Assembly: GCA_024398135.1 (NCBI GenBank)
Contig: CP073750.1
Coordinates: forward strand, 3,162,001 to 3,226,000
Length of the DNA: 64,000 nucleotides
Direction of reading: 5' to 3'
Origin: a bacterium SCSIO 12643
GTDB taxonomy: Bacteria > Bacteroidota > Bacteroidia > Flavobacteriales_G > Salibacteraceae
Both the position numbers and the translations under genes were made by a program. The notes below the pieces were generated by a model. That model was not told where the DNA came from. It ran no database searches and saw only the letters and a list, made by a program, of their open reading frames with translations. This document shows positions 1 to 64,000 of this stretch, piece after piece. Every line of letters starts with the position of its first letter. Position 1 is the stretch's first letter.

Positions 1-191
1 CTGCTAAAACTGTGCTTTATATTGAGGGTGATAAAATGGAAACGATTGAAATCTATGATGCAACGGGTAAATTGATATTATCTCCATTAAATAGCAACAC
101 TATTGATATCCATTCTTTGCCAAAAGGTATTTACATCATTGTAGCTCAACAAGCTAAAAAATCTTTTTCGGCTAAATTTATTAAAGAATAG
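1..191 (+). CDS. C-terminal end of a T9SS-secreted protein (partial)
   Basis: The gene enters from outside the window; reading from base 3 gives about 62 codons to the TAG at 189-191. The visible peptide has the pattern of a type A T9SS sorting domain: a strand with IEIYDATGKLI, then LPKGIYIIVAQ, then a basic end KFIKE. Such domains direct export through the outer membrane and are usually cleaved on attachment. The function of the missing N-terminal part cannot be known from here. Confidence 0.85.
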   Translation, partial: AKTVLYIEGDKMETIEIYDATGKLILSPLNSNTIDIHSLPKGIYIIVAQQAKKSFSAKFIKE

Positions 192-246
192 CATTGTTTT
201 CAATATTAATCAACAACAGAACCAAATTCGCTAAAAAATAACGCAC

Positions 247-309
247 CACAACAAGATGTATAGTGCATAGCATCCTTCGGGATGCTACAGCACCATATAT
301 GGAACGTTG
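247..309. repeat. Imperfect long hairpin, cassette-boundary-like element
   Basis: The element opens with CACAACAAG and closes with AACGTTG. Inside, GTGC (263-266) faces GCAC (290-293), and a perfect 7-bp stem AGCATCC/GGATGCT (269-275 and 280-286) carries a TTCG loop. A related opening, CACAACAATGGC, occurs at 1341 just after the next gene. I recall similar CACAACAA...CGTTG elements scattered in Bacteroidota genomes next to orphan genes, but I cannot check this. It is not a convincing integron attC, because the outer arms do not give a matching R box pair. Confidence 0.55.
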
Positions 310-339
310 ATTACCATATGACCAACTGACACTAATTGA

Positions 340-1332
340 ATGATAGAAACTCAAATCTCAATTCGGATAAACAGAAAATCAGACTTAGACGTGATTAAGA
401 ATAGCATTATTAAAAATAGAATTCAGTTTCCGATTTATTTTTTCGAGTATGAAGAAAACTATAGCGTTAACCTTACCAGCGACTATGAAGAATGGGAATT
501 GGATACAGAAATACTAAAGTGCTTTCCAGAATATGAGTTTACTGAAAATCCTGAGAAAGGTAGGAAGGAAATAAGATTACAAATATCTCGATATCAATCT
601 GAATTATGTACTGACGGTTGGGGACGTCCAATAGAAAATCCATTAAACGAAACTAAATACTTAATAAGAAAATCAAAGAATAACATGCCAAAATTCAATC
701 CAAGGATAACAGTACTGTTTGAGGACAAAGAACAAAGCTACTTTGTTAATATCGTTAATGGAATCAATAAAAGTACTAATGAAAAAGGCTACTTACTTCT
801 TAATGAATTTAGGACCAAAAATGAAAATGATGAAACTAAAGTTTTAAAAGATAGACTTTATAAAACACCTTTAGAAGCTTTTCATTCTGCTTATTACAGA
901 ATGGGAAATTTAGTGAATGATGATTTTAAGGAATACATAAGAAACAAGAAAAAGGAAATTAGGAAAGAGCAAAGGATTCCAAGAAAAAAAGTCCGAGACT
1001 TTATAAATTCCTGCAATAAAAATGACTTGGATGGTATTTTTAAAGATCTTGACGAAAACATTCTTTTTAAGAAGAATAATAAATGGAAAACCGAATTTGA
1101 ATTTAACGGCATCACGGAACTTAAAAAATACATAAAGTCTAAGAACCAAGACCTTTGTAATATGGAATTCAAGATAAGGTCTTCTTGGAATATAAATTTA
1201 CCTTTTAATATAACTATTGGCGTTAAATATTTTCTTGACCCAAATAAAAAAGACAATATGACCCTTAAATACAGACAGTATATGTTTGAATTTAAAAATG
1301 AAAAAATAATAAGAATAACAGAAGAAAAATAA
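340..1332 (+). CDS. Hypothetical protein with possible C-terminal SnoaL/NTF2-like domain
   Basis: The 330-residue product is not recognised. It is rich in Lys, Asn and Ile, and the DNA is more AT-rich than the housekeeping genes nearby, which suggests accessory DNA. No signal peptide or membrane segment is seen, so it is probably cytoplasmic. The last 115 residues (from about IPRKKVRDFINSC) show the helix, 'NDLDGIF', strand and 'FEFNGITELKKYI' order typical of small NTF2/SnoaL folds; this is a weak fold guess. The gene sits alone between two CACAACAA-type elements (247-309 and 1341-1365), like a mobile cassette. The ATG at 340 is the first in frame; no strong ribosome binding site is visible. 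Confidence 0.7.
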   Translation: MIETQISIRINRKSDLDVIKNSIIKNRIQFPIYFFEYEENYSVNLTSDYEEWELDTEILKCFPEYEFTENPEKGRKEIRLQISRYQSELCTDGWGRPIENPLNETKYLIRKSKNNMPKFNPRITVLFEDKEQSYFVNIVNGINKSTNEKGYLLLNEFRTKNENDETKVLKDRLYKTPLEAFHSAYYRMGNLVNDDFKEYIRNKKKEIRKEQRIPRKKVRDFINSCNKNDLDGIFKDLDENILFKKNNKWKTEFEFNGITELKKYIKSKNQDLCNMEFKIRSSWNINLPFNITIGVKYFLDPNKKDNMTLKYRQYMFEFKNEKIIRITEEK

Positions 1333-1340
1333 ATAAGGTA

Positions 1341-1365
1341 CACAACAATGGCTATAAGTAATTGC
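1341..1365. repeat. Second CACAACAA-type boundary element
   Basis: Starting nine bases after the stop of the preceding gene, these 25 bases match the start of the element at 247-271 at about 16 of 25 positions, including CACAACAA, TATA and the final GC. The hairpin that follows at the first site is not conserved here. Together the two elements bracket the 340-1332 gene in direct orientation. Confidence 0.4.
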
Positions 1366-1374
1366 TTGTTCCCT

Positions 1375-1426
1375 TAGCAGATTGACATATCATAGCTTTC
1401 CAATCCATAAAACAATTAGGAAATCT
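1375..1426. repeat. TAGCAGATT repeat, copy 1
   Basis: This 52-base sequence aligns with 2758-2810 at roughly three quarters of positions, sharing TAGCAGATT, ACATAT, CAATCC, TAAA, TTAG and AAATCT. It lies in non-coding DNA downstream of the 340-1332 gene, as copy 2 lies at the end of the 2139-2768 gene, so it may be a 3' cassette element or a shared transcript end. Confidence 0.45.
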
Positions 1427-1448
1427 CTCTAATAGTAACAAACAAGGT

Positions 1449-1482
1449 AAAAGCAGACGATCGCAATTAACCGTCTGCTTTA
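1449..1482 (-). terminator. Intrinsic terminator after the 95-aa gene
   Basis: A perfect 9-bp stem AAAGCAGAC/GTCTGCTTT with a 16-base loop is followed on the minus strand by a short T run. It lies 10 bases beyond the stop of the minus-strand gene at 1492. The A/T tracts on both sides would let it work in both directions. Confidence 0.6.
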
Positions 1483-1491
1483 ATTTTTGAT

Positions 1492-1779
1492 TTAAACTTT
1501 TCCCATCCGCTCAAAGCCTTCCCACAAAATTTTTAAATTAAAAAGGGCATTTTTCTCTTGAGTATCCAGAGATAAATCGGTGTGATACAAGGCAAAATCA
1601 TGAACCATTTTTAATGATTTGATGAGTTCATCAATTCCATGAAATTTGACAAAGTCAATAAATTCCGCTTCTGAAGCGTTTAAGGGAATTGGGGTTTTTG
1701 ATTCGATGAAGACTGAACCATTGAGTGTTTTCCAGTGATTACCATTCGGGTAACCGTTTTGACCATTCTGTGTTGTCAT
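1492..1779 (-). CDS. Small hypothetical protein (95 aa)
   Basis: The product is not recognised. It begins MTTQNGQNGYPNG, a Gly/Asn/Gln-rich start, then a short beta-like stretch (WKTLNGSVFIES), then a mostly helical half with FIDFVKFHGIDELIKSLKMVHDFAL. There is no signal peptide, membrane helix or metal motif. It is the only gene downstream of the structured leader at 1809-1946 and its -7 box at 1951-1958, so its expression is probably set by that RNA. It ends at a clear terminator, making it a monocistronic unit. Confidence 0.65.
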   Translation of the reverse strand: MTTQNGQNGYPNGNHWKTLNGSVFIESKTPIPLNASEAEFIDFVKFHGIDELIKSLKMVHDFALYHTDLSLDTQEKNALFNLKILWEGFERMGKV

Positions 1780-1808
1780 GAGTAAAATGGATTAAATGAA
1801 TAAAAAGA

Positions 1809-1946
1809 GGGAGAGTCACTGACAACACATTCCAAGCAATGCTTAGATAGGTCTCGGGACTTTCACCCGTATGCTCTCCCAAGATTTTCTGTTTAAACCG
1901 ATTTTGAAATTTTCGCATTGCGATTTATTTATTAAAATGTGTTGTC
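1809..1946 (-). ncRNA. Candidate structured leader or small RNA with two crossing stems
   Basis: Read on the minus strand from a predicted start near 1946, the RNA begins GACAACACATT (1946-1936), which is perfectly complementary to AATGTGTTGTC at 1831-1821. A second perfect stem, GGGAGAG (1880-1874) with CTCTCCC (1815-1809), is followed by TCTTTTT and looks like a terminator stem. The order a1-b1-a2-b2 means the stems either form a pseudoknot or exclude each other, as in a switch. Between them lie two hairpins: CGGG/CCCG with loop UGAAAGU, and CUAAGC/GCUUGG. It does not match any riboswitch consensus I know. A resemblance of GGGTGAAAGTCCC to group II intron domain I hairpins was noted, but no intron protein or domain V is present. 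Confidence 0.5.
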
Positions 1947-1950
1947 GCTA

Positions 1951-1958
1951 CAAAGGTA
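1951..1958 (-). promoter_or_regulatory. -7 promoter box for the structured RNA
   Basis: TACCTTTG on the minus strand fits the Bacteroidota TAnnTTTG -7 consensus exactly. The predicted start, about 5 to 8 bases downstream, falls at the first base of the 11-base arm GACAACACATT, which supports the RNA beginning there. Confidence 0.5.
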
Positions 1959-2138
1959 TAACTAATAATGAGACGAAAGAAGGTTAACATTCACTCTAGA
2001 TAGAGTTATCCGATTAGAAACGTTTGTAGTCGTTTGTTATTGATTAAGATCGGATAGAACCTGCTATGGTTATAAGAGAAATCGTTAAACTTGTAGGGGA
2101 GATATACAACGGTATATATGTTCGTACAATAAAGAAAA

Positions 2139-2768
2139 ATGAAATTCAGTAAAACAGCATATCCAACAGTTTATTTTAGTGAAGAGATTTGGGTTAAGTG
2201 TCCAAAGTGCTCAGAACCTGCTTTAGTTAAAACCGAATTACCAAAATATACAATACCATTTCCAACAGGACATAAATCGGTATGTAACTGTAGATTTTGT
2301 GGATTTCAAGACTCTGAGAATGATAAATGGTCCGGATATGTACAGGGCTTTATAAACCGAGCATGTGGATATTGTGGAAGTGGAATATCCCATACTACAG
2401 AACCTACAAGAAGACCTTATGAATCATATGAATTAGCTTGTGGAGTTTGTAAGACAAAAAGAGAATATGAAATTCAATGGTATCGGTATCGTAATGACAA
2501 GGCCACTGATCCGTACTTTGGATTTGATTTATGGCTTCAAACCAGCATAAAAGACAATGTACTTTGGTTGTATAATACTAACCATTTAGACTATTTAAGA
2601 GAATATGTTGAAGCTAAGTTGAGAGAAGATGATGGCAGACACAAATACTCTATGATCACAAATCTACCTCAGTGGGTTAAATCTAGTAAGAACCGAGATG
2701 TGATAGTCAAAAAGCTCAATAAATTAAAGAACGAATTTGAAAAGAAAACTGTACCTCTAGCAGATTAA
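2139..2768 (+). CDS. Hypothetical protein with zinc-ribbon-like CxxC clusters
   Basis: The 209-residue product contains several Cys pairs in its first half: CPKC (about 20-23), CNCRFC (about 48-53), CGYC (about 77-80) and CGVC (about 101-104). These would make two four-Cys zinc ribbons or knuckles. The second half is basic and helical (YVEAKLREDDGRH, KKLNKLKNEFEKK). This suggests a small nucleic-acid-binding or structural protein, but no family is assigned. No signal peptide is present. A small 6-4-6 inverted repeat ATATAC-aacg-GTATAT at 2102-2117 lies before the start. The last codons overlap the TAGCAGATT repeat. Base composition and the orphan character suggest accessory DNA. Confidence 0.7.
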   Translation: MKFSKTAYPTVYFSEEIWVKCPKCSEPALVKTELPKYTIPFPTGHKSVCNCRFCGFQDSENDKWSGYVQGFINRACGYCGSGISHTTEPTRRPYESYELACGVCKTKREYEIQWYRYRNDKATDPYFGFDLWLQTSIKDNVLWLYNTNHLDYLREYVEAKLREDDGRHKYSMITNLPQWVKSSKNRDVIVKKLNKLKNEFEKKTVPLAD

Positions 2769-2810
2769 CATATTACAGATATTCAATCCGTAAAGTGGAT
2801 TAGAAAATCT
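2758..2810. repeat. TAGCAGATT repeat, copy 2, with hairpins
   Basis: This is the partner of 1375-1426. It contains a small stem AATCC-GTAAAGT-GGATT (2785-2801). A wider pair AGCAGAT (2759-2765) with ATCTGCT (2819-2825) encloses the whole unit and may end the converging transcripts of the flanking genes. A hairpin with nearly the same loop but a different stem, GATTC-GTAAAGTG-GAATC, occurs at 27041-27058. Confidence 0.45.
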
Positions 2811-2840
2811 TTATGGCCATCTGCTGAAAGTTCGTAAGAC

Positions 2841-3752
2841 TCAATGACTCAAACTCGTTAAAGCCCGCTTCAAATCCCCAAACTGAAACTCAAAACCATA
2901 TTGCAAAAGTTTCTCCGGATACACATACCGGCTTTTTAAAATAAGTTCCGGTTCGGTTCTGAGAAAAAAGGCCCCAATATTCAATAGTGGAGTCGGTGTT
3001 GGAATCCCAAGAGGAATATGTAAAGAAGATCTTAAGGCAGCCATAAATTCCCGGTTGGTAATGGTATGCGGACTGGTACAGTTGATCGGTCCGGTAACGG
3101 TATCGTTTTGCACGATAAAATCAAAAATGTGCAGCAAATCCTGAATATGAATCCATGCAAATTTTTGTTGTCCGGTGCCATGATAACCACCCAATCCAAA
3201 TTGAGCAAGTCTTTTCAATACCGGATATACACCATCATTCGGGCCCAATACCAACGATACGCGTGTAGCTACCTTTCTGGTTTTGGGTGTATAGAGTGTA
3301 AAGAATTCTTTTTCCCAGGCTTGGGCCACACCCATCGAAAAATCATTTCCAATATCTCCGTTGGATTCGGTCATGGCTTTATGCAGAGAATGTTTGTAGA
3401 TGGTAGCCGTACTCGCATTGATCCACAATTGCGGAGGGTGTTTTAAGGTGGCTATAGCTTGACTCAATACCCGCGTAGGCAGAACTCTGGAATTAAGAAT
3501 GGCGGCTTTATTCTTTTTGGTATATCGGCAATCCACAGATTTCCCACTCAGATTAATGAGGGTTTCTGCACCTTCCAGTGCAGAAACCCATTCACCGAGA
3601 TGTTGCCCATCCCAATTCTTAAAAGTGATACCGTTGTCGTGGTGTTCGGGTTGACGGGTTAAAATAATTACCTGATATCCCTTTGCGGTAAAGAATTGAG
3701 CCAGGTGCATCCCTATAAACCCACTGCCGCCTGCAATGACCATCTTTTTCAT
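2841..3752 (-). CDS. TIGR01777-family NAD(P)-dependent epimerase (YfcH/SDR39U1-like)
   Basis: The 303-residue protein begins with the Rossmann nucleotide-binding motif GGSGFIGMHL (residues 8-17) and continues as an atypical short-chain dehydrogenase. Family landmarks are visible: NLSGKSV, 'SRVLPTRVLSQAI', an 'INASTATIYKHS' strand, 'AWEKE' and the C-terminal DUF1731-like tail (GAFFLRTEPELILKSRYVYPEKLLQYGFEF). Members are cytosolic, and their substrate is generally unknown. Its ATG shares one base with the stop of the upstream membrane-protein gene (TAATG), so translation is probably coupled. It is the last gene of the GbsR-controlled operon. Confidence 0.88.
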   Translation of the reverse strand: MKKMVIAGGSGFIGMHLAQFFTAKGYQVIILTRQPEHHDNGITFKNWDGQHLGEWVSALEGAETLINLSGKSVDCRYTKKNKAAILNSRVLPTRVLSQAIATLKHPPQLWINASTATIYKHSLHKAMTESNGDIGNDFSMGVAQAWEKEFFTLYTPKTRKVATRVSLVLGPNDGVYPVLKRLAQFGLGGYHGTGQQKFAWIHIQDLLHIFDFIVQNDTVTGPINCTSPHTITNREFMAALRSSLHIPLGIPTPTPLLNIGAFFLRTEPELILKSRYVYPEKLLQYGFEFQFGDLKRALTSLSH

Positions 3753-4150
3753 TACTCGGCATTAGGTGTTACGATCTTTAAAGTGTTTTGTGCAGAGAGT
3801 TTAGATTTTCTACGTCCTCTAAAGAACAAGAACAGATTTAAGAATAGAATCACACCCAGATAGATAGAGAAGCCGCCAATTTTATAAGACAGTACTTCAA
3901 TCAAAACCTGGTAGTTGTTAAAAGCACGGTAAGAATTGATCTCTAAGATGAGTAAGGCAAAGCCAATGTTCATGAGGTAGAATCCGATTTCAAAAAGACG
4001 GTTGGTTGCAAAAGCGATTTCTTCCTTGCCATGAAAGATGTCCAACATAAAAACCCTGGCATTTTTGAATAGAGACTTGGCTACAAAATAGGTGAGTCCT
4101 AACGCAATAGGTAAATAGATACTGTATGCGACTGTAATTAAATTTTCCAT
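3752..4150 (-). CDS. Small membrane protein, paralogue of the next gene upstream
   Basis: A 132-residue protein is read from the ATG at 4150 (MENLITVAYSIYLPI); a longer frame to 4261 would overlap the upstream gene and is not preferred. Three hydrophobic segments are seen, near residues 5-25, 52-72 and 90-112, with a basic tail RGRRKSK. It shares the pattern 'IYxPI', 'EEIAxAxN', 'GxYLxNIGxA' with the 117-residue product of 4167-4520, so the two arose by duplication. The function is unknown. It is coupled to the epimerase downstream. Confidence 0.8.
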   Translation of the reverse strand: MENLITVAYSIYLPIALGLTYFVAKSLFKNARVFMLDIFHGKEEIAFATNRLFEIGFYLMNIGFALLILEINSYRAFNNYQVLIEVLSYKIGGFSIYLGVILFLNLFLFFRGRRKSKLSAQNTLKIVTPNAE

Positions 4151-4166
4151 GATGACTGATTTTAAG

Positions 4167-4520
4167 TTATTGTATAATTGATTTATTAAATGTTCTGAAA
4201 AGTGAGAGTCCACTGATGTTGATGTAGTGGAGTAGGGCCAACAACATGATGATTTGCCCAACGTGTGTACTGATGGAGCTGTACAGCTCCGTAAACGAGG
4301 AAATGTATTCCCAGTTTTGAATGCGGATGACCGCGTAACCGATATTCACCAGGTAATACCCCACGAGCAACATATTGTTGACTGCAATTGCGATTTCCTC
4401 GTTGGCAAATGAAGGTTTGACATAATGAATGCCATGCGTGTGGCACTGCTTTCCCACGTATACCGTAATAAATATGGTGATGGGGATGTAAATGAGATAA
4501 CCGATGGTATTGAATGACAT
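4167..4520 (-). CDS. Small membrane protein, paralogue of the following gene
   Basis: A 117-residue protein with three likely transmembrane segments (near residues 4-22, 46-66 and 82-105) and a conserved centre FANEEIAIAVNNMLLVGYYLVNIGYA. It matches the gene that follows by 16 bases at the motifs EEIA, G-YL-NIG-A and the N-terminal Y-IY-PI. The start at 4520 lies 15 bases after an inverted repeat (4536-4557) identical in design to the one before the regulator gene, so this gene is probably repressed by the GbsR-like protein. No known family is assigned. Confidence 0.8.
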   Translation of the reverse strand: MSFNTIGYLIYIPITIFITVYVGKQCHTHGIHYVKPSFANEEIAIAVNNMLLVGYYLVNIGYAVIRIQNWEYISSFTELYSSISTHVGQIIMLLALLHYINISGLSLFRTFNKSIIQ

Positions 4521-4535
4521 TTTTGTAGTTTTTGT

Positions 4536-4557
4536 ACTTTCAAAAAATATTGAAAGT
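4536..4557 (-). promoter_or_regulatory. Inverted-repeat operator 2 (GbsR-like regulator)
   Basis: ACTTTCAA-N6-TTGAAAGT is a perfect 8-bp inverted repeat with a 6-base spacer. It has the same half sites and spacer as the repeat at 5107-5130 before the regulator. It lies between the regulator gene and the first membrane-protein gene and overlaps the likely promoter of the latter. Confidence 0.7.
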
Positions 4558-4572
4558 TTGTTTCAAAAAAAA

Positions 4573-5082
4573 TTATTTAAATAGCTTCATGAAGGTTCTG
4601 AGGAACCAACTTTCATTGGAGTTACTGATTTTGGTGAGAGAGGTATCTGCCAGCTCCGCCAATGATTTGATATTATTGATTTGCTCTAAGAAGTGATCTA
4701 CTTCCTCTTTATTTTTTTCAGTTGATTTTACAGCTTGTAATTCTGTAAGCGATTGTACTATCGGATCTAACTCCTGTCTTTGACGAATTTTAATCACGCG
4801 CTGTGCGACTTTCCAAATGTCTTTTTCGCCTTTAAAGAATTCCTTACGTTCCCCAATTTTAGATTCCTTGTATACCAATCCCCAATCGATCAGGGTACGG
4901 ATATTCATATTGGCATTGCCTCTGGAGATTTTTAAAGCCTCCATCACTTCCTCCGCACTTAATTCTTTTTCGGTAATTAAAAATAGGGCATGAATCTGAG
5001 CCATAGTTCTATTAATTCCCCATTTGGAACCGAGACTGCCCCATTGTTGAATAAATTTTTCCTTGGCTTCGTTTAATTTCAT
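4573..5082 (-). CDS. GbsR/MarR-family transcriptional regulator
   Basis: The 169-residue protein is read from the ATG at 5082 (MKLNEAKEKFIQQWG); the frame extends to 5115 but only through the operator. It has the family order: N-terminal helix with WGxLGxxWGxNRTMAQIHALLFLxxxELSAEEVMEALKISRGNANMNIRTLIDWGLV (winged helix, about residues 20-80), then the wing with GERKEFF, then a helical dimerisation region. GbsR-type proteins act as ligand-responsive repressors. Two copies of one palindrome, before this gene and before the next, point to autoregulation and control of the operon. The last 40 residues are family-typical in length. Confidence 0.9.
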   Translation of the reverse strand: MKLNEAKEKFIQQWGSLGSKWGINRTMAQIHALFLITEKELSAEEVMEALKISRGNANMNIRTLIDWGLVYKESKIGERKEFFKGEKDIWKVAQRVIKIRQRQELDPIVQSLTELQAVKSTEKNKEEVDHFLEQINNIKSLAELADTSLTKISNSNESWFLRTFMKLFK

Positions 5083-5086
5083 GACA

Positions 5087-5116
5087 CAAATGTAGTAAAC
5101 TTTTCGAACTTTCAAA
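5087..5116 (-). promoter_or_regulatory. Promoter of the GbsR-like gene
   Basis: On the minus strand TTTG (5116-5113) is followed after 18 bases by TACATTTG (5094-5087), a full -33/-7 pair of the Bacteroidota type. The -33 element lies inside the operator, so bound protein would block the polymerase. Only four bases separate the -7 box from the ATG, so the transcript may be leaderless. Confidence 0.55.
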
Positions 5117-5130
5117 TATTATTGAAAGTT
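5107..5130 (-). promoter_or_regulatory. Inverted-repeat operator 1 (GbsR-like regulator)
   Basis: AACTTTCAA-N6-TTGAAAGTT is a perfect 9-bp inverted repeat upstream of the regulator gene. It overlaps the predicted -33 element and matches the second site at 4536-4557, which supports autoregulation. Confidence 0.72.
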
Positions 5131-5420
5131 TTATTTGTTAAATTGTATTTTATGAAGTACCTGAGCGTCTTTTCTATCATGTTAAATACAACGGTTCATT
5201 ATGTTCTTTTTTTGCTTGCCTCAAAAAAAGAACGAAAAAAAGGGCACTTTTTGGAAGGTGGTTCGCAAGCGACCATGGTTCCATTTGCTCTTCATGCTAT
5301 GGTCTCTACGAGACCGCAATTCCAAGCATGGAACATTACCACTGACCAAAAAGACTAAGAAATAATACATTATTGGGGGATTTGATGTATTACAATAAAA
5401 CAATATTGTATAAGAATCGG

Positions 5421-5585
5421 CCTTAGGAAGTTTTGGTAGAAAGCTCGATGAATGTAGTGTAATCGAACCCATGTTTGAGCTCAGACATCGACTTGGAAAG
5501 TCGTTCATGTCGTTTGCGAGTTTGGGTGAGATAATGAAATGAAGAATTAGCTTTCAACAAAGCTTTCTTCAGCCTTGAACTTTTT
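5421..5585. repeat. REP-like dispersed repeat, copy 1
   Basis: About 165 bases align closely with 44727-44884, including TTTGGTAGAAAG, a long shared core at 5462-5490, TGTCGTTTGCGAGTTTGGG and the end CCTTGAACTTTTT. The core can fold, ACCCA near 5468 facing TGGGT near 5526, with AGACATCGAC and GTCGTTTGC inside. This is the layout of an imperfect-palindrome REP unit. No RAYT transposase gene is present in the window. Confidence 0.7.
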
Positions 5586-5632
5586 AAGCACATTTTTTAA
5601 ATTTTGATTTGTGTGCTTTTCCTTCATTCCAT

Positions 5633-5715
5633 TCCGGTTGATTCTTTTGGCCGCACGCTGAGCGTGGTGCCCTGAGCGGAGTCGAAGGGGAGCGAAGTGT
5701 CAAGCAAAAAAAGAA
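5633..5715. repeat. GAGCGGAGTCGAAGG repeat, copy 1
   Basis: These 83 bases match 6598-6680 at about nine in ten positions. The central CCCTGAGCGGAGTCGAAGGG is a very widespread bacterial intergenic repeat. The two copies lie in the same orientation on either side of the GNAT gene. Confidence 0.75.
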
Positions 5716-5817
5716 CATAAAGCTTCCAAAGTTTATTTCTTGTTAATTTAACCCCAGACAACACCATACAAAAACAAATTACCCACTTTTGAAACACAAT
5801 CAAACCAATACGAACTC

Positions 5818-6534
5818 ATGAACCAACATATCGTAGAAAATCTATTCGAACTGTGGGATTTTGTAGGACAACAAAATCAAACATTAGTTCAAACCGAGCA
5901 TTGGAACTACATTGACCTTAAAGATTCTGATTGGCCCAAACGTGTATATCGTGTTCAAAACGAAACTGAAGTTTACGTACAAATCAAATCGGAGTACATT
6001 GCCCGGAAAATTCCAGGATTGGTTACTGTTCCGGAAAAACTACCTGTAGGTGTAGAGTTGGGAACAGTTGCGGTTCGTCAAAAAAATATGGCATTGCGGT
6101 TATCTGTTAATCAGGATTATACTCAAGATATCCATATTCAAAAGGTTGAATCGAATGCACAAGCTGTGTTATTTGCAAAAACAGCTTCACAATCATTCGG
6201 CTATTATGTAGATCATGAGATCATTCAAAACCTAATAGATTCAACCGATACGATTAGACTCTATGGTTATGTCAAAGATGAAGTGTGGTTGGGCTGCGGG
6301 ATTTTATTTATCGATTCAAAAGGATATGCCGGATTACATATGATAGGAACCATACCCGAAGGAAGAGGTCAGGGCATAGGTCATAAAATGACTACATATT
6401 TACTAGCCGAAGCCCAATCCGCTCTATGTCCGTATGTGGTATTACACGCATCCCAAATGGGGGAAAGAATCTATAGCCGTTTAGGATTTGAAACTTATGG
6501 TGTTTTGGAAACTTATAAGATCATGTTTGATTGA
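5818..6534 (+). CDS. GNAT-family N-acetyltransferase
   Basis: The 238-residue protein has its GNAT domain in the C-terminal half: a strand with YAGLHMIGTIPEGRGQGIGHKMT (acetyl-CoA binding motif A, R/Q-x-x-G-x-G/A form, about residues 175-197) and the late YSRLGF motif (about 221-226). The N-terminal 100 residues look like an additional domain of the same fold. It probably acetylates a small molecule or protein with acetyl-CoA in the cytosol; the substrate cannot be told. It stands alone between two direct copies of a dispersed repeat, which could allow loss or movement of the gene. The start at 5818 is the first ATG. Confidence 0.85.
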   Translation: MNQHIVENLFELWDFVGQQNQTLVQTEHWNYIDLKDSDWPKRVYRVQNETEVYVQIKSEYIARKIPGLVTVPEKLPVGVELGTVAVRQKNMALRLSVNQDYTQDIHIQKVESNAQAVLFAKTASQSFGYYVDHEIIQNLIDSTDTIRLYGYVKDEVWLGCGILFIDSKGYAGLHMIGTIPEGRGQGIGHKMTTYLLAEAQSALCPYVVLHASQMGERIYSRLGFETYGVLETYKIMFD

Positions 6535-6597
6535 TGAGATTAAGAACCCTGAGCGTCTTTTAAAACACTTAAATGAGTACTTTTTCTTTATTCTATA

Positions 6598-6680
6598 CGG
6601 TTGATCCTTTTGGATTGGACGCTGAGCGCGGTGCCCTGAGCGGAGTCGAAGGGGAGCGAAGTGTCAAGCCAAAATAGGAC
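6598..6680. repeat. GAGCGGAGTCGAAGG repeat, copy 2
   Basis: This is a direct repeat of 5633-5715, ending in GTGTCAAGCCAAAATAGGAC. The last part also appears after the REP-like copy at 44893-44913, so the repeat families share modules. A short shared phrase CCTGAGCGTCTTTT occurs before each region (about 5160 and 6549). Confidence 0.75.
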
Positions 6681-6782
6681 AAATGTTAAAATCCAAATTC
6701 TGCAAAAAGTGTTTTTAATCCGTATTTTGTGTTGAAATAAAACCGACAAAGTCCCGGACCTTTGTCTCATAAATCAAAAGTC

Positions 6783-7562
6783 ATGAAAAAAGTAGCATTA
6801 ATTACAGGAGCATCAAGTGGAATCGGTCGTGAATTTGCAAAAATACATGCGACCAAAGGCGGTGATATGGTAATCGTAGCGAGGAGTCAGGGCAAATTAG
6901 AGGAATTAAAAAAGGAGTTGGAAACCCAATATCAGTCTAAAGTCATGATAGTCGTAAAAGACTTATCACAACCCCATGCGGCTCAAGAAATCTATGATGA
7001 ATTGAAACAAGCACAAGTTCAAGTAGACTATCTGATTAATAATGCAGGATTTGGCGGACATGGTAAGTTTCATGAACGTCCATGGGAATCTGATTTAACC
7101 ATGATCAATTTGAACATTATTGCATTGACGGCTTTAACCCGTTTGTTTTTACCTGATATGGTCAAAAGAAATCAAGGTAAGATTTTGAATGTATCGTCAA
7201 CAGCCAGTTTAATGGCCGGGCCATTGCAAGCGGTATATTTCGCAACTAAAGCTTATGTAACTTCATTTAGTAACGCATTGGCCGAAGAACTTCACGATAC
7301 CAATATCACTGTGACGGCATTACTTCCGGGTGCTACAGCTACCGGGTTTGCCGAAACTTCAGGAATGGATAAAACCGATTTATTTAAAAATACATTTACA
7401 GCTGATCTGGTAGCCGGAGAAGGATATCAGGCGATGTTGGATGGGAAACTGGATATTATTTCAGGAGTGACCTTTGGCCAAAAAATGATGATGAATTTCA
7501 TTCCGTTTACTCCCAAAAAAATGATCTTAAAACAGATTAGAGAAATGCAGGAAATTAAGTGA
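6783..7562 (+). CDS. Short-chain dehydrogenase/reductase (classical SDR)
   Basis: The 259-residue protein starts at the ATG at 6783; a TTG seven codons earlier is less likely. It has the classical SDR features: TGASSGIG nucleotide-binding loop (residues 8-15), NNAGFGG, catalytic Ser in NVSSTAS and the YFATK catalytic Tyr-Lys pair, then LLPGATATGF. The 'ARSQGKLEELKKEL' after strand 2 suggests NADP(H) preference. It belongs to the DltE/YqjQ-like branch of oxidoreductases with unknown lipid or aldehyde substrates. It stands in its own unit ahead of carbonic anhydrase. Confidence 0.92.
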   Translation: MKKVALITGASSGIGREFAKIHATKGGDMVIVARSQGKLEELKKELETQYQSKVMIVVKDLSQPHAAQEIYDELKQAQVQVDYLINNAGFGGHGKFHERPWESDLTMINLNIIALTALTRLFLPDMVKRNQGKILNVSSTASLMAGPLQAVYFATKAYVTSFSNALAEELHDTNITVTALLPGATATGFAETSGMDKTDLFKNTFTADLVAGEGYQAMLDGKLDIISGVTFGQKMMMNFIPFTPKKMILKQIREMQEIK

Positions 7563-7665
7563 TCACGCCTTTAAATCTAAGGGACAGAGAATTTAATGAC
7601 ATTTTAATTTGGAAATGTATTTTTCAGAGATGAAATCATTTATTTTCGGTAAAAAATAAAAGAAG

Positions 7666-8232
7666 ATGAATATTCAAGAAATCGAAAACAGATTACAAGA
7701 AGGTAATGCGCGTTTTGTGCAAGACCGATTAGAAGGTAAATTACTTGATTCTGAACGTAGAACAGATCTAACCTCAGGACAAAGCCCATTTGCCATTGTA
7801 TTAAGTTGTGCAGATAGCCGTGTAGTTCCTGAAATGGCGTTCGATACTGGATTGGGAGAAATCTTTACCGTGCGTGTAGCAGGTAACGTAGCAAATACTT
7901 CTTCTATCGCGAGTATTGAATATGCTGTAGCTCATTTAGGATCAAAAGTGATCGTAGTGATGGGGCACCAAAGTTGTGGAGCCGTAACCGCGGCAGCTGC
8001 CGGAGGAGACAACGGATACAACTTAAACCATTTATTATCTCATATTGCTCCGGCTTTAGCAGCAAGTCCTGAAGGTGCTGAGATTAATGATATTGTAAAG
8101 AAAAATGCGGAATTAACTGCAACTGATTTAATGACCAGATCAGCGATCATTAAAGGCGCAGTAGATGAAGGTAAAGTGAAAATTGTTCCGGCCTATTATA
8201 ATTTAGATTCCGGAAAAGTAGATTTCCTATAA
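7666..8232 (+). CDS. Beta-class carbonic anhydrase
   Basis: The 188-residue protein interconverts CO2 and bicarbonate. Zinc ligands are clear: Cys48 in CADSR with Asp50 and Arg52 beside it, and His101 and Cys104 in GHQSCG. The order SCADSR, FTVRVAGN, SIEYAVAHLGSKVIVVMGH is that of beta carbonic anhydrases. The length is slightly short of the usual 200 or so. A -7-like TATTTTCG lies in the sequence AATCATTTATTTTCGG upstream; the same 16 bases occur before the gene at 33387. It ends at a strong terminator, so it is monocistronic. Confidence 0.95.
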   Translation: MNIQEIENRLQEGNARFVQDRLEGKLLDSERRTDLTSGQSPFAIVLSCADSRVVPEMAFDTGLGEIFTVRVAGNVANTSSIASIEYAVAHLGSKVIVVMGHQSCGAVTAAAAGGDNGYNLNHLLSHIAPALAASPEGAEINDIVKKNAELTATDLMTRSAIIKGAVDEGKVKIVPAYYNLDSGKVDFL

Positions 8233-8239
8233 AGATTTG

Positions 8240-8276
8240 AAAAAAGAGACTTAATTTTAAGTCTCTTTTTTGTTTC
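8240..8276 (+). terminator. Intrinsic terminator of carbonic anhydrase
   Basis: A perfect stem AAAAAAGAGACTTAA/TTAAGTCTCTTTTTT with a T run lies just after the stop at 8232. The TTG at 8270, which could open the next reading frame, falls inside it; this argues for the later ATG at 8297. Confidence 0.9.
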
Positions 8277-8296
8277 ATAAAGAATTGATTTTAGAT

Positions 8297-9205
8297 ATGC
8301 GCTTTCAATTTAAAGATATCGCTTCTCAAAAAGGAAAAGTGGCCATTGTAACCGGAGCCAATATTGGGTTGGGTTATGAAACAACTCTAGGTTTGGTTTC
8401 AAAGGATGTACAGGTGATCATGGCTTGTCGGAATTTTGATAAAGCCCATAAAGCAAAATCTAAAATTGAAGCACAATTTCCGGAAGCGCAGTTGGAAGTG
8501 ATTCAATTGGATTTAGGAAGTTTCCAATCCGTTCGGGCGTTTGTAAAGAATTTTACAACCAAATACGATCGATTGGACCTCCTGATTGAAAATGCGGGAA
8601 TCATGATGCCGCCCTTTATGCAAACCGAAGATGGTTTTGAAAGTCAATTCGGAGTGAATCATTTGGGGCATTTTTTACTAGCGCATTTATTGTATCCAAC
8701 CATTCAGAAAACACCGCAGGCGAGGATTATTACCTTAAGTAGCATAGCGCATCGAAACGGACGGATTGATTTTGAAAATCTCAATGCGGAAGTCAAATAT
8801 TCCAAAATGGGGGCATACGGACAAAGTAAGTTAGCTTGTTTGATGTTTGCCCTGGAATTAGATCGTAAGTTAAGGAAATCGGGGAGCGAAACAATAGCGG
8901 TATCCGCACATCCCGGAGCATCCAATACCAATTTAGGGCAACATCTCAACAAAACATTGTATAAGTTGTTGCTGCCTTTAATGTCCTTTTTTATTCATGC
9001 CCCTAAAGAAGCGGCATTGCCAACATTATATGCCGCTTTGGGAACAGATATTCAGGGTGGAGATTATGTGGGACCCACCGGGTTTAATGAAATGAAAGGT
9101 AAACCCGGAAAAGTAAAAGCGCTTCCACATGCATATGATGCCGAAGTGGCCAAACGACTATGGGAAGTATCAGAAGAATTTATCGGACAAAAGTTTGAGG
9201 TTTAA
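8297..9205 (+). CDS. SDR-family oxidoreductase (retinol-dehydrogenase/WWOX-like)
   Basis: About 302 residues are read from the ATG at 8297 (MRFQFKDIASQKGK). The nucleotide-binding loop is TGANIGLG, followed by ACRNFDKAHKAK (typical of NADP-binding members), NAGIMMPP, FGVNHLGHF, 'ITLSSIAHRNG' with the catalytic Ser, YGQSKLA with the Tyr-Lys pair, and AHPGASNTNLGQ. This pattern is shared by retinol dehydrogenases and bacterial relatives acting on hydrophobic alcohols or carbonyls. It begins a run of four genes (8297-11534) with short gaps, so it is probably in an operon with two NAD(P)-binding proteins and a hydrolase. Confidence 0.9.
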   Translation: MRFQFKDIASQKGKVAIVTGANIGLGYETTLGLVSKDVQVIMACRNFDKAHKAKSKIEAQFPEAQLEVIQLDLGSFQSVRAFVKNFTTKYDRLDLLIENAGIMMPPFMQTEDGFESQFGVNHLGHFLLAHLLYPTIQKTPQARIITLSSIAHRNGRIDFENLNAEVKYSKMGAYGQSKLACLMFALELDRKLRKSGSETIAVSAHPGASNTNLGQHLNKTLYKLLLPLMSFFIHAPKEAALPTLYAALGTDIQGGDYVGPTGFNEMKGKPGKVKALPHAYDAEVAKRLWEVSEEFIGQKFEV

Positions 9206-9216
9206 TATTTAGAGTC

Positions 9217-9885
9217 GTGCAACAAAATCTAACAGCCATAGTCATAGGTGCGACCGGATTGGTCGGCAGACATTTGATTCAGGAATTGGTCAATGATCAG
9301 AGATTTAATAAAATCAAAATCTTTTCCAGAAGATCACCCGAAATTTCGAGCCCCAAGATCGAGGAACATTTAATTGATTTTGATCAATTAGCGGAATACA
9401 AGTCACACATTCAAGGTGATGTTTTGTTTTCTTGTATGGGAACGACCATAAAGACCGCAGGAAGTAAAGAAGTTCAATACAAGGTAGATTATACCTATCA
9501 ATTCCACATGGCGCAATTTGCCCGTGAAAATGGAGTGCCGGATTATGTATTGGTTTCATCAACTGGTGCCAATCCAAAATCCAGTGTGTTTTATTCCCGA
9601 ATGAAAGGGGAGCTGGAAAGGGATGTTAAGGAATTGGGTTTCCAACGTTGTATTTTCATCCGTCCAAGCGTGCTGATGGGGGAGCGTCCGGAGTTCAGGT
9701 TGGGCGAAGTCATTGGAGGTAAAGTCATTAATACCTTATCTGCGATCCTGCCATTTTTGAAAAAGTATAAAGGCATTTTAGGACAGGATGTAGCAAAATC
9801 CATGTTAGAGATTTACCATGTGGAACAAGATCATGGAACACAAATTTTTGCATTAGATCAATTAAGGAAATATTTAAAGAATTAG
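9217..9885 (+). CDS. NAD(P)-binding oxidoreductase, HTATIP2/YbjT-like
   Basis: The 222-residue protein uses a GTG start at 9217, 11 bases after the previous stop. The N-terminal GATGLVGRHL is the atypical-SDR NAD(P) loop, followed by 'FSRRSPEI' and 'VLFSCMGTTIKTAGSKE', which is typical of the HTATIP2 branch; 'LVSSTGANPKSSVFYSRMKGELERDVKEL' gives the family's Y-x-x-x-K motif. The substrate is unknown. Its neighbour 9888-10556 is a distant paralogue. Conservative name: NAD(P)H-binding protein. Confidence 0.88.
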   Translation: MQQNLTAIVIGATGLVGRHLIQELVNDQRFNKIKIFSRRSPEISSPKIEEHLIDFDQLAEYKSHIQGDVLFSCMGTTIKTAGSKEVQYKVDYTYQFHMAQFARENGVPDYVLVSSTGANPKSSVFYSRMKGELERDVKELGFQRCIFIRPSVLMGERPEFRLGEVIGGKVINTLSAILPFLKKYKGILGQDVAKSMLEIYHVEQDHGTQIFALDQLRKYLKN

Positions 9886-9887
9886 CG

Positions 9888-10556
9888 ATGAAAGTAATTG
9901 TAACAGGGGCTACAGGAATGGTAGGTAAAGGAGTGTTATTAGAATGTTTAAACCATTCAGATGTATCGGAAGTTTTGGTGATCGGAAGGTCATCTACAGG
10001 AATAACACATGACAAATTAAATGAATTGCAACACAAAGACTTTTCAGAATTCGATTCTATTTCAGATCAACTCAAAGGGTATGATGCCTGTTACGCGTGT
10101 ATGGGTGTAAGTGCAGCCGGAATGTCAGAAGAAGACTATACCCGAATGACCTATGGTTTCACCATGGCATTGGCGCAAAAGTTATACGCGTTAAATCCAA
10201 ATATGACCTTCAATTATGTGTCAGGACAGGGAACCAATTCTTCTGAAAAAGGAGGCAGCATGTGGGGACGTGTAAAGGGAAGAACCGAGAATGATATTTT
10301 TAAATTGGGTTTTAAACAGGCATTTGCTTTTCGTCCGGGAATGATCATTCCTGAAAATGGAATTCAACCAAGTAGCAAACTTTACAAAGTCCTGATCAAT
10401 AATTTAACCTGGCTGTTGAAACTTATGAAAAAAATGGCTCCAAATTCGGTGGTAAGTACCACGCAGATCGGTTTGGCAATGATTCATGTTTCTAAGAATG
10501 GTTATGCGCAAAAGATTTTAGACCCAAAAGATATTCTTATTTTGGCCGGCCAATAA
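9888..10556 (+). CDS. NAD(P)-binding epimerase-like protein
   Basis: The 222-residue protein starts two bases after the preceding stop. GATGMVGKGVLLECL is the dinucleotide loop; 'VLVIGRSSTG', 'YACMGVSAAGMSEEDYTRMTYGFTM' and 'FNYVSGQGTNSSEKGGSMWGRVKGRTENDI' show the atypical-SDR fold. The catalytic Tyr-Lys is replaced by a W-G-R-V-K pattern, as seen in this family, so its activity may differ from that of classical SDRs. It is the same length as its neighbour and probably came from an old duplication. Confidence 0.87.
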   Translation: MKVIVTGATGMVGKGVLLECLNHSDVSEVLVIGRSSTGITHDKLNELQHKDFSEFDSISDQLKGYDACYACMGVSAAGMSEEDYTRMTYGFTMALAQKLYALNPNMTFNYVSGQGTNSSEKGGSMWGRVKGRTENDIFKLGFKQAFAFRPGMIIPENGIQPSSKLYKVLINNLTWLLKLMKKMAPNSVVSTTQIGLAMIHVSKNGYAQKILDPKDILILAGQ

Positions 10557-10568
10557 AAAGGTAGATTT

Positions 10569-11534
10569 ATGGCGAAAAAGAGATGGAAAATTGGGGTGAG
10601 GTTGATTTTACTGATGCTGATTGTTCCGATTGTTGCATTAACCTATTTTCTATTTGCAAATGAAGCACCTATTCTGGAAGGGAAGATCATTTATGGTGAA
10701 GCCTATCGTCCCAATCAGGAATTGGATATTTATATGCCCACAGAGCGGAAACATGAGCAGATTCCGGTAGTGGTTTTTGTACATGGCGGAGCCTGGATTG
10801 GAGGTTTTAAGGAATCTGTGAATAGCAATCGTTTCAATGAAGTTTTTAATCGACTACGTGCCAACGGTTATGCCATTGTAAGCCCCAATTACACGCTGGC
10901 GCGAAATGGCAAAACACCTTTCCCGGATTGTATTCGAGATGTATATGAAGCCATGTATTGGGTGGAGCAAAAAGCAGATTCATTTGACTTTGATTTGAAT
11001 AACGTAGGCATCTTTGGAGAATCCGCGGGCGCACATATCTCCATGATGGTGGCATTTGACTCGGCCCAGAAGTATACCGATAAAGTATTCACGTATCCAT
11101 TGCGATATGTCGTAGATATATATGGCCCCAATGAACTACAGGGTATTTATCATCAACACACCGTAGACTCTATGAATGCACTCATTGAAGAATTACCGGA
11201 ACCGATTAAGTCCAGTGTAAATATCACAGAACACCTGTTTGGATTTGATCCTAAAACCGATTCGGCACGAGCCACCAAATATTTAGTGGAAAACTCACCA
11301 AGAGTATATGCCCATCAGGAAGTACCTCCCACCTTGATCATTCAGGGCGATGAAGATTTAATTGTACCATTAAGTCAAAGTGTAGAATTGAGTCAAAAAC
11401 TGGATAGTTTGGAAGTTGTAAATCATCTGCATATCATTCCTGAAGCCAATCACGGATTCATTGGAGCCTCTAAAGATCAGAAAGCACAAATTCATAATTG
11501 GATCTATGAATTTGTTGTGGAATATTATCAGTAA
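10569..11534 (+). CDS. Alpha/beta hydrolase (esterase/lipase, BD-FAE-like)
   Basis: The 321-residue protein has an N-terminal hydrophobic anchor (about residues 9-27) and an esterase body. The oxyanion motif VHGGAWIGG, nucleophile elbow GESAG (Ser catalytic), acid GDEDLIVP and C-terminal His in NHGFIG are all present. It would hydrolyse carboxylic esters at the outer face of the inner membrane or in the periplasm. It lies 12 bases after the preceding dehydrogenase gene and completes that operon. Confidence 0.9.
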   Translation: MAKKRWKIGVRLILLMLIVPIVALTYFLFANEAPILEGKIIYGEAYRPNQELDIYMPTERKHEQIPVVVFVHGGAWIGGFKESVNSNRFNEVFNRLRANGYAIVSPNYTLARNGKTPFPDCIRDVYEAMYWVEQKADSFDFDLNNVGIFGESAGAHISMMVAFDSAQKYTDKVFTYPLRYVVDIYGPNELQGIYHQHTVDSMNALIEELPEPIKSSVNITEHLFGFDPKTDSARATKYLVENSPRVYAHQEVPPTLIIQGDEDLIVPLSQSVELSQKLDSLEVVNHLHIIPEANHGFIGASKDQKAQIHNWIYEFVVEYYQ

Positions 11535-11595
11535 TTGTTGATATTGTTCGTTTGATTTTATTGGGCTTTAGCCTAGCTGGAATAGACCAAAAAAC

Positions 11596-11603
11596 TATTT
11601 TTG
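11596..11603 (+). promoter_or_regulatory. -7 box of the valS promoter
   Basis: TATTTTTG fits TAnnTTTG exactly and lies 28 bases before the valS start. No good -33 TTG at the usual distance was seen. If read-through is strong, this promoter also drives the acylation genes downstream. Confidence 0.5.
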
Positions 11604-11631
11604 CCTCCATTAAAAAAATACAGATTTAGTA

Positions 11632-14262
11632 ATGGAGATTTCAAGTAAATATGCCCCGGTAGAGGTAGAGAAGAAGTGGTATCAAACCTGGATGGATCAA
11701 GGATATTTTAATTCTAAGCCAGACGAAAGAGAGCCATTTACAATAGTCATCCCTCCACCAAATGTAACCGGTGTGTTGCATATGGGACATATGTTGAATA
11801 ACACCATTCAGGATGTATTGATTCGTAAAGCCCGTATGAATGGGAAAAATGCGTGTTGGGTTCCGGGAACCGATCACGCTTCTATTGCTACGGAAGCAAA
11901 AGTGGTAGCGAAGCTGAAAGACGAAGGCATCAATAAAGCAGATTTAACACGTGAAGAGTTTTTAAAACATGCCTGGGATTGGACCGATAAACACGGTGGA
12001 ATCATCTTAGAGCAATTAAAAAAATTGGGAGCTTCATGTGATTGGGATCGTACGGCTTTTACTATGGATGATATTCGTAGTGAGTCTGTAAATCAGGTTT
12101 TTGTTGATTTGTACAACAAAGGTTTGATCTATCGCGGTTACCGAATGGTAAACTGGGATCCCGAAGCGCAAACTACAGTTAGTGATGAGGAAGTAATCCA
12201 TAAGGAACTGAACGGAAAACTATACTTTATGAAGTATATGGTTGAGGGGTCAGATGAATACTTAACTGTAGCAACGACACGTCCGGAAACTATTTTTGGA
12301 GATACTGCTGTTTGTGTAAATCCGAGTGATGAGCGTTACACACACTTGCACGGCAAGAAAATTATCGTTCCATTGGTAGGAAGAGTGGTTCCGGTTATTA
12401 CCGATGATTATGTAGATGTAGAATTCGGAACAGGTGCATTAAAAATTACGCCTGCACACGATATTCATGATAAAGAGATCGGTGATAAAAATGGTTTGGA
12501 AACCATTGATGCGCTGAATGATGATGGAACTTTAAATGCTTATGGAATGCATTATGAAGGGAAAGATCGTTTTGTGGTGCGTAAGGAAATCGTAAAAGAA
12601 TTAGAGTCTTTAGGTTTATTGCTTAAAGTAGAAGATTATACCAATAAAGTAGGAACCTCAGAAAGAACAGGTGCCGTAATTGAACCTAAAATTTCGGTAC
12701 AATGGTTCCTGAAGATGGAAGAGTTGGCTAAGCCTGCTTTGGATTTGGTAATGGATGATGAGGTGAAGTTAATTCCTTCAAAATTCAAGAATACATACCG
12801 TCACTGGATGGAGAATGTACGTGATTGGTGTATTTCTCGTCAGTTGTGGTGGGGACATCAAATCCCGGCTTTCTATTACGGAAAAGGGGTAAACGATTTT
12901 GTAGTGGCAAAAACCATTGAAGAAGCATTGACTTTAGCGCAAGAAGCTACCGGAAATGCAGATTTAAAAGTATCGGATTTAAAACAAGATGAAGATGCTT
13001 TGGATACCTGGTTCTCTTCATGGTTGTGGCCAATGTCAGTGTTTGACGGCATTAGAAATCCGGAAAACGAAGAAATTAAATATTACTATCCCACAAATGT
13101 ATTGGTAACTGCACCGGAGATTTTATTCTTCTGGGTAGCGAGAATGATCATTGCGGGAAATGAATATCAAGGTGCAAAACCGTTTAACGATGTGTATTTG
13201 ACCGGGATCGTTCGCGATAAGCAAGGTCGTAAGATGAGTAAGTCATTAGGAAACTCCCCAGACCCAATCGGATTGATTGAGAAATATGGAGCGGATGGGG
13301 TACGTGTAGGAATGTTGTTGACGTCTCCTGCCGGAAATGATTTACCATTTGATGAAAGTTTGTGTGAGCAGGGACGTAATTTCTCAAACAAAGTATGGAA
13401 CGCTTTGCGTTTGGTAAAAGGATGGGATAGTGATGACAGTATTGCACAACCGGAATCTGCTGTATTGGCCAATCAATGGTTTGAGTCTCGTGTGGCTGAA
13501 GCGATGAAAGAAATGGAAGATAGTTACTCTAAATTCCGTCTATCAGAAGCGCTAATGACGACTTACAAACTGGTTTGGGATGATTTCTGTGGATCTTATT
13601 TGGAAATGATCAAACCGGCATACCAGCAGCCAATTGATGGTAAAACATTAGCAGAAGCGATTGCCAATTTTGAGATCATCGTGAAATTAATGCATCCGTT
13701 CATGCCTTTCATTTCAGAAGAAATCTGGAGCTTGCTTACAGAAAGAGCAGAAAACGATCATATCATTGTAGCTTCATGGCCGGAGATGAAAGAAGTAAAT
13801 CAAGAAATTCTGGATTTATTCAATGCCACTACTAATGTGGTGACAGAAGTTCGTACTTTCAGATTGAATAATGGAATTCCAAATAAAGATGCCATTAAAC
13901 TGATGGTAAATGGAAAGTCCGGAGTAAGTGCTAAATTCGATTCTGTTTTAATCAAGCTTCTCAACCTAAGTGAAGTAACGACCGTAGAGGAAAAGCCGGA
14001 AGGTGTATTCACTTTCGTAGCAAATAATGCGGAATACTACATTCCTGTGGAAGGAATGATTGATGTGGAAGCAGAAACCGCAAAGATTGAAGAAGAATTG
14101 AAATATGTACAGGGATTTATGACTTCGGTAAATAAAAAGCTGGGGAACGAACGTTTCGTAAATAATGCACCTGAAAAGGTAGTAGCTATGGAACGTAAAA
14201 AACTAGCAGATGCTGAAGCTAAAGTGAAGATTTTAGAGCAACAATTGGCTGACTTGAAATAG
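11632..14262 (+). CDS. valS: Valine--tRNA ligase
   Basis: The 876-residue class I aminoacyl-tRNA synthetase charges tRNA-Val. Visible landmarks are [13 protein letters not shown] (HIGH-type motif at 50-53), the editing (CP1) domain with [13 protein letters not shown] and the conserved [20 protein letters not shown], '[14 protein letters not shown]', '[10 protein letters not shown]', KMSKS at 534-538, the anticodon domain, and the C-terminal coiled coil with '[26 protein letters not shown]'. The length is normal for the family. The gene is followed after four bases by an MBOAT gene, which is an unusual neighbour. Confidence 0.98.
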
Positions 14263-14266
14263 GAAT

Positions 14267-16168
14267 ATGATATTTAACGATAATATCAGTTTTTTCTATG
14301 TTGTAGTCTTTATTGTTGTTTACAATGTCGCAAAATCATTTATAACCCATAAATCGGTTAAGAACATCTTATTGCTATTGGGAAGTGTAGTCGTATTGAC
14401 TACACTCACCAATATCGCTTCATTGAGCTTGATTATACTCGCTTCTATTGGAGTGTATTATGGAGGTGTTTTCTTAAGTAAGAGAGAAAAGAATAAACCA
14501 TTTCTGGCTTTATTTATTGGCGTTTTGATCACGCTCTTTGTACTGAAAAACTATAAGATAGCCGATTTTGACCTTTTACAACGGGTTGGATTGTCATACA
14601 TCTTATTTCGTCTGATTCACTTTTTGATTGAAAGCTCAAAGCGTCAAATCCATCGATATAATCTTGGATCGTTTTTAAATTACATCATATTTTTTCCCAC
14701 GTTTATTGCGGGTCCAATTGATGAATACAACAACTTCGATTATTGGGTAACTATAGATCGATTTAAATACGATACGGTGCTGTTTAAAACAGGGTTGTTT
14801 AAGTTATTTGTAGGAATCATCAAGAAGTTTGTTCTGGTTCCGGTAATTGCCGTATATGCAACAGATTTTGCTTTGTTTGAGGTGAATCATGTGTGGCAGG
14901 TAGGATTGATGTATAGTTTGTTGCTGTACTCTGCGTATATCATTTTAGACTTTTCAGGGTATTCGGATATGGCTATCGGAACAGCATATTTGATTGGAAT
15001 TAAAACACCGGAGAATTTTGACAATCCTTATGGAGCCAAGAATCTATCAACGTTCTGGAAGAAGTGGCATATGACATTTTCGAACTTCCTGTTTAAATAT
15101 GTATTTAAACCGGTCGTTGTGAATTTGTCCAGTTGGTTTCCAAACACCAAAAGACTTACCATTTCGCTATTGGGGTATTTAATCACTTTTACGATTTGCG
15201 GGATCTGGCATGGACCGACCATGAACTTTATTTATTGGGGATTATGGCACGGGGTGTTTTTATATTTCTATAAACTCTGGGAGATTTATGCATTGAAAAA
15301 AATGGTGCCTCAGGAAAGTTCTTCAACCCGAAAATTAATTTCCGAATATAGTGGCGTTTTGGTGACTTTTATAGTAGTGACCATCGGATGGTTTTTCTTT
15401 AACTATCAAACTGCAACGATATCGGTTATTGGCCAAAATTTATTCTCTTCAGGATCATCAGAGATGAAAGTGTCTACGGTGGTTTATGATAAAATGCCGG
15501 TTTTAGAAGTGGATTTACTTCAAGATGATTATGAGCAAATCTCCAGTATTGATATTGAACTTATTGGAGCAAGAGATCATGAGGTGTATATGTATCGAGA
15601 TATTCAGCCCAATAATACCAACTCCTACTTTGTATTACCGCAAAGGTTGGATAAAGCACTATTTGAAGTGAATGTGAATCTGCATTTGAAGAACGGGCAA
15701 CAGAAGCAATTGAAACAAGTCACCTATTACTTTAACAATGCTTTTTATCCTTCGGAATTACAGGCGACTTTATTTGGTCAGAATGCGCGAACCTTAATAT
15801 CCGATTTAAAAGGGCAGGAATTAATGTTATCTGAAATTTATTTACCGGCAGAGTTTGAGGAATTTGTTTCGGCAGAAACGAGATATTTTGACGGTTATGG
15901 TTGGGCTATTCAAGCCAATTATAAGGAAATGCCTGAGTACGAAATTTGGGTAGAATACCGACCAAAAGGAGGAGAATGGCAAGTGGACACAGAGCATAGG
16001 GAAGGCAAGTATAATTTTTATCATATACATGGAAACTTTGCCCATGAAGGTCTCAACAGACATATTGCTCCGGGAGATTATGAGATCCGTTTAAAATATG
16101 TTTCCGGACTAAATAGTAGTAGATGGTTCTATACCACCGTTAAAATGGCAGATTATGTTAACAACTAA
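14267..16168 (+). CDS. MBOAT-family O-acyltransferase (DltB/AlgI-like) with C-terminal beta domain
   Basis: The 633-residue protein has about ten membrane segments in its first 400 residues. MBOAT landmarks are DFSGYSDMAIG (228-238), FWKKWHMTFSNFL (263-275) and CGIWHG with the likely catalytic His315, followed by a second WHG at His328. Such proteins move acyl groups across the inner membrane onto surface polymers. An unusual tail of about 230 residues after the last membrane segment (about 385-633) is soluble and beta-rich and probably periplasmic; it looks like a carbohydrate-binding or docking domain. The gene starts four bases after valS and overlaps the next gene by 14 bases, so it is co-translated with the SGNH partner. 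Confidence 0.92.
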   Translation: MIFNDNISFFYVVVFIVVYNVAKSFITHKSVKNILLLLGSVVVLTTLTNIASLSLIILASIGVYYGGVFLSKREKNKPFLALFIGVLITLFVLKNYKIADFDLLQRVGLSYILFRLIHFLIESSKRQIHRYNLGSFLNYIIFFPTFIAGPIDEYNNFDYWVTIDRFKYDTVLFKTGLFKLFVGIIKKFVLVPVIAVYATDFALFEVNHVWQVGLMYSLLLYSAYIILDFSGYSDMAIGTAYLIGIKTPENFDNPYGAKNLSTFWKKWHMTFSNFLFKYVFKPVVVNLSSWFPNTKRLTISLLGYLITFTICGIWHGPTMNFIYWGLWHGVFLYFYKLWEIYALKKMVPQESSSTRKLISEYSGVLVTFIVVTIGWFFFNYQTATISVIGQNLFSSGSSEMKVSTVVYDKMPVLEVDLLQDDYEQISSIDIELIGARDHEVYMYRDIQPNNTNSYFVLPQRLDKALFEVNVNLHLKNGQQKQLKQVTYYFNNAFYPSELQATLFGQNARTLISDLKGQELMLSEIYLPAEFEEFVSAETRYFDGYGWAIQANYKEMPEYEIWVEYRPKGGEWQVDTEHREGKYNFYHIHGNFAHEGLNRHIAPGDYEIRLKYVSGLNSSRWFYTTVKMADYVNN

Positions 16169-17243
16169 GAATGTATTGAAAAATAGTTTGTGGGTGTCGG
16201 CATGTTGCACATTACTTATTGTAGGTGTATTGATTCCTGGATATATCTTACTTCAGGATTCTTCAGATCAAGTGGAAGTTCCAAAAGGGAAGCATATCAA
16301 ATCGGGAAGTAGATTGTTATATAGTTTTTTAGAGCAGGTCAAAGCGGATGAAGATTATCTGGTATTAGGAACCTCTGAAACTGGAATCTATATGGATGGA
16401 TTGAATTTTTGGGGATTGCTGGATAAAGACTCCACTTTAGCACATCGTTTTTACAGTTTTGGAGGAGCAGGGAGATGTTCATATGTATATTTCCCATTGA
16501 TTCTGGATAATCCCGAAGTATTTAAAGATTTAAACCTCATATTGTATATAAATCCCACGTATTGGAGAAAGGGACTCAATAATTTCAGAGAAGATTATTA
16601 TAACAGATATATCGCCAATGGATTAGTAGGTGCAGTGAAGTCTCCAGCTAAAGATATAGGAATCTATGAGGAGTTTATGGCTCCCGTAGCTCCAATGGTT
16701 TCGGTTCCGGTATATGGGGCTAGAATCGTGGATAATTTTAGAAGTTTGTATTATCATGATTTAAATCAAATACTTTCTGAAAAAGAGCAGGATAAATTCC
16801 AAAAGAATCTGGTAGTGGATTCTGTGGGACTGAGAAATGTATACCAACAAATGACAGAAACGTTGGATATGGAATTAAATTCCACTCATGAATATGCCCA
16901 AAAGAATAACGGATTTACTGTGATAGATCAGGAATCGGAGTTCCAGTCCAATATGTTACGTGCTTTTATTCAATTGGTAGAGAAATATGATATCAATTGT
17001 TTGTTTTATGTAGGTCCGGTCAATGAAGTATATGGAATGCAGAAAAACCCGGATTATGTACCCGCGCATCATGAGGTGATGAAAGAAATCAAACAGATTT
17101 TGGATGAGCATCAACAACCATATTTAGATGGTACAGCTCAGGGTAAAATTCCCGGAACATTTTCAGATGTACAACATATCTCGGAATATGGGGCGTATTT
17201 AACAGCAATGCAGATCAAAGAATATTATGAAAAAGCTCAATAA
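16155..17243 (+). CDS. SGNH-hydrolase-like acyltransferase partner (DltD/AlgX-like)
   Basis: The 362-residue protein has one N-terminal membrane anchor (about residues 11-33) and a periplasmic domain. The SGNH block I is LGTSET with Ser74; the C-terminal DVQH gives Asp338 and His341, the DxxH pair of the triad. This order and length match DltD, which passes an acyl group to the surface polymer. It overlaps the MBOAT gene by 14 bases and the microprotein gene by 17 bases, a tight three-gene unit. The polymer and acyl group are unknown; lipopolysaccharide, exopolysaccharide or capsule are possible acceptors. Confidence 0.85.
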   Translation: MLTTKNVLKNSLWVSACCTLLIVGVLIPGYILLQDSSDQVEVPKGKHIKSGSRLLYSFLEQVKADEDYLVLGTSETGIYMDGLNFWGLLDKDSTLAHRFYSFGGAGRCSYVYFPLILDNPEVFKDLNLILYINPTYWRKGLNNFREDYYNRYIANGLVGAVKSPAKDIGIYEEFMAPVAPMVSVPVYGARIVDNFRSLYYHDLNQILSEKEQDKFQKNLVVDSVGLRNVYQQMTETLDMELNSTHEYAQKNNGFTVIDQESEFQSNMLRAFIQLVEKYDINCLFYVGPVNEVYGMQKNPDYVPAHHEVMKEIKQILDEHQQPYLDGTAQGKIPGTFSDVQHISEYGAYLTAMQIKEYYEKAQ

Positions 17244-17349
17244 AATATTCTACACGGTGGTACTGACTATTTTGTTTACAGCAGCTTGTGTCTATCTTTT
17301 GATGCAAGATAATGTAGCGGATATCCCATATATGTATCTGGAGTTTTAA
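17227..17349 (+). CDS. 40-residue membrane microprotein, DltX-like acyl carrier candidate
   Basis: The frame from the ATG at 17227 to TAA at 17347-17349 is too short for usual gene callers. The peptide starts MKKLNK, has one membrane helix (about residues 7-26), a short polar linker QDNVADIP and ends YMYLEF at the C-terminus. DltX of Gram-positive D-alanylation systems has the same plan, with positive N-terminus inside, one helix, and a C-terminal FIYNEF motif whose Tyr carries the acyl group (family knowledge from memory). Aromatic, hydrophobic, Tyr, any, Glu, Phe are all kept. An AAAGAA ribosome-binding-like stretch lies before the ATG. Overlap with the DltD-like gene supports translation as a unit. 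Confidence 0.72.
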   Translation: MKKLNKIFYTVVLTILFTAACVYLLMQDNVADIPYMYLEF

Positions 17350-17420
17350 TCCTTCCATAAAGATCTATTACGATCTCGGAAAAGTTAGATTCTAATTACG
17401 GTAACATAGACAGGGCCTAA

Positions 17421-17460
17421 GTTAGCATGAAGTTAATATCGATTTAATTCAGAGTTATCA
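17421..17460 (+). promoter_or_regulatory. Four 11-bp tandem repeats, Pho-box-like, before phytase
   Basis: GTTAGCA, GTTAATA, TTTAATT and GTTATCA begin at 17421, 17432, 17443 and 17454, an exact 11-bp period. PhoB/PhoP sites are direct repeats with this period, and the Bacillus PhoP half site is close to TTAACA. The array ends nine bases before the -7 box at 17470 and so covers the -33 region, where an activator would sit. Confidence 0.6.
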
Positions 17461-17469
17461 TAGTGCCTC

Positions 17470-17477
17470 TAATTTTG
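17470..17477 (+). promoter_or_regulatory. -7 box of the phytase promoter
   Basis: TAATTTTG fits TAnnTTTG exactly. It lies 18 bases before the preferred ATG at 17496 and just behind the tandem repeats. There is no separate -33 TTG, in keeping with an activator-dependent promoter. Confidence 0.55.
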
Positions 17478-17495
17478 TTTCAAATAAGAATTGGA

Positions 17496-18623
17496 ATGAA
17501 ATCACCTAAAAAAACAAGCATTAACTGGTCTTTGGCATTACTTACTGTAGGGTACGGTTTTTTAATGAATACCTGTATGACGGAGACCAGAGAATTTAAC
17601 GATGCCATTGCAGTAGCTAAGGTTAAAGCGATGGCACAAACTACTCCGGTTTCTATTGATGATGATGCTGCAGACGACCCTGTGATTTGGATTAACTCAA
17701 AAGATAGTACCCATAGCTTAATCTTTGGAACCAATAAGAAAGAAGGAATCGAAGTATATGATCTGAAAGGAAACCGTGTAGCGCAGTATCCGGTAGGTCG
17801 TGTCAACAATATTGATTTACGTTATAATTTTATCTTGGGAAGTGATACCATAGATTTGATTGGAGCGACCAATAGGACGAGCAATACATTAAGCTTTTTC
17901 AGAATTCATCAGGATGGGAAATTAACCCCCGTGGGAGATTCTTCATTTGTTTCGAACATTGATCCGGTATACGGGTTTACCATGTACCAATCTAAAAAAG
18001 ATTCTACGGCTTATGCTTTTGCGATTAGTAAGAAAGGACAGTTGGAACAATGGAAGTTAAACGGGGCGGATAGCAATTTAACCGGAGAAATTGTAAAGAC
18101 GTATGATTTTGGAAATACCTGTGAAGGTCTGGTAGCAGATGATTATACAGGGTATTTATACATTGCTGAAGAAGATAAAGGAATCTGGAAATGGAATATT
18201 GATGCGCATAGTACGGAAGCTCCGGAATTGATTTTCTCATTGGAAAAGAGTACCAAACTAAAAGGAGATATTGAAGGGATTGCCTTGTATTATGTGGATG
18301 AAACCCAAGGATATTTGATTGCTTCAAGCCAGGGGAATAATACCTATGCGGTATTTGATCGTGAAGCACCGCATAAATACCGAGGAAGTTTTGCAGTGGA
18401 GGATGGGGATCAAATTGATGGTACAGAAGAAACCGATGGGTTAGATGTATTGAATTTGAGATTACCAGGATATCCAAATGGAATGTTGGTAATTCAGGAT
18501 GGGTATAACATGGAAAATGGAGATACCATCAATCAGAACTTCAAAATTGTAGATTGGTCAGACGTGGCCAGAGGTATGAATCCACCTCTGGAAATTTCGA
18601 ACGGATTTGATGCTTTACATTAA
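17496..18623 (+). CDS. Beta-propeller phytase (3-phytase family)
   Basis: The 375-residue exported protein is read from the ATG at 17496; a GTG at 17463 would put the promoter box inside the gene. An N-terminal hydrophobic segment ends near a Cys (MNTCMTE), perhaps a poor lipobox. The mature part has beta-propeller phytase signatures: DDDAADDPVIWIN, FGTNKKEGIEVYDLKGN, GRVNNIDLRY, CEGLVADDYTGYLYIAEEDKGIWKW and GDIEGIALYY; the acidic residues bind calcium and phosphate. It releases phosphate from phytate outside the cytoplasm. It converges on a lipoprotein gene, overlapping by four bases, next to a TonB receptor. Confidence 0.9.
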   Translation: MKSPKKTSINWSLALLTVGYGFLMNTCMTETREFNDAIAVAKVKAMAQTTPVSIDDDAADDPVIWINSKDSTHSLIFGTNKKEGIEVYDLKGNRVAQYPVGRVNNIDLRYNFILGSDTIDLIGATNRTSNTLSFFRIHQDGKLTPVGDSSFVSNIDPVYGFTMYQSKKDSTAYAFAISKKGQLEQWKLNGADSNLTGEIVKTYDFGNTCEGLVADDYTGYLYIAEEDKGIWKWNIDAHSTEAPELIFSLEKSTKLKGDIEGIALYYVDETQGYLIASSQGNNTYAVFDREAPHKYRGSFAVEDGDQIDGTEETDGLDVLNLRLPGYPNGMLVIQDGYNMENGDTINQNFKIVDWSDVARGMNPPLEISNGFDALH

Positions 18624-19600
18624 GGATTGTAAACTCTAAATCCTGGTAATACACCAGACTTAAATTCGCTAATGGTTACGTAAGACATACTGTTGGGCTT
18701 CCAGGTAACGGCTTCTCCTTGTGGTTCCGCCTGATACGTTAATCGAACCGGAATTGTTTGTAAAGCGTCTACAACCGTTTGATTCGTTTCACGTTTCCAG
18801 TAGTAGATATAATCATAAGACTTGATCAGGATATGTTTACCATCGGCAGAAATATCGGCAGCGGTAATCTTTTGATATCTGAAGTTCAAATCCCCGATGT
18901 GTTTTAAACCTGCTTCTTTGCCAAATGGAAGAGGTGCTTCTAAAGTCATCACCTTACACAAGGTAGTGTTTTTAGAGAAAATGAATAAATCTCCTGAAAC
19001 CGGATCAATAAAGAATGCTTCTGCATTTTCAGGATCATCACTAGATGGATATGTTAACTCTAAAGCTTCCACTTGACGGATATCGCTCGAAATACTATCC
19101 GCCATAAAATCCGGTTCAGGAAATCTGTAAATAGTAATATGAGGTCTGGATTGGCTGTTATCTCCAATATCCCCCAGGTAGATGTAATCTAAGTTGTTTT
19201 GAGGCCCGAAACCGTAAGAAATATCTTCATAATCGCGTGCTTCAATCCCATGAATATCGTATCTCTTTTTTCGGGTGCCATCTTCATGATACAGGTAGAT
19301 GGCTGCGTCAGAACCCGAATCTTCATGAAGCCAGTACATATTAGGATTTTTACGAGAAGCTAAAATTCCGGAAGCTTCTTCCAGGGTAGGCTGTAAAAGA
19401 TTTGATGTGGGAACCTGTGCATTAAAATGGACGGTATCCAAATCTAATTGCAGAGAGTTATAACTGAGATCAAAAATCAAAGTATCCTCACCCGGGTTTT
19501 GAGGATCATCATTTTTATTTTTCTGAGTACAGCTAACCAATCCAATAGAAGCCATATAGAAACTCAAAATAAGCACGGTGTAATTAGAGATCTTATACAT
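18620..19600 (-). CDS. Lipoprotein with predicted beta-propeller fold
   Basis: The 326-residue protein has a lipoprotein signal with lipobox GLVSC (Cys at about 24). After a Asp/Asn-rich linker come repeated strands with Asp-Gly turns: LEEASGILASRKNPNMYWLHEDSGSDAAIYLY, YEDISYGFGPQNNLDYIYLGDIGDN, AEAFFIDPVSGDLFIFSKN and ITAADISADGKHILIKSYDYIYYWKR. These recall SdiA-regulated or NHL/phytase-like propellers. It is probably a surface or periplasmic lipoprotein of the phosphate-scavenging block. Its own -7 box (19605-19612) is four bases from the ATG and a terminator separates it from the gene behind. Confidence 0.82.
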   Translation of the reverse strand: MYKISNYTVLILSFYMASIGLVSCTQKNKNDDPQNPGEDTLIFDLSYNSLQLDLDTVHFNAQVPTSNLLQPTLEEASGILASRKNPNMYWLHEDSGSDAAIYLYHEDGTRKKRYDIHGIEARDYEDISYGFGPQNNLDYIYLGDIGDNSQSRPHITIYRFPEPDFMADSISSDIRQVEALELTYPSSDDPENAEAFFIDPVSGDLFIFSKNTTLCKVMTLEAPLPFGKEAGLKHIGDLNFRYQKITAADISADGKHILIKSYDYIYYWKRETNQTVVDALQTIPVRLTYQAEPQGEAVTWKPNSMSYVTISEFKSGVLPGFRVYNP

Positions 19601-19604
19601 GATG

Positions 19605-19612
19605 CAAAATTA
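19605..19612 (-). promoter_or_regulatory. -7 box of the propeller lipoprotein gene
   Basis: TAATTTTG on the minus strand fits TAnnTTTG exactly, with CATC between it and the ATG at 19600. This spacing predicts a leaderless or nearly leaderless message, as for the GbsR-like gene. Confidence 0.45.
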
Positions 19613-19621
19613 TTTAGTAAA

Positions 19622-19652
19622 TAAAAAAAGGCGCTGTAAACAGCACCTTTTC
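19622..19652 (-). terminator. Terminator after the beta-helix lipoprotein gene
   Basis: On the minus strand, AAAGG-T-GCTGT and ACAGC-G-CCTTT pair around a short loop, with a run of T after it. It ends the TonB receptor plus beta-helix lipoprotein unit. Confidence 0.8.
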
Positions 19653-19668
19653 ATGAAAAAGAATAAAC

Positions 19669-20952
19669 TTATTTTGTTGCTAAAGCACCAAAATGAGAAC
19701 TAGGGTTAGGTGTGGTGAAGGTAATTCCTCCTATAGATAAAGAACTAAACTTAGGGCTAAATGAAGTATATGCTCCAGTTAATGCGTTAGAACCTGATTT
19801 TAAGTGGAAATCCACATTTTCGATCGCCAGGTTTTCTAATTTACCAGTTTGAACATTGTAGTTTTCAAACATTGGATCGTTTTCGTTTATAGCGCCTGCC
19901 ACATCGTTTCCGGTCATGCTTGCATCCAAAATACCATGAGTAGGGTAGAACTCATCTACCATGATTTGCTCATTTCCGTAGTACCAGCTGTAGTTACTTT
20001 TCGTATTTGCGATATCAGCAGCATCGTCACCACCTACAACACGTACACCGTATTTACAGTTTACCATTAAGTTGTTGTAGCTATTTCCACGTGCACCTTT
20101 TTCAATGTTAACAGATCCACCACGACCTTCTTTGTTTCTTCTCCATCCACAGTTTACAAATGTGTTGTTGTAAGAATTACAATCAGTTTGTGGAGATCGG
20201 CTTCCGGAGTTAGACCATTTTGTTCCGTTAGTCGCTAAGTTGTAGAATACATTGTAAGCCATATCACCTTCTACACCTGATTTTAGGTTGATCGCTTCAC
20301 CACCAGTTTCACCAATGTAAGCCATGAAGTTGTGACAGATAGAAATTTTACCACCGATTACACGCATTCCATCATCAGCAGTGTTTAATAACTCAGAGTG
20401 GTGTAAAGCGAATTTGCCATCAATATTACCAAAGAAGATTCCGTAACGTGGGTCTCCTTCATCTTCTCCTTGCTCCACAAATACTGAACTTGGACCTGCA
20501 GGTGCTCCTGCGTACTCAATACGTGCGTATTTAATCGCTAACTCATCACAAGTAGCCGCACATTGGATACCTCCCCAAAGACCTAAATATCTGTTTGCTT
20601 CAGTTTGTTTGTCAGTAGGAACAGTAAATGTGACCATTTTTCCAGCTTCTCCTAAGATATATAATTTACCTCTTACTTGAAATTCCGGAGCAGTAGCTGA
20701 TCCTAAATTATCACCGTCAAAGATGATTTTCGCGCCAGCTTTAATCGTTAGGGTTTGTCCTTCAGGAACTACCACATCTTCGGTAATGGTTACGATGGAG
20801 TTCCCATCCCATGTTCCGGAAACTTCTCCCGCAGCAGTTAATTCTTTAAATTGAGGAACTTGTTCTTCATCTTTACTACAAGATGCCATTCCGGTCATGA
20901 ATAATAGCGAAAGCCCCAGCCCCCAAATTGATAGTGTACTTTTTGTTTTCAT
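19669..20952 (-). CDS. Lipoprotein with right-handed parallel beta-helix
   Basis: The 427-residue protein has a lipoprotein signal with lipobox GMASC and mature start SKDEEQ. It then shows beta-helix rungs: VSGTWDGNSIVTITEDVVVPEGQTLTIKAGAKIIFDG, LAIKYARIEYAG, KFALHHSELLNTADDGMRVIGG and the Asn-rich ladders NSYNNTFVNCGW and NSYNNLMVNCKYGV. No T9SS domain is seen. The gene follows the TonB receptor by 26 bases and probably encodes its cell-surface partner, as in SusCD-like pairs, although it is not a SusD homologue. Confidence 0.85.
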   Translation of the reverse strand: MKTKSTLSIWGLGLSLLFMTGMASCSKDEEQVPQFKELTAAGEVSGTWDGNSIVTITEDVVVPEGQTLTIKAGAKIIFDGDNLGSATAPEFQVRGKLYILGEAGKMVTFTVPTDKQTEANRYLGLWGGIQCAATCDELAIKYARIEYAGAPAGPSSVFVEQGEDEGDPRYGIFFGNIDGKFALHHSELLNTADDGMRVIGGKISICHNFMAYIGETGGEAINLKSGVEGDMAYNVFYNLATNGTKWSNSGSRSPQTDCNSYNNTFVNCGWRRNKEGRGGSVNIEKGARGNSYNNLMVNCKYGVRVVGGDDAADIANTKSNYSWYYGNEQIMVDEFYPTHGILDASMTGNDVAGAINENDPMFENYNVQTGKLENLAIENVDFHLKSGSNALTGAYTSFSPKFSSLSIGGITFTTPNPSSHFGALATK

Positions 20953-20978
20953 TTTTGATTTTAATTAATATATAGTCT

Positions 20979-23792
20979 TTATAATTTAAGTTTCACACCA
21001 AGTCTAAACTCTAATCCCACCTGCTCTGAACCGGTTAACACGTCATCTCCGGGATTCCCCTGATAAGGGAATTCTGAGTTTTCCTGACTCACAGGTTGTT
21101 TGATGAAAGTTTGATATTTAGAGTTCAATAGATTTCTCGCTTTGAGATAAACTGCAAAGTCTTTTTTGAATTCTTTTTCTATTGAGAAGTCCAATCTGAA
21201 GAAGTTTCCTTCCCACTCATCGTTATTGTAAAAGTTAGATACTGTCCGGATTCTCTCTCCTGTAAATGAACCGGAAATCTGTGCTTTGATGCCGTCAGAG
21301 AGTCCTTTGTATAGCAATGAGATATTCCCAATATGTGCAGATTGACCTTGCAACGGGCGTGTTTGATCAATGGAAGTTGTTATGATTGGAGAAGTATCAT
21401 CATCAGGGTTTTCTCTGGACCGTAATGACTTTTGAGTAGTCACCGAAGAGTTGGTATAAGAGTAGTTGAATTTAACTCCAAGGGTTTTGTGATACTTGAT
21501 GTAGTTAATCTCTAAACCATAATTAGTGGCGGTGCCAAAATTGTCAGGTCTCCGTACGATATCGTTAATACCAAAGTCTTTTCCGTCTGTTAATACATAC
21601 TCAATCGGATCGTTGATTTGCTTGTAGAAGATGCCCACTAATAATTGATCGGTAGGGTTAAAATAGTTTTCATAACGTAAGTCCACATTGTGGGTACGAA
21701 TCTTCTTTAAATCCGGATTACCCATTTCAATGTAGTCTTCCATTCGATACATATAAGGGATGATTTCAAAGTATCCCGGACGGATAATAGAGTAGAAGTA
21801 AGAGAAGCGTACGTTGCTCTTATCGCTTAGATTGTATTTCAAAGAAATACTGGGTAAATAATCTATATAGGTTGATGATTGAGAAGGAACCTGATCTGCA
21901 CGAGGTGCTAAAAGTTCATAACCCTGATCCGTATGTTCCATACGTAATCCCCCAATAACTTCAATGAGTTGCGCGTGGTTTAATTTCACCTGTCCATATG
22001 CAGCTGCAATGTTTTGATGCGCATTGTTATTCAATTCATTTCGGGTAGAACCTTCCGGGTTACGGATTCTAAATTGTACATCACCATATTTTTCCCAGGT
22101 ACCATATTCAGTAATATTTGGATCATCTGGTTTCCAGTCGTAACCGTAAGCCTGTACTGCAGGGTCCGGATTAAATCTGTATGTGACAATAAAGCTATTT
22201 CTGTTTTTCAATCGATATAAACCACCCACTTTAAAAGTCAGGTTAGATTGATCCGTTTGCAGATCAAAGGAGTAATCCAGTTTTCCGGTAATGTCTTTAT
22301 CGGTGTTGTATTCCCAACTTCTTTGGTTATCTCCATCTTCAGCAATCAAGATGCTTTCCTGGTCCTGTACCAACGAGTAATTATTAACCGTTACAAAATC
22401 CGCATGATCGGGGCGTTTTTTTTGAGCCTTGGAATAAGCCACTACCCATTTGATTTTTTGGCTTTTGGTGATTTTATGATCTCCCTGTAGTGTATAATTG
22501 TTGATGAGATTTGTGGTTTGGCGAAAACGTTGACTGATCACTTTAGGAGTTGGATCTCCCGGATTAACACCCCACAAACGGCTCTTTTCTTGTTCTCGAA
22601 GTTGGTTGTTGTTTAAGTTCAGAAACAATCCCGAAAGTTGAATCTGATGGTTGGAATTGATGTAATAATCTGCCAATGCATTTAAACCGAATTGGGTGAC
22701 ACTATTGTAATAAAATCTTTCAGTCATATTGGTCAGTACGGGTAAACTACTTCCGTCTCTGGTTGTGCTTGGTTCAAAGCGTACAGACCTCGCTCCTGTG
22801 TGCATTTGATTAGCCGTTCCGGTTACAATCAATCCGAATCTCTTTTTTAAGAAGCGTTTCCCGTATGATAAAGAGGCATACATGTCCGGAGCAAATTCTT
22901 TGGTATAGGTTTCTCTGTTTTCGGTGGTGAAATCATCAGCAGAGGCTTTGTAATCCGGGCCATATTTTTGGAAAGGGCTGGTAGCATCGGTTTTAGAAGC
23001 ATCAAAGTAGTGGAAGTTATTGTTGAAATAGATGGAATGATATCCCACAAATGCGTTGACTCTAAAAGTAGGTTTTTCAGGTGCTTTCTTCATCACCATA
23101 TTTACCACACCACCTACAGCATCTCCTTCCATTTCTGGAGTAAGAGATTTAATGACTTCCAATCTCTCTAACAAATCAGAAGGGAAGAGGTCTAAAGAAA
23201 CAAATCGGTTCTTATTGTTCGAACTCGGGATTTTGATCCCATTAACCAGGGTGTAATTGTATCTTTTAGGCATTCCTCTAATAATGGTAAATGAAGATCC
23301 GGTCCCACTTGGATTACTTTCCAGAGTAACGCCCGAAACACGTTGAATAACTTCGGCTACAGAGTTATCCGGAGAAAGCGCAATAGCCTCTGATGAAGTA
23401 ATGTTAATCACCTGCTCGGATTTCTTTTCTTTTAAACGTGCTCCGGCCATGCTTCCCCCATTTACATTGGCAATGAGATTAAAGGAATTAAGTTGAGTCG
23501 CATTTTCTTCCATTTTAATCACTAAAGGAGAAGTATGCTGATCCATTTGAATGGTTTGAGACCAGTTTTTGAATCCCATAAAAGAAACTTCCAGTAAAAT
23601 GGTTTGGGTATCAATTTCCGGAAAATGAAAACTCCCATCCATTCCTGAAACGGTATGTAGATTTAAGGAAGTGATTTTAACATGTGCGCCAATAAGTGGG
23701 AAATTTTGATCGTCTTTAATCACACCATTAAAGCTCTTAGCCCAACTTAATGAACTTAGAATTAAAAGAAAAAATGTAATGTATTGCTTCAT
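20979..23792 (-). CDS. TonB-dependent receptor
   Basis: About 937 residues are read from the ATG at 23792; a frame start at 23810 would precede the signal peptide. The order is signal peptide (ILSSLSWAKS), carboxypeptidase-regulatory-like domain (FNGVIKDDQNFPLIGAHVKI...), plug (EQVINITSSEAIALSPDNSVAEVIQRVSGVTLE), then a 22-strand-type barrel ending VGLEFRLGVKLKL. It imports a ligand through the outer membrane using TonB energy. Neighbours (beta-helix lipoprotein, phytase, propeller lipoprotein) and Pho-like repeats upstream suggest a phosphorylated organic ligand or phosphate complex. Confidence 0.93.
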   Translation of the reverse strand: MKQYITFFLLILSSLSWAKSFNGVIKDDQNFPLIGAHVKITSLNLHTVSGMDGSFHFPEIDTQTILLEVSFMGFKNWSQTIQMDQHTSPLVIKMEENATQLNSFNLIANVNGGSMAGARLKEKKSEQVINITSSEAIALSPDNSVAEVIQRVSGVTLESNPSGTGSSFTIIRGMPKRYNYTLVNGIKIPSSNNKNRFVSLDLFPSDLLERLEVIKSLTPEMEGDAVGGVVNMVMKKAPEKPTFRVNAFVGYHSIYFNNNFHYFDASKTDATSPFQKYGPDYKASADDFTTENRETYTKEFAPDMYASLSYGKRFLKKRFGLIVTGTANQMHTGARSVRFEPSTTRDGSSLPVLTNMTERFYYNSVTQFGLNALADYYINSNHQIQLSGLFLNLNNNQLREQEKSRLWGVNPGDPTPKVISQRFRQTTNLINNYTLQGDHKITKSQKIKWVVAYSKAQKKRPDHADFVTVNNYSLVQDQESILIAEDGDNQRSWEYNTDKDITGKLDYSFDLQTDQSNLTFKVGGLYRLKNRNSFIVTYRFNPDPAVQAYGYDWKPDDPNITEYGTWEKYGDVQFRIRNPEGSTRNELNNNAHQNIAAAYGQVKLNHAQLIEVIGGLRMEHTDQGYELLAPRADQVPSQSSTYIDYLPSISLKYNLSDKSNVRFSYFYSIIRPGYFEIIPYMYRMEDYIEMGNPDLKKIRTHNVDLRYENYFNPTDQLLVGIFYKQINDPIEYVLTDGKDFGINDIVRRPDNFGTATNYGLEINYIKYHKTLGVKFNYSYTNSSVTTQKSLRSRENPDDDTSPIITTSIDQTRPLQGQSAHIGNISLLYKGLSDGIKAQISGSFTGERIRTVSNFYNNDEWEGNFFRLDFSIEKEFKKDFAVYLKARNLLNSKYQTFIKQPVSQENSEFPYQGNPGDDVLTGSEQVGLEFRLGVKLKL

Positions 23793-23842
23793 CTTATTGT
23801 ATAGATGCAAATAAGCAGGGTGAACTTATTTTAAAAGTTTCG

Positions 23843-23875
23843 GGTATGATAGAATTTGGTTAAGCTACCGTTAAT
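23843..23875 (-). promoter_or_regulatory. Three 11-bp tandem repeats, Pho-box-like, before the TonB receptor
   Basis: On the minus strand the units ATTAACGGTAG, CTTAACCAAAT and TCTATCATACC follow one another directly. Their pattern and direction match the repeats before the phytase; the last unit resembles the phytase unit GTTATCATAGT. A weak -7-like AACTTTTA follows. The ATG is 50 bases downstream. Confidence 0.45.
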
Positions 23876-24083
23876 AATCTACCGATCAAGTTTTATAAAT
23901 TGTTAAATACACGAGTTAAAAACACCCAAATCGCAATACATTTCTTAATGTAGTTGTTACATAACATAATGATTATTTGAGTAATACTTAACGCAGAGAA
24001 AACGACACGATGAAATGCGCAGGGTAATTTTACAATGAAATCTATGTGATCTTCAAAGTTTAAATCGAAATAATTATTTAGCT

Positions 24084-24968
24084 ATGACAAAGGAAAGTCA
24101 AAAAAGAGATGTAGAAATTGTGGTCATTTCGGATGTGCATTTAGCCACTTATGGATGTAGAGCACAAGAGTTATTAAACTACCTACAAACCGTTAATCCG
24201 GAGATCTTAATTCTTAATGGAGACATTATAGATATGTGGCAGTTTAACAAACGTTACTTTCCAACCTCACATATGAAGGTCATTAAATACATTACGTCTC
24301 TAATGGTTAAAGGAACGCAGGTATATTATATTACCGGGAATCACGATGAGATGCTGAGAAAGTTTAAGGGGTTTCAAATGGGCTCGTTCCAAATTGTCAA
24401 TAAACTGGTTTTAGATTTAAATGGAGAAAAGGCATGGTTTTTTCACGGTGACGTTTTTGACGTGACTATGAAGCATTCCAAATGGTTGGCAAAGTTGGGT
24501 GGTCACGGATACGATATGCTGATTCTATTAAACACATTTGTGAATTGGGTAAGCCAAAAAATGGGGAGAGGTAGATTGTCTTTATCTAAAAGAATAAAAA
24601 ATACGGTAAAGCAAGCCGTAAGTCATATCAACGATTTTGAAAAGATTGTTGTAGATATGGCCATGTATAAAAAATACGAGTATGTCGTATGCGGACATAT
24701 CCATCAACCACAATCGTTAGAAGTTTTAGGCCCGGAAGGAAGAAAAGTGACCTATTTAAACTCAGGTGACTGGGTTGAAAATATGACCGCTCTGGAATTT
24801 AATAGAGGTCAATGGAAAATCTACGAATATTTAAAGGACCCTATAGCGCAAAGCTTAAATGGGGAAGAAACCGAATTTGATATTCGTGAAAATGAAATGA
24901 TGGCGAATTCAAAAGAGATCTTTAATGATCTGGTAAAGGAGTTTGAATTTGACGCAGTTAAAATGTAG
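24084..24968 (+). CDS. UDP-2,3-diacylglucosamine diphosphatase-like metallophosphoesterase
   Basis: The 294-residue protein has the calcineurin-like metal motifs in order: DVH (Asp17, His19), GDIIDMW, GNHDE, FHGDVFD and GHIHQP. This is the pattern of LpxH, which cleaves UDP-diacylglucosamine in lipid A synthesis, and of its longer Bacteroidota relatives. The region 150-195 is an inserted helical cap (WVSQKMGRGRLSLSKRIKNTVKQA). It sits six bases ahead of a glycosyltransferase gene, and the two form an operon. Whether it is the cell's only LpxH cannot be told. Confidence 0.85.
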   Translation: MTKESQKRDVEIVVISDVHLATYGCRAQELLNYLQTVNPEILILNGDIIDMWQFNKRYFPTSHMKVIKYITSLMVKGTQVYYITGNHDEMLRKFKGFQMGSFQIVNKLVLDLNGEKAWFFHGDVFDVTMKHSKWLAKLGGHGYDMLILLNTFVNWVSQKMGRGRLSLSKRIKNTVKQAVSHINDFEKIVVDMAMYKKYEYVVCGHIHQPQSLEVLGPEGRKVTYLNSGDWVENMTALEFNRGQWKIYEYLKDPIAQSLNGEETEFDIRENEMMANSKEIFNDLVKEFEFDAVKM

Positions 24969-24974
24969 AAAAGA

Positions 24975-25958
24975 ATGAAAGTATTATATGCAATTCAGGG
25001 AACAGGAAATGGACATTTAAGTAGAGCCAATGATATTATTCCCTTATTAAAAGAGATCGCAGATGTCGATGTGTTGATTAGCGGAATTCAATCAGATGTT
25101 ACTATTCCGTTTCATATTAAATATCGTTTGAATGGATTGAGTTTTATCTTCGGTAAAAATGGAGGCGTAAACCTATGGCAAACGGTGAAGTCATTTCGTT
25201 TGTTTCGCTTGTTAAAAGACATATTTACATTACCGGTTCGTGAATACGATTTGGTGATTAACGATTTTGAACCTGTTTCTGCCTGGGCGGCAAAATTGAA
25301 AAATGTACCAAGTGTATCTTTAAGTCATCAGGCTGCTGTAATCGATGAAAAAGCGCCAAAACCGGAAAAGGATTCTAAATTGGGAAAGTTGATTTTAAAA
25401 AAATATGCCCCAAGTCAACAGTCCTATGGATTTCATTTCGAGAAGTATCAGGATCATATTTTCACACCGGTAATTCGTAAGCAAATTCGTGAATTAAAGG
25501 TAACCAATCGTGGACACTTTACGGTGTATTTACCTGCATATGGAAACGAGCTATTGATCAACTATTTGTCTCAGGTAGAAAATGCGAATTGGGAAGTGTT
25601 TTCTAAGTTCTGTACTTCAGAATTTCAGTATAAAAACGTAAAAGTAAAACCGATCAATAATGAGGCGTTTATCAGAAGTTTAGCATCATGTGCAGGAGTA
25701 CTTTGTGGTGCGGGATTTGAAACTCCGGCAGAAGCATTGTTCATGGAAAAGAAACTGATGGTGATTCCAATGAGTAACCAGTATGAGCAGCAATGTAATG
25801 CGATGAGCCTAAAGAAAATGGGGGTGCCGGTACTGAAAGGTTTAAGTCAGGAAAGTGTAAGTGAAATTCAGGATTGGATCAATAAGGCGCGTAATGTTAA
25901 AGTAAATTACCCGGATATGACCAGGGAAATTATCGGGAAAGTGATCCGTGGTATTTAA
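24975..25958 (+). CDS. GT28/MurG-like glycosyltransferase family protein
   Basis: The 327-residue protein starts MKVLYAIQGTGNGHLSRANDIIPLL, the glycine-rich N-terminal loop of GT-B enzymes. The C-terminal half has the nucleotide-sugar site: LCGAGFETPAEALFMEKKLMVIPMSNQYEQQCNAM. Bacterial members are related to MurG and to diacylglycerol glucosyltransferases; the exact acceptor is unknown. It is in an operon with the LpxH-like gene, so a glycolipid or lipid A-linked role is likely. Confidence 0.85.
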   Translation: MKVLYAIQGTGNGHLSRANDIIPLLKEIADVDVLISGIQSDVTIPFHIKYRLNGLSFIFGKNGGVNLWQTVKSFRLFRLLKDIFTLPVREYDLVINDFEPVSAWAAKLKNVPSVSLSHQAAVIDEKAPKPEKDSKLGKLILKKYAPSQQSYGFHFEKYQDHIFTPVIRKQIRELKVTNRGHFTVYLPAYGNELLINYLSQVENANWEVFSKFCTSEFQYKNVKVKPINNEAFIRSLASCAGVLCGAGFETPAEALFMEKKLMVIPMSNQYEQQCNAMSLKKMGVPVLKGLSQESVSEIQDWINKARNVKVNYPDMTREIIGKVIRGI

Positions 25959-26046
25959 TATAGGTACCGAGCGGATTTAAAGTAGCCCGATGTGAATCCA
26001 TATAAATAGAAATATTGGTTTACTTTTATCTTCTAAAATTTAAAAA

Positions 26047-26952
26047 ATGAATTTAAAGAACCGCACAAATCTGATTGCTATTATTCTGTTTATTTTCCTT
26101 TCAGGAGTCACCTATGCACAGGAAGGGTATAAAATCACTACGGGAAAGAGACTCTTAAATGCCAAAGACAGTACTGTTTTTGTATTGGAAGTTGATCGCG
26201 CATTAGAAAAGGATGTAGTGAATTCCTGGAAAAAATCTCTGGAAAAAAGAAAAGTAAAAGCAGAAATTAAGAATGATCAATTGACCGTAAAAGGGATCAT
26301 TATTGAAAGTGTGGATTCTGATCCAATGGACATTTATTCAACGGTAGTTCAACAAGACCATAGTGTAAAACTATATTCCGTTTTTATTATTGATGGTGTG
26401 AGAGTAGACCCGGATGGTAAAGAAGGAGTGAGTGTGAAAGTACGCAAGCTATTGGCCAACTTTGGTGCACAGGTTTATAAAGAAGTGCTGACCAGAGAAT
26501 TGAAGGAAAAGAACGTGAAATTGAAAGAACTGATTAAGATTAGAGATAAAAACCTGGAAGATCAGGATGATGCAGAAAAGTCGATTCATAAAGACTCTTT
26601 AAGAATTCAAAGTGAGGAAACGGAGATTAGTTTATTAAAAGGGCAATTAGAAGGCGCAACGGATAGATATACCTCCAAGAAGAATAGTATTGCTTCAACC
26701 AATTATGCCAATAAAGATGATGCAAAAACTGCAAAATCGGAATTAAAAGAATTGGACAAGGAAAGAAAGGATATAGAAAAAGATATCGAAAAGCGAACGG
26801 ATAAAATTTTAGATCTAAAAGCAGAGATCAGAAATCTATGGTATGAAATAAAACAACTCAAAGAGGCAGAAGAAAGAAATGAGGAAAAACTAATTCAGCA
26901 AAGGGAAGTGGTAAAAGCTGCCGAAGAAGAGTTAAATAAATATGGTCAATAG
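26047..26952 (+). CDS. Exported coiled-coil protein of unknown function
   Basis: The 301-residue protein has a signal peptide cleaved near TYAQE (residue 25). Residues 26-150 form a mixed domain (KITTGKRLLNAKDSTVFVLEVDRALEKDVVNSWKKSL...), and residues 155-298 are a long Lys/Glu-rich coiled coil (ELDKERKDIEKDIEKRTDKILDLKAEI). It is likely periplasmic. No family is assigned. A -7-like TACTTTTA at 26031-26038 precedes the ATG closely, and a good terminator follows. Confidence 0.8.
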   Translation: MNLKNRTNLIAIILFIFLSGVTYAQEGYKITTGKRLLNAKDSTVFVLEVDRALEKDVVNSWKKSLEKRKVKAEIKNDQLTVKGIIIESVDSDPMDIYSTVVQQDHSVKLYSVFIIDGVRVDPDGKEGVSVKVRKLLANFGAQVYKEVLTRELKEKNVKLKELIKIRDKNLEDQDDAEKSIHKDSLRIQSEETEISLLKGQLEGATDRYTSKKNSIASTNYANKDDAKTAKSELKELDKERKDIEKDIEKRTDKILDLKAEIRNLWYEIKQLKEAEERNEEKLIQQREVVKAAEEELNKYGQ

Positions 26953-26972
26953 TATAATTTAGGTATTACGTT

Positions 26973-27003
26973 AAAACGGGAGCAATTGTTCCCGTTTTTT
27001 TTA
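26973..27003 (+). terminator. Terminator of the coiled-coil gene
   Basis: AAAACGGGA and TCCCGTTTT pair around an 8-base loop, with a T run. It stands 21 bases after the stop. Confidence 0.9.
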
Positions 27004-27532
27004 TGCCTTAAATTTTGAATACAATGAATTTCTGAATCCCGATTCGTAAAGTGGAATCAGATTTTGGTACGTAATATATTGTTATGGATGCCTAACATAA
27101 TGATACATCTGAATCGAGAGTGTAAATCGTGATTTGATCTATCTGTTTGTTTAATAGTTGCTTGTGGGAGGTTTGAATGCTGTTGAGTACGTATTTACCA
27201 CATTGAAAAAATCGTGTAAACCACATATAAATTTCCGTATTTACCCTGATGGATGAAATCGTGAACGTGTCGTACTTTGCCATGGTCTAAGGAGTAACTT
27301 ACCGATTCTTTAGCGAACTATACTAAACAACACTTTATTCAATTAGGGTGGCATAACTTACTATTATGAAGCTAACTACCACAGGTATGCTGGATGCATA
27401 TTACCCGATTTTACGATTTCAAAAAATCGAAATACCATATCTAAGAAGTCAGAAACCCGACTCACTGTTTATCAGGTAATCCCCCCATCCCAAACACGTA
27501 TTTTCTATTTATTAACTTAAAACATAACAATT
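27004..27532. other. Long intergenic region before the T9SS beta-helix gene
   Basis: This gap of 529 bases holds no credible gene; a short minus-strand frame (27092-27283) looks random. It contains a hairpin GATTC/GAATC (27041-27058) with a loop like that of the repeat at 2785-2801, the shared motif at 27217-27250, and another GTATTTACC at 27191-27199. The length and motif content suggest a complex promoter for the large gene at 27533. Confidence 0.6.
27217..27250. repeat. TAAACCACA...CGTATTTACCCTGAT motif, copy 1
   Basis: TAAACCACA, an AT-rich spacer and CGTATTTACCCTGAT also occur in the same order at 33163-33197. The last 15 bases are identical in the two copies. Each lies upstream of a large gene for a Cys-containing or surface protein, at about 283 and 190 bases from the start. 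Confidence 0.55.
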
Positions 27533-30500
27533 ATGAAAAAAAACAAGACAAGTTTTTTGATTTTAATCTGTGCGATGCTGTTTCAACCCGCATTGTTCGC
27601 CCAGGAGACGGTCGTGCCCGAGGGCTTTAAAGAAGATGTACGGAAAGAGTACAACCAATTGGACCATCACCGCCAACACGAACTTCCGTTTAGCGAATAT
27701 TATCGCTTTAAATTGGAAGATTACAAACGTATTCAGTCCACTCCTAGAAGTGCGATGGCCGTACCAACGCCTACTTCAGTTTGTGGAAATGGAGATTTTG
27801 AATCCCCTTTATCAACAGCAGATTGGTTTGGAGAATATGGATCATTAGATGCTGCTGATTTACCTGATTTCCCCAACTTTAGTACTGGATTTCAAAGTGG
27901 ACCGATTAACTCTGCTTCATCCAGACATACTATTGTTCCTGCTGGAGCAGATCCAAATGTGCCAATTAATACCACGCCATCAGGTACCGGCAATTCTTTA
28001 AGGATTGGTAACCAGGTTAATGGTAATGGTGCAGAAATGATTTCTAAAAGATTCACTGTAACTTCAGCGAATGCCTTAACTGGTTTTTGGTATGCGGTGG
28101 TTTTACAAGATCCAAATCACCCAACAGAATCTCAGCCATCTTTTTGGGTGCGTGTGATCGACCACACTGCTGGAGGTGTTGAAGTGAGCGGATTGGTGAA
28201 TCTAGGAAATGGATCTGAAAAGATTTATGCAGATTTGAATGACCCATTTTTTCAAACTCAAGGAAGTATCGCGTATAGAGATTGGACTTGTGTTCAAATG
28301 AATTTAACTTCATTAATGGGACATGATATTGAAGTAAACTTTATCAATGAAGATTGTGGTTATGGTGGTCACTATGGCTACACCTATATTGATGATTTCT
28401 GCGGAAGTTGTAGTGGAAACCCAACCGGAAATTTTGATATGGATATCAAAAAAACAGATACATGTGGCCCGGGTGAAATCTGTATAACTTATGAATTGCC
28501 AGAAGCTCCGGACGGAACTACAGGTGGATTAAGTGTAGTCGTGAATATTTACCAAAATGGTGCATTTGTGGGTACATTACCTGGAATTAGCTTAATCGCT
28601 GGAACGAGTTATTGCTGGCCTGTGACATCTACATTCCTTGCGAGTTTAGACCAGTCTGCTGGAGGATTTGATTTTGTAATTCATGGAGACTTCTACCTAA
28701 ATGGAGGTGTCATTGGTAGTATGGATGTCGGAACGGTCCCTCAGGGTATAGAACCTGGTTTAAACAATGACTATGAACTGGATTGTGGTGATTGTTGGTT
28801 AGATGATATTAAACCAACTGACTACACCGTAATTCCGGCAAGTATTTCCATTATCGCGGATCAATTATGGGAAGGTAAGTATTACATTCCGGATAATGTG
28901 ATCGTAAATGTGGTAGGTGCTACAATTGATTTAACCAATGTGGATATCATCTTCGGAGAATGTGCTGGAATGGTATTCAGTAGAGATGCTGAGGTAAGAG
29001 TGAATAACTCTGTATTCCGTCCATGTGATATGAATACTACCTGGTTAGGATTTGCATTCAAAGATCAGGCGTATGGTGTGATCAATGAGTCTACATTCAA
29101 AAATGCACAGGTGGCATTAGATTTCCAGAATATGGATGCTGCATACGTAAGAGTAGCCAATAACTTATTCGAAAACTGTAGAGTAGGTATCGGAACCAGA
29201 AGTGTCACATTTATGGATGGAATTACAGGTAATACATTCAATGTGGACAGAAATGAAATTGATTACCGTGTAGATTGTAACTCTCCATACGGAGAACCTG
29301 TATTAGGTGGAGGGACCTATGCACAGGATCACTGGGGAATCTTATCAATGCAAACCAGATTCGTTGGAAATATTTCACAAAATGACTTCGTGAGTGTTCA
29401 GGAAGGATCAGGAACCGGAACAGGTAAAAAATTCTATGGAATTTCATTAATTGATGAAACTACAGCGACTGTTTCGGATAACAACTTTACAGATATGTAC
29501 AGAAGTATTGATATCAATAAATCTTACAATGTAAATGTGGATAACAACGAAATGGAAGTGAACTCTATTGATCCAACGGCAGCTTTTGTAAGCGAACATC
29601 AAATTAGATCAAGTGCATCATCTTCTATTCATGTCACTTCAAATGAGATGTTGTATGGATATAAATTCCAACAAAATAATGTTTCATGGAATTCACATTC
29701 TGCCATTTATTTTGAGGATGTATCACGTTCGTCTATCACAAACAATACCATTACAGGTTTTGAATCAGGAATCCAAATGATTAAATCAACGAACTTAACA
29801 GTGAAGGAAAATCAGTTGGCTGATATGGGATATTGTGGTATTCATGTAGCGTACGGATCTTCAATTGATGTGATGTGTAATACCATCAACATGGAAGATG
29901 ATTACAGAACAACAGCATTGGGTATTTACTATTTAGTGGCTGAAAGAGAAGATCAAAGAGTGAGATTCAGTGGTAACTGTGTGTTTGAAGCAAGTACAGC
30001 GATTCTGGTAGAAGGATCACCAGGTTCATGTGCGGCATTACCGTTGATCACGAATAACTTCTTATACAACTACACTGAGTTTGGTGTTGATGGAAGATAT
30101 GCACAAGGAAACATTGGCGCTGCTGGTAGTGCTGCAAGTGGAGGTAGAAATACTTTTGCAAGTAACAATACCGGTTTAGGTGCAATTGATATCCGTGCTA
30201 TCAGTTGTCCAATCAATACGGATGGAAACTTCGGTGTATTGGCAACAAGTGGTCCGGTAACCGTTGGTAGAAACCAATACTATTCTACAGCTTCTTGTGG
30301 AACTCAGGTTACTGAAGATTATGACAAGTTGAAAGAAAATTACAATGAAACTTGTGATCCTAAATTCTCTCCGGAAGGAAATGTAATTGAAAGCATTGCA
30401 GGTAGTAATACTTTAATTGAAGGTTATCCTGAAGCATTATCTCAGGTAGGAGATATTAATACTGAAGTTTCAAACTGGTTTGCTGCATTAAGTGCAAATA

Positions 30501-31132
30501 CTTCAACAAAAGAAATGGATGCATTGTATCAAACATTGATGAATGGGTCTTATGACTTAGATGAGTCATTAGTTTCATACTACTACTATTTCCACAAAGG
30601 AGACTACACTAAGGCAACTGGTGAGTTAAGTGGAATCCAATTGGATTTACACGCTGACTGGTACACTCTAGAGAATATCAAACTTGGTTTGGCACAAGAA
30701 TCTAGAATGTTAAATGCTGCTGATGTAGAAATCATTAAAACTTTAGAAACATTAGTTGACGATCGTCAGGTATATTATGAGGCAAATCAAATGTTACAAA
30801 CAGCTGTTGCTGGACATGATTTCCCATTTGTGGCGATTCCAAAAGTTAAGGTGATTGAAAGTACAAACGTGAAAACTTTAGATCAGAATAGAGTGGTCGT
30901 ATATCCAAACCCAACTAATCTGGAGTTAAATGTAAATTACTTCTTTAGCACGGATGGACCATCTAGTATCAAAGTGATTGATTTATTAGGTAAAGTACTG
31001 AAAAGTCAAAACATCGATAATCAATCTGGATACATCAGCTTTGATGTGTCTGATTTGGAAGAAGGTGTGTACATCGTAGAAATCGTAGATTACTCTGGTG
31101 CCAGAGAAACAATCAGATTTGTAAAAATGTAA
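27533..31132 (+). CDS. T9SS-secreted beta-helix protein
   Basis: The 1199-residue protein has a signal peptide (ALFAQE, cleavage near residue 23), a lectin-like or jelly-roll domain (CGNGDFESPL...FCGSC, about 80-300), a fibronectin-like stretch, and then a long right-handed beta-helix (about 430-880) with repeats such as NNLFENCRVGIGTRS, DNNFTDMYRSIDINKS and NNTITGFESGIQMIKS. The C-terminus has a type A T9SS sorting domain: VVVYPNPTNLELNV, 'IKVIDLLGKVL', DLEEGVYIVEIVD and RFVKM. It is exported to the cell surface, where a carbohydrate-related or adhesive role is possible. Confidence 0.93.
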   Translation: MKKNKTSFLILICAMLFQPALFAQETVVPEGFKEDVRKEYNQLDHHRQHELPFSEYYRFKLEDYKRIQSTPRSAMAVPTPTSVCGNGDFESPLSTADWFGEYGSLDAADLPDFPNFSTGFQSGPINSASSRHTIVPAGADPNVPINTTPSGTGNSLRIGNQVNGNGAEMISKRFTVTSANALTGFWYAVVLQDPNHPTESQPSFWVRVIDHTAGGVEVSGLVNLGNGSEKIYADLNDPFFQTQGSIAYRDWTCVQMNLTSLMGHDIEVNFINEDCGYGGHYGYTYIDDFCGSCSGNPTGNFDMDIKKTDTCGPGEICITYELPEAPDGTTGGLSVVVNIYQNGAFVGTLPGISLIAGTSYCWPVTSTFLASLDQSAGGFDFVIHGDFYLNGGVIGSMDVGTVPQGIEPGLNNDYELDCGDCWLDDIKPTDYTVIPASISIIADQLWEGKYYIPDNVIVNVVGATIDLTNVDIIFGECAGMVFSRDAEVRVNNSVFRPCDMNTTWLGFAFKDQAYGVINESTFKNAQVALDFQNMDAAYVRVANNLFENCRVGIGTRSVTFMDGITGNTFNVDRNEIDYRVDCNSPYGEPVLGGGTYAQDHWGILSMQTRFVGNISQNDFVSVQEGSGTGTGKKFYGISLIDETTATVSDNNFTDMYRSIDINKSYNVNVDNNEMEVNSIDPTAAFVSEHQIRSSASSSIHVTSNEMLYGYKFQQNNVSWNSHSAIYFEDVSRSSITNNTITGFESGIQMIKSTNLTVKENQLADMGYCGIHVAYGSSIDVMCNTINMEDDYRTTALGIYYLVAEREDQRVRFSGNCVFEASTAILVEGSPGSCAALPLITNNFLYNYTEFGVDGRYAQGNIGAAGSAASGGRNTFASNNTGLGAIDIRAISCPINTDGNFGVLATSGPVTVGRNQYYSTASCGTQVTEDYDKLKENYNETCDPKFSPEGNVIESIAGSNTLIEGYPEALSQVGDINTEVSNWFAALSANTSTKEMDALYQTLMNGSYDLDESLVSYYYYFHKGDYTKATGELSGIQLDLHADWYTLENIKLGLAQESRMLNAADVEIIKTLETLVDDRQVYYEANQMLQTAVAGHDFPFVAIPKVKVIESTNVKTLDQNRVVVYPNPTNLELNVNYFFSTDGPSSIKVIDLLGKVLKSQNIDNQSGYISFDVSDLEEGVYIVEIVDYSGARETIRFVKM

Positions 31133-31158
31133 ATCCAATATTCTCCATAGTGAATATA

Positions 31159-31192
31159 AGAAGGGTCGTCTTTTTAGGCGGCCCTTTTTTTA
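31159..31192 (+). terminator. Terminator of the T9SS gene
   Basis: AAGGGTCGTC and GGCGGCCCTT pair, with two G-U wobbles, around a short U-rich loop and before a T run. Confidence 0.85.
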
Positions 31193-31323
31193 TGCGTAAG
31201 TAATTTGCCATAAAATGAAAAACACGTAAAAACACCCATGTCAAATAGTTAGCTGCGATTTAATTTCGGAAACCTAAAGCAAAACACTTAGAATCAATTA
31301 TTATCAATCAAAAAAAATCAAAA

Positions 31324-33105
31324 ATGGTAACGAAGTTTAAAAAGTCAATATGGAATATTTCCATTGTGGTGACTGCAATGTCACTGGTCACGTTTTTATG
31401 GCATTCTTGCGCTCCTGCAGAAAAAGGAAAAAGTACGGAAGTGAAATCAGCAACAGTGAGTGTGGTTCCAGATAATTCTCTGAATTCTTGCCCGATTACA
31501 CCTTCAGAATTTAACTCCTGGTTTGCGAGTGGAACGGTAACTGAAAATGGTGCGGTGAATGCGGCCAACAGTAAGGATTTCCCATCGCAAAATACAAACT
31601 GCGATTTTTATCGTTGGTCAGAACAAATGTTCTTATGGATTGTTTCACCTGCCCCGGGGTATGCTGGAGTATTTGACTCTCCGGTATTTTATGATGTATC
31701 TCCTGAAAATGCCAATCAAGAGCGTTATTTAATCCCGCATCAAAAAGGGGTATTGAGAAACTTTAGCCCGAAAGTAATTCAGAACGGACCTCAGGGACTT
31801 CCTGTATTAATTCATCCAAAAACAGGAAAGTTGATGGAAATTGATACCCCTAAAAAATCTGATGCAGGAATGCATCTGGTATCTAATGCAATGGGAGAAA
31901 ATATGGAAGCAGCTAAATTGGAGTTGGTGGATAATAAACTGGTGTATTACAATGCGAATGGGCAGGTGATTGAAAATGTAAAGCCAATGTTTACAGAAGG
32001 GTTAAGTACTGGTGATTTGGTGCAAAAAGTTTCTGTTGGAGGAAAAAGCATTTATGTAGATGCGAACGGTGATTATGTGGATGAAGCTGAGCAAGGTCAA
32101 GCCGGAGGAGGTGATGTTTTAATGTCTCAAAACGGCTCTTTGGTATATTATACCATATTGGTGAATGATGTCTATGCGGTCTTTAAATCGATGTACCCGG
32201 ATGCTAAAAGATTCCCTGAAACTGAAGCCGAGTTAGATGCGATTGTTGCACAGGCGGCTCAGATGGGAATTACCATTGATGATAAAGATGCATTGGCTGT
32301 AGAATTAAAGATGTCCTGGGTATTGGCAGATAGTTTACCGAATGATTCGGATTATGTGACAACTATGGCGGAAATTCCAACCTATACCCCAAATAGTACC
32401 AATACCAAATGGATTAAAAATGGAACGACAACAGCAAAGCTGGCTTTGGTGGGAATTCATGTGGTAGGAAATGTGGCCGGACATCCTGAAATGTTATGGT
32501 CAACATTCGAACATGTAAACAATTCGCCTTTGGCGACTTATAGCTATCTGGATACAGAAAGTAATAAAGTAACGGTAAATTCAAGTACAGCAGGGGTTTG
32601 GAACTTTAGCACGAATGGAGCATCCAGCCCGTTTAATACGCCTCATATGGCTATGGATACAGTGATTGGAGATACGATTATTGCAAAGGGCGGATTTACT
32701 ATTACTCCAAGTAATACTTTAAGAGATCAACCCTGGGGTGTGGTTGAAGGAACAGTTCCAAATCAGAATGTAACTAGTGCGGCAGAATCCAATTCAGAAA
32801 TTATTTCAATTAATCATAATGTGATGACGATGTTGATTGGAAATGATGTGAGAAAGAATTACATCCAAATTGGAAATACATGGACTATGAATGGGGCATA
32901 TCCAACAGGAGAATATCCAAGTGGAGGGAATGAAATAGGAACCAGTAGATTGGCAAATTCTACAATGGAAACCTATCATCAGGATTTAAACTGTTTTGCG
33001 TGTCACAGCAATTATCCGTCAGATTCTAATGACGCGTATGGATATGTTGGACTGAGCCATATTTTTGGAGATATTGTACCAATGGATACAACAACTGTAA
33101 AGTAA
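31324..33105 (+). CDS. Lipoprotein with CxxCH haem-binding motif
   Basis: The 593-residue protein has a signal ending in the lipobox-like LWHSC (Cys at about 29). Most of the protein is not recognised, but the central stretch HVVGNVAGHPEMLWSTFEHVNNSPLATY and the late DLNCFACHSNYP are shared, from memory, with a family of mono-haem c-type proteins. CFACH is a single haem attachment site near the C-terminus. It would be a periplasmic or surface lipoprotein with a redox or binding role. A -7-like TAATTTCG lies upstream (about 31260), and a perfect terminator follows. Confidence 0.78.
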   Translation: MVTKFKKSIWNISIVVTAMSLVTFLWHSCAPAEKGKSTEVKSATVSVVPDNSLNSCPITPSEFNSWFASGTVTENGAVNAANSKDFPSQNTNCDFYRWSEQMFLWIVSPAPGYAGVFDSPVFYDVSPENANQERYLIPHQKGVLRNFSPKVIQNGPQGLPVLIHPKTGKLMEIDTPKKSDAGMHLVSNAMGENMEAAKLELVDNKLVYYNANGQVIENVKPMFTEGLSTGDLVQKVSVGGKSIYVDANGDYVDEAEQGQAGGGDVLMSQNGSLVYYTILVNDVYAVFKSMYPDAKRFPETEAELDAIVAQAAQMGITIDDKDALAVELKMSWVLADSLPNDSDYVTTMAEIPTYTPNSTNTKWIKNGTTTAKLALVGIHVVGNVAGHPEMLWSTFEHVNNSPLATYSYLDTESNKVTVNSSTAGVWNFSTNGASSPFNTPHMAMDTVIGDTIIAKGGFTITPSNTLRDQPWGVVEGTVPNQNVTSAAESNSEIISINHNVMTMLIGNDVRKNYIQIGNTWTMNGAYPTGEYPSGGNEIGTSRLANSTMETYHQDLNCFACHSNYPSDSNDAYGYVGLSHIFGDIVPMDTTTVK

Positions 33106-33123
33106 GCGATAATAAAACCGTGT

Positions 33124-33157
33124 AAAGCCAAATACGCATGCGTATTTGGCTTTTTTG
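33124..33157 (+). terminator. Terminator with perfect 12-bp stem
   Basis: AAGCCAAATACG and CGTATTTGGCTT pair around CATG and are followed by T residues, 20 bases after the stop of the haem lipoprotein gene. Confidence 0.92.
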
Positions 33158-33162
33158 GGGTA

Positions 33163-33197
33163 TAAACCACAATTATAAAATACGTATTTACCCTGAT
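33163..33197. repeat. TAAACCACA...CGTATTTACCCTGAT motif, copy 2
   Basis: This is the partner of 27217-27250. It follows the terminator directly and lies about 190 bases before the 799-residue gene, with AATCATTTATTTTCGG at about 33213-33228, a phrase also found before carbonic anhydrase. Confidence 0.55.
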
Positions 33198-33386
33198 ACC
33201 CAAACCAAAAAGAATCATTTATTTTCGGCCTGACTTATAGAGTGCTTCAGGTGTCACAATCTTTGAAGTCTCGTTAATCTACAAAAGAAGAAGGCCCTCC
33301 CTGTCCGATTTCTTTCAATCCTCCCTGTAGTTTTTGAGAAGATGCAAATCTTCAATTAGGAATGTAACCAACAAAAACTAAATACC

Positions 33387-35786
33387 ATGGCGTGTAATAT
33401 TGCTATTAATGACGTTATCGGAGTCGATAACGAATTGGAAGTCGGAGAAATAATTGTTTCCGGAACTGCCGAAGACTGTGCATCCATAAGAGTCGAAATC
33501 AATATCGGAGATGTGATTTTTGTAGGAATTGCAGATGTGAATGAGGGCATTTGGACTGTGAATATCCAGGTGGAAGATGTAAAATGCGATGCCTCTTATT
33601 CCATAGAAGCAAAATGTGTAGATGGAAATGAACATTGTTCGGAAAATATCTCGGGTCGATTAAGATGTAGTGGACCGGAATGCCCTATTCTCGAAGGCGA
33701 ACCGATTTTTGAAGAAGAACCCTGTAATGAAAATGGAGGACGTAATTTAAATGTTGCGTTTACGATCAATGCACCTCAAATTGTGATGGCAGCAATAGAT
33801 TTTGGAAATGGTCTTGTAGATAATCGACCGTTGATTCCGGGATTAAACCCTTTTAGTTTTCGGCCACCGTTACATGATATTTCATATCCTCCTGGAGCAC
33901 ATCAGATTGAAATTAGATTCGAAGGTGAATGTGAACCTTTAAATATTCCTTTTGTGATTAATGCATGTGAAACACCGAATGATTGTTTGCGACTGGTAGA
34001 GTTGGAGATAATCTCTATCGGAGATTGCAACGAGGATGGACAAAGGGATGTAGAATTGAGAATGGTGGTAAACTCTCCTGTGGCGCAAAGAATTACAGTC
34101 AATTTTGGAGCGGATGTTTCTGTGGAAGAAGTCGTGTTACCAGGCGAAAATGTATTGACCTGGGAAGCACCTGTGATTTTAAGGTTTGATCCGGGAATGA
34201 TTGAAGGAATCATTACTTCAGAAAATTGTCCTGATGTCCCGTTTAGATTTGAAATACCAGGATGCGGAGAGATTCCATGTCCAATTGTTTGGGGAGATGC
34301 GCAATTGTTTCCAATTGAATGTGAGGGAAATAGAAGTGCGGTTCGAGGTTCAGTGGTATACGACAATAGAAGCAATGAAGTTGTACGCGCGTCTATTGAT
34401 TACGGGAATAATCAAAACGTAGATGATGTGGATTTAGCCGCGGGTGATAATCATGTATTAAACTTTGAAGTGACATATGATGCACGTGAAGAACCATATC
34501 AGATCGTCATTCGTACCGAAGATAAATGCCCGGATAAGGTGATAGATATCGGGGTGATAGAAGATTGCAGATCATGTCCGGAAATTGGAGATGTGAGTTA
34601 TGAATTTGAAGATTGTGTTCAGCAAGATGGACGAAGAATGCGCGAAGTGATTGTGATGTTTGCATATGATGCAACCCACCCATGTCAAATTACCATTGAC
34701 TTTGGAGTGCATGGTAGTTTTGATTTTGGACTAATGGGGGAACAAAATTCCGTGTTCAGAGAAGTTATTCACTTACCGGTAAATGAAGAATTAAGAGGAC
34801 GAATCATTTTCACATGTGATGATTTGGAATGTGCAAATGTGCCTTTAACCATCAAAACAGTAGCGGATTGTGAAGGTGCAGTTTGTGGGAGTTTCGAAGA
34901 GATTGGAGTGAATATTGGCGAATGCCATGATGGTATAGCCAATGTGACGGTTGAGGTAGGCGTGAGTCTGGCGGTAGATACGCGGGTAAATATTGATTAT
35001 GATGATGGAGAAACCGTGGTGAGAGAAATGGAAGCGGGAGAGTACCAGATTGTTTTAAATCATTCATACCCAGAAGGCGCAAGCCCGGAAATAGAGATTT
35101 CTCAGGATTTTCCGGCAGATTGTGAGCCTACAACTATTTCTGTCGGTGAAATTATTTGTAATCCAAATGACGATGATGATCACGATGATGATCACGATGA
35201 TGATGACAATGGAGGTGGAAATGATGGAGGAGAAGGAGCTGGGTGTATGACTGCAAGATGGTTAATTGCTATAGGTTCAGCGGTAGTAATGCTAGCGGGG
35301 TTATTAATGATATGTGTACCAGCAGCTACTGCCGCGTTAATTTGGGTAGTTGGAATAGCGGCAGGTGCAGCAGCGCTGGCAATTGCAGCAAGATGGGTTG
35401 CAGATCGATTGGGATACGCATGTCCAAACCCTTGTGGAATGAACTTATTGATTACCTGGCAGGTGATGTTCGGAGCGGGAGTAGGTGCCTTATACTTTAC
35501 TAGTTGTTGTCCTTGGATTTTTTGGGTTGGATTGGGAATGGTTCTGGCTTCGTTAGCATTGGCATGGAGATGGGCGCAAAATTGCAACATAGGATTATGT
35601 GGATTTTTAGCAGAAATTACAGTTGTATTGGGTGGTGTCGTGATTCCGGTTATAAGTTATATTGAAGACATACCAGTACTAAATGGTTGTGTCAATGTGG
35701 TCATTGCCAGAATTATAATTGCAATTTCTGCCGGATTAGGTATCTGGTTAGGAGGTTGTGTAATTAGAGGGTTAAATGAAGAATAA
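33387..35786 (+). CDS. Cys-rich modular protein with Asp/His linker and C-terminal membrane domain
   Basis: The 799-residue product is not recognised. Five modules of about 100 residues are visible, each with a Cys-x-x-x-Gly-x-Arg-like start and a D/N-F/Y-G/D motif at about residues 137, 239, 338, 438 and 537; they look like Ig-type beta sandwiches with paired Cys. A tract rich in Asp with regular His (about 593-608, coded by tandem GATGATCAC units) may bind metal. After it, from about 620, come four or five hydrophobic segments with further Cys. There is no N-terminal signal peptide, and an in-frame TAG lies 24 bases upstream, so none is missed. It may be the first gene of a three-gene unit. 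Confidence 0.82.
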   Translation: MACNIAINDVIGVDNELEVGEIIVSGTAEDCASIRVEINIGDVIFVGIADVNEGIWTVNIQVEDVKCDASYSIEAKCVDGNEHCSENISGRLRCSGPECPILEGEPIFEEEPCNENGGRNLNVAFTINAPQIVMAAIDFGNGLVDNRPLIPGLNPFSFRPPLHDISYPPGAHQIEIRFEGECEPLNIPFVINACETPNDCLRLVELEIISIGDCNEDGQRDVELRMVVNSPVAQRITVNFGADVSVEEVVLPGENVLTWEAPVILRFDPGMIEGIITSENCPDVPFRFEIPGCGEIPCPIVWGDAQLFPIECEGNRSAVRGSVVYDNRSNEVVRASIDYGNNQNVDDVDLAAGDNHVLNFEVTYDAREEPYQIVIRTEDKCPDKVIDIGVIEDCRSCPEIGDVSYEFEDCVQQDGRRMREVIVMFAYDATHPCQITIDFGVHGSFDFGLMGEQNSVFREVIHLPVNEELRGRIIFTCDDLECANVPLTIKTVADCEGAVCGSFEEIGVNIGECHDGIANVTVEVGVSLAVDTRVNIDYDDGETVVREMEAGEYQIVLNHSYPEGASPEIEISQDFPADCEPTTISVGEIICNPNDDDDHDDDHDDDDNGGGNDGGEGAGCMTARWLIAIGSAVVMLAGLLMICVPAATAALIWVVGIAAGAAALAIAARWVADRLGYACPNPCGMNLLITWQVMFGAGVGALYFTSCCPWIFWVGLGMVLASLALAWRWAQNCNIGLCGFLAEITVVLGGVVIPVISYIEDIPVLNGCVNVVIARIIIAISAGLGIWLGGCVIRGLNEE

Positions 35787-35791
35787 AAAAC

Positions 35792-35828
35792 AAACTCGGA
35801 ATCAAATCGGAATTTAATTCCGAGTTTT
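35792..35828 (+). terminator. Terminator or attenuator between cluster genes
   Basis: AAACTCGGAAT and ATTCCGAGTTT pair around a 13-base loop and are followed by TTAT. It starts six bases after the stop at 35786, so the next gene at 35852 may have its own promoter or depend on read-through. Confidence 0.75.
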
Positions 35829-35851
35829 ATATTTACAAGAAATAAAAGAAT

Positions 35852-36559
35852 ATGGAAATCATAGCAAAACTCAAGGAAACCGAAGCGGAACAAGTGAAAG
35901 AGGTTTTTGTACAATTACTATCTGATTATTTGCATCCGGCATATGGTTCGATGTCTAAGCGAGATTTCGATATTCTTTTATTTATCAAACTTCAAAAACT
36001 TGGGGTATTTGAAAAGAATCCGGAGATTTATGATTTGGTGTCGCAATTAAAAGTAACAAGATCCAAAGCACGAAATCTATTGTATGAATCAAAATTGAGA
36101 CAAACCAGTGTGCCGGAATTGGATGAAGAACTAAAGAGGGTATTACAAAATCCGATTTTCCTAAAAGACCAGGACAAAATTGGAATCGAAATAGACAACC
36201 CTTACCTCATTGATCATTTACGTTCCAAACTCAAAAGACTAAATCATATTACGGATGGATCGTTTTCCAGAGAGTTGGTCAAACTCACTACGGATGCTTT
36301 TGTGGATTTGTTTGAATCCTATATGCCGAATGAAAGTAAATCTCAGATTAAAGAATTGTTTGTTCAGGTAGGTGCGGAACCGGATACCAGTTTTAAAGGC
36401 GTTCTAAAAGGAGCTTTAAAAAAGATTGGCCAGAAAATTGCTTCCGATGCCGGAGGTAAAATTGCTGAGGCTGCAGGAAGTTATTTGGAACCCATTATTA
36501 ATGGAACTATCGATGTGGTTAAAGATAAAATAGCAGTCCTATATCATTCAGATGAATAA
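35852..36559 (+). CDS. Hypothetical cytoplasmic helical protein
   Basis: The 235-residue protein is not recognised. The N-terminal half is helical with a helix-turn-helix-like stretch (YDLVSQLKVTRSKARNLLYESKLRQ, about 55-80). The C-terminal third is a Gly/Ala/Lys-rich amphipathic region (FKGVLKGALKKIGQKIASDAGGKIAEAAGSYLEPI) that could contact membranes or oligomerise. There is no signal peptide. It overlaps the next gene by one base (TAATG), so the two are translationally coupled. Neighbourhood suggests a role with the Cys-rich membrane protein upstream. Confidence 0.78.
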   Translation: MEIIAKLKETEAEQVKEVFVQLLSDYLHPAYGSMSKRDFDILLFIKLQKLGVFEKNPEIYDLVSQLKVTRSKARNLLYESKLRQTSVPELDEELKRVLQNPIFLKDQDKIGIEIDNPYLIDHLRSKLKRLNHITDGSFSRELVKLTTDAFVDLFESYMPNESKSQIKELFVQVGAEPDTSFKGVLKGALKKIGQKIASDAGGKIAEAAGSYLEPIINGTIDVVKDKIAVLYHSDE

Positions 36560-37368
36560 TGAAAACAACAATTACATTTCTGTTTTTCTTATGGAGCTTT
36601 TTCTTAGGAAATGAAGTATTTGCAGATTGTGCTTCTGAATTCATGTTAGCATTGCCCAATAAAGGAAAACTACATGTTGGAGAGATCATTATTCTGGAGG
36701 GTTGTGGAGAAGGTCAGAAGGTAATTAGAGGGTTAGGAACTGAACATCCCGTTTTTTTAGAATCATCAGAACATCTGGTGAAATTGGAAGTTAAAGATAT
36801 AAATCTGGGAATGTATGAAATGTCTCAGGCGATATTGGTACCGACTGAGCATCTTGAAGTTGGAAAAGTGTATCACCTGAGAATAGATCACTTAACAGAC
36901 CGACAAGAGAAACTATTAATCCAGAGAAACGTGGATACATTTGAAAATGAACCTATTTCATGGTTTATTGAAGAAGATGTGGATTCGGAAGAAATTCCCA
37001 TTTGGAAATCGAAACCGGTATTTATTGAAAGTAATTTTCATCCTACGGGGTGTGGACCTACAATGAGCTCAAGTTTTAGGCTGCATCTTGAACCCAGACG
37101 TAATTTCTACGTCAAAGTAGAGTTGAAAAATCTATCTGATGGAACAGTAAATTCTTATTATATACCTGTAACAGAAACGCAATTTATAAGTATCGGTCAC
37201 GGAATGTGTTATGGGCCGTTTTCGTATAAACCCAAAATAGAATATCAGATTAGATTTAATCCGCTAAGCATTTATGGTCACTCCGATGAATCATCGTGGT
37301 CAGAATGGATTTCGTTGGAAAATCCATGGGAATTAGCAAAGAAAGAGGAAAGCCAGTTTGGAAATTAA
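36559..37368 (+). CDS. Hypothetical exported protein
   Basis: The 269-residue protein has a signal peptide (FLGNEVFADC, cleavage near residue 22). The mature part is beta-rich with Cys residues near 24, 49, 177 and 222. The closing stretch PFSYKPKIEYQIRFNPLSIYGHSDESSWSEW looks like a fibronectin or Ig-type strand set. It is periplasmic or surface located. No family is assigned. Its start is coupled to the stop of the previous gene, and its end overlaps the convergent small gene by four bases. Confidence 0.77.
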   Translation: MKTTITFLFFLWSFFLGNEVFADCASEFMLALPNKGKLHVGEIIILEGCGEGQKVIRGLGTEHPVFLESSEHLVKLEVKDINLGMYEMSQAILVPTEHLEVGKVYHLRIDHLTDRQEKLLIQRNVDTFENEPISWFIEEDVDSEEIPIWKSKPVFIESNFHPTGCGPTMSSSFRLHLEPRRNFYVKVELKNLSDGTVNSYYIPVTETQFISIGHGMCYGPFSYKPKIEYQIRFNPLSIYGHSDESSWSEWISLENPWELAKKEESQFGN

Positions 37369-37712
37369 TTCGACCTTACCTTGCTATTTAAATCCTTAAA
37401 AAGTTTGGTGATCAGTGGGTGTTCAATTTCTACATTTAACAGCTCCTGAAATTCTTCCAATTCCTCATTGTTAAGTAGGAAATTAAAATTATCATCCGAA
37501 ATAGGAATGACAATCTTGCGGTCAAATGGAGAATGGCGGTTACGATCTTCCCATTTTTTACCCTCCACTTTCCGCATATATCTTGCAAACGTTTTAAAGT
37601 CTTTTTTAGAGAAATTAAAGTTGAGATTCTTAAACTCAATGTGGATCAACTTACAACCCGAACAGTAATACATCAGGCCGTTGGTAGAGCGATTAATAAT
37701 TCTGTGTGCCAT
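37365..37712 (-). CDS. Small protein with CxxC motif (DUF6686-like)
   Basis: The 115-residue protein begins MAHRIINRSTNGLMYYCSGCKLIHIEFKNLNFNF; the CSGC pair and the 'IHIEFxNLxFxF' strand recall a small Bacteroidota family I remember as DUF6686 (not verified). It may bind a metal through Cys17 and Cys20 together with other residues. It is cytoplasmic. A perfect 19-bp palindrome sits 8 bases before its start, implying tight repression by a metal-sensing regulator. Confidence 0.78.
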   Translation of the reverse strand: MAHRIINRSTNGLMYYCSGCKLIHIEFKNLNFNFSKKDFKTFARYMRKVEGKKWEDRNRHSPFDRKIVIPISDDNFNFLLNNEELEEFQELLNVEIEHPLITKLFKDLNSKVRSN

Positions 37713-37720
37713 TAAAAATT

Positions 37721-37739
37721 ATTTAGAATGATTCTAAAT
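37721..37739 (-). promoter_or_regulatory. 19-bp palindrome, probable metalloregulator operator
   Basis: ATTTAGAAT-G-ATTCTAAAT is a perfect 9-1-9 palindrome upstream of the CxxC gene. The size and design are those of Fur-family or DtxR-family operators. I recall similar TTTAGAATnATTCTAAA boxes before iron-related genes in Flavobacteria, but this needs a search. Confidence 0.6.
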
Positions 37740-37916
37740 AACAAACCTAATGTATTTTTTCATGCTGCAATTCATCTCAGGCTAAATTTATTCAGATTTA
37801 CAATTTTTTGACATTTGGGGTTTAAATCATAGGAAATACATGAACGGCAAAATTCAAGAACGAAAAACTCTAGCTTTGAAGATTCAATCATTTAAAAACA
37901 TATAAAGCCTGTTATC

Positions 37917-38801
37917 ATGAGCGTTTTAAAAATCAATAATCTTTCGAAGACCTATCCCAATGGTGTAAAAGCCTTAGACAATGTAACTATTGAAATTGAA
38001 AATGGCATGTTTGGACTGCTGGGACCAAATGGAGCTGGTAAATCTTCATTGATGCGTACATTGGCTACTTTGCAGGAAGCAGATTCAGGAAGTGCTTTTT
38101 TAGATGATTTGGACATTTTTAGTGAACCTACCGAATTGAGAAAAGTTCTGGGATATTTACCACAAGAGTTTGGTGTGTACCCTAGAATTACAGCCGAACA
38201 ACTTTTAGATCATATGTGCATTCTAAAAGGAATTACGCAAAACTCTCAGCGTAAGGAACTGGTAAAATATCTATTGGATAAAGTGAACCTTTACGATAAG
38301 CGTAACAAAAGTGTAAAGGGATTTTCCGGAGGTATGAAGCAACGAGTGGGAATTGCGCAGGCTTTGATTGGAAACCCAAAATTGATCATTGTAGATGAGC
38401 CTACCGCAGGTTTAGATCCGGGGGAACGCAATAGATTTTACAATCTTTTAGCGGATGTAGGTAAAGAGGTGATTGTGATTCTGTCTACGCATATTGTAGA
38501 TGATGTACGTGAATTATGCACCAATATGGCGATCATGAATACAGGGAGTATCGTATATCAGGGATCTCCGCAAACTGCCATTGATGATCTGAATGGAAAG
38601 GTATATCAGAAAGCGGTTTCAAGAGAAGAACTCAAAGAATATGCAAACAATTATTCGATTATTTCGAATAAAATGGTGGCTGGGTTACCATTGATTCATG
38701 TGTATAGTGAATCTGATCCGGGAAATGGTTTTGAACCGGTATTACCAAATCTGGAAGATGTATTCTTTTCTAAGATCAATACCGCACACGCAATCGTATA
38801 A
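37917..38801 (+). CDS. ABC transporter ATP-binding protein
   Basis: The 294-residue ATPase has Walker A GPNGAGKS (36-43), a Q-loop PQEFG, signature FSGGMKQR (136-143), Walker B LIIVDEP (Asp160, Glu161) and the switch His in STHIVDD. It is an ABC-2-type exporter subunit. The C-terminal 70 residues are an added domain. It lies 18 bases before the large permease-peptidase gene and energises it. Confidence 0.95.
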   Translation: MSVLKINNLSKTYPNGVKALDNVTIEIENGMFGLLGPNGAGKSSLMRTLATLQEADSGSAFLDDLDIFSEPTELRKVLGYLPQEFGVYPRITAEQLLDHMCILKGITQNSQRKELVKYLLDKVNLYDKRNKSVKGFSGGMKQRVGIAQALIGNPKLIIVDEPTAGLDPGERNRFYNLLADVGKEVIVILSTHIVDDVRELCTNMAIMNTGSIVYQGSPQTAIDDLNGKVYQKAVSREELKEYANNYSIISNKMVAGLPLIHVYSESDPGNGFEPVLPNLEDVFFSKINTAHAIV

Positions 38802-38819
38802 CCTCTAAATCAAATCAAA

Positions 38820-41800
38820 ATGTTTAAAGTTTTCTTTTTAAATGAGCTGAGGTATACCTTAAAACAACCTATGGTTTACATCTTCACCCTGATGATAGGA
38901 CTATTGGTTTTCGGTGCCACATCCAGCGATAGTATTGTGATTGGAGGTGCTGTGGGAAATGTACTTAAAAATGCCCCACACATTATCACAACCTTTACCC
39001 TGATCATGAGTTTGTTTGGTTTGTTGATGGGTGCAGCGTTTTTCAATAATGCGGCCTTAAGAGATTATAACAATCACTTCAATGAAATTCTATTTAGTAC
39101 TCCGTTGAGCAAATTCGGTTACTTCTTTGGCAGATTTGCAGGAGCTCTGATCATTTCAACATTGCCTTTGATGGGTGTATTTATCGGTACAATTGTAGGC
39201 TCCAATATTGCACCATTGGTGGGGTGGGAAGACCCGGAAAGATATGGGATAATCCAAATGCAGACTTTTATCAATAACTATTTCTTGTTCATCCTGCCGA
39301 ACATGTTTTTTGCAGGAGCCATTATCTATTCTTTGGCAGTAAGTTTTAGAAGTACGGTGATCTCTTTTGTGGGAGCCATGATCATTCTAATCACGTATCT
39401 GATTTCAGGGTCTTTGATTACGGATATTGACAATGAGACGATTGCAGCATTAACAGATATGTTTGGATCAAGAACATATGCGTTAACTACCAAATATTAC
39501 ACGCCAATTGAGAAAAATACACTGAACCCGTCTTTTTCAGGGTTGATCATGATCAATAGAGTTTTCTGGATTTCTGTTGGAGCCGTAGTATTGTTTGTGA
39601 GTTATTTAAGATTTTCATTTCTAGAGCGCAATAAGAAAGTCAAAAAGGAAAAAGAAGTAAAAACATCAACGTCTACCACATTTACCTTACCGAAGTTAAC
39701 ACCAACTTTTAATGGTTCAACAGAGTGGGCACAGTTTAAAAGTTTCTTTAAAATGAATGTCTTAAGTATTGCCAAGAGCATTACGTTTAAGATTCTATTT
39801 GTTTTTAGTGCGATTTTATTGTTTACCGGCTTATACGGTGGATTCGAATATTTTGGATTGCAATCTTATCCGGTCACTTACGATATCATTGATCAGATCG
39901 ATAACTCCACTTTGTTATTTATCATGATCATCCTGGTATTCTTTAGTGGAGAATTGATCTGGCGTGATCGGGACAATAAGATCAATGAGGTCATTGATGC
40001 CTCTCCGCATACTTCATTTGTATCCCTGGCGGCTAAATCCCTGTCATTGGTGACGATTACTTCATTACTCAGCTGGTTCTTCATAGTCTGTGGAATAGTT
40101 TACCAACTCGTGAATGGATATACTCGAATTGAATTGGACGTATACTTCATAGATTTTGTCATGACCAAGTTGAATATTTATATCATCTGGGCAGGTTTGA
40201 TGATTATGATTCAGGTACTGGTCAATAACAAATACATTGGATATTTCGTATCCGTACTCGTGATATTTGTTTGGGACCTGATATTACTGATGATGGATGT
40301 AGAAACGAATATGTTGTCTATCGGTGGGGCACCATCATTGACATATTCTGATATGAACGGATTTGGTTCCGGAGTATATGGCGCTATTTGGTTCAATACC
40401 TATTGGGTTTTAATTGGAGTTATTGCAGTTTTAATTGCCGGAGCGTTATGGAACAGAGGCGTAGCCAATTCTTTGGCCATTCGTTTTCAAATAGCTAAAA
40501 AACAGTTGCCTTCAAAGTATAGACTTGCAACTTTAGGAGTTTTGGGTATCTGGCTATTGGTAACAGGTTTTGTGTATTACAATACGCAGGTGTTAAATGA
40601 ATATGTGACATCTGATGAGGTGGAAGTAGCACGTGCAGATTACGAAAAGAAATACAAGAAGTATGAAAGTATTACACTCCCAAAGATTACGGATATCAAA
40701 TATTTCATTGACATTTTTCCAGAAGAACGCAATGTGAATGTACGTGCGCTGATGACCTTAAAAAATGAGTCGAATGAACCTATAGACACCATTCCATACA
40801 ATTTAAGTGGAGATTGGAAATCGGAAATCAATATTCCGGGTGCAGAGTTAATCTTTGATGATGAAGATCTGGATTTCCAGATGTATCGTTTACAAAAAGA
40901 TTTGGCTCCCGGAGAAAGCATTGAGGTGGAAATTAAAACTAAATATGAAACCAAAGGATTCCAAAACCGTAGGGGAACGACCAGTGTATGCGCAAACGGA
41001 ACGTTCTTTAATAACAAGTCGGTTTTACCTTCATTGGGATACAATGCAGGACAGGAATTGAGTGATAAGAATACGCGTAAGAAATATGATTTGCTTCCAA
41101 AGAAACGTATGCCTGAATTGGAAGTACATTGTTCAGAAGCCTGTATGGCCAATTATCTTACAGATGGTGTTTCTGATTACATCATGGCGGAAACAGTGAT
41201 TTCAACTTCTGAAGGTCAAACGGCTGTTGCTCCGGGATCATTAATCAAGCAGTGGAACGAAAATGGGCGTAACTACTACCATTACAAAGTAGATCATATT
41301 TCACAGGATTTCTATTCATTTATTTCTGCGGAGTATCAAGTGAAAACCAGAGAGTGGAATGGAGTAGATATCGAAGTGTATTATGATGAAAAACACGAAG
41401 TGAATGTAGATATGATGTTGGATGCAGTAGAGCGTTCATTGGCATATTATACAAAGCATTTCGGACCATATTATCACGAACAATGTCGCATTATTGAGTT
41501 TCCAAGATACGCCACGTTTGCTCAGGCATTTCCAGGGACCATGCCGTATTCCGAAGCCTTTGGATTCGTAGTGAACTTAGAGGATGAAAATGAAAACAAT
41601 GTGATTGATGCCGTGATCGCTCATGAGATGGCACACCAGTGGTGGGCACATCAGGTAGTTGGAGCTAATATGCAGGGTGGAACATTAATGAGTGAGAGTT
41701 TTGCAGAATATTCTTCATTAATGACGATGAAGAGCATTACGGATAACCCTATGAAAATGCGTAATTTCTTAAAGTATGATCATGATCGATACTTAAGAGG

Positions 41801-42398
41801 TCGGGGACGAGAATTACAAAAAGAATTGCCTTTATATAAAATGGAAAACCAAATGTATTTGCATTACGGAAAAGGAAGTGTGATCCTTTATGCATTGCAA
41901 GACTATATTGGAGAGGATAAGGTGAATTTAGCAATGAAACAGTTCCTGGAAGAATTCAGATACAAAGAACCACCATATCCCACTTCTTTGGACTTCTTAA
42001 AATATCTGGAACCGCAGGTACCGGATTCACTTCAGTATTTGGTAGACGATTGGTTTAAAGAAATCACGTTGTATGACAATCGTTTAAAAGAGGCGACTTA
42101 CAAAGAACTGGACAATGGTCAATATGAAATCACCATGGAAATTGAAACTGTAAAGATCAAAGCAGATTCCATGGGGGAAGAAACTAAAGTACCGATGAAT
42201 GACTGGATTGATATTGGTGTATTTGCAGATGATGACGAAGAAGAATTGATGTACCAAAAACGGGTCAAATTCAATCAACCGGAAATGACCTTTACGTTTG
42301 TGGTGGATTCTTTACCGGCCAAAGCAGCGATTGACCCAAGACATATTTTGATCGATAGAGTCTATAAAGACAACATAAAAACATTAACGGGAGAGTAG
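38820..42398 (+). CDS. ABC-2 permease fused to M1-family aminopeptidase
   Basis: The 1192-residue protein has two sets of about six membrane segments (about 15-265 and 325-590) and then a periplasmic peptidase domain. The zinc site is HEMAH (935-939) with the downstream Glu in SESFAEYS (959). The zinc-peptidase domain also has the GTMPYSEAFGFV stretch, in the place of the M1 GAMEN motif. Such fusions are known in Bacteroidota beside one ATPase gene, but the substrate is not known. It may export a peptide and trim it, or process envelope peptides. A strong terminator follows. Confidence 0.93.
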   Translation: MFKVFFLNELRYTLKQPMVYIFTLMIGLLVFGATSSDSIVIGGAVGNVLKNAPHIITTFTLIMSLFGLLMGAAFFNNAALRDYNNHFNEILFSTPLSKFGYFFGRFAGALIISTLPLMGVFIGTIVGSNIAPLVGWEDPERYGIIQMQTFINNYFLFILPNMFFAGAIIYSLAVSFRSTVISFVGAMIILITYLISGSLITDIDNETIAALTDMFGSRTYALTTKYYTPIEKNTLNPSFSGLIMINRVFWISVGAVVLFVSYLRFSFLERNKKVKKEKEVKTSTSTTFTLPKLTPTFNGSTEWAQFKSFFKMNVLSIAKSITFKILFVFSAILLFTGLYGGFEYFGLQSYPVTYDIIDQIDNSTLLFIMIILVFFSGELIWRDRDNKINEVIDASPHTSFVSLAAKSLSLVTITSLLSWFFIVCGIVYQLVNGYTRIELDVYFIDFVMTKLNIYIIWAGLMIMIQVLVNNKYIGYFVSVLVIFVWDLILLMMDVETNMLSIGGAPSLTYSDMNGFGSGVYGAIWFNTYWVLIGVIAVLIAGALWNRGVANSLAIRFQIAKKQLPSKYRLATLGVLGIWLLVTGFVYYNTQVLNEYVTSDEVEVARADYEKKYKKYESITLPKITDIKYFIDIFPEERNVNVRALMTLKNESNEPIDTIPYNLSGDWKSEINIPGAELIFDDEDLDFQMYRLQKDLAPGESIEVEIKTKYETKGFQNRRGTTSVCANGTFFNNKSVLPSLGYNAGQELSDKNTRKKYDLLPKKRMPELEVHCSEACMANYLTDGVSDYIMAETVISTSEGQTAVAPGSLIKQWNENGRNYYHYKVDHISQDFYSFISAEYQVKTREWNGVDIEVYYDEKHEVNVDMMLDAVERSLAYYTKHFGPYYHEQCRIIEFPRYATFAQAFPGTMPYSEAFGFVVNLEDENENNVIDAVIAHEMAHQWWAHQVVGANMQGGTLMSESFAEYSSLMTMKSITDNPMKMRNFLKYDHDRYLRGRGRELQKELPLYKMENQMYLHYGKGSVILYALQDYIGEDKVNLAMKQFLEEFRYKEPPYPTSLDFLKYLEPQVPDSLQYLVDDWFKEITLYDNRLKEATYKELDNGQYEITMEIETVKIKADSMGEETKVPMNDWIDIGVFADDDEEELMYQKRVKFNQPEMTFTFVVDSLPAKAAIDPRHILIDRVYKDNIKTLTGE

Positions 42399-42405
42399 GA
42401 TAAAA

Positions 42406-42444
42406 GCATCCCACAAAACACTCGTTTTGTGGGATGTGTTTTAA
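42406..42444 (+). terminator. Terminator with long perfect stem
   Basis: CATCCCACAAAAC and GTTTTGTGGGATG pair around ACTC and are followed by TGTTTT. It lies eight bases after the permease-peptidase gene. Confidence 0.92.
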
Positions 42445-42471
42445 TATTTCCAACCAAAACTTACGATTACT

Positions 42472-42479
42472 TATATTTG
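42472..42479 (+). promoter_or_regulatory. -7 box of the SRPBCC gene
   Basis: TATATTTG fits TAnnTTTG exactly and lies 22 bases before the ATG at 42502. It follows the terminator of the previous unit. Confidence 0.5.
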
Positions 42480-42501
42480 AAATAAAATAAATCTCCCTGT
42501 T

Positions 42502-43017
42502 ATGAAATATCTAAAATATCTCCTGTACGTAGTAGTGATCCTTGTTGTGATCTTTTTTGGTAATGGTATGATTACACCATCCATCTCTTACGAAAACGAA
42601 GTAGTTGTGAATAAATCGGTAACTGAAGTTTGGGCCGTCATGGAGGATGATTCTCGTATTTCTGAGTGGTTACCTGTAATTGATCGAATTGAACCGGTAA
42701 GTGGTGAGCCAGGTACCGTTGGCGCTGTATCCAATATTTATGTCAACGAAAATGGAGAAGAAATGGTGATGCAGGAAACCATTACGGCAAAGACCCCAAA
42801 TGCACACATGGCCATGACATTCACCATGGATTTTATGGATATGGACTATGATATGAAGCTGGTAGAGAAAGAGGGTAAAACATACATTACTACGACTTCA
42901 ACAACTACCGGGAATGGGATGTTTTCCAAATCTATTTTGTCGTTTATGTCTGGAGCGATGAGCGAACAAGAGGATGAAAACCTAAACAGATTGAAAAAGG
43001 TGATTGAAAACAACTAA
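42502..43017 (+). CDS. Membrane-anchored SRPBCC (polyketide cyclase/START-like) protein
   Basis: The 171-residue protein has one N-terminal membrane helix (about residues 5-24) and then an SRPBCC fold: the opening strand YENEVVVNKSVTEVWAVMED, 'SRISEWLPVIDRIEPVSGEPG', and the C-terminal helix EQEDENLNRLKKVIEN. The fold binds hydrophobic ligands in a deep cavity. The ligand is unknown. It stands alone between a promoter and a non-coding gap. The gene at 43719 also encodes a protein with this type of domain. Confidence 0.85.
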   Translation: MKYLKYLLYVVVILVVIFFGNGMITPSISYENEVVVNKSVTEVWAVMEDDSRISEWLPVIDRIEPVSGEPGTVGAVSNIYVNENGEEMVMQETITAKTPNAHMAMTFTMDFMDMDYDMKLVEKEGKTYITTTSTTTGNGMFSKSILSFMSGAMSEQEDENLNRLKKVIENN

Positions 43018-43124
43018 TACCCATTGGTTTAGAGATTAGTACTTCATCCGATTAATAATACCGCTCACATAAAATGTGTTGTGATTGGCTTTTTGTGGTT
43101 ATATCTTAGTTCAAAATTTACGTT

Positions 43125-43331
43125 ATGATTTTAATTGCCGTTTTAGTTCCATGGTTGTCCTTCTTTTTAAGAGGTAAAATCCTTTCCGGATTATTGTGTT
43201 TGTTTTTACAAATTACGCTTATCGGTTGGTTACCTGCAGCCATTTGGGCCGTTGCATCTCGAAGCAATGCGATGACTAATAAACGGATCCGCAAAATGGA
43301 ACGTAGAATTTTAAGAGCGCAAAGGGCATAA
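43125..43331 (+). CDS. YqaE/Pmp3-family small membrane protein
   Basis: The 68-residue protein has two membrane segments (about 1-15 and 18-45) joined by a short loop, then a basic tail RSNAMTNKRIRKMERRILRAQR. The phrase 'VPWLSFFLRGKILSGLLCLFLQ...GWLPAAIWAV' matches the Pmp3/YqaE plan (PPLAVFL ... GxIPGIIHAL). Family members affect membrane potential and stress tolerance in other organisms. The first ATG is used. Confidence 0.75.
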   Translation: MILIAVLVPWLSFFLRGKILSGLLCLFLQITLIGWLPAAIWAVASRSNAMTNKRIRKMERRILRAQRA

Positions 43332-43380
43332 ATCTCTTTTTTTGTAAGTACCTGACCCGATATTTATTGAATAGTAGCCA

Positions 43381-43641
43381 TTGGAAAAGATCAAAATAAT
43401 TTTTTTAAGCGCTGCAATTTCGATAGCGTTAATTCTGGTTACAGGTTGGATTGCATTTTATAGCCATACTAGCATTGATATTTTATACAACATTTGTTTT
43501 CACTTCCATTTGATTCCATTTGGAATTGGTTTCACGGGAGGTAGTATTTCTCTAATTGTTCTTTATTATTTAATTCTATGGAGTGCCATGACACTCCTTT
43601 TAATCCCGATAGTTAAAATATTTAATTCGCTTAAGAATTAA
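43381..43641 (+). CDS. Small membrane protein (86 aa, TTG start)
   Basis: The frame opens with a TTG at 43381; there is no suitable ATG nearby. It encodes two strongly hydrophobic segments (about 5-27 and 46-78). No family is recognised, and the ribosome binding site is weak. It could be a real small membrane protein, but coding status is less sure than for its neighbours. Confidence 0.5.
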   Translation: MEKIKIIFLSAAISIALILVTGWIAFYSHTSIDILYNICFHFHLIPFGIGFTGGSISLIVLYYLILWSAMTLLLIPIVKIFNSLKN

Positions 43642-43718
43642 CACTTTTACACTAATTTACATTACTTAAATCTACCTGGAATAGGCGCTTCATACTTTTA
43701 GCCAAACAAATAAAAGTT

Positions 43719-44624
43719 ATGAAAAATATAAGCCTTAAAGTATTGGTCGTACTAGGTATGACCGTACTTGTATCTTGCTTACAAAGCAATACCCCAATTC
43801 AAAACAATCCGGAAAAAGTTGTGGCCCGGTCGACTCCACAAGAACAAGAACCCCATCGATATGGAGGATGGTATTGTCCCGATAATTTAAGAGGATTTCC
43901 CGCAGTAGATTTTCAAAACTGGCAAAGTGTTCCGGTAGTAAATGGAAGAATGGCGACCAAAGAAGAAGCTCAAAATGGAACATCATTAATTTTTGTAGAT
44001 ATGGAAAAGTATCCAAATGCGAAACCTTTGGATATGCAAATGCCCAGGTTAGCCAGATATTATAGTCGCCATACCCAAAAAGAAGAATTGGTGATTGTGA
44101 TTCAGGCATTGAATATTTCCAATGATTCCATTGTTGGATTCAGATATCTAAATGGAGGTAATGGAAGTGCCCGTTTAAATGAAGTCAGATTCCTTTCAGA
44201 TCAGGAAATCGAAAAGATAACTCCGGCACGTTTTGTATCATTTGATATTGAAATTAAAACAGAGCCAACTAGAATTTGGAAGGTGCTCACCGAACCGGAA
44301 TATTATACTTTCTTACAGCCTATTTTCGATCCGAATAATACGCTAAAAGTCGATAAAGGAACAACCGTAAATTATAAATACCTCAATGCAGGAACCATAA
44401 CCGCTGAATATGGAGATTTGTTATTTGGAAATTATTACATCCAGATCGATAGTGAATTTAATGAAGCGCAATATGTAGAAAAGTTCATGTTGACTGTAGA
44501 TAAAGAATCGAAGAATACCATATTACATGTGGTTTGTGGACCATACACCTCAGACTATGAATCACAAGAAGATATCTTAAATAACTGGGCGGAAAAAGTG
44601 AAAGAATTGAGTGAAACCCCATAA
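43719..44624 (+). CDS. Lipoprotein with C-terminal SRPBCC-like domain
   Basis: The 301-residue protein has a lipoprotein signal with lipobox VLVSC (Cys at about 20). Residues 45-160 form an unknown domain with YGGWYCPDNLRGFPAVDFQNW and 'GRMATKEEAQNGTSLIFVD'. From about 168, VSFDIEIKTEPTRIWKVLTEPEYYTFLQPIFD starts an SRPBCC-type fold ending in a long helix. It is a surface or periplasmic lipoprotein that may bind a hydrophobic ligand. A -7-like TACTTTTA lies at 43693-43700. Confidence 0.8.
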   Translation: MKNISLKVLVVLGMTVLVSCLQSNTPIQNNPEKVVARSTPQEQEPHRYGGWYCPDNLRGFPAVDFQNWQSVPVVNGRMATKEEAQNGTSLIFVDMEKYPNAKPLDMQMPRLARYYSRHTQKEELVIVIQALNISNDSIVGFRYLNGGNGSARLNEVRFLSDQEIEKITPARFVSFDIEIKTEPTRIWKVLTEPEYYTFLQPIFDPNNTLKVDKGTTVNYKYLNAGTITAEYGDLLFGNYYIQIDSEFNEAQYVEKFMLTVDKESKNTILHVVCGPYTSDYESQEDILNNWAEKVKELSETP

Positions 44625-44726
44625 AGGTTATTTTAAAATAGCTTTATTATAAAACTAAGGTTGGATTTGAAAAAATCTGATTTTGAGAAGGTGTTATTTC
44701 GAAGATATTAAGATGGCATTCTGAAA

Positions 44727-44884
44727 GGTTTGGTAGAAAGCAAGAAGAATGTAGAGGTAATCGAACCCATGTTTGAGCTCAGACATCGACTCGAAGAGGC
44801 GTTAATGTCGTTTGCGAGTTTGGGTGAGATAGCGGAATTATTCGTTAGCTTTCAACAAAGTTTTCGGTAGCCTTGAACTTTTTG
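44727..44884. repeat. REP-like dispersed repeat, copy 2
   Basis: This is the partner of 5421-5585. It occupies most of the 376-base gap 44625-45000, which otherwise holds no gene. After it, CTTGAAC and GTTCAAG (about 44872-44901) pair across a T-rich loop and lead into CCAAAATAGGAC, which also ends the repeat at 6598-6680. Confidence 0.7.
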
Positions 44885-45000
44885 GTCCTTTTTGGTTCAA
44901 GCCAAAATAGGACTGAAGGTGAAGGTCATTAAGTGTTTCCTCAATTATACTACAAAACATTCTTAAAATTTGTAATATTGAAGGAGTAATTCTAAGGCAA

Positions 45001-45702
45001 ATGTCAACGTATCAAAATCCCTTTTCCAATAGAAAACATTTTTACGAACATCCAGAATGGATAGATGCGCATCTGGCTAAATTCTTTGATGAAGATCAAA
45101 TTTCTGTGTTTCATGAAATACCAACTTTGGATTTACATCTTGACATTTATTTAATTCAACCCAAAGAGACGGATTTCAATATTTTGATGACTTCGGGAAT
45201 GAGTCTCCTAAAAATGAATATTACAGATCAGATGGAAAATCCAAATGACTTTGAATTTTCAGAACTGATGATGATGATTCCGAAGCGTATTGAATTTGGA
45301 AAAGTTTATACCGGAAAGAATAAGAATGATTGGATTTTGTCAGTTCTTAAAAAGACTGCAAAATTCCCTCATTTTTATAATACCTGGATTGGGGTAGGAC
45401 ATACGATTCAAGCCGAGGAGGATTTAACTCCATATGGTAAGGATACAGATTATGTGGGCGCGGTAATCCTACCTTCTGTAACCTATGACAAAGACTTTAC
45501 AGAGATTCATAGAAATGGACGTAGAATTAATATTTATTGTGTTTTTCCACTGTATAAAAATGAACTGGAGTTTAAGGTCAAAAATGGATACCACAAATTC
45601 CTGGATGTTTTAATAAAAGCCAATAACACAGAAATGCTGGACGTAAATAGAGAAAATCTATTTCCGCAAAAAAGCTTTTGGAATAGAGTGTTTGGAAATT
45701 AA
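45001..45702 (+). CDS. SUFU (suppressor of fused) domain protein
   Basis: The 233-residue protein shows the SUFU-domain pattern of bacterial members: FHEIPTLDLHLDIYLIQP near the start, 'FNILMTSGMSLLKMN', 'FEFSELMMMIP', 'HFYNTWIGVGHTIQ' and 'VGAVILPSVTYD' with the late 'INIYCVFPLYKNELEFKVKNGYHKFLDVL'. In bacteria such proteins often act as immunity proteins for polymorphic toxins. No toxin gene is seen beside it. It opens a run of lineage-specific genes that follows the REP-like copy. No signal peptide is present. Confidence 0.85.
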   Translation: MSTYQNPFSNRKHFYEHPEWIDAHLAKFFDEDQISVFHEIPTLDLHLDIYLIQPKETDFNILMTSGMSLLKMNITDQMENPNDFEFSELMMMIPKRIEFGKVYTGKNKNDWILSVLKKTAKFPHFYNTWIGVGHTIQAEEDLTPYGKDTDYVGAVILPSVTYDKDFTEIHRNGRRINIYCVFPLYKNELEFKVKNGYHKFLDVLIKANNTEMLDVNRENLFPQKSFWNRVFGN

Positions 45703-45719
45703 TAATATCAGATCACGAC

Positions 45720-46235
45720 ATGAAGAATGTGGTTTTTATTTTATTGGTTATTTTCAGTTTTTCGTGTTCTGAGAATGACTCTAAGGTTAAAGAGACGAAA
45801 AAAGAAACTATAGTTCGATTCTTTCCTGAAGAAATTAATATGAATACAAAGTTTACTGGTGTAAATGATTCGATTCAATTGATTGTGAAGATGAAAAGTT
45901 CGGATAAAGATTTTGTAACTTTTTCCAGAGTCTCTAGAGATACTGTTTGGGAGGATAGATATAGAGATAATTCGGTGGAATTGAGTTTAAGTTTAAACCA
46001 GACTAAATTCTTTGCCAAGACCTTTACTAAGCATGATCTGTTAGAAACCATGCCAAAGGAATTCATGGATCAGTCTCTCATATTTGATGTCTGGTATGAA
46101 TCTTTTGATCCAAAGGTGGAAGAAGTGAAATTGCAAATGACGGTTTGTAAACCTGAAACGGATTATTGTTATTTTTATAGCATATACATTTCGGTTTCCG
46201 GTACTTTTAAAATAGAATTGGAAGAGATAAGTTAG
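45720..46235 (+). CDS. Hypothetical lipoprotein
   Basis: The 171-residue protein has a short signal with lipobox FSFSC (Cys at about 16) and a Lys/Glu-rich linker. The rest is beta-rich (SVELSLSLNQTKFFAKTFTKHDLLETMPKEFMDQSLIFDVWYESFDPK) with two Cys near the C-terminus. No family is recognised. It starts 17 bases after the SUFU gene and may be expressed with it. Confidence 0.7.
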   Translation: MKNVVFILLVIFSFSCSENDSKVKETKKETIVRFFPEEINMNTKFTGVNDSIQLIVKMKSSDKDFVTFSRVSRDTVWEDRYRDNSVELSLSLNQTKFFAKTFTKHDLLETMPKEFMDQSLIFDVWYESFDPKVEEVKLQMTVCKPETDYCYFYSIYISVSGTFKIELEEIS

Positions 46236-46260
46236 TAACTTATTATTAGCAAATAAAGTT

Positions 46261-47481
46261 ATGCGTAGAATACCCTATTTAATAGTGATAATAATGATCA
46301 CTATATCATGTGAATTTCTTAATGATAATCATAAAAAAATACACTTATTTAACTCTAAGTTATCCCCAAATCAGGCAATGGTTATTGATAAGTTAGCCCA
46401 AGAAATGGATAATTGGTTTTATGAATATTCGGGAGGGTTGGATTATAATGGGAAGCAAATGAAAGCTTTGTTGCTTGAGTTTTCGAACTATAATAATATC
46501 GGAAGCTTAGTTCGGAAAGCGATAATTTGCGAAGCTAATTTTCCAGAGCCTGAGATAGATATTTTGTTTGATATTGGATCAATAAGTCTACAAATACGGA
46601 CTGATTATGGTACTAGTCATAGAGGTTTGCTCAATAAAAGTAATTGGCTTGGGAAAGCCATATGTGAATATGCTATTGAACAGCAAGACATATTGTTAGA
46701 AAACTGGTGTAATAACGAAAACGATGTGGTTTATTTATCAGAAATGATTTGTTTGGATTATGGCTCTATGACAAGCCAACAATTAGAAGACCCCATAATT
46801 AAACGGATGCTATATATGGAGTTAATATTACCTGAAATGTTGGAGCATTGTTATGCTGAAGAATTTGAAAAATCAAAATCAAATACGGAAAATGTAATAG
46901 AAGAGGAGAATCCAATCACCATAAGTTCAAACGAGTATCAACTTGAAAATAAAGAGGAGGAACTATCGAATAATTGTTTTTTTCGGCAGCCTGATACTTC
47001 GGTTATTGGAATCTGTATTTGGAATCCTCGGAGTACCGAAAATGTTTTGGGCGAGGATATTACAATGAGTGGTGATGGCACTTATGGATTTATATCCAAA
47101 GACGAATTACAATACATAAATCTTACGGTTCACCCTGCTTCTTATCTAAACCAGATAAGCATCTTTGAAGTAGGATATGTTCAGGATAATGAGACTGAGG
47201 TGGATTTTAATCATAAAGAACATTTAGAGGTTAAGGTTTTAGCCACAGAGAAAGAAATAAAATTAGGAATAAGCAAAGAAGAATTGATATCGAAACTAGG
47301 CGGATGCTATAAATTGCTTGATAGTACGGAACACAATATATCAATTGAATATCGAATGGATATGGAACAGGGACCTAAGAGTGAGTTTTTATATCGATAT
47401 AATATGCCTATTTATTTTGCAGAATACGATTTTAAGAATAATAAATTACAAAAATTCATATTTGGGTTTGAGTATCCTTAG
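46261..47481 (+). CDS. Hypothetical lipoprotein (406 aa)
   Basis: A short signal with lipobox TISC (Cys at about 17) is followed by a helical domain (about 30-200), an acidic linker (NTENVIEEENPITISSNEYQ), and a C-terminal beta domain (about 235-406) with LGISKEELISKLGGCYKLLDSTEHNISIEYRMDME. The last part resembles small SmpA/BamE-like or 'KEELISKLG' motifs found in many lipoproteins, but the match is short. AT-rich composition suggests a lineage-specific gene. Confidence 0.7.
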   Translation: MRRIPYLIVIIMITISCEFLNDNHKKIHLFNSKLSPNQAMVIDKLAQEMDNWFYEYSGGLDYNGKQMKALLLEFSNYNNIGSLVRKAIICEANFPEPEIDILFDIGSISLQIRTDYGTSHRGLLNKSNWLGKAICEYAIEQQDILLENWCNNENDVVYLSEMICLDYGSMTSQQLEDPIIKRMLYMELILPEMLEHCYAEEFEKSKSNTENVIEEENPITISSNEYQLENKEEELSNNCFFRQPDTSVIGICIWNPRSTENVLGEDITMSGDGTYGFISKDELQYINLTVHPASYLNQISIFEVGYVQDNETEVDFNHKEHLEVKVLATEKEIKLGISKEELISKLGGCYKLLDSTEHNISIEYRMDMEQGPKSEFLYRYNMPIYFAEYDFKNNKLQKFIFGFEYP

Positions 47482-47492
47482 AAAATGTGATA

Positions 47493-48296
47493 ATGAAGGG
47501 GAAAGTTAATTTAAGTGTTTGGTATGGTTATTTAATTATAATATATGTAATATCAGCGTGTTCTATAAGTAAGAATGTTCTTTTTAAAAATGATTTGGAA
47601 CTTCCTCCTAATTGTTTTCAAGTTGATTCGAATCTTTTTTGTGATGAAACGGAAATAAAGAATTTAGATTGGTTAGAATATATGTATTGGAATAGGTACA
47701 TTTTTGGTGTCAATTCAATAGAGTTTAAAGAAACACTATTAGATACAGCCAAATGGAGAATAGACTCTTGTCTCTTAGAATATTCAGATTATTATCTTAG
47801 ACATCCGGCTAATAGAGATTACCCGGTAGTGGGTATGACTCAGAGTCAAGCAACACGATTTTCAAAATGGAGGCGAGATAGAGTTTTCGAACAGATGCTA
47901 ATCAGAGAAGGTCATTTTGAGTATGATGGAAATCAAACCCCGAAGAATTATTTTACAACAGAAAAGTACTTTGCTGGAAATTATAAAGGAATAATTCCAG
48001 ATTCGAATGTGTTATACCCAGATTTTAGACTTCCAACTTTAATTGAACGAAATTACATTATGAGCCTTATCGGTTCAGTTAGGGCTCATAAGAATACTTT
48101 GCGAAAAACAGATGATGAGTTTGTAGAAAAGTATGGAACAATCGTTGGAGGTGTTTCTATGGATTTTATTTGTGACAATAATAGAGTTCCCTTATATCCG
48201 GTATACAAGACGTTTAATCCAAAATCAACTGAAATTATACATCACCTTAGAGGAAATGTTTGTGAATGGAAAAATTGGAAATATGATATGCCATAG
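47493..48296 (+). CDS. SUMF1/FGE-fold lipoprotein, apparently truncated
   Basis: The ATG at 47493 is preferred to a GTG two codons earlier. A signal ending in lipobox ISAC precedes a formylglycine-generating-enzyme fold as in gliding lipoproteins GldJ/GldK: DYPVVGMTQSQATRFSKWRRDRVFEQM, 'PDFRLPTLIERNYIMSLIG' and 'LRGNVCEWKNW'. In full-length members, the GNVxEW motif is followed by some 50 more residues with the last conserved strands; here the protein stops eight residues on. It may be a decayed paralogue or a distinct short form. Catalytic function is unlikely. Confidence 0.68.
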   Translation: MKGKVNLSVWYGYLIIIYVISACSISKNVLFKNDLELPPNCFQVDSNLFCDETEIKNLDWLEYMYWNRYIFGVNSIEFKETLLDTAKWRIDSCLLEYSDYYLRHPANRDYPVVGMTQSQATRFSKWRRDRVFEQMLIREGHFEYDGNQTPKNYFTTEKYFAGNYKGIIPDSNVLYPDFRLPTLIERNYIMSLIGSVRAHKNTLRKTDDEFVEKYGTIVGGVSMDFICDNNRVPLYPVYKTFNPKSTEIIHHLRGNVCEWKNWKYDMP

Positions 48297-48423
48297 TTAT
48301 ATGTCAGATATGCCTTTCAAATGAATAATTTCAAAATTCAGTGTTTTATTGGAAATGAAGCGTTTTATCAACTGTTCAGTATGAATTTACGTGTATAATG
48401 AAGACTCTAAACAAGTTCTTAAA

Positions 48424-48876
48424 ATGATCAGATCATTCTCCATTTTCATTTCGATGTTCTTTCTATATAGCGTAAACGTACGAAGTCAATTTATTGATCC
48501 AGGTTCTTGCTATGAAATATGGGAAGTAAAAATGGTAATCCCTAAAGAAAAGCAGGTTTCAGATGAGAATTATATACGTTTATTTAAATCTATTTCTTTA
48601 AAGCTTGATTCAAATCATTCGGTGAAAATTTCTCATATTCCAATTGCGGGGCAGTATAGTGGTGAAATTATAAGCTATTTTGAATTGTTTCAGAATGCAA
48701 CATGGAGACAGTATTACATAGATGATTTAGAACTTTTTATTGTCATAGATTCGGAAACAGAACAATCTTTAGTGTCGTTTACTTCTAGAAGTACTTCAAC
48801 CATATCATTGAGCTTTGGGTATAAAGCCCCAAGAGAGTTTTGGGGTTATGAACTGGTTTTAGAAAGAATGAGGTAA
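48424..48876 (+). CDS. Hypothetical exported protein
   Basis: About 150 residues are read from the ATG at 48424, which directly precedes a signal peptide (IRSFSIFISMFFLYSVNVRSQF). The mature protein is short and mixed alpha/beta with YEIWEVKMVIPKEKQVSDENY and a late 'SFGYKAPREFWGYELVLERM'. A longer frame from 48391 would bury the signal. No family is recognised. Confidence 0.62.
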   Translation: MIRSFSIFISMFFLYSVNVRSQFIDPGSCYEIWEVKMVIPKEKQVSDENYIRLFKSISLKLDSNHSVKISHIPIAGQYSGEIISYFELFQNATWRQYYIDDLELFIVIDSETEQSLVSFTSRSTSTISLSFGYKAPREFWGYELVLERMR

Positions 48877-48910
48877 ATAAATTTTAAAAGAAGGCTTATT
48901 TGACTGTAAA

Positions 48911-49393
48911 ATGAGAAAAATATTGTTTGTCATAGTATTCATATTTGCATTGGTTTCTTGCAGAGATAAATGTAGATATGTAGACCCTGTCTCAATTTGT
49001 GGAGCTGATTTAAGGTTTGAAATTTTGGATTCGTTAGATATAAATTTTTTTGATTCAACTTTTCAAATAGATTCCTTCCAGATAATAAATGATTTGGGAG
49101 ATACTATTCCGCATAATTTATTTATTGAAGACCGTTATTGGCAGAACGACCTTCAATTTTCATTTGAAATTTTTGATTGTGGCTTAGAAAATGAAAAATT
49201 CAATCAAACGATAACAAAAACATATTTGTTAAGATTCTCTTCTTTGGTAACAGATACAATGCATATTGAATTTAAACCAATAGATCAGGTAGGAGAATGT
49301 GGTGGAACAAATTTTCATTTTTTAAGAATTAGTTATAATGATAGTATTTACGATGGAACTTATTATTCATCCGTTAATACACTATATCGTTAA
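48911..49393 (+). CDS. Hypothetical lipoprotein (160 aa)
   Basis: A signal with lipobox ALVSC (Cys at about 17) leads into a small beta-rich domain with Cys pairs (CRDKCRYVDPVSICG and FEIFDCG...VGECGG). No family is recognised. It ends the run of AT-rich orphan genes that starts with the SUFU gene. Confidence 0.68.
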   Translation: MRKILFVIVFIFALVSCRDKCRYVDPVSICGADLRFEILDSLDINFFDSTFQIDSFQIINDLGDTIPHNLFIEDRYWQNDLQFSFEIFDCGLENEKFNQTITKTYLLRFSSLVTDTMHIEFKPIDQVGECGGTNFHFLRISYNDSIYDGTYYSSVNTLYR

Positions 49394-49465
49394 ACCTTAA
49401 GTAGCCAAGCGCATCGAGCCTCACTTTTGCAGTTCAATATATTTATCCCTATCATTGTTTACGTT

Positions 49466-49840
49466 ATGGATTGGATTACGGTACACGCATTTACATATCC
49501 ACATGAGGCACATATTGCCAAGGTGAAATTAGAATCTGAAGGGATTGAAGTGCGTTTATTGGATGAGTTAACCACACAGGTGCATAATTTTTATTCCAAT
49601 GCCATTGGTGGAGTAAAACTGCAGGTAAAGGTGGGAAATGAAGATACTGCCAAGGAGATTTTAAAGGAAATGCATGTGATAGAAGAAATGCCACAAGAAG
49701 CCAGCCCTTTTTTAATTTACCTGGATGCATTCACACGTAAGATTCCCTTTGTGGGAGATACCATTTTAGAATTAAGAATCATTGTATTGGTCGTATTGAT
49801 TCTGCTTTTGCTGTTCTTACCCATGGCCATTTTTCAATAA
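49466..49840 (+). CDS. DUF2007-type putative signal-transducing protein
   Basis: The 124-residue protein is read from the ATG at 49466. Residues 1-70 show the DUF2007 pattern: VHAFTYPHEAHIAKVKLESEGIEVRLLDE, then 'SNAIGGVKLQVKVGNEDTAKEIL'. A C-terminal membrane helix follows (about 100-122). The domain resembles a small ferredoxin-like fold; function is not established. It lies 15 bases before the sensor kinase gene. A near -7 box CACTTTTG lies upstream. Confidence 0.82.
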   Translation: MDWITVHAFTYPHEAHIAKVKLESEGIEVRLLDELTTQVHNFYSNAIGGVKLQVKVGNEDTAKEILKEMHVIEEMPQEASPFLIYLDAFTRKIPFVGDTILELRIIVLVVLILLLLFLPMAIFQ

Positions 49841-49855
49841 CCATTTTCTACGGCT

Positions 49856-50914
49856 ATGTTAAAAGAGAAGGAATATCTCATCATCCAGATTGTGTATGCT
49901 CTATTGGTATTGGGGAATATGTTTTATACTATCTCACAATACCATTCTGTATCTTATAGCCTGCTGATATCCATAGGAACAGTTGCGTTTTTGATTGCCA
50001 TTGTGGTGTTTAACAATAAGGTGATTTTGCCAAAAGTCATTACCGCGCGGTATGTAATGGTCTATATCGTATTTCTAACCGGCTTAATGTTTTTTGTTCG
50101 CTACTTATTAGTGGCTTTCTTTTCGTTTGAAGATCCTGATATAGAAATCACAGTTTATAATAAAGTCACTGGAACGATTGAGGTTAAAAACCAAACCAGG
50201 GGAGTGCAAAAGGTGATCATGATTGCTCTGGGAGCGACTTTGTTTTTCAACACCTCATCCATTCTCATTAAGAAAATTCTGGAGGAAAGAGCCAAGCATT
50301 TTACCAGCGAGGTAGAACGTAAAAAGGCAGAATTGAAATTATTAAAAACACAATTCAGTCCGCACTTTTTATTGAATGCGTTAAACAATCTGTATTCAGT
50401 ATCTAAACTTCAACCGGAAAGAACTTCTGAACAGGTGCAAAGGTTGAGTTCGTTGTTAAAATATATTACCTATGATCAAACCAAAAACAAAATCTCATTG
50501 CAAAAAGAGGTGGCGTTTATTCGGGGTTACGTGTATTTTCAGCTGGAAAAAGGAGAAGAGCATTATGAAGTCGTTCTGGATTTTGATGAGGTGAATCCGG
50601 AGATGATGATCGAGCCAAGAATTCTAATTCCGTTTATTGAAAACGCGTTTAAGCACAGTTATGTGCCAGGAAAAAGGGCTTTGGTCAAGCTGAGATTAAA
50701 AAGTCTGGATACGCAGCTCCATTTTACCATAAGTAATTCGATCTCTCATTATCAAAGGGCCAGAGAAGAAGATGGATATTTTGGAGTGGGAATAGAAAGT
50801 GTAAAACGGATCCTTGATACCGTATATGAAAATGCCTATACGTTGGCAATAAATACAACGGATACCAGTTATGAAGTGGATTTAAAAATAAATACGGTAC
50901 ATGCACAAACGTAA
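49856..50914 (+). CDS. LytS-like sensor histidine kinase
   Basis: The 352-residue protein has four membrane segments (about 5-135) and then a His_kinase domain: KAELKLLKTQFSPHFLLNALNNLYSVS with His170 as phosphorylation site, followed by the atypical ATPase domain with IEPRILIPFIENAFKHSY (N box) and GVGIESVKRIL (G box). It overlaps the response regulator gene by 14 bases. The signal is unknown; membrane segments alone may sense an envelope cue. Confidence 0.92.
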   Translation: MLKEKEYLIIQIVYALLVLGNMFYTISQYHSVSYSLLISIGTVAFLIAIVVFNNKVILPKVITARYVMVYIVFLTGLMFFVRYLLVAFFSFEDPDIEITVYNKVTGTIEVKNQTRGVQKVIMIALGATLFFNTSSILIKKILEERAKHFTSEVERKKAELKLLKTQFSPHFLLNALNNLYSVSKLQPERTSEQVQRLSSLLKYITYDQTKNKISLQKEVAFIRGYVYFQLEKGEEHYEVVLDFDEVNPEMMIEPRILIPFIENAFKHSYVPGKRALVKLRLKSLDTQLHFTISNSISHYQRAREEDGYFGVGIESVKRILDTVYENAYTLAINTTDTSYEVDLKINTVHAQT

Positions 50915-51614
50915 ATTAAGATGTGGTGTGGTTGATGATGAAAAACACGCAAGAGATTTATTGGCACATTATATTCAGGAAGATGAACGTTTGGAATGTA
51001 AGTTTAAATACGCCACAGTATTTGAACTGAAGCAAAACCCGAATTGGCAGGACATTGATATTTTGTTTTTGGATGTGGAAATGCCCGGTACAGATGGAAT
51101 TAGTTTTTTGAAAGAAGATGAGGTCAATTGTAAAATTGTGTTGACCACGGCATATAAAGATTACGCTATTGATGGCTATAATCTGGATGTCACCGATTAT
51201 TTGCTCAAACCCATTTTTGATGATCGATTTACCAAAACCGTAGATAAAATCAGTGCTTTAACGACTCAGGAATTTAAAGCCCGGGAATATGATCGAATTG
51301 AAAAAACGGAGGATGAGTTTTTAACCCTCAAATCAGGTAAATCAGAGATCAAGATCAAAATTTCCAGAATTATTTATATCTCCGCTCAGGATGAATATGT
51401 GTGTTTTCATTTTGCTGAAGGCAAACGATTGGTATACATAAGGTTAAAAGAAGTTGAAACTTTGTTGCAAGACAATGGTTTTATCCGCGTACATCGATCC
51501 TATATCGTAAACGAACAGACGATTACAGAATTACAACCGAATCAGATTACCATCAATGATCAGGTAAAAATCCCAATAGGACGCTCTTATAAAGACCGAT
51601 TAAAAAGGTCGTAA
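50901..51614 (+). CDS. LytTR-family response regulator
   Basis: The 237-residue protein has a receiver domain with DDE (12-14), phospho-acceptor Asp58 (FLDVEMPG), the switch TTAYKDYAIDGY and YLLKP, then a LytTR DNA-binding domain with SRIIYISAQDEYVCFHFAEGK and 'GFIRVHRSYIVN'. LytTR proteins bind paired 9-bp direct repeats. A pair of 16-base direct repeats, spaced 21 bp, begins at the stop codon of this gene and lies before the TonB receptor, a likely target. Confidence 0.93.
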   Translation: MHKRKLRCGVVDDEKHARDLLAHYIQEDERLECKFKYATVFELKQNPNWQDIDILFLDVEMPGTDGISFLKEDEVNCKIVLTTAYKDYAIDGYNLDVTDYLLKPIFDDRFTKTVDKISALTTQEFKAREYDRIEKTEDEFLTLKSGKSEIKIKISRIIYISAQDEYVCFHFAEGKRLVYIRLKEVETLLQDNGFIRVHRSYIVNEQTITELQPNQITINDQVKIPIGRSYKDRLKRS

Positions 51615-51650
51615 ATGTCGTTTACTGAAAATACAATGTAGTTTACTGAA
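51614..51650 (+). promoter_or_regulatory. Direct-repeat site, probable LytTR operator
   Basis: AATGTCGTTTACTGAA (51614-51629) and AATGTAGTTTACTGAA (51635-51650) differ at one position and have a 21-bp period, two helical turns. LytTR regulators such as AgrA bind two direct half-sites with this spacing. It overlaps the last base of the regulator gene and lies 120 bases before the receptor gene. Confidence 0.65.
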
Positions 51651-51769
51651 TAGTCCCTAAATCCGGGTTCCGAATAGGAATTTATAATCAAAATTTGTGT
51701 GCTTGTGAGATAACGTGAGATGCATCTCCACATCAAAAGCAAGTTAGATTATTCAATTAAATAAAGTTT

Positions 51770-54106
51770 ATGGGGTTAGGCTTAAGGCACATGATCATAG
51801 TGCTTTTAATACTGGCAGGTGGTGAAGCCATCGCACAGGAAAAATTTACAATTAGTGGTAAGATTAAAGACGCAGCAAATGGAGAAGATATTCCATTTAC
51901 CAATGTGCTGGTAAAAGAATTATCGGGAGTAGGGGCGACTTCAAATGTCTACGGATTTTATTCATTAACCATTCCGGAGGGGGATTATACACTCATCTTT
52001 CGGTTTGTAGGATATCAAACGTTAGAAAAAACGATTTCATTACGTCAAGATATGACTCTAGATGTGGAATTGGAAGCTACAGCAACTGCTTTGGAAGCTG
52101 TGGTGATTACTAGTGAAGCAGAAAATGAAAATGTAACCAATAACGAAGGAAGTGTCACCAAGATCAGTATGAATACCGTAAAAGAGGTACCTACTTTTGG
52201 AGGGGAGCCGGACATTTTACGAATTGCACAAATGAACCCGGGAATTAAAACAGCGGGTGAAGGAAATTCCGGATTTTATGTAAGAGGTGGAGGATTAGAT
52301 CAAAACCTGGTTTTGATTGATGAAGCTCCGGTCTATAATCCGTCACATGTATTGGGGTTTTTCTCTGTGTTTAACGGAGATGCGCTAAAAGGGGCCACGG
52401 TATATAAAGGAGGAATGCTTCCGGAGTATGGCGGTAAAACAGCATCGGTGATGGATATTCGAATGAAAGATGGGAATAGTAAAGAGTTTCAGGTGACCGG
52501 AGGAATTGGCTTGATTGCTTCGCGTTTAACCTTTGAAGGGCCAATTGTAAAAGACAAAGGATCATTCATGATTTCTGGACGAAGATCGTACGCAGATTTA
52601 TATCTCAGACCTTTGGAAGATGATCGTTTGAATAGTACTAAATTGTTTTTCCACGATTTAAACCTCAAAGCCAATTATCAAATCACTGAAAAGGATAAGA
52701 TTTATGTTTCGGGGTATTTAGGACGTGATGTTTTTGGATATCGAGATGATTTTGGATTTGATTGGGGAAATATTACCGGAACCCTTAGATGGAATCATGT
52801 GATAAGTAACAAAATGTTTTCCAATACCTCTTTGATTTATAGCAATTACGATTACAATATTTCCGTAGGAAGTGAAAGTGCTGGCGAGGATATTGAAATA
52901 AAATCACAGATTGAAGACTTCAATTTAAAACAGGATTTTTCGTTCTATCCGAATTCTAATAATTCCATCAAATTTGGCTTTAATGTCATTCATCATACGA
53001 TCACATCCGGAAGTTTGGATGGCGGAGAAAATTCAGGAATTAACTCGGATGCTGGAGATTTATCCTATGGCTATGAAAGTGCCATCTATTTGCAAAATGA
53101 GCAAAAGATTAATGATAAGTGGAGTGCGAATTATGGACTACGTTATTCATTTTTCCACAGAATAGGTCCGGGAAGCGAATACCTGTTTGATTCCGAAGGA
53201 AATCTGATTTCGGAAGAAACATTTAGTGATGGATCTTTAATGGAATATATGGGCGGATTAGAACCAAGATTGGCTGCAACCTATTTGTTAAACAAAAAGA
53301 GTTCATTGAAATTCGTCTATAATCGAAACTACCAGTATTTACATTTGCTAACCGGCTCTACCGCGTCTACACCTATTGATGTGTGGGTTATGAGTTCTAA
53401 TAATATCAAGCCCCAGCAAGCGGACCAAATCTCACTGGGATACTTTAGGAATTTCAAAAAGAATGTCTATGAGGCATCTGCCGAAGTGTATTACAAATCC
53501 ATGCAGAATGTGATTGATTATAAAACCGGAGCCAACACATTTCTAAATTCTCAATTAGAATCAGATTTAATTTATGGAACCGGAGAAGCTTATGGATTAG
53601 AGTTGTTTTTAAAGAAAACCAAAGGAGATTTAACTGGATGGGTAGGATATACGATTTCCAGAACCACCAGGAAGTTTGATGAAATTAACGATGGTAAACC
53701 ATTTTCTGCAAAGCAGGATAGAACCCATGATATTTCTGTAGTGGCGATGTATAAGATCAATAAAAAACTGAGCGCTTCGGGAAGTTTTATCTTCTACACC
53801 GGAGATGCGGTTACCTTCCCAACAGGGCAATATACTGTGGAAGGAATCACCACACCATATTATACTGAGCGAAATGGCTATCGGATGCCGAATTACCACC
53901 GAATGGATTTGGGGTTAACATGGTATTTGAAAAAAACGGATAAACTGGAATCCAGCTGGAACTTCTCGGTATACAATGCATACGGAAGAGAAAATCCATA
54001 CATTATCAATTTTGAGCCCAACGAGGATAATCCGAACATTAATAACGCGGTACAAATCTCTTTATTCAGATGGGTGCCTTCAGTTACCTACAATTTTAAA
54101 TTTTAA
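51770..54106 (+). CDS. TonB-dependent receptor
   Basis: The 778-residue protein has a signal peptide (GGEAIAQE), a carboxypeptidase-regulatory-like domain (ISGKIKDAANGEDIPFTNVLVKE...GDYTLIFRFVGYQT), a plug domain (VPTFGGEPDILRIAQMNPGIKTAGEGNSGFYVRGGGLDQNLVLIDEAPVYNP) and an outer membrane barrel ending FRWVPSVTYNFKF. The short ligand-plug motif YVRGGGLDQNLVLIDEAPVYN is that of Bacteroidota receptors paired with DUF4249 lipoproteins. The next gene is such a lipoprotein. Control by the LytS/LytTR pair is likely. Confidence 0.93.
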   Translation: MGLGLRHMIIVLLILAGGEAIAQEKFTISGKIKDAANGEDIPFTNVLVKELSGVGATSNVYGFYSLTIPEGDYTLIFRFVGYQTLEKTISLRQDMTLDVELEATATALEAVVITSEAENENVTNNEGSVTKISMNTVKEVPTFGGEPDILRIAQMNPGIKTAGEGNSGFYVRGGGLDQNLVLIDEAPVYNPSHVLGFFSVFNGDALKGATVYKGGMLPEYGGKTASVMDIRMKDGNSKEFQVTGGIGLIASRLTFEGPIVKDKGSFMISGRRSYADLYLRPLEDDRLNSTKLFFHDLNLKANYQITEKDKIYVSGYLGRDVFGYRDDFGFDWGNITGTLRWNHVISNKMFSNTSLIYSNYDYNISVGSESAGEDIEIKSQIEDFNLKQDFSFYPNSNNSIKFGFNVIHHTITSGSLDGGENSGINSDAGDLSYGYESAIYLQNEQKINDKWSANYGLRYSFFHRIGPGSEYLFDSEGNLISEETFSDGSLMEYMGGLEPRLAATYLLNKKSSLKFVYNRNYQYLHLLTGSTASTPIDVWVMSSNNIKPQQADQISLGYFRNFKKNVYEASAEVYYKSMQNVIDYKTGANTFLNSQLESDLIYGTGEAYGLELFLKKTKGDLTGWVGYTISRTTRKFDEINDGKPFSAKQDRTHDISVVAMYKINKKLSASGSFIFYTGDAVTFPTGQYTVEGITTPYYTERNGYRMPNYHRMDLGLTWYLKKTDKLESSWNFSVYNAYGRENPYIINFEPNEDNPNINNAVQISLFRWVPSVTYNFKF

Positions 54107-54118
54107 GAGTTGAGTAGT

Positions 54119-54925
54119 ATGATACAGTTATCAAGATTCATAATACTGGCTATTTCAGTATGGGCATTGAGTTCATGTGAAAAAGTCATTGATATAGAGT
54201 TAAACGAAGAAGATCGTCAAATAGTGATAGAAGCCAGATTACGTTCAGGAGATCATCCGTTTGAAGTAAAGATCAATAAAACTACGGGGTATTTTTCCAG
54301 TGAGACTCCAATTCAGGTGATGAATGCCTTCGTAGAACTTAAAGACGAAGATGGAAATACATATAGTATTCCACATGTAGGAGAGGGGAGATATGTTAAA
54401 CAAATCAATGCAGAAGAGAATAAACAATATACATTGACTGTAGTTGCAGAAGGTCAAACATACAAAGCCTCTTCATTTATGAAATCACCTGTTCCGTTAT
54501 TGGGATTGGCGTCAACCTACGAAGAAGAAACATCTAATACCGAAGCGCATTACCGGGTGAAATACAATTTTACAGACCCTGCGGATCAGGAGAACTGGTA
54601 TCGGATACGCAATTACGTAGATGGTGTGGAGCAAAGAGAAGTGGAAGATTTGGTAGTGCTTTCAGATGAAAATTTTAACGGACAAAATAGAACGAGAACC
54701 TTAAGAAATGGAAGATACTATCCGGGAGAAGAAGTGACTATTGAATTGGTACATATTGAAGAAGCTGCGTTTGAATATTATTCCTCATTGCAGGATATCG
54801 TGGGGGGCGGATTTAGTGCAGGAGTAGCAGCACCAGGAAATCCAACTACCAATTGGTCTGACAAAGCATTGGGGAGTTTTATAACCTTTAGTTCAGATCA
54901 ACAAAGTATCGTTATCCCGGGTTAA
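54119..54925 (+). CDS. DUF4249-family lipoprotein
   Basis: The protein, about 268 residues from the ATG at 54119, has a lipoprotein signal with lipobox LSSC followed by EKVIDIELNEEDRQIVIEA, the usual DUF4249 opening. 'VMNAFVELKDEDGNTYSI', 'GRYV' and 'YTLTVVAEGQTYKASS' are Ig-like strands, and the later part has 'DPADQENWYRIRNYVDG'. Family members stand beside TonB receptors and are thought to assist ligand capture. It starts 12 bases after the receptor gene. A TTG at 54110 is an alternative start. Confidence 0.88.
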   Translation: MIQLSRFIILAISVWALSSCEKVIDIELNEEDRQIVIEARLRSGDHPFEVKINKTTGYFSSETPIQVMNAFVELKDEDGNTYSIPHVGEGRYVKQINAEENKQYTLTVVAEGQTYKASSFMKSPVPLLGLASTYEEETSNTEAHYRVKYNFTDPADQENWYRIRNYVDGVEQREVEDLVVLSDENFNGQNRTRTLRNGRYYPGEEVTIELVHIEEAAFEYYSSLQDIVGGGFSAGVAAPGNPTTNWSDKALGSFITFSSDQQSIVIPG

Positions 54926-54943
54926 TCAGTTAAAGATTACGGC

Positions 54944-55252
54944 TTGAAATATATTGTGAAGAGAACAGGATATGTGCGGGAAAAACAACCCTGTGAAGAA
55001 GCATATCCGGATGTCCATTACGTTGTGGAACGCTTTCAAAGAGGGCAAGATGTAGAGACTACATATCAAATCACCAAAGAAGGGCAGATGGTCAAAAGGA
55101 TTGCTGAGGAAGAAAGATGGACTATTGAATTGAATTCATTGGAAGATCTAATGCGTTTTATAGACAAGTATGGACAAGTGGTAATCAATACCGGGCTGGG
55201 CACTACAGAGTCACCGGTGATAGAAATATATGATGATTGGAGAGAGTGCTAA
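54944..55252 (+). CDS. Hypothetical protein (102 aa)
   Basis: The frame begins with TTG at 54944 (or GTG at 54956); no ATG is available. The peptide has a beta strand start YIVKRTGYVREKQPCEEAY, a long central strand pair and a helix with SLEDLMRFIDKYGQVVIN, ending EIYDDWREC. It has no signal peptide. No family is recognised. It follows the lipoprotein gene at 18 bases. Confidence 0.6.
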   Translation: MKYIVKRTGYVREKQPCEEAYPDVHYVVERFQRGQDVETTYQITKEGQMVKRIAEEERWTIELNSLEDLMRFIDKYGQVVINTGLGTTESPVIEIYDDWREC

Positions 55253-55307
55253 TATTTCGAATCAGATATTGGTGTCATAAATCACAAAGCAAGATGAAAT
55301 ATCATTT

Positions 55308-55315
55308 TACTTTTG
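55308..55315 (+). promoter_or_regulatory. -7 box of the thioredoxin gene
   Basis: TACTTTTG fits TAnnTTTG exactly, 16 bases before the ATG at 55332. Confidence 0.55.
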
Positions 55316-55331
55316 CAGCCAAATTTTGAAA

Positions 55332-55646
55332 ATGACACCGGAAGAATTAAAAGAAAAAATAGCACAAACTCCAGGATTGGTTCTGTATTTTAAGAATGAT
55401 ATGTGTTCTCCCTGTATGGCTTTAAGACCTAAGGTGGAAGAGTTGGTGCAATTGCAATTTCCAAAAATGGAGTTTTTGATTGTGGATACCGTAGAACAAC
55501 CGTTGTTGTCCAGTGCTTACAATGTGTATGCAAATCCTACAATTTTGGTGTTTTTTGAAGGTCGTGAATACATTCGTAAGAGTAAATACATCGGAACTTC
55601 AGAGTTAGAGCAAGAAATAGATAGATTATACCGAATGGTGTTTTAA
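55332..55646 (+). CDS. Thioredoxin-family protein
   Basis: The 104-residue protein, read from the ATG at 55332, has a thioredoxin fold with the redox pair Cys25-Ser-Pro-Cys28 (NDMCSPCMALRP) and the cis-Pro stretch ANPTILVFF. The CSPC centre differs from the CGPC of standard thioredoxins and may shift the redox potential. It is cytoplasmic, with no signal. The next gene converges on it with two bases between the ends. Confidence 0.9.
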   Translation: MTPEELKEKIAQTPGLVLYFKNDMCSPCMALRPKVEELVQLQFPKMEFLIVDTVEQPLLSSAYNVYANPTILVFFEGREYIRKSKYIGTSELEQEIDRLYRMVF

Positions 55647-55648
55647 AT

Positions 55649-57301
55649 CTATTCCATCTTTGTTTTCGAAAGTATCATCTGCTTCAATTGCGGATTTAAG
55701 GTATCGTAATAGATGCGTGCATTTCGAGAGCTTTTGGTAAAACCGTAACCTTTAGTGAGATTTGAAATGGCTGCGGATGTATCCTGTCTTTCCAGTTGTA
55801 CCTGTCCGATATAAAAGTAGACCGAAGAACTGTCTTTAGTGGCTATAAATTCCGCTTGCATAAGACTATCCGCTAAAGCATATTCTTTTCGTTCTTCATG
55901 AATTAATGCCATACCCATTCTAACGTTTTCACGGTCCGGTCTGATATCTACTACACGTTGATAGTATTTTAATGCAGAGTCGGTTTCCTGATTCAAATGA
56001 TAACTCCATGCCATTCCATTATTTGCAAAAGCCGAATTAGGAGAATGGTAAACCGCATTAGTCCAAAACGCTTGTTTGTCTACAAAAGCTTTTTGAAACT
56101 GTAGGTTTTCGTATAAGAATAATCCGGCCAAACCAACTAAAAAAGCCACTTGAAGTTTTTGATCTTTAAATGACCACTGACGGTCAAATGGTCGAAGTAA
56201 AAATGCCATGCCTACCAATGGAATAAACAATCTATGGTAGTTGAGAAAATCAGATAACGTAGTCGGGAAGATGAATAAGAACATCCATAAGAACCCTAAA
56301 AAGACATTTTTAAAAGATGTGTTTAACATCTTCGGTAAAGCAAAGAATAAGATAAACCCGGGTACTGCCATTAAAATATATGGCCAGGTAATCTCCAGAA
56401 ATACCTGTAAATTAAATGGAACGAATACGGTCCCGAAAAGAATGATGAGTTCTTTCCAACTTGTACTGATTTGAAATAAAGCACTCATGATTCCAAGTGG
56501 ATCATCTGGCAGCGCATTTTTCCGCATCACTTGCCATAAAGTTAATGAGAGCAACCAACCAATTAAAATCGGATAGTGGGTTTTGATCCATTGGAATACC
56601 TCTAAAATAAGTGCCTTCCAAATGCTAAAACTGAGGAATTGTTCCCATTTCCATGGATTTTGATTCGGTGTTTTATCAGAGAAATACAGTGCGATTAAAA
56701 TGGAAATAACCGGAATGACAATACTGGTTTCTTTGGTAAACATTCCCAAAGCAAAAAAGAAAACATGCAAAATACCCCATATAGAATTTGAGGTACGAAT
56801 CCATAGTATAAAACACCAAATGGAACTGATCACAATGAGAAACAGGAGGATGTCTACACGTCCCGGAATCCATGCTACCGCAGGTGTCAATGCAGGGTGA
56901 ATTAAAAAGAACAAGCTAAAGACAAATCGAAATTCAGCGCTAAAGTCAAATAATCCCAGAAAAAAATACAGTTGTACCATAGCAACTGCAAACATCAGGA
57001 TATTGATGATAAAGAAAATTTGTGCCGTGGGTGTATCGCTATTGGCGATAAAAGCATCTGGCATATAACTCAGAATCTGAATAGGACGATAGTAGGAGCC
57101 CTGAGCGCCATTAAAAACATCTTCTGTAAAAGCGGTGTAAATGTGATTTAAATCTGTAAGATGATCCCAGTTTTCCTGAATCATCAAAAGATCATCTAAT
57201 CCTGAAAAGCCATTATGAATAGAGGAGTAAAATAGGAAAAGTACTCCAACAACCAATAGTGCTGGATAAACAAAAGAAGCTTTGATTCTCGATGAAATCA
57301 T
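55649..57301 (-). CDS. GT-C-type membrane glycosyltransferase with TPR tail
   Basis: The 550-residue protein has about ten membrane segments. The first luminal loop has the acidic motif NGFSGLDDLLMIQENW and then GSYYRPI, as in TMTC/PMT-like GT-C enzymes that use lipid-linked sugars. The last 120 residues carry TPR-like repeats (NNGMAWSYHLNQETDSALKYYQRVVDIRPDRENVRMGMALIHEERKEY). It may glycosylate an envelope polymer or protein from polyprenyl-phosphate donors. It starts 18 bases after the VWA gene, so the two share a transcript. Confidence 0.8.
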   Translation of the reverse strand: MISSRIKASFVYPALLVVGVLFLFYSSIHNGFSGLDDLLMIQENWDHLTDLNHIYTAFTEDVFNGAQGSYYRPIQILSYMPDAFIANSDTPTAQIFFIINILMFAVAMVQLYFFLGLFDFSAEFRFVFSLFFLIHPALTPAVAWIPGRVDILLFLIVISSIWCFILWIRTSNSIWGILHVFFFALGMFTKETSIVIPVISILIALYFSDKTPNQNPWKWEQFLSFSIWKALILEVFQWIKTHYPILIGWLLSLTLWQVMRKNALPDDPLGIMSALFQISTSWKELIILFGTVFVPFNLQVFLEITWPYILMAVPGFILFFALPKMLNTSFKNVFLGFLWMFLFIFPTTLSDFLNYHRLFIPLVGMAFLLRPFDRQWSFKDQKLQVAFLVGLAGLFLYENLQFQKAFVDKQAFWTNAVYHSPNSAFANNGMAWSYHLNQETDSALKYYQRVVDIRPDRENVRMGMALIHEERKEYALADSLMQAEFIATKDSSSVYFYIGQVQLERQDTSAAISNLTKGYGFTKSSRNARIYYDTLNPQLKQMILSKTKME

Positions 57302-57319
57302 GATGAAACGATAACGGAA

Positions 57320-58702
57320 TTAGAAACGAATCACGGTAGAAGCGCCACTGGAAACTTTAAAATCTTTCCATTTCGTGTTTTCCGAATTATGATCGTTATG
57401 TGCACGATACATGACCATATAGTTTCCAGGTAATAGTTTGATGGTTTCGTTTTTTGCTTTTTGATTTAAGTCTACGACCCATTCAATTTTTCCGTTGCGT
57501 TTCACGAAAATAGCACCGTAACCTACATAATTTCGAATTAAAGTCACCTGACCCAGATTCGGAAGTTCAATTTTGGTATCGGTACTTTGATTGACTTCAA
57601 CATCATACAAATACGTACGTGGTAAAGTCAAAATTTCCAAGTCATATTTTCCTACCAAATACTTCTGGGTAGAACCCACCGGTTGTGCATAGAGCGTTTC
57701 CATAGTTCCGGCTTTTCTCACAATCGCTATAGGTTGAATCTGCGTAGAACGTGTATTGATCTTTAATGTTAACGACCCTTGAGGGGCATCAACCGCTATG
57801 ATGTTATGAATGGCAGGTTTGATCTGAACATCCTTTTTGATAATCTTAGGAACAGTGTAGACATACATATCATATTTCACAGATGGGTCAATGTATAACG
57901 TATCCGGATTCCCGCGAGTATTCATCGTATGCATATAACGATAATCGATGTCATTATAAATCGGATTAAAAAATAGCATGGGTACATTCGTTTCTGTAGG
58001 GCTTTCATATGAATCCAGTAAATTCACTTGCGCTGTGGTGGCATTTAAGGCTTGTGAAATCACAATATCCAATACATCGCCAAATACGGTTGGACTGGTC
58101 ACATCAAAATAATTACCGACACATTTAAATTGTTTTTTAAAGTCATCCTTTAAACCTAAACCAATCACAAAAGGTTTAAGGATAATGTTATTTTTCTGTA
58201 AGGCTAGAGAAACCGCACAAGGATCACCATTACATTCTTCAATTCCATCAGTGATTAGAATAATGATATTCCGACAGTCTTTACAATATGGGAAATCGTC
58301 TTTACTACGCTCTAAAGAAAGCGCAATAGGAGTCGTTCCCTTGGGTCTGATTTGTGCCATTTTTGCTTTGATCTCATCAAAGTTGTTGTTTTTAAACGGA
58401 ACTTCCAGTTTAGTATCATTACATTCCTGACCGGTCAAATAACTTTTATTGTGTCCGTAAACACGTAATGCCACTTGCAGGTTTTCAACATTACGTAAAC
58501 TATCTAACGCGGTGTTCAAAAGGTTTTTGGCAGTCACATGCTTTGATTGGCCTTCCCATTTTCCATTCATGCTATTCGAGCCATCATAAATAAACAAAAT
58601 CCGGGTCATGGTTTGTTTGGCTTTCTGCGCCATTACGATCTGAGCAGAAAACAATAGAATGAAGATCAATAGGTAACGAGGAAATGAAAATGTTCTACGC
58701 AT
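57320..58702 (-). CDS. Exported von Willebrand factor A domain protein
   Basis: The 460-residue protein has a signal peptide (SAQIVMAQKAKQ). Its VWA domain has the metal-ion-dependent adhesion motif YDGSNSMNG (DxSxS, about 35-43) and a later 'ILITDGIEECNGDPC'. Cys pairs at 'GQECNDTKL' and 'YCKDCRN' probably form disulfides. From about 230, the rest forms beta-sandwich domains. It is periplasmic or surface bound and likely binds another envelope protein. It is the first gene of a two-gene unit with the GT-C enzyme. Confidence 0.88.
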   Translation of the reverse strand: MRRTFSFPRYLLIFILLFSAQIVMAQKAKQTMTRILFIYDGSNSMNGKWEGQSKHVTAKNLLNTALDSLRNVENLQVALRVYGHNKSYLTGQECNDTKLEVPFKNNNFDEIKAKMAQIRPKGTTPIALSLERSKDDFPYCKDCRNIIILITDGIEECNGDPCAVSLALQKNNIILKPFVIGLGLKDDFKKQFKCVGNYFDVTSPTVFGDVLDIVISQALNATTAQVNLLDSYESPTETNVPMLFFNPIYNDIDYRYMHTMNTRGNPDTLYIDPSVKYDMYVYTVPKIIKKDVQIKPAIHNIIAVDAPQGSLTLKINTRSTQIQPIAIVRKAGTMETLYAQPVGSTQKYLVGKYDLEILTLPRTYLYDVEVNQSTDTKIELPNLGQVTLIRNYVGYGAIFVKRNGKIEWVVDLNQKAKNETIKLLPGNYMVMYRAHNDHNSENTKWKDFKVSSGASTVIRF

Positions 58703-59056
58703 ATAAAAACGATTTGCAATCTAAGATTCAAAAATGATGCCTTTTAAAGGAATGACAATGCGAGTAGTGGAAAAATAATGGTTTGATATCTTTTTTGCGG
58801 AGTTTTCTTTCCTTTTTTGCTTGCACAAAAAACGAAACCAAAAAAGTGCACTCTTCTCAAGGCATTTTTAGCTTCATTTCATTTCGCTAAAACCGAAGTT
58901 TAATAACTAAAATGGCTCCAAGGCTTCGCCATTTCTTTACGTTATTAACTTCTATGCTGTAAGAAGAGGATTTTATTTTATACTGTTAGTCGACTGTCAA
59001 ATACATTTAAAATCACAGATAATAATTACTTTTGCGCGCTCTAAATTAAAAGAACT
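58703..59056. other. Intergenic region with repeat fragments and a hairpin
   Basis: This 354-base gap holds no gene. Near 58813-58857, TTTTTTGCTTGC followed by a CAAAAAACGAAA...AAAAAGTGCACT string resembles the left end of the block at 5201. A long hairpin GAAGTTTAATAAC/GTTATTAACTTC with inner AAATGGC/GCCATTT (58895-58952) follows. The end carries the YchF promoter. Confidence 0.6.
59027..59034 (+). promoter_or_regulatory. -7 box of the YchF promoter
   Basis: TACTTTTG fits TAnnTTTG exactly and lies 22 bases before the ATG at 59057. Confidence 0.55.
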
Positions 59057-60157
59057 ATGGCGTTAAAATGTGGTATTGTAGGATTACCTAACGTAGGAAA
59101 ATCAACTTTATTTAACTGTTTGTCAAATGCGAAAGCACAATCGGCAAACTTTCCATTTTGTACGATTGAACCTAATCTGGGGGTGATTACTGTTCCGGAT
59201 GACCGTTTGAACAAATTGGAAGAATTGGTGAATCCGGAGCGTGTATTACCTACGACCATTGAGATCGTGGATATTGCGGGATTGGTAAAAGGAGCAAGTA
59301 AAGGTGAAGGATTAGGAAATCAATTCTTAGGAAATATCCGTGAAACAGATGCCATTATTCACGTATTGAGATGTTTTGAAGATGACAATATTGTACACGT
59401 GGATGGCCGAATTAATCCGGTAGAGGATAAGGAAATTATCGATGCTGAGTTGCAGTTAAAAGATATTGAGACTTTAGAGAAAGCTTCTGATAAAGTACGT
59501 AGAGCAGCTAAAACGGGTGACAAAACCGCCCAAAAACAAGCTGCATTTTACGAAAAGTTAATTGAGCATCTGAGTGCGGGTAAATCTGCACGTTCCGTAG
59601 AAGCATCTTCAGATGATGAAGAAAATGCTTTGAAGAGTTTACAATTGTTGACGAGTAAGCCTGTACTGTACGTATGTAACGTAGATGAGGCTTCTGTGGT
59701 AACTGGAAATAGTCACGTGGAAGCTGTTCGTGAAGCGGTTAAAGACGAAGATGCAGAGATTATTGTTTTAGGTGCTGCAATTGAAGCAGACATCATGGAA
59801 TTGGATACTTATGATGAGCGCCAAATGTTTCTGGAAGAATTAGGTTTGGAAAAACCAGGTGTATCGCGTTTGATCCAATCCGCATATAAATTATTGAATC
59901 TGGAAACATATTTCACCGCAGGACCAAAAGAAGTACGTGCGTGGACGATCAATGAAGGTACCAAAGCGCCACAAGCGGCAGGTGTGATCCATACCGATTT
60001 CGAAAAAGGTTTTATTCGTGCAGAGGTGATTCATTATGAAGATTTCGTAAAATATGGTTCGGAATCCGGAGCACGTGAAGCAGGTAAACTATCTGTTGAA
60101 GGAAAAGATTATACCGTGGTTGATGGAGATGTGATGCACTTTAGATTTAACGTGTAA
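59057..60157 (+). CDS. ychF: Redox-regulated P-loop ATPase YchF
   Basis: The 366-residue Obg-related NTPase has P-loop GLPNVGKST (9-17), switch region FPFCTIEPNLGV, DIAGLVKGASKGEGLGNQFL, and the NVDE motif in place of NKxD, which explains ATP rather than GTP preference. A helical coiled-coil insert and the C-terminal TGS domain (about 280-366, GPKEVRAWTINEGTKAPQAAGVIHTDFEKGFIRAEVI) complete it. It binds the ribosome and takes part in stress responses. It is a single-gene unit with its own promoter and terminator. Confidence 0.97.
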   Translation: MALKCGIVGLPNVGKSTLFNCLSNAKAQSANFPFCTIEPNLGVITVPDDRLNKLEELVNPERVLPTTIEIVDIAGLVKGASKGEGLGNQFLGNIRETDAIIHVLRCFEDDNIVHVDGRINPVEDKEIIDAELQLKDIETLEKASDKVRRAAKTGDKTAQKQAAFYEKLIEHLSAGKSARSVEASSDDEENALKSLQLLTSKPVLYVCNVDEASVVTGNSHVEAVREAVKDEDAEIIVLGAAIEADIMELDTYDERQMFLEELGLEKPGVSRLIQSAYKLLNLETYFTAGPKEVRAWTINEGTKAPQAAGVIHTDFEKGFIRAEVIHYEDFVKYGSESGAREAGKLSVEGKDYTVVDGDVMHFRFNV

Positions 60158-60175
60158 TCAAAAAATATAAAAGTG

Positions 60176-60207
60176 AAAAGGGCTGTTATTTAACAGCCCT
60201 TTTTTTA
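60176..60207 (+). terminator. Terminator of ychF
   Basis: AGGGCTGTTA and TAACAGCCCT pair around TT, with A and T tracts outside. An almost identical terminator follows the next gene at 62808-62840. Confidence 0.92.
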
Positions 60208-60314
60208 TATCCGAATGATTAATTTTAAGAAGTCTTTTTATTTCTTTTACATTGTGGTTTAAACCTTTTTAGGTTTTGAATGTCCGATAGGGACAAACAT
60301 TACAATTTGATTCA

Positions 60315-62789
60315 ATGATGATGAAAACAATACAGCTGTTTTTCTTTTTTCTAGTACTCTGTAATTGGGGATATGCCCAAAGTCGTCAGGACGGCAAACC
60401 AGATGGCAAGCGTAAAGGTAAACCAGAGATCAAAGCGGAAATATTAGGAAAGGTGATTGATGCGCAAAGCGGAGAAGCATTGGAATACACAAATGTAACG
60501 TTGTACTCTTCCAAGGATAGTTCACTGGTTACGGGCACGATCACTTCAAAAAACGGAGAATTTCATTTGGAAAATATAAAAGGAGGCCGTTATTACTTAA
60601 TTGTAAATTTTATAGGATATCATAACCATGAGATTCCGAACCTTCATCTAAATCCAAACAATCTGTATGTAGACCTGGGGAAAATCCAATTGGAAATGAA
60701 GGCGGAAGTTCTGGATGCTTTTGAAGTCACATCTGAGAAAGAAGGCATAGAGTTTAAGATGGATAAAAAAGTGGTTAATGTAGATAAGTTTTATACGGCC
60801 ACAAGTGGAACGACTGTAGATATCTTAGAAAACGTGCCGTCTATATCTGTAGATGCGGAAAGAAATGTAACCCTTAGAGGGAGCTCAGGTTTTACGGTTT
60901 TGGTGGATGGTAGACCTACGGTGATGGATGCAGCAGATGTATTGGAGCAATATCCTGCGAGTTCGGTAGAGAGCATTGAAATCATAACAAATCCATCAGC
61001 CAAATACGATCCTGAAGGAACCGCAGGAATCATAAACATTATTACCAAAAAACAGAAACAATTAGGCATAAGTGGAATCGCTAATGTGAATGTGGGAATG
61101 TATGACAATTACGGAGCCGATGCGTTGTTACAAGTTAAAAACAAAAAGCTGAGCTGGTATGTGGGGTTAGACTATAATAAAAGAGGAAGAGTAGGTCAAC
61201 AGGAAACGTATAATGCCACATTTAACTCGGATACTATAAATATTGTGGGCGGAGATGGAGATTTTAAAGGGTATAGATCATCAGGAACGGTAAGGGCAGG
61301 TGCAGATATAAAATTGAGTAATAAGAACTTCTGGTTAATCGAAGGATCTGCCCAGTTTTCGGATAGAAAAAGGACAAATGATCTGGATTATATCGAGTCA
61401 ACCAATGGGATTGTATTAGATCATTACAATAGTTTAAATGAAGGGAGTAGAGAAGCTACGAATTGGAATCTTAATTCGGATTACACGCATAAGTTTAAAG
61501 GAGAAGATAAAGTTTTTTCCTGGCAGGTATCCTGGAGTCGAAGCGAGGGAGATGAGTATAATCTGAATGAACTTTTTGATATAGAGGGAAATTATCTAAG
61601 AGAGGGGCAGAGAACAACAGAGGTGGGACCGAATATGAAAGGTCAGACACGTTTGAATTTTGAAAACAAAATACATGATTCATTAAAATATGAAATTGGT
61701 TATCAAGGAACATATGATGCCAGTAAAGATGCTTTTGGAACATTAAATTTCGATTCATTAAGTGGAGATTACGTGGAAGATGAAAGCTATAAGCGAAATT
61801 CCGAGTTTTATAGATTTATTCACGCTACATATGCCGTATTCTCTGGAAGTCGTGGAAATTGGGGTTATCAGTTTGGGCTTAGATCAGAATTTACCAATCG
61901 GAATGTGAAGATTATTGGTGATCCAACAGAGTACCCCATCAATAGGGTAGATTTATTCCCAACGGTACATTTTTCTTATAAACTGGATGATAAAGGGCAA
62001 TTTATGGGGAGTTATACCAGAAGAATTCAACGACCGAGGCCCTGGTATTTAGAACCTTATGTTACTGCCCGGGATCAATGGAATTATAGAGGAGGTAACC
62101 CGAATCTGGCACCGGAATATATTGATGCGATCGAATTTGGCTATCAAAAAAGAGTAGATAAAATCTTTTTTTCTGCGGAGGTTTATTATCGCTATACTAA
62201 AGATAAAGTAGAACGTATTAATCAAGCATATACCGAAAAAGGGCCTGGAGTTACGATTCAAATTCCGGAAAATGTAGGATTTGATCAGGCACTTGGGCTG
62301 GAGTTTATGTTGAAGACTCCTGTGGCTAAATGGTGGGATTTAAATCTAATGGGTAATTTTTATGATTATCGTGTACAGGGGAGTTTCACGGATATTGTAA
62401 ATAACACGACTTATAGCTTTGATAATAATAGTACGAATTATACCATAAGATTAAACCAAACTTTTAAGTTAAACTCAAGATTGAAATTTCAATTTAATAG
62501 TAGTTACAACAGTCCAACGGTATCCGCACAGGGTAAGCGGTCTGAATTCTTTGATTTTAGTTCAGCGTTAAGAGCAGATGTGATTGATAAAAAACTGTTT
62601 TTTAATCTTCAGGTTAGAAACATGTTTGCGACCGCAATTCGCGAACATGTAGATTATGGAGTCAATTTCGAGTCCAGAGGTAAATTAACAATGGCAGGAC
62701 CGGTAGTGACTTTTACAGCCACATATAAGCTGAATAATTATAAAGCCCGGTCAAAAGGAGAACGTGGAAATTCTGGAAATGGGGAGTAA
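60315..62789 (+). CDS. TonB-dependent receptor-like outer membrane beta-barrel protein
   Basis: The 824-residue protein begins with three consecutive ATG codons (60315, 60318, 60321). After a signal peptide (FLVLCNWGYAQS) and a basic linker, there is a carboxypeptidase-regulatory-like domain (EILGKVIDAQSGEALEYTNVTLYS...YLIVNFIGYH), a plug (TATSGTTVDILENVPSISVDAERNVTLRGSSGFTVLVDGRPTVMD...GTAGIINIITKK), and a barrel of the OMP_b-brl_3 type ending VTFTATYKLN. It is located in the outer membrane and its ligand is unknown. It stands between two nearly identical terminators. Confidence 0.92.
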   Translation: MMMKTIQLFFFFLVLCNWGYAQSRQDGKPDGKRKGKPEIKAEILGKVIDAQSGEALEYTNVTLYSSKDSSLVTGTITSKNGEFHLENIKGGRYYLIVNFIGYHNHEIPNLHLNPNNLYVDLGKIQLEMKAEVLDAFEVTSEKEGIEFKMDKKVVNVDKFYTATSGTTVDILENVPSISVDAERNVTLRGSSGFTVLVDGRPTVMDAADVLEQYPASSVESIEIITNPSAKYDPEGTAGIINIITKKQKQLGISGIANVNVGMYDNYGADALLQVKNKKLSWYVGLDYNKRGRVGQQETYNATFNSDTINIVGGDGDFKGYRSSGTVRAGADIKLSNKNFWLIEGSAQFSDRKRTNDLDYIESTNGIVLDHYNSLNEGSREATNWNLNSDYTHKFKGEDKVFSWQVSWSRSEGDEYNLNELFDIEGNYLREGQRTTEVGPNMKGQTRLNFENKIHDSLKYEIGYQGTYDASKDAFGTLNFDSLSGDYVEDESYKRNSEFYRFIHATYAVFSGSRGNWGYQFGLRSEFTNRNVKIIGDPTEYPINRVDLFPTVHFSYKLDDKGQFMGSYTRRIQRPRPWYLEPYVTARDQWNYRGGNPNLAPEYIDAIEFGYQKRVDKIFFSAEVYYRYTKDKVERINQAYTEKGPGVTIQIPENVGFDQALGLEFMLKTPVAKWWDLNLMGNFYDYRVQGSFTDIVNNTTYSFDNNSTNYTIRLNQTFKLNSRLKFQFNSSYNSPTVSAQGKRSEFFDFSSALRADVIDKKLFFNLQVRNMFATAIREHVDYGVNFESRGKLTMAGPVVTFTATYKLNNYKARSKGERGNSGNGE

Positions 62790-62807
62790 ACGAATAGGAG
62801 ATAAAGC

Positions 62808-62840
62808 AAAAAGGGCTGTTATTCAACAGCCCTTTTTTAT
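62808..62840. terminator. Terminator shared by convergent genes
   Basis: AAGGGCTGTT and AACAGCCCTT pair around ATTC with A and T tracts on both sides, so it can work in both directions. On the minus strand it overlaps the stop of the Arc-type gene (62837-62839). Confidence 0.9.
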
Positions 62841-63004
62841 TCCTTCTTCTTTGCTTTAGGAAGCCTTTTGGCATCTTTTAATGATTTATGAATCATCCAT
62901 TCCAATTGCCCGTTGACACTTCGAAATTCATCATCCGCCCATTTTTCAACTTCCTTGAAAACATCGGGATGAATTCTTAAAACAAATGATTTCTTTTTAC
63001 TCAT
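62837..63004 (-). CDS. Arc-type ribbon-helix-helix DNA-binding protein (55 aa)
   Basis: A short gene below the usual length cut-off. The peptide MSKKKSFVLRIHPDVFKEVE has the beta-strand and first helix of Arc/MetJ-type proteins; 'KWADDEFRSVNGQLEWMIHKSLKDAKR' gives the second helix with the turn at RSVNGQ. A basic tail follows. It probably dimerises and binds DNA. It starts four bases after the stop of the SPFH gene, and I recall this pair as a conserved arrangement. It may regulate the pair. Confidence 0.85.
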   Translation of the reverse strand: MSKKKSFVLRIHPDVFKEVEKWADDEFRSVNGQLEWMIHKSLKDAKRLPKAKKKE

Positions 63005-63008
63005 ACTA

Positions 63009-63860
63009 TTAATGTAATGAACCTGTGTTGATCACCGGAGTGGCTTCTTTATCACCACACAGTACCACCATCAGATTACTGGCCATAGTAGCCTTTTTAT
63101 CTTCATCAAACTCTACGATTTCATCATTTGAAAGTTTCGTTAAAGCATCTTCAACCATACCCACAGCACCTTCAACAATCTTTTTACGTGCAGAAACAAT
63201 GGCCACAGCTTGTTGACGTTTTAACATGGAACTTGCGATTTCAGGAGCATAAGCCAAATAACCGATACGTGCTTCCATTACTTCAATTCCGGCTATCGCC
63301 AAACGCTCTGTGATCTCATGCTCCAATGCATCGTTCACTTCCTCCATTCCGGAGCGCAAAGTTATTGCAGTTCGCTCATCATCAAAATTATCATAGGGGT
63401 AAGATCCTGCTAATTTTCGTACTGCGGCATCTGTTTGAATACGTACAAAGTTTTCATACACATCTACTTCAAAAGCAGCTTTATAAGTATCGCTTACTTT
63501 CCAAACTAAAATCACATTGATGAGGATGGGGTTCCCGATTTTATCATTTACTTTAACACGTTCACTATCAAAATTTCGTGCACGTAATGATATTTTTTGC
63601 TTGGTATAAAACGGATTGGTAAAGAAAAAACCATTGTCTTTAACCGTTCCTTTATATGCTCCGAACAAAACCAGGACTCTGGAACCATTTGGATTGACAA
63701 TAAAAAAACCGGGTAACAATCCGATAATAAATGGAGCAGGGATCAACATCATCGGGTTTCTAGTTGCAATTACTCCGGTAACAACAAGGATGAATGCTAC
63801 AATAACTATGGTTAGCATTACATAACCATTGGCAGGCTTAACATATTTTTCTGATTTCAT
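63009..63860 (-). CDS. SPFH/band 7 (stomatin-like) protein
   Basis: The 283-residue protein has two adjacent N-terminal hydrophobic segments (about 12-33 and 37-55) and an SPFH domain: GFFIVNPNGSRVLVLFGAYKGTVKDNGFFFTNPFYTKQKISLRARNFDSERVKVNDKIGNPILINVILVWKV. It continues with 'EVMEARIGYLAYAPEIASSMLKRQQAVAIVSARKKIVEGAV', the helical segment that supports oligomer rings, and an acidic tail. Such proteins form membrane microdomain scaffolds. It is the first gene of the unit with the Arc-type protein. Confidence 0.92.
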   Translation of the reverse strand: MKSEKYVKPANGYVMLTIVIVAFILVVTGVIATRNPMMLIPAPFIIGLLPGFFIVNPNGSRVLVLFGAYKGTVKDNGFFFTNPFYTKQKISLRARNFDSERVKVNDKIGNPILINVILVWKVSDTYKAAFEVDVYENFVRIQTDAAVRKLAGSYPYDNFDDERTAITLRSGMEEVNDALEHEITERLAIAGIEVMEARIGYLAYAPEIASSMLKRQQAVAIVSARKKIVEGAVGMVEDALTKLSNDEIVEFDEDKKATMASNLMVVLCGDKEATPVINTGSLH

Positions 63861-64000
63861 AATAATATCATTTTGATATCAAAAATAGATTTTAAAAGTT
63901 GGAAATAAAAATTTTATTTAATGATTTCATATACCAACGGTTGAGCTGAGTTAACGTCTATGTAAATGAGTATGCTTAATTTAGGGTTCTACTATATGAT
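63861..64000. other. Upstream region of the SPFH gene
   Basis: The last 140 bases hold the likely minus-strand promoter of the SPFH gene, with AT-rich stretches and a small ATATCA/TGATAT pair at about 63866-63881. No gene starts here in either direction. Confidence 0.4.

Follow-up and report, generated by a model that had tools for sequence, protein, structure and literature searches.

A conserved MBOAT-SGNH locus with a separate DltX-like microprotein in a Bacteroidota genome, a candidate carrier-free acyl-shuttle module

The acyl shuttle of MBOAT and SGNH proteins was reportedly first described in a 2023 Nature Microbiology paper. Its chemistry is described for the Dlt system and demonstrated for PatAB in PMC12148441, a 2025 paper which presents the MBOAT/SGNH pathways other than Dlt as having neither a carrier nor a DltX-like microprotein. 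PatA/PatB and the other fused-tail systems pair an MBOAT with an SGNH protein and follow the same hexapeptide logic with no dedicated carrier (PMC12148441); in them, two additional helices join the hexapeptide to the MBOAT. According to PMC5541007, full conservation in DltX is confined to a Leu within the helix and a Tyr beyond it, and dlt genes occur in a few Gram-negatives. The literature base consisted of these two papers together with PMC11035591, PMC10903887, PMC11279074 and PMC11083952.

The locus described here shares traits with both systems. The window, the whole stretch of 64,000 nucleotides that was analysed, contains three genes in the order MBOAT-SGNH-microprotein (Table 1), overlapping, as the sequence-only reading had said, by 14 bases (16155-16168) and by 17 bases (17227-17243). 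Like Gram-positive Dlt, the locus has an unfused MBOAT, a DltD-like SGNH protein and a single-helix microprotein ending aromatic-x-Tyr-x-x-Phe, and the modelled MBOAT core is nearest to DltB. Unlike Dlt, it has this gene order and no DltA or DltC that could be found, its host has LpxC, its MBOAT lies in a separate clade (a joint clade is not rejected), and its proteins miss the cut-offs of NCBIfam DltB, Pfam DltD and Pfam DltX. Unlike PatA/PatB, it bears the hexapeptide on a separate protein. The locus is flanked by valS on one side and a phytase gene on the other, and scans for sigma-70 promoters and terminators yielded no more than in shuffled sequence. LpxC is present in the window's genome as an open frame of 464 aa, and the host looks Gram-negative.

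Table 1. Features of the three-gene locus, in window positions
Feature	Positions	Strand	Basis
MBOAT acyltransferase, 633 aa, DltB-like core residues 1-379	14267..16168	+	ORF, Pfam/NCBIfam profiles and model
MBOAT His268 codon, equivalent of DltB His289	15068..15070	+	alignment with 6bug
MBOAT His315 codon, equivalent of DltB His336 (catalytic His)	15209..15211	+	alignment with 6bug
Extra C-terminal MBOAT part, about residues 390-633, beta-rich	15434..16165	+	low-confidence models
DltD-like SGNH protein, 362 aa	16155..17243	+	ORF, Pfam DltD below cut-off
SGNH Ser74 codon (GTSE), putative nucleophile	16374..16376	+	invariant in 7/7 rows
SGNH Asp338-x-x-His341, putative remainder of triad	17166..17177	+	invariant in 7/7 rows
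DltX-like microprotein, 40 aa	17227..17349	+	ORF and conservation
Microprotein Tyr37 codon, putative acyl-carrying Tyr	17335..17337	+	invariant in 7/7 rows

The microprotein, MKKLNKIFYTVVLTILFTAACVYLLMQDNVADIPYMYLEF, has a positive N-terminus, one helix and the C-terminal hexapeptide YMYLEF. Its net charge is +3 before the helix and -3 after it, with a hydropathy of 2.22 over 18 residues, and this simple count suggests that the N-terminus lies inside and the C-terminus outside. All seven relatives whose whole locus is visible (L038, L039, L040, L041, L042, L043 and L177) keep the order MBOAT-SGNH-microprotein, with MBOAT cores 42-57% identical in the six measured; their microproteins, encoded directly after the SGNH gene, are 36-40 aa long, have one hydrophobic helix and end [YF]-[LIM]-Y-x-x-F. 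An eighth relative, L178, presents the SGNH and microprotein genes at a contig start. Across seven rows M1, L24, I33, Y37 and F40 are invariant, and Tyr37 is so in all 20 rows of a mixed microprotein set that includes two annotated DltX. The motif [FYW][ILMVFA]Y..F ends 14 of 1869 ORFs of 30-70 aa, all 14 being microproteins beside unfused MBOATs, in a background of 18 loci and 308,960 bp that is mostly the loci themselves and gives a frequency, not an independent sample (L200 and L201 are outside it, and the L178 frame is above the length limit).

A frame so short, and overlapping the end of the SGNH gene, might have arisen there as an ORF by chance. We reject this as exceedingly improbable: the frame is kept in seven of seven relatives, such an end occurs in none of the 1855 other short ORFs, and identity at codon positions 1, 2 and 3 (50, 60 and 33% over eight sequences) has the pattern of a coding gene. 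In addition, dN is well below dS, a ratio that is only indicative as dS is saturated; together with the codon positions it points to purifying selection. The sequence-only reading had staked itself beforehand on selection and on the short frame, with its final hexapeptide, being conserved; the conservation was found in the related loci, and the codon-position pattern and dN<dS favour selection. By these sequence measures, the 40 codons form a genuine gene. A scan of the class with the microprotein profile found 20 of 395 genomes passing E 0.01, of which only six are strong (E 6.2e-8 or better); the remaining 14, at E 2.4e-4 or worse, are assumed to be chance. One genome scan scored only four candidates per genome.

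In its build the microprotein is of the DltX type, with about 40-50 aa, a positive N-terminus, one helix and a predicted outward C-terminus. Compared with F-x-Y-x-x-F of DltX, YMYLEF retains the Tyr and the last Phe, the first position being Tyr, not Phe. The window microprotein has no match in Pfam, DltX (PF12459) included. Pfam DltX is the best match of the L177 microprotein (18.2 bits, E 0.0018) and the sole match of that of L040 (14.3 bits), both below the cut-off of 25; it matches none of the other five relatives' microproteins, leaving six of the eight window-type microproteins, the window's among them, without a match. The annotated DltX controls L210 and L211 reach 72.6 and 57.9 bits. 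Profile comparison with two DltX gave E 4e-4 and a probability of 35, and neither the single microprotein nor an alignment of it found a match among PDB sequences.

The SGNH protein reaches 21.7 bits (E 1.5e-4) on Pfam DltD (PF04914), just below the cut-off of 22.7, against 155.5 and 163.5 bits for the DltD of two complete operons. At E 0.0033 and a probability of 9.7, hhalign paired GTSE with the GSSE of a Latilactobacillus DltD, and INPxYW with its ISPQW; a PDB sequence search with the SGNH alignment gave no match. A putative Ser-Asp-His triad of S74, D338 and H341 is present, as assigned by alignment position, and the N-terminus has, by eye, one hydrophobic segment.

The window MBOAT scores 87.3 bits on Pfam MBOAT and 208.7 bits on NCBIfam DltB (TIGR04091) over residues 6-379, missing the equivalog cut-off of 375. 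In structure comparison, its model is closest to DltB 6bug (Z 35.1, rmsd 3.6, 382 aligned), the next other protein being PORCN at Z 28. By model and alignment, the MBOAT fold and both active-site His of DltB are present. The His268 position is H in 44 of 44 aligned MBOAT rows and the His315 position in 39 of 44, the five exceptions, all of the complete-dlt type, having Asn. A fused-tail identity of the PatA/AlgI type was ruled out for this protein, which ends ...FYTTVKMADYVNN (ADYVNN) with no hexapeptide. Beyond the core, an extra beta domain outside the membrane had been claimed from the sequence. Its presence and its beta-rich character stand, on low-confidence models. It does not belong to the common module: it is full in L038 and shorter in L039, and the MBOATs of L040-L043 and L177, five of the seven relatives, have 389-402 aa and lack it. 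Folded alone, this part gave a mean pLDDT of 49.8 and a best structural match of Z 8.4, and a Pfam scan returned nothing useful; it may perhaps form two Ig/FnIII-like sandwiches. It is probably on the periplasmic side, as the loop before the last helix (344-356) contains four K/R and the 20 residues after it none.

The reading of the locus as having no DltA or DltC was borne out. In the window's genome there is no DltA, the best match being 57.6 bits against a cut-off of 559.85, and a single PP-binding match represents acyl carrier proteins; at the nine window-type loci (7.7-64 kb each), no DltA- or DltC-like frame was found with profiles from complete operons and a pattern filter. The further claim, that teichoic acid is absent from such cells and that donor and polymer must consequently differ, was too strong: Dlt-like operons with ligase and carrier exist in two genomes of the genus and in others of the class, and a few Gram-negatives have dlt genes (PMC5541007). 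The lack of ligase and carrier is a trait of the window locus only, as against the Dlt-like operons elsewhere in genus and class.

These complete operons (L197, L198, L199, L202 and L203, with L213-L224 on short flanks; L197 and L203 are from two genomes of the window's genus and include ligase and carrier) resemble the window locus in the separate microprotein, the unfused MBOAT and DltD. They differ in having a DltA-like ligase and a carrier (Pfam PP-binding above cut-off at all five loci with enough flank), in microproteins ending F-[IV]-YQQF and in an MBOAT whose catalytic His is replaced by Asn. Their order is carrier-DltD-microprotein-MBOAT-ligase in four of five and DltD-carrier-microprotein-MBOAT-ligase in L202. 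For the carriers, five of five, and for four ligases out of five, a match to the profiles is by construction, as the profiles were built from them; independent support comes from NCBIfam (four ligases), the L203 ligase by profile, and Pfam PP-binding (five carriers).

Fused tails were surveyed in genome contigs, where the matches listed were mostly fused MBOATs and held no close relative of the window. Among these matches, 74 of 79 MBOAT loci with an ORF carry the hexapeptide as a fused C-terminal tail of the MBOAT (73 recognised by pattern, L073 by eye). AlgI and WssH are familiar bearers of such a tail, and the window's genome also holds a fused MBOAT, L180, ending FIYFQF. The five unfused loci (L044, L045, L046, L047 and L050) each have a candidate microprotein nearby, lying within longer frames with guessed starts in L044 and L045, upstream of the MBOAT in L046 and 224 bases downstream in L047. 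L045 and L047 have weak DltA- and DltC-like matches and are not carrier-free; neither match was found at L044, L046, L050 or L196 within the locus DNA searched by profile. Among eight further short-frame MBOATs, a set from which the 271 aa fragment G002:C275 was left out, all six intact ones have a microprotein; the other two are L204, a fused MBOAT with a frame break, and L200, cut by a contig end. The L201 microprotein ends in Trp, not Phe.

The window-type MBOATs form their own clade in two trees (support 99/97 and 100/100), and the fused MBOATs form a separate clade. A further tree drew on every second fused locus, the 99/97 tree on about half of those again. In topology tests run without the long branches L045, L201 and L098, a single clade of window type and dlt group is not rejected (p-AU 0.162), and the result against uniting the window type with the fused type is only borderline (p-AU 0.054). 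In the further tree, which lacked the complete-dlt rows, DltB grouped with L046, a placement that the program marked as perhaps due to long branches.

The earlier reading of the locus as a Dlt-like acylation module is supported. Its firm part is that three genes are present and keep their linkage in the relatives, that their products resemble the Dlt proteins in sequence and fold and retain conserved residues, and that no DltA or DltC was found. As the best explanation, we regard as probable a split, carrier-free acyl-shuttle O-acyltransferase that would move an acyl group from a cytoplasmic thioester to Tyr37, then to Ser74 and then to a surface polymer. His315 and His268 would form the reaction centre of the MBOAT, which would draw the acyl group in by its pore and load it on Tyr37 at the periplasmic end of the membrane-anchored microprotein; the microprotein would pass it to Ser74 of the SGNH protein, and this protein would attach it to a polymer outside the cytoplasm, probably a polysaccharide of the surface. 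The three-part shuttle itself appears quite probable. We infer the acyl-Tyr and acyl-Ser steps from likeness to Dlt and PatAB. A short-chain acyl-CoA, e.g. acetyl-CoA, would be the most likely thioester, although acyl-CoA as donor stands at about an even chance.

The same three-part shuttle could instead be fed by the cell's single acyl-AcpP and move a longer or hydroxylated chain. The longer segment after residue 282 is kept in the window MBOAT and in DltB and is missing from the fused MBOATs of the alignment; in DltB this helix (300-307) is the docking site of the carrier DltC, which would favour a carrier-bound donor here, and the one PP-binding match of the genome could serve. With a dedicated carrier at none of the nine loci, and published carrier-less systems said to use acyl-CoA (PMC12148441), we see this donor as an unlikely but serious alternative. 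Far less probable is D-alanylation or another aminoacylation with ligase and carrier encoded elsewhere, even though the closest counterparts of the MBOAT and SGNH proteins are DltB and DltD and two genomes of the same genus have complete Dlt-like operons. Four complete-operon ligases reach 373-423 bits on the DltA profile that the window's genome matches so poorly, there is just one carrier protein, and the window-type MBOATs stand apart from the complete-dlt type, a joint clade not being rejected; a full Dlt system in trans was rejected on the missing DltA and the single carrier.

The role of the microprotein also has another reading, in which it is a structural tie between MBOAT and SGNH, its tail is only a docking peptide, and the acyl group passes directly or by another residue. 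A single-helix protein of 40 aa made right after the SGNH gene suits such a role, and the evidence here is of sequence and position. Yet across 20 microproteins, of which two are annotated DltX, the one invariant residue is the Tyr that serves as acyl carrier in Dlt; most of the surveyed loci have the hexapeptide fused to their MBOAT, and in Campylobacter jejuni PatA, of the fused type, the Tyr is shown to be acetylated (PMC12148441). We therefore think the tie improbable and retain the acyl shuttle.

For the acceptor, we infer a surface glycan, with slightly better than even confidence. In L038, the closest relative, the MBOAT gene lies 45 bases after NeuB, and the cluster also codes for a cytidylyltransferase, a DegT aminotransferase and a flippase. 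Three NeuB matches, besides LpxC, occur in the window's genome. Glycan context is seen at one of eight loci; among 19 neighbours at the other six relatives, the only certain glycan enzyme is the family-2 glycosyltransferase that L039 has at a distance of 4.2 kb, the others including peroxiredoxins, methyltransferases, an ABC transporter, TetR and an epimerase-type dehydrogenase.

Among the titles and abstracts listed by full-text searches of the open-licence literature, none describes a microprotein of this kind in Bacteroidota. The window module has the microprotein without the carrier, and the two features are thus separable. We tentatively propose, as a view that may well prove wrong, a third, unrecognised envelope-acylation architecture with a separate microprotein and no carrier; split systems would be old and spread over several phyla, Gram-negative ones included, and fused MBOATs (AlgI, PatA, WssH) would have arisen once, by an ancestral MBOAT capturing the microprotein as its tail. 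The Asn in place of the catalytic His in complete dlt operons raises the question of how such an MBOAT works. With its shuttle peptide as a separate protein of 40 residues, the system would allow an acyl-Tyr shuttle to be tested in trans, where the peptide can be mutated, tagged or replaced by a synthetic one with the MBOAT untouched. The finding also offers a gene-finding rule, by which an MBOAT without a fused tail predicts an adjacent microprotein and leads to overlooked genes.

The three-gene module of MBOAT, SGNH protein and microprotein is real and conserved. Its open reading frames agree with the sequence-only reading, in which the genes overlap by 14 bases (MBOAT/SGNH) and 17 bases (SGNH/microprotein). 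The upstream valyl-tRNA synthetase gene ends at 14262 and is separated from the MBOAT start by 4 bases. Relatives were sought by an MBOAT search of 41 genomes, and six strong ones (43-48% identity in that search) were retrieved with their flanks; scans across the class added a seventh, L177. The order MBOAT, SGNH, microprotein (36-40 aa) is kept in all seven, the microprotein ending YLYLEF in L038, YLYIDF in L039, YIYANF in L040, FLYANF in L041, YLYANF in L042 and L043, and YIYAGF in L177. In an eighth relative, L178, whose contig begins at this point, an SGNH gene is followed by a microprotein that ends FMYADF, and any MBOAT would fall outside the contig. The small frame and its last six residues, whose conservation had been proposed as a check, thus recur in related genomes. 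Selection on the frame, the other proposed check, is likewise indicated by identities of 50/60/33% at codon positions 1/2/3 (8 microprotein genes), and by dN 0.42 against a saturated dS of 2.1 between the window and L038.

Genes of the module and its surroundings in the window
Feature	Position	Strand	Remark
BD-FAE-type esterase gene	10569-11534		upstream of valS
MBOAT gene	14267-16168	+	ORF, 633 aa
SGNH protein gene	16155-17243	+	ORF, 362 aa
Microprotein gene	17227-17349	+	ORF, 40 codons
Phytase gene	17463-18623		downstream of three-gene module

The strict C-terminal motif occurs on 14 of 1869 ORFs of 30-70 aa at 18 loci, all 14 being the expected microproteins. Used alone, the microprotein profile matched 8 of the order's 42 genomes, namely those of the window, of L178 and of the six relatives retrieved first, and strongly matched 6 of 395 across the class. 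With the MBOAT profile, 198 class genomes gave three matches at 506-598 bits, each with a microprotein, and the remaining matches listed were all at or below 203.2 bits. By these order- and class-wide counts, the module is rare and patchily distributed, and it is coherent.

The module most likely works like DltB-DltD-DltX. By curated cut-offs, its proteins are not members of these families: NCBIfam DltB gives 208.7 bits for the MBOAT (cut-off 375), the SGNH protein falls just below the Pfam DltD cut-off, and Pfam DltX (cut-off 25) gave 18.2 bits for L177, 14.3 for L040 and no match for the other six of eight window-type microproteins scanned, the window's among them. In structure comparison the modelled MBOAT matches DltB best (Z 35.1 over 382 residues), ahead of PORCN (Z 28) as the next different protein, with His268 and His315 aligning with DltB His289 and His336, and SGNH residues S74, D338 and H341 are invariant in seven of seven aligned rows. 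A profile comparison of the microprotein with two annotated DltX gave E 4e-4 and probability 35. Only M1, L24, I33, Y37 and F40 are invariant in the seven-row microprotein alignment, and the Tyr is the sole invariant column among 20 microproteins including two annotated DltX; in DltX, according to PMC5541007, the fully conserved residues are a single Leu and a single Tyr.

In most other MBOATs surveyed, the hexapeptide is fused to the C-terminus of the enzyme itself. The survey covered 80 loci among the matches listed, with an ORF present in 79; the fused tail was found in 73 of these by pattern and in L073 by eye. It is missing in five of the 79, and a candidate separate microprotein is present at all five: L044 (Actinomycetota), L045 (Polyangiaceae), L046 (Anaerolineae), L047 (Clostridiales) and L050 (Chisholmbacteria, a candidate phylum). 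At L050 (2372-3657) it has 36 aa and ends EFIYVDF. The L045 candidate ends GFIYGNF, and its locus (8222-12337) runs from an AMP-binding ligase through the unfused MBOAT and this candidate to a GDSL-type protein. Eight further short-frame MBOATs were retrieved from the 41-genome and class-wide searches; all six intact ones have a microprotein, and of the other two, one is truncated where its contig stops and one is a broken fused gene. L196, from another class of the phylum, has an MBOAT, an SGNH-sized protein and a 58-aa microprotein ending FFYSDF. The unfused locus L201 (528-7811) has a 45-aa microprotein ending in Trp (QFRYMQW), and a 333-aa protein without a Pfam match in the SGNH position.

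Fused MBOATs form one group in three trees (support 100/99, 98/95 and 97/91), and these unrooted trees would fit a single origin of the fused form. Window-type MBOATs form their own clade of eight (99/97 and 100/100, two trees), and DltB groups with five MBOATs from complete dlt operons (98/95 and 100/97, two trees). The tree test does not reject a single clade of window type and dlt (p-AU 0.162); for window type and fused form together the result is borderline (0.054). Both forms can occur side by side: at L042 (7321-11231) the split module directly adjoins a fused-tail MBOAT (QFIYFQF). The window's genome also has a second MBOAT (L180, 6755-11266) with a fused tail (MQPFIYFQF) and two neighbour genes, one with a GDSL-type domain.

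Complete Dlt-like operons exist in the window's class, two in its genus (L197, L198, L199, L202, L203 and L213-L224, L213 being the same locus as L198). They encode a PP-binding carrier (all five loci with enough flank), DltD, MBOAT, a DltA-like ligase and a microprotein ending F-[IV]-YQQF. Their microprotein profile matched 14 of 390 class genomes, 12 strongly (E 1.5e-8 or better), and DltD, MBOAT and DltA adjoin the microprotein at these 12. Unexpectedly, this whole MBOAT group lacks the catalytic His, near-universal in other MBOATs: Asn replaces it (W-N-G versus W-H-G) in 5/5 and 12/12, one locus being shared, and the other active-site His is kept.

Unlike the Dlt system, the window module comes without DltA and DltC. 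Their absence, already noticed in the sequence, holds more widely: DltA was not found in the window's genome, which has one PP-binding match, and DltA and DltC profiles built from the complete operons matched at none of nine window-type loci of 7.7-64 kb each. All five complete operons match both profiles, with carriers Pfam-confirmed in all five and ligases NCBIfam-confirmed for four. Such matches are also absent at split loci L044, L046, L050 and L196, within the DNA retrieved; L045 and L047 match both profiles weakly, and L201 has two AMP-binding ligases. As for the donor, acyl-CoA is said to serve carrier-less MBOAT-SGNH systems in PMC12148441. Acyl-AcpP is also possible, because the window MBOAT keeps a DltB-like segment after residue 282, which is missing in fused MBOATs.

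The extra beta domain claimed for the MBOAT stands in part: residues ~390-633 are beta-rich in the model, though the models are poor there, and may resemble the Ig- and FnIII-like sandwiches that they match at Z ~7-8. A periplasmic location is expected from the sequence: the loop that precedes the last helix has four K/R, whereas the 20 residues that follow this helix have none. The domain has the same length in L038, is shorter in L039, and is absent in the other five of seven relatives (L040-L043, L177).

The window's neighbour genes give no pointer to the acyl acceptor. In L038, the nearest relative, a NeuB gene ends 45 bases ahead of the MBOAT, and the same cluster holds a cytidylyltransferase, DegT aminotransferase, polysaccharide flippase, hexapeptide transferase and PIG-L deacetylase. 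Among 19 neighbours scanned at the other six relatives, the one clear glycan enzyme is a glycosyltransferase of L039, at a distance of 4.2 kb. Based on the L038 cluster, one of eight loci, and on the three NeuB matches and the LpxC (464-aa open frame) of the window's genome, our best guess for the acceptor of the long MBOAT form is a nonulosonate-containing surface glycan. The host is likely a Gram-negative member of Bacteroidota, given LpxC and the grouping of its fused MBOAT with four Bacteroidota rows (100/99).

Dlt in Gram-negatives is not new as such, since PMC5541007 places Dlt genes in a few of them, such as Dickeya and Pectobacterium. Non-Dlt MBOAT/SGNH pathways are described in PMC12148441 as having neither a carrier nor a DltX-like microprotein; the module seen in the window and in its relatives departs from this statement in having the microprotein.
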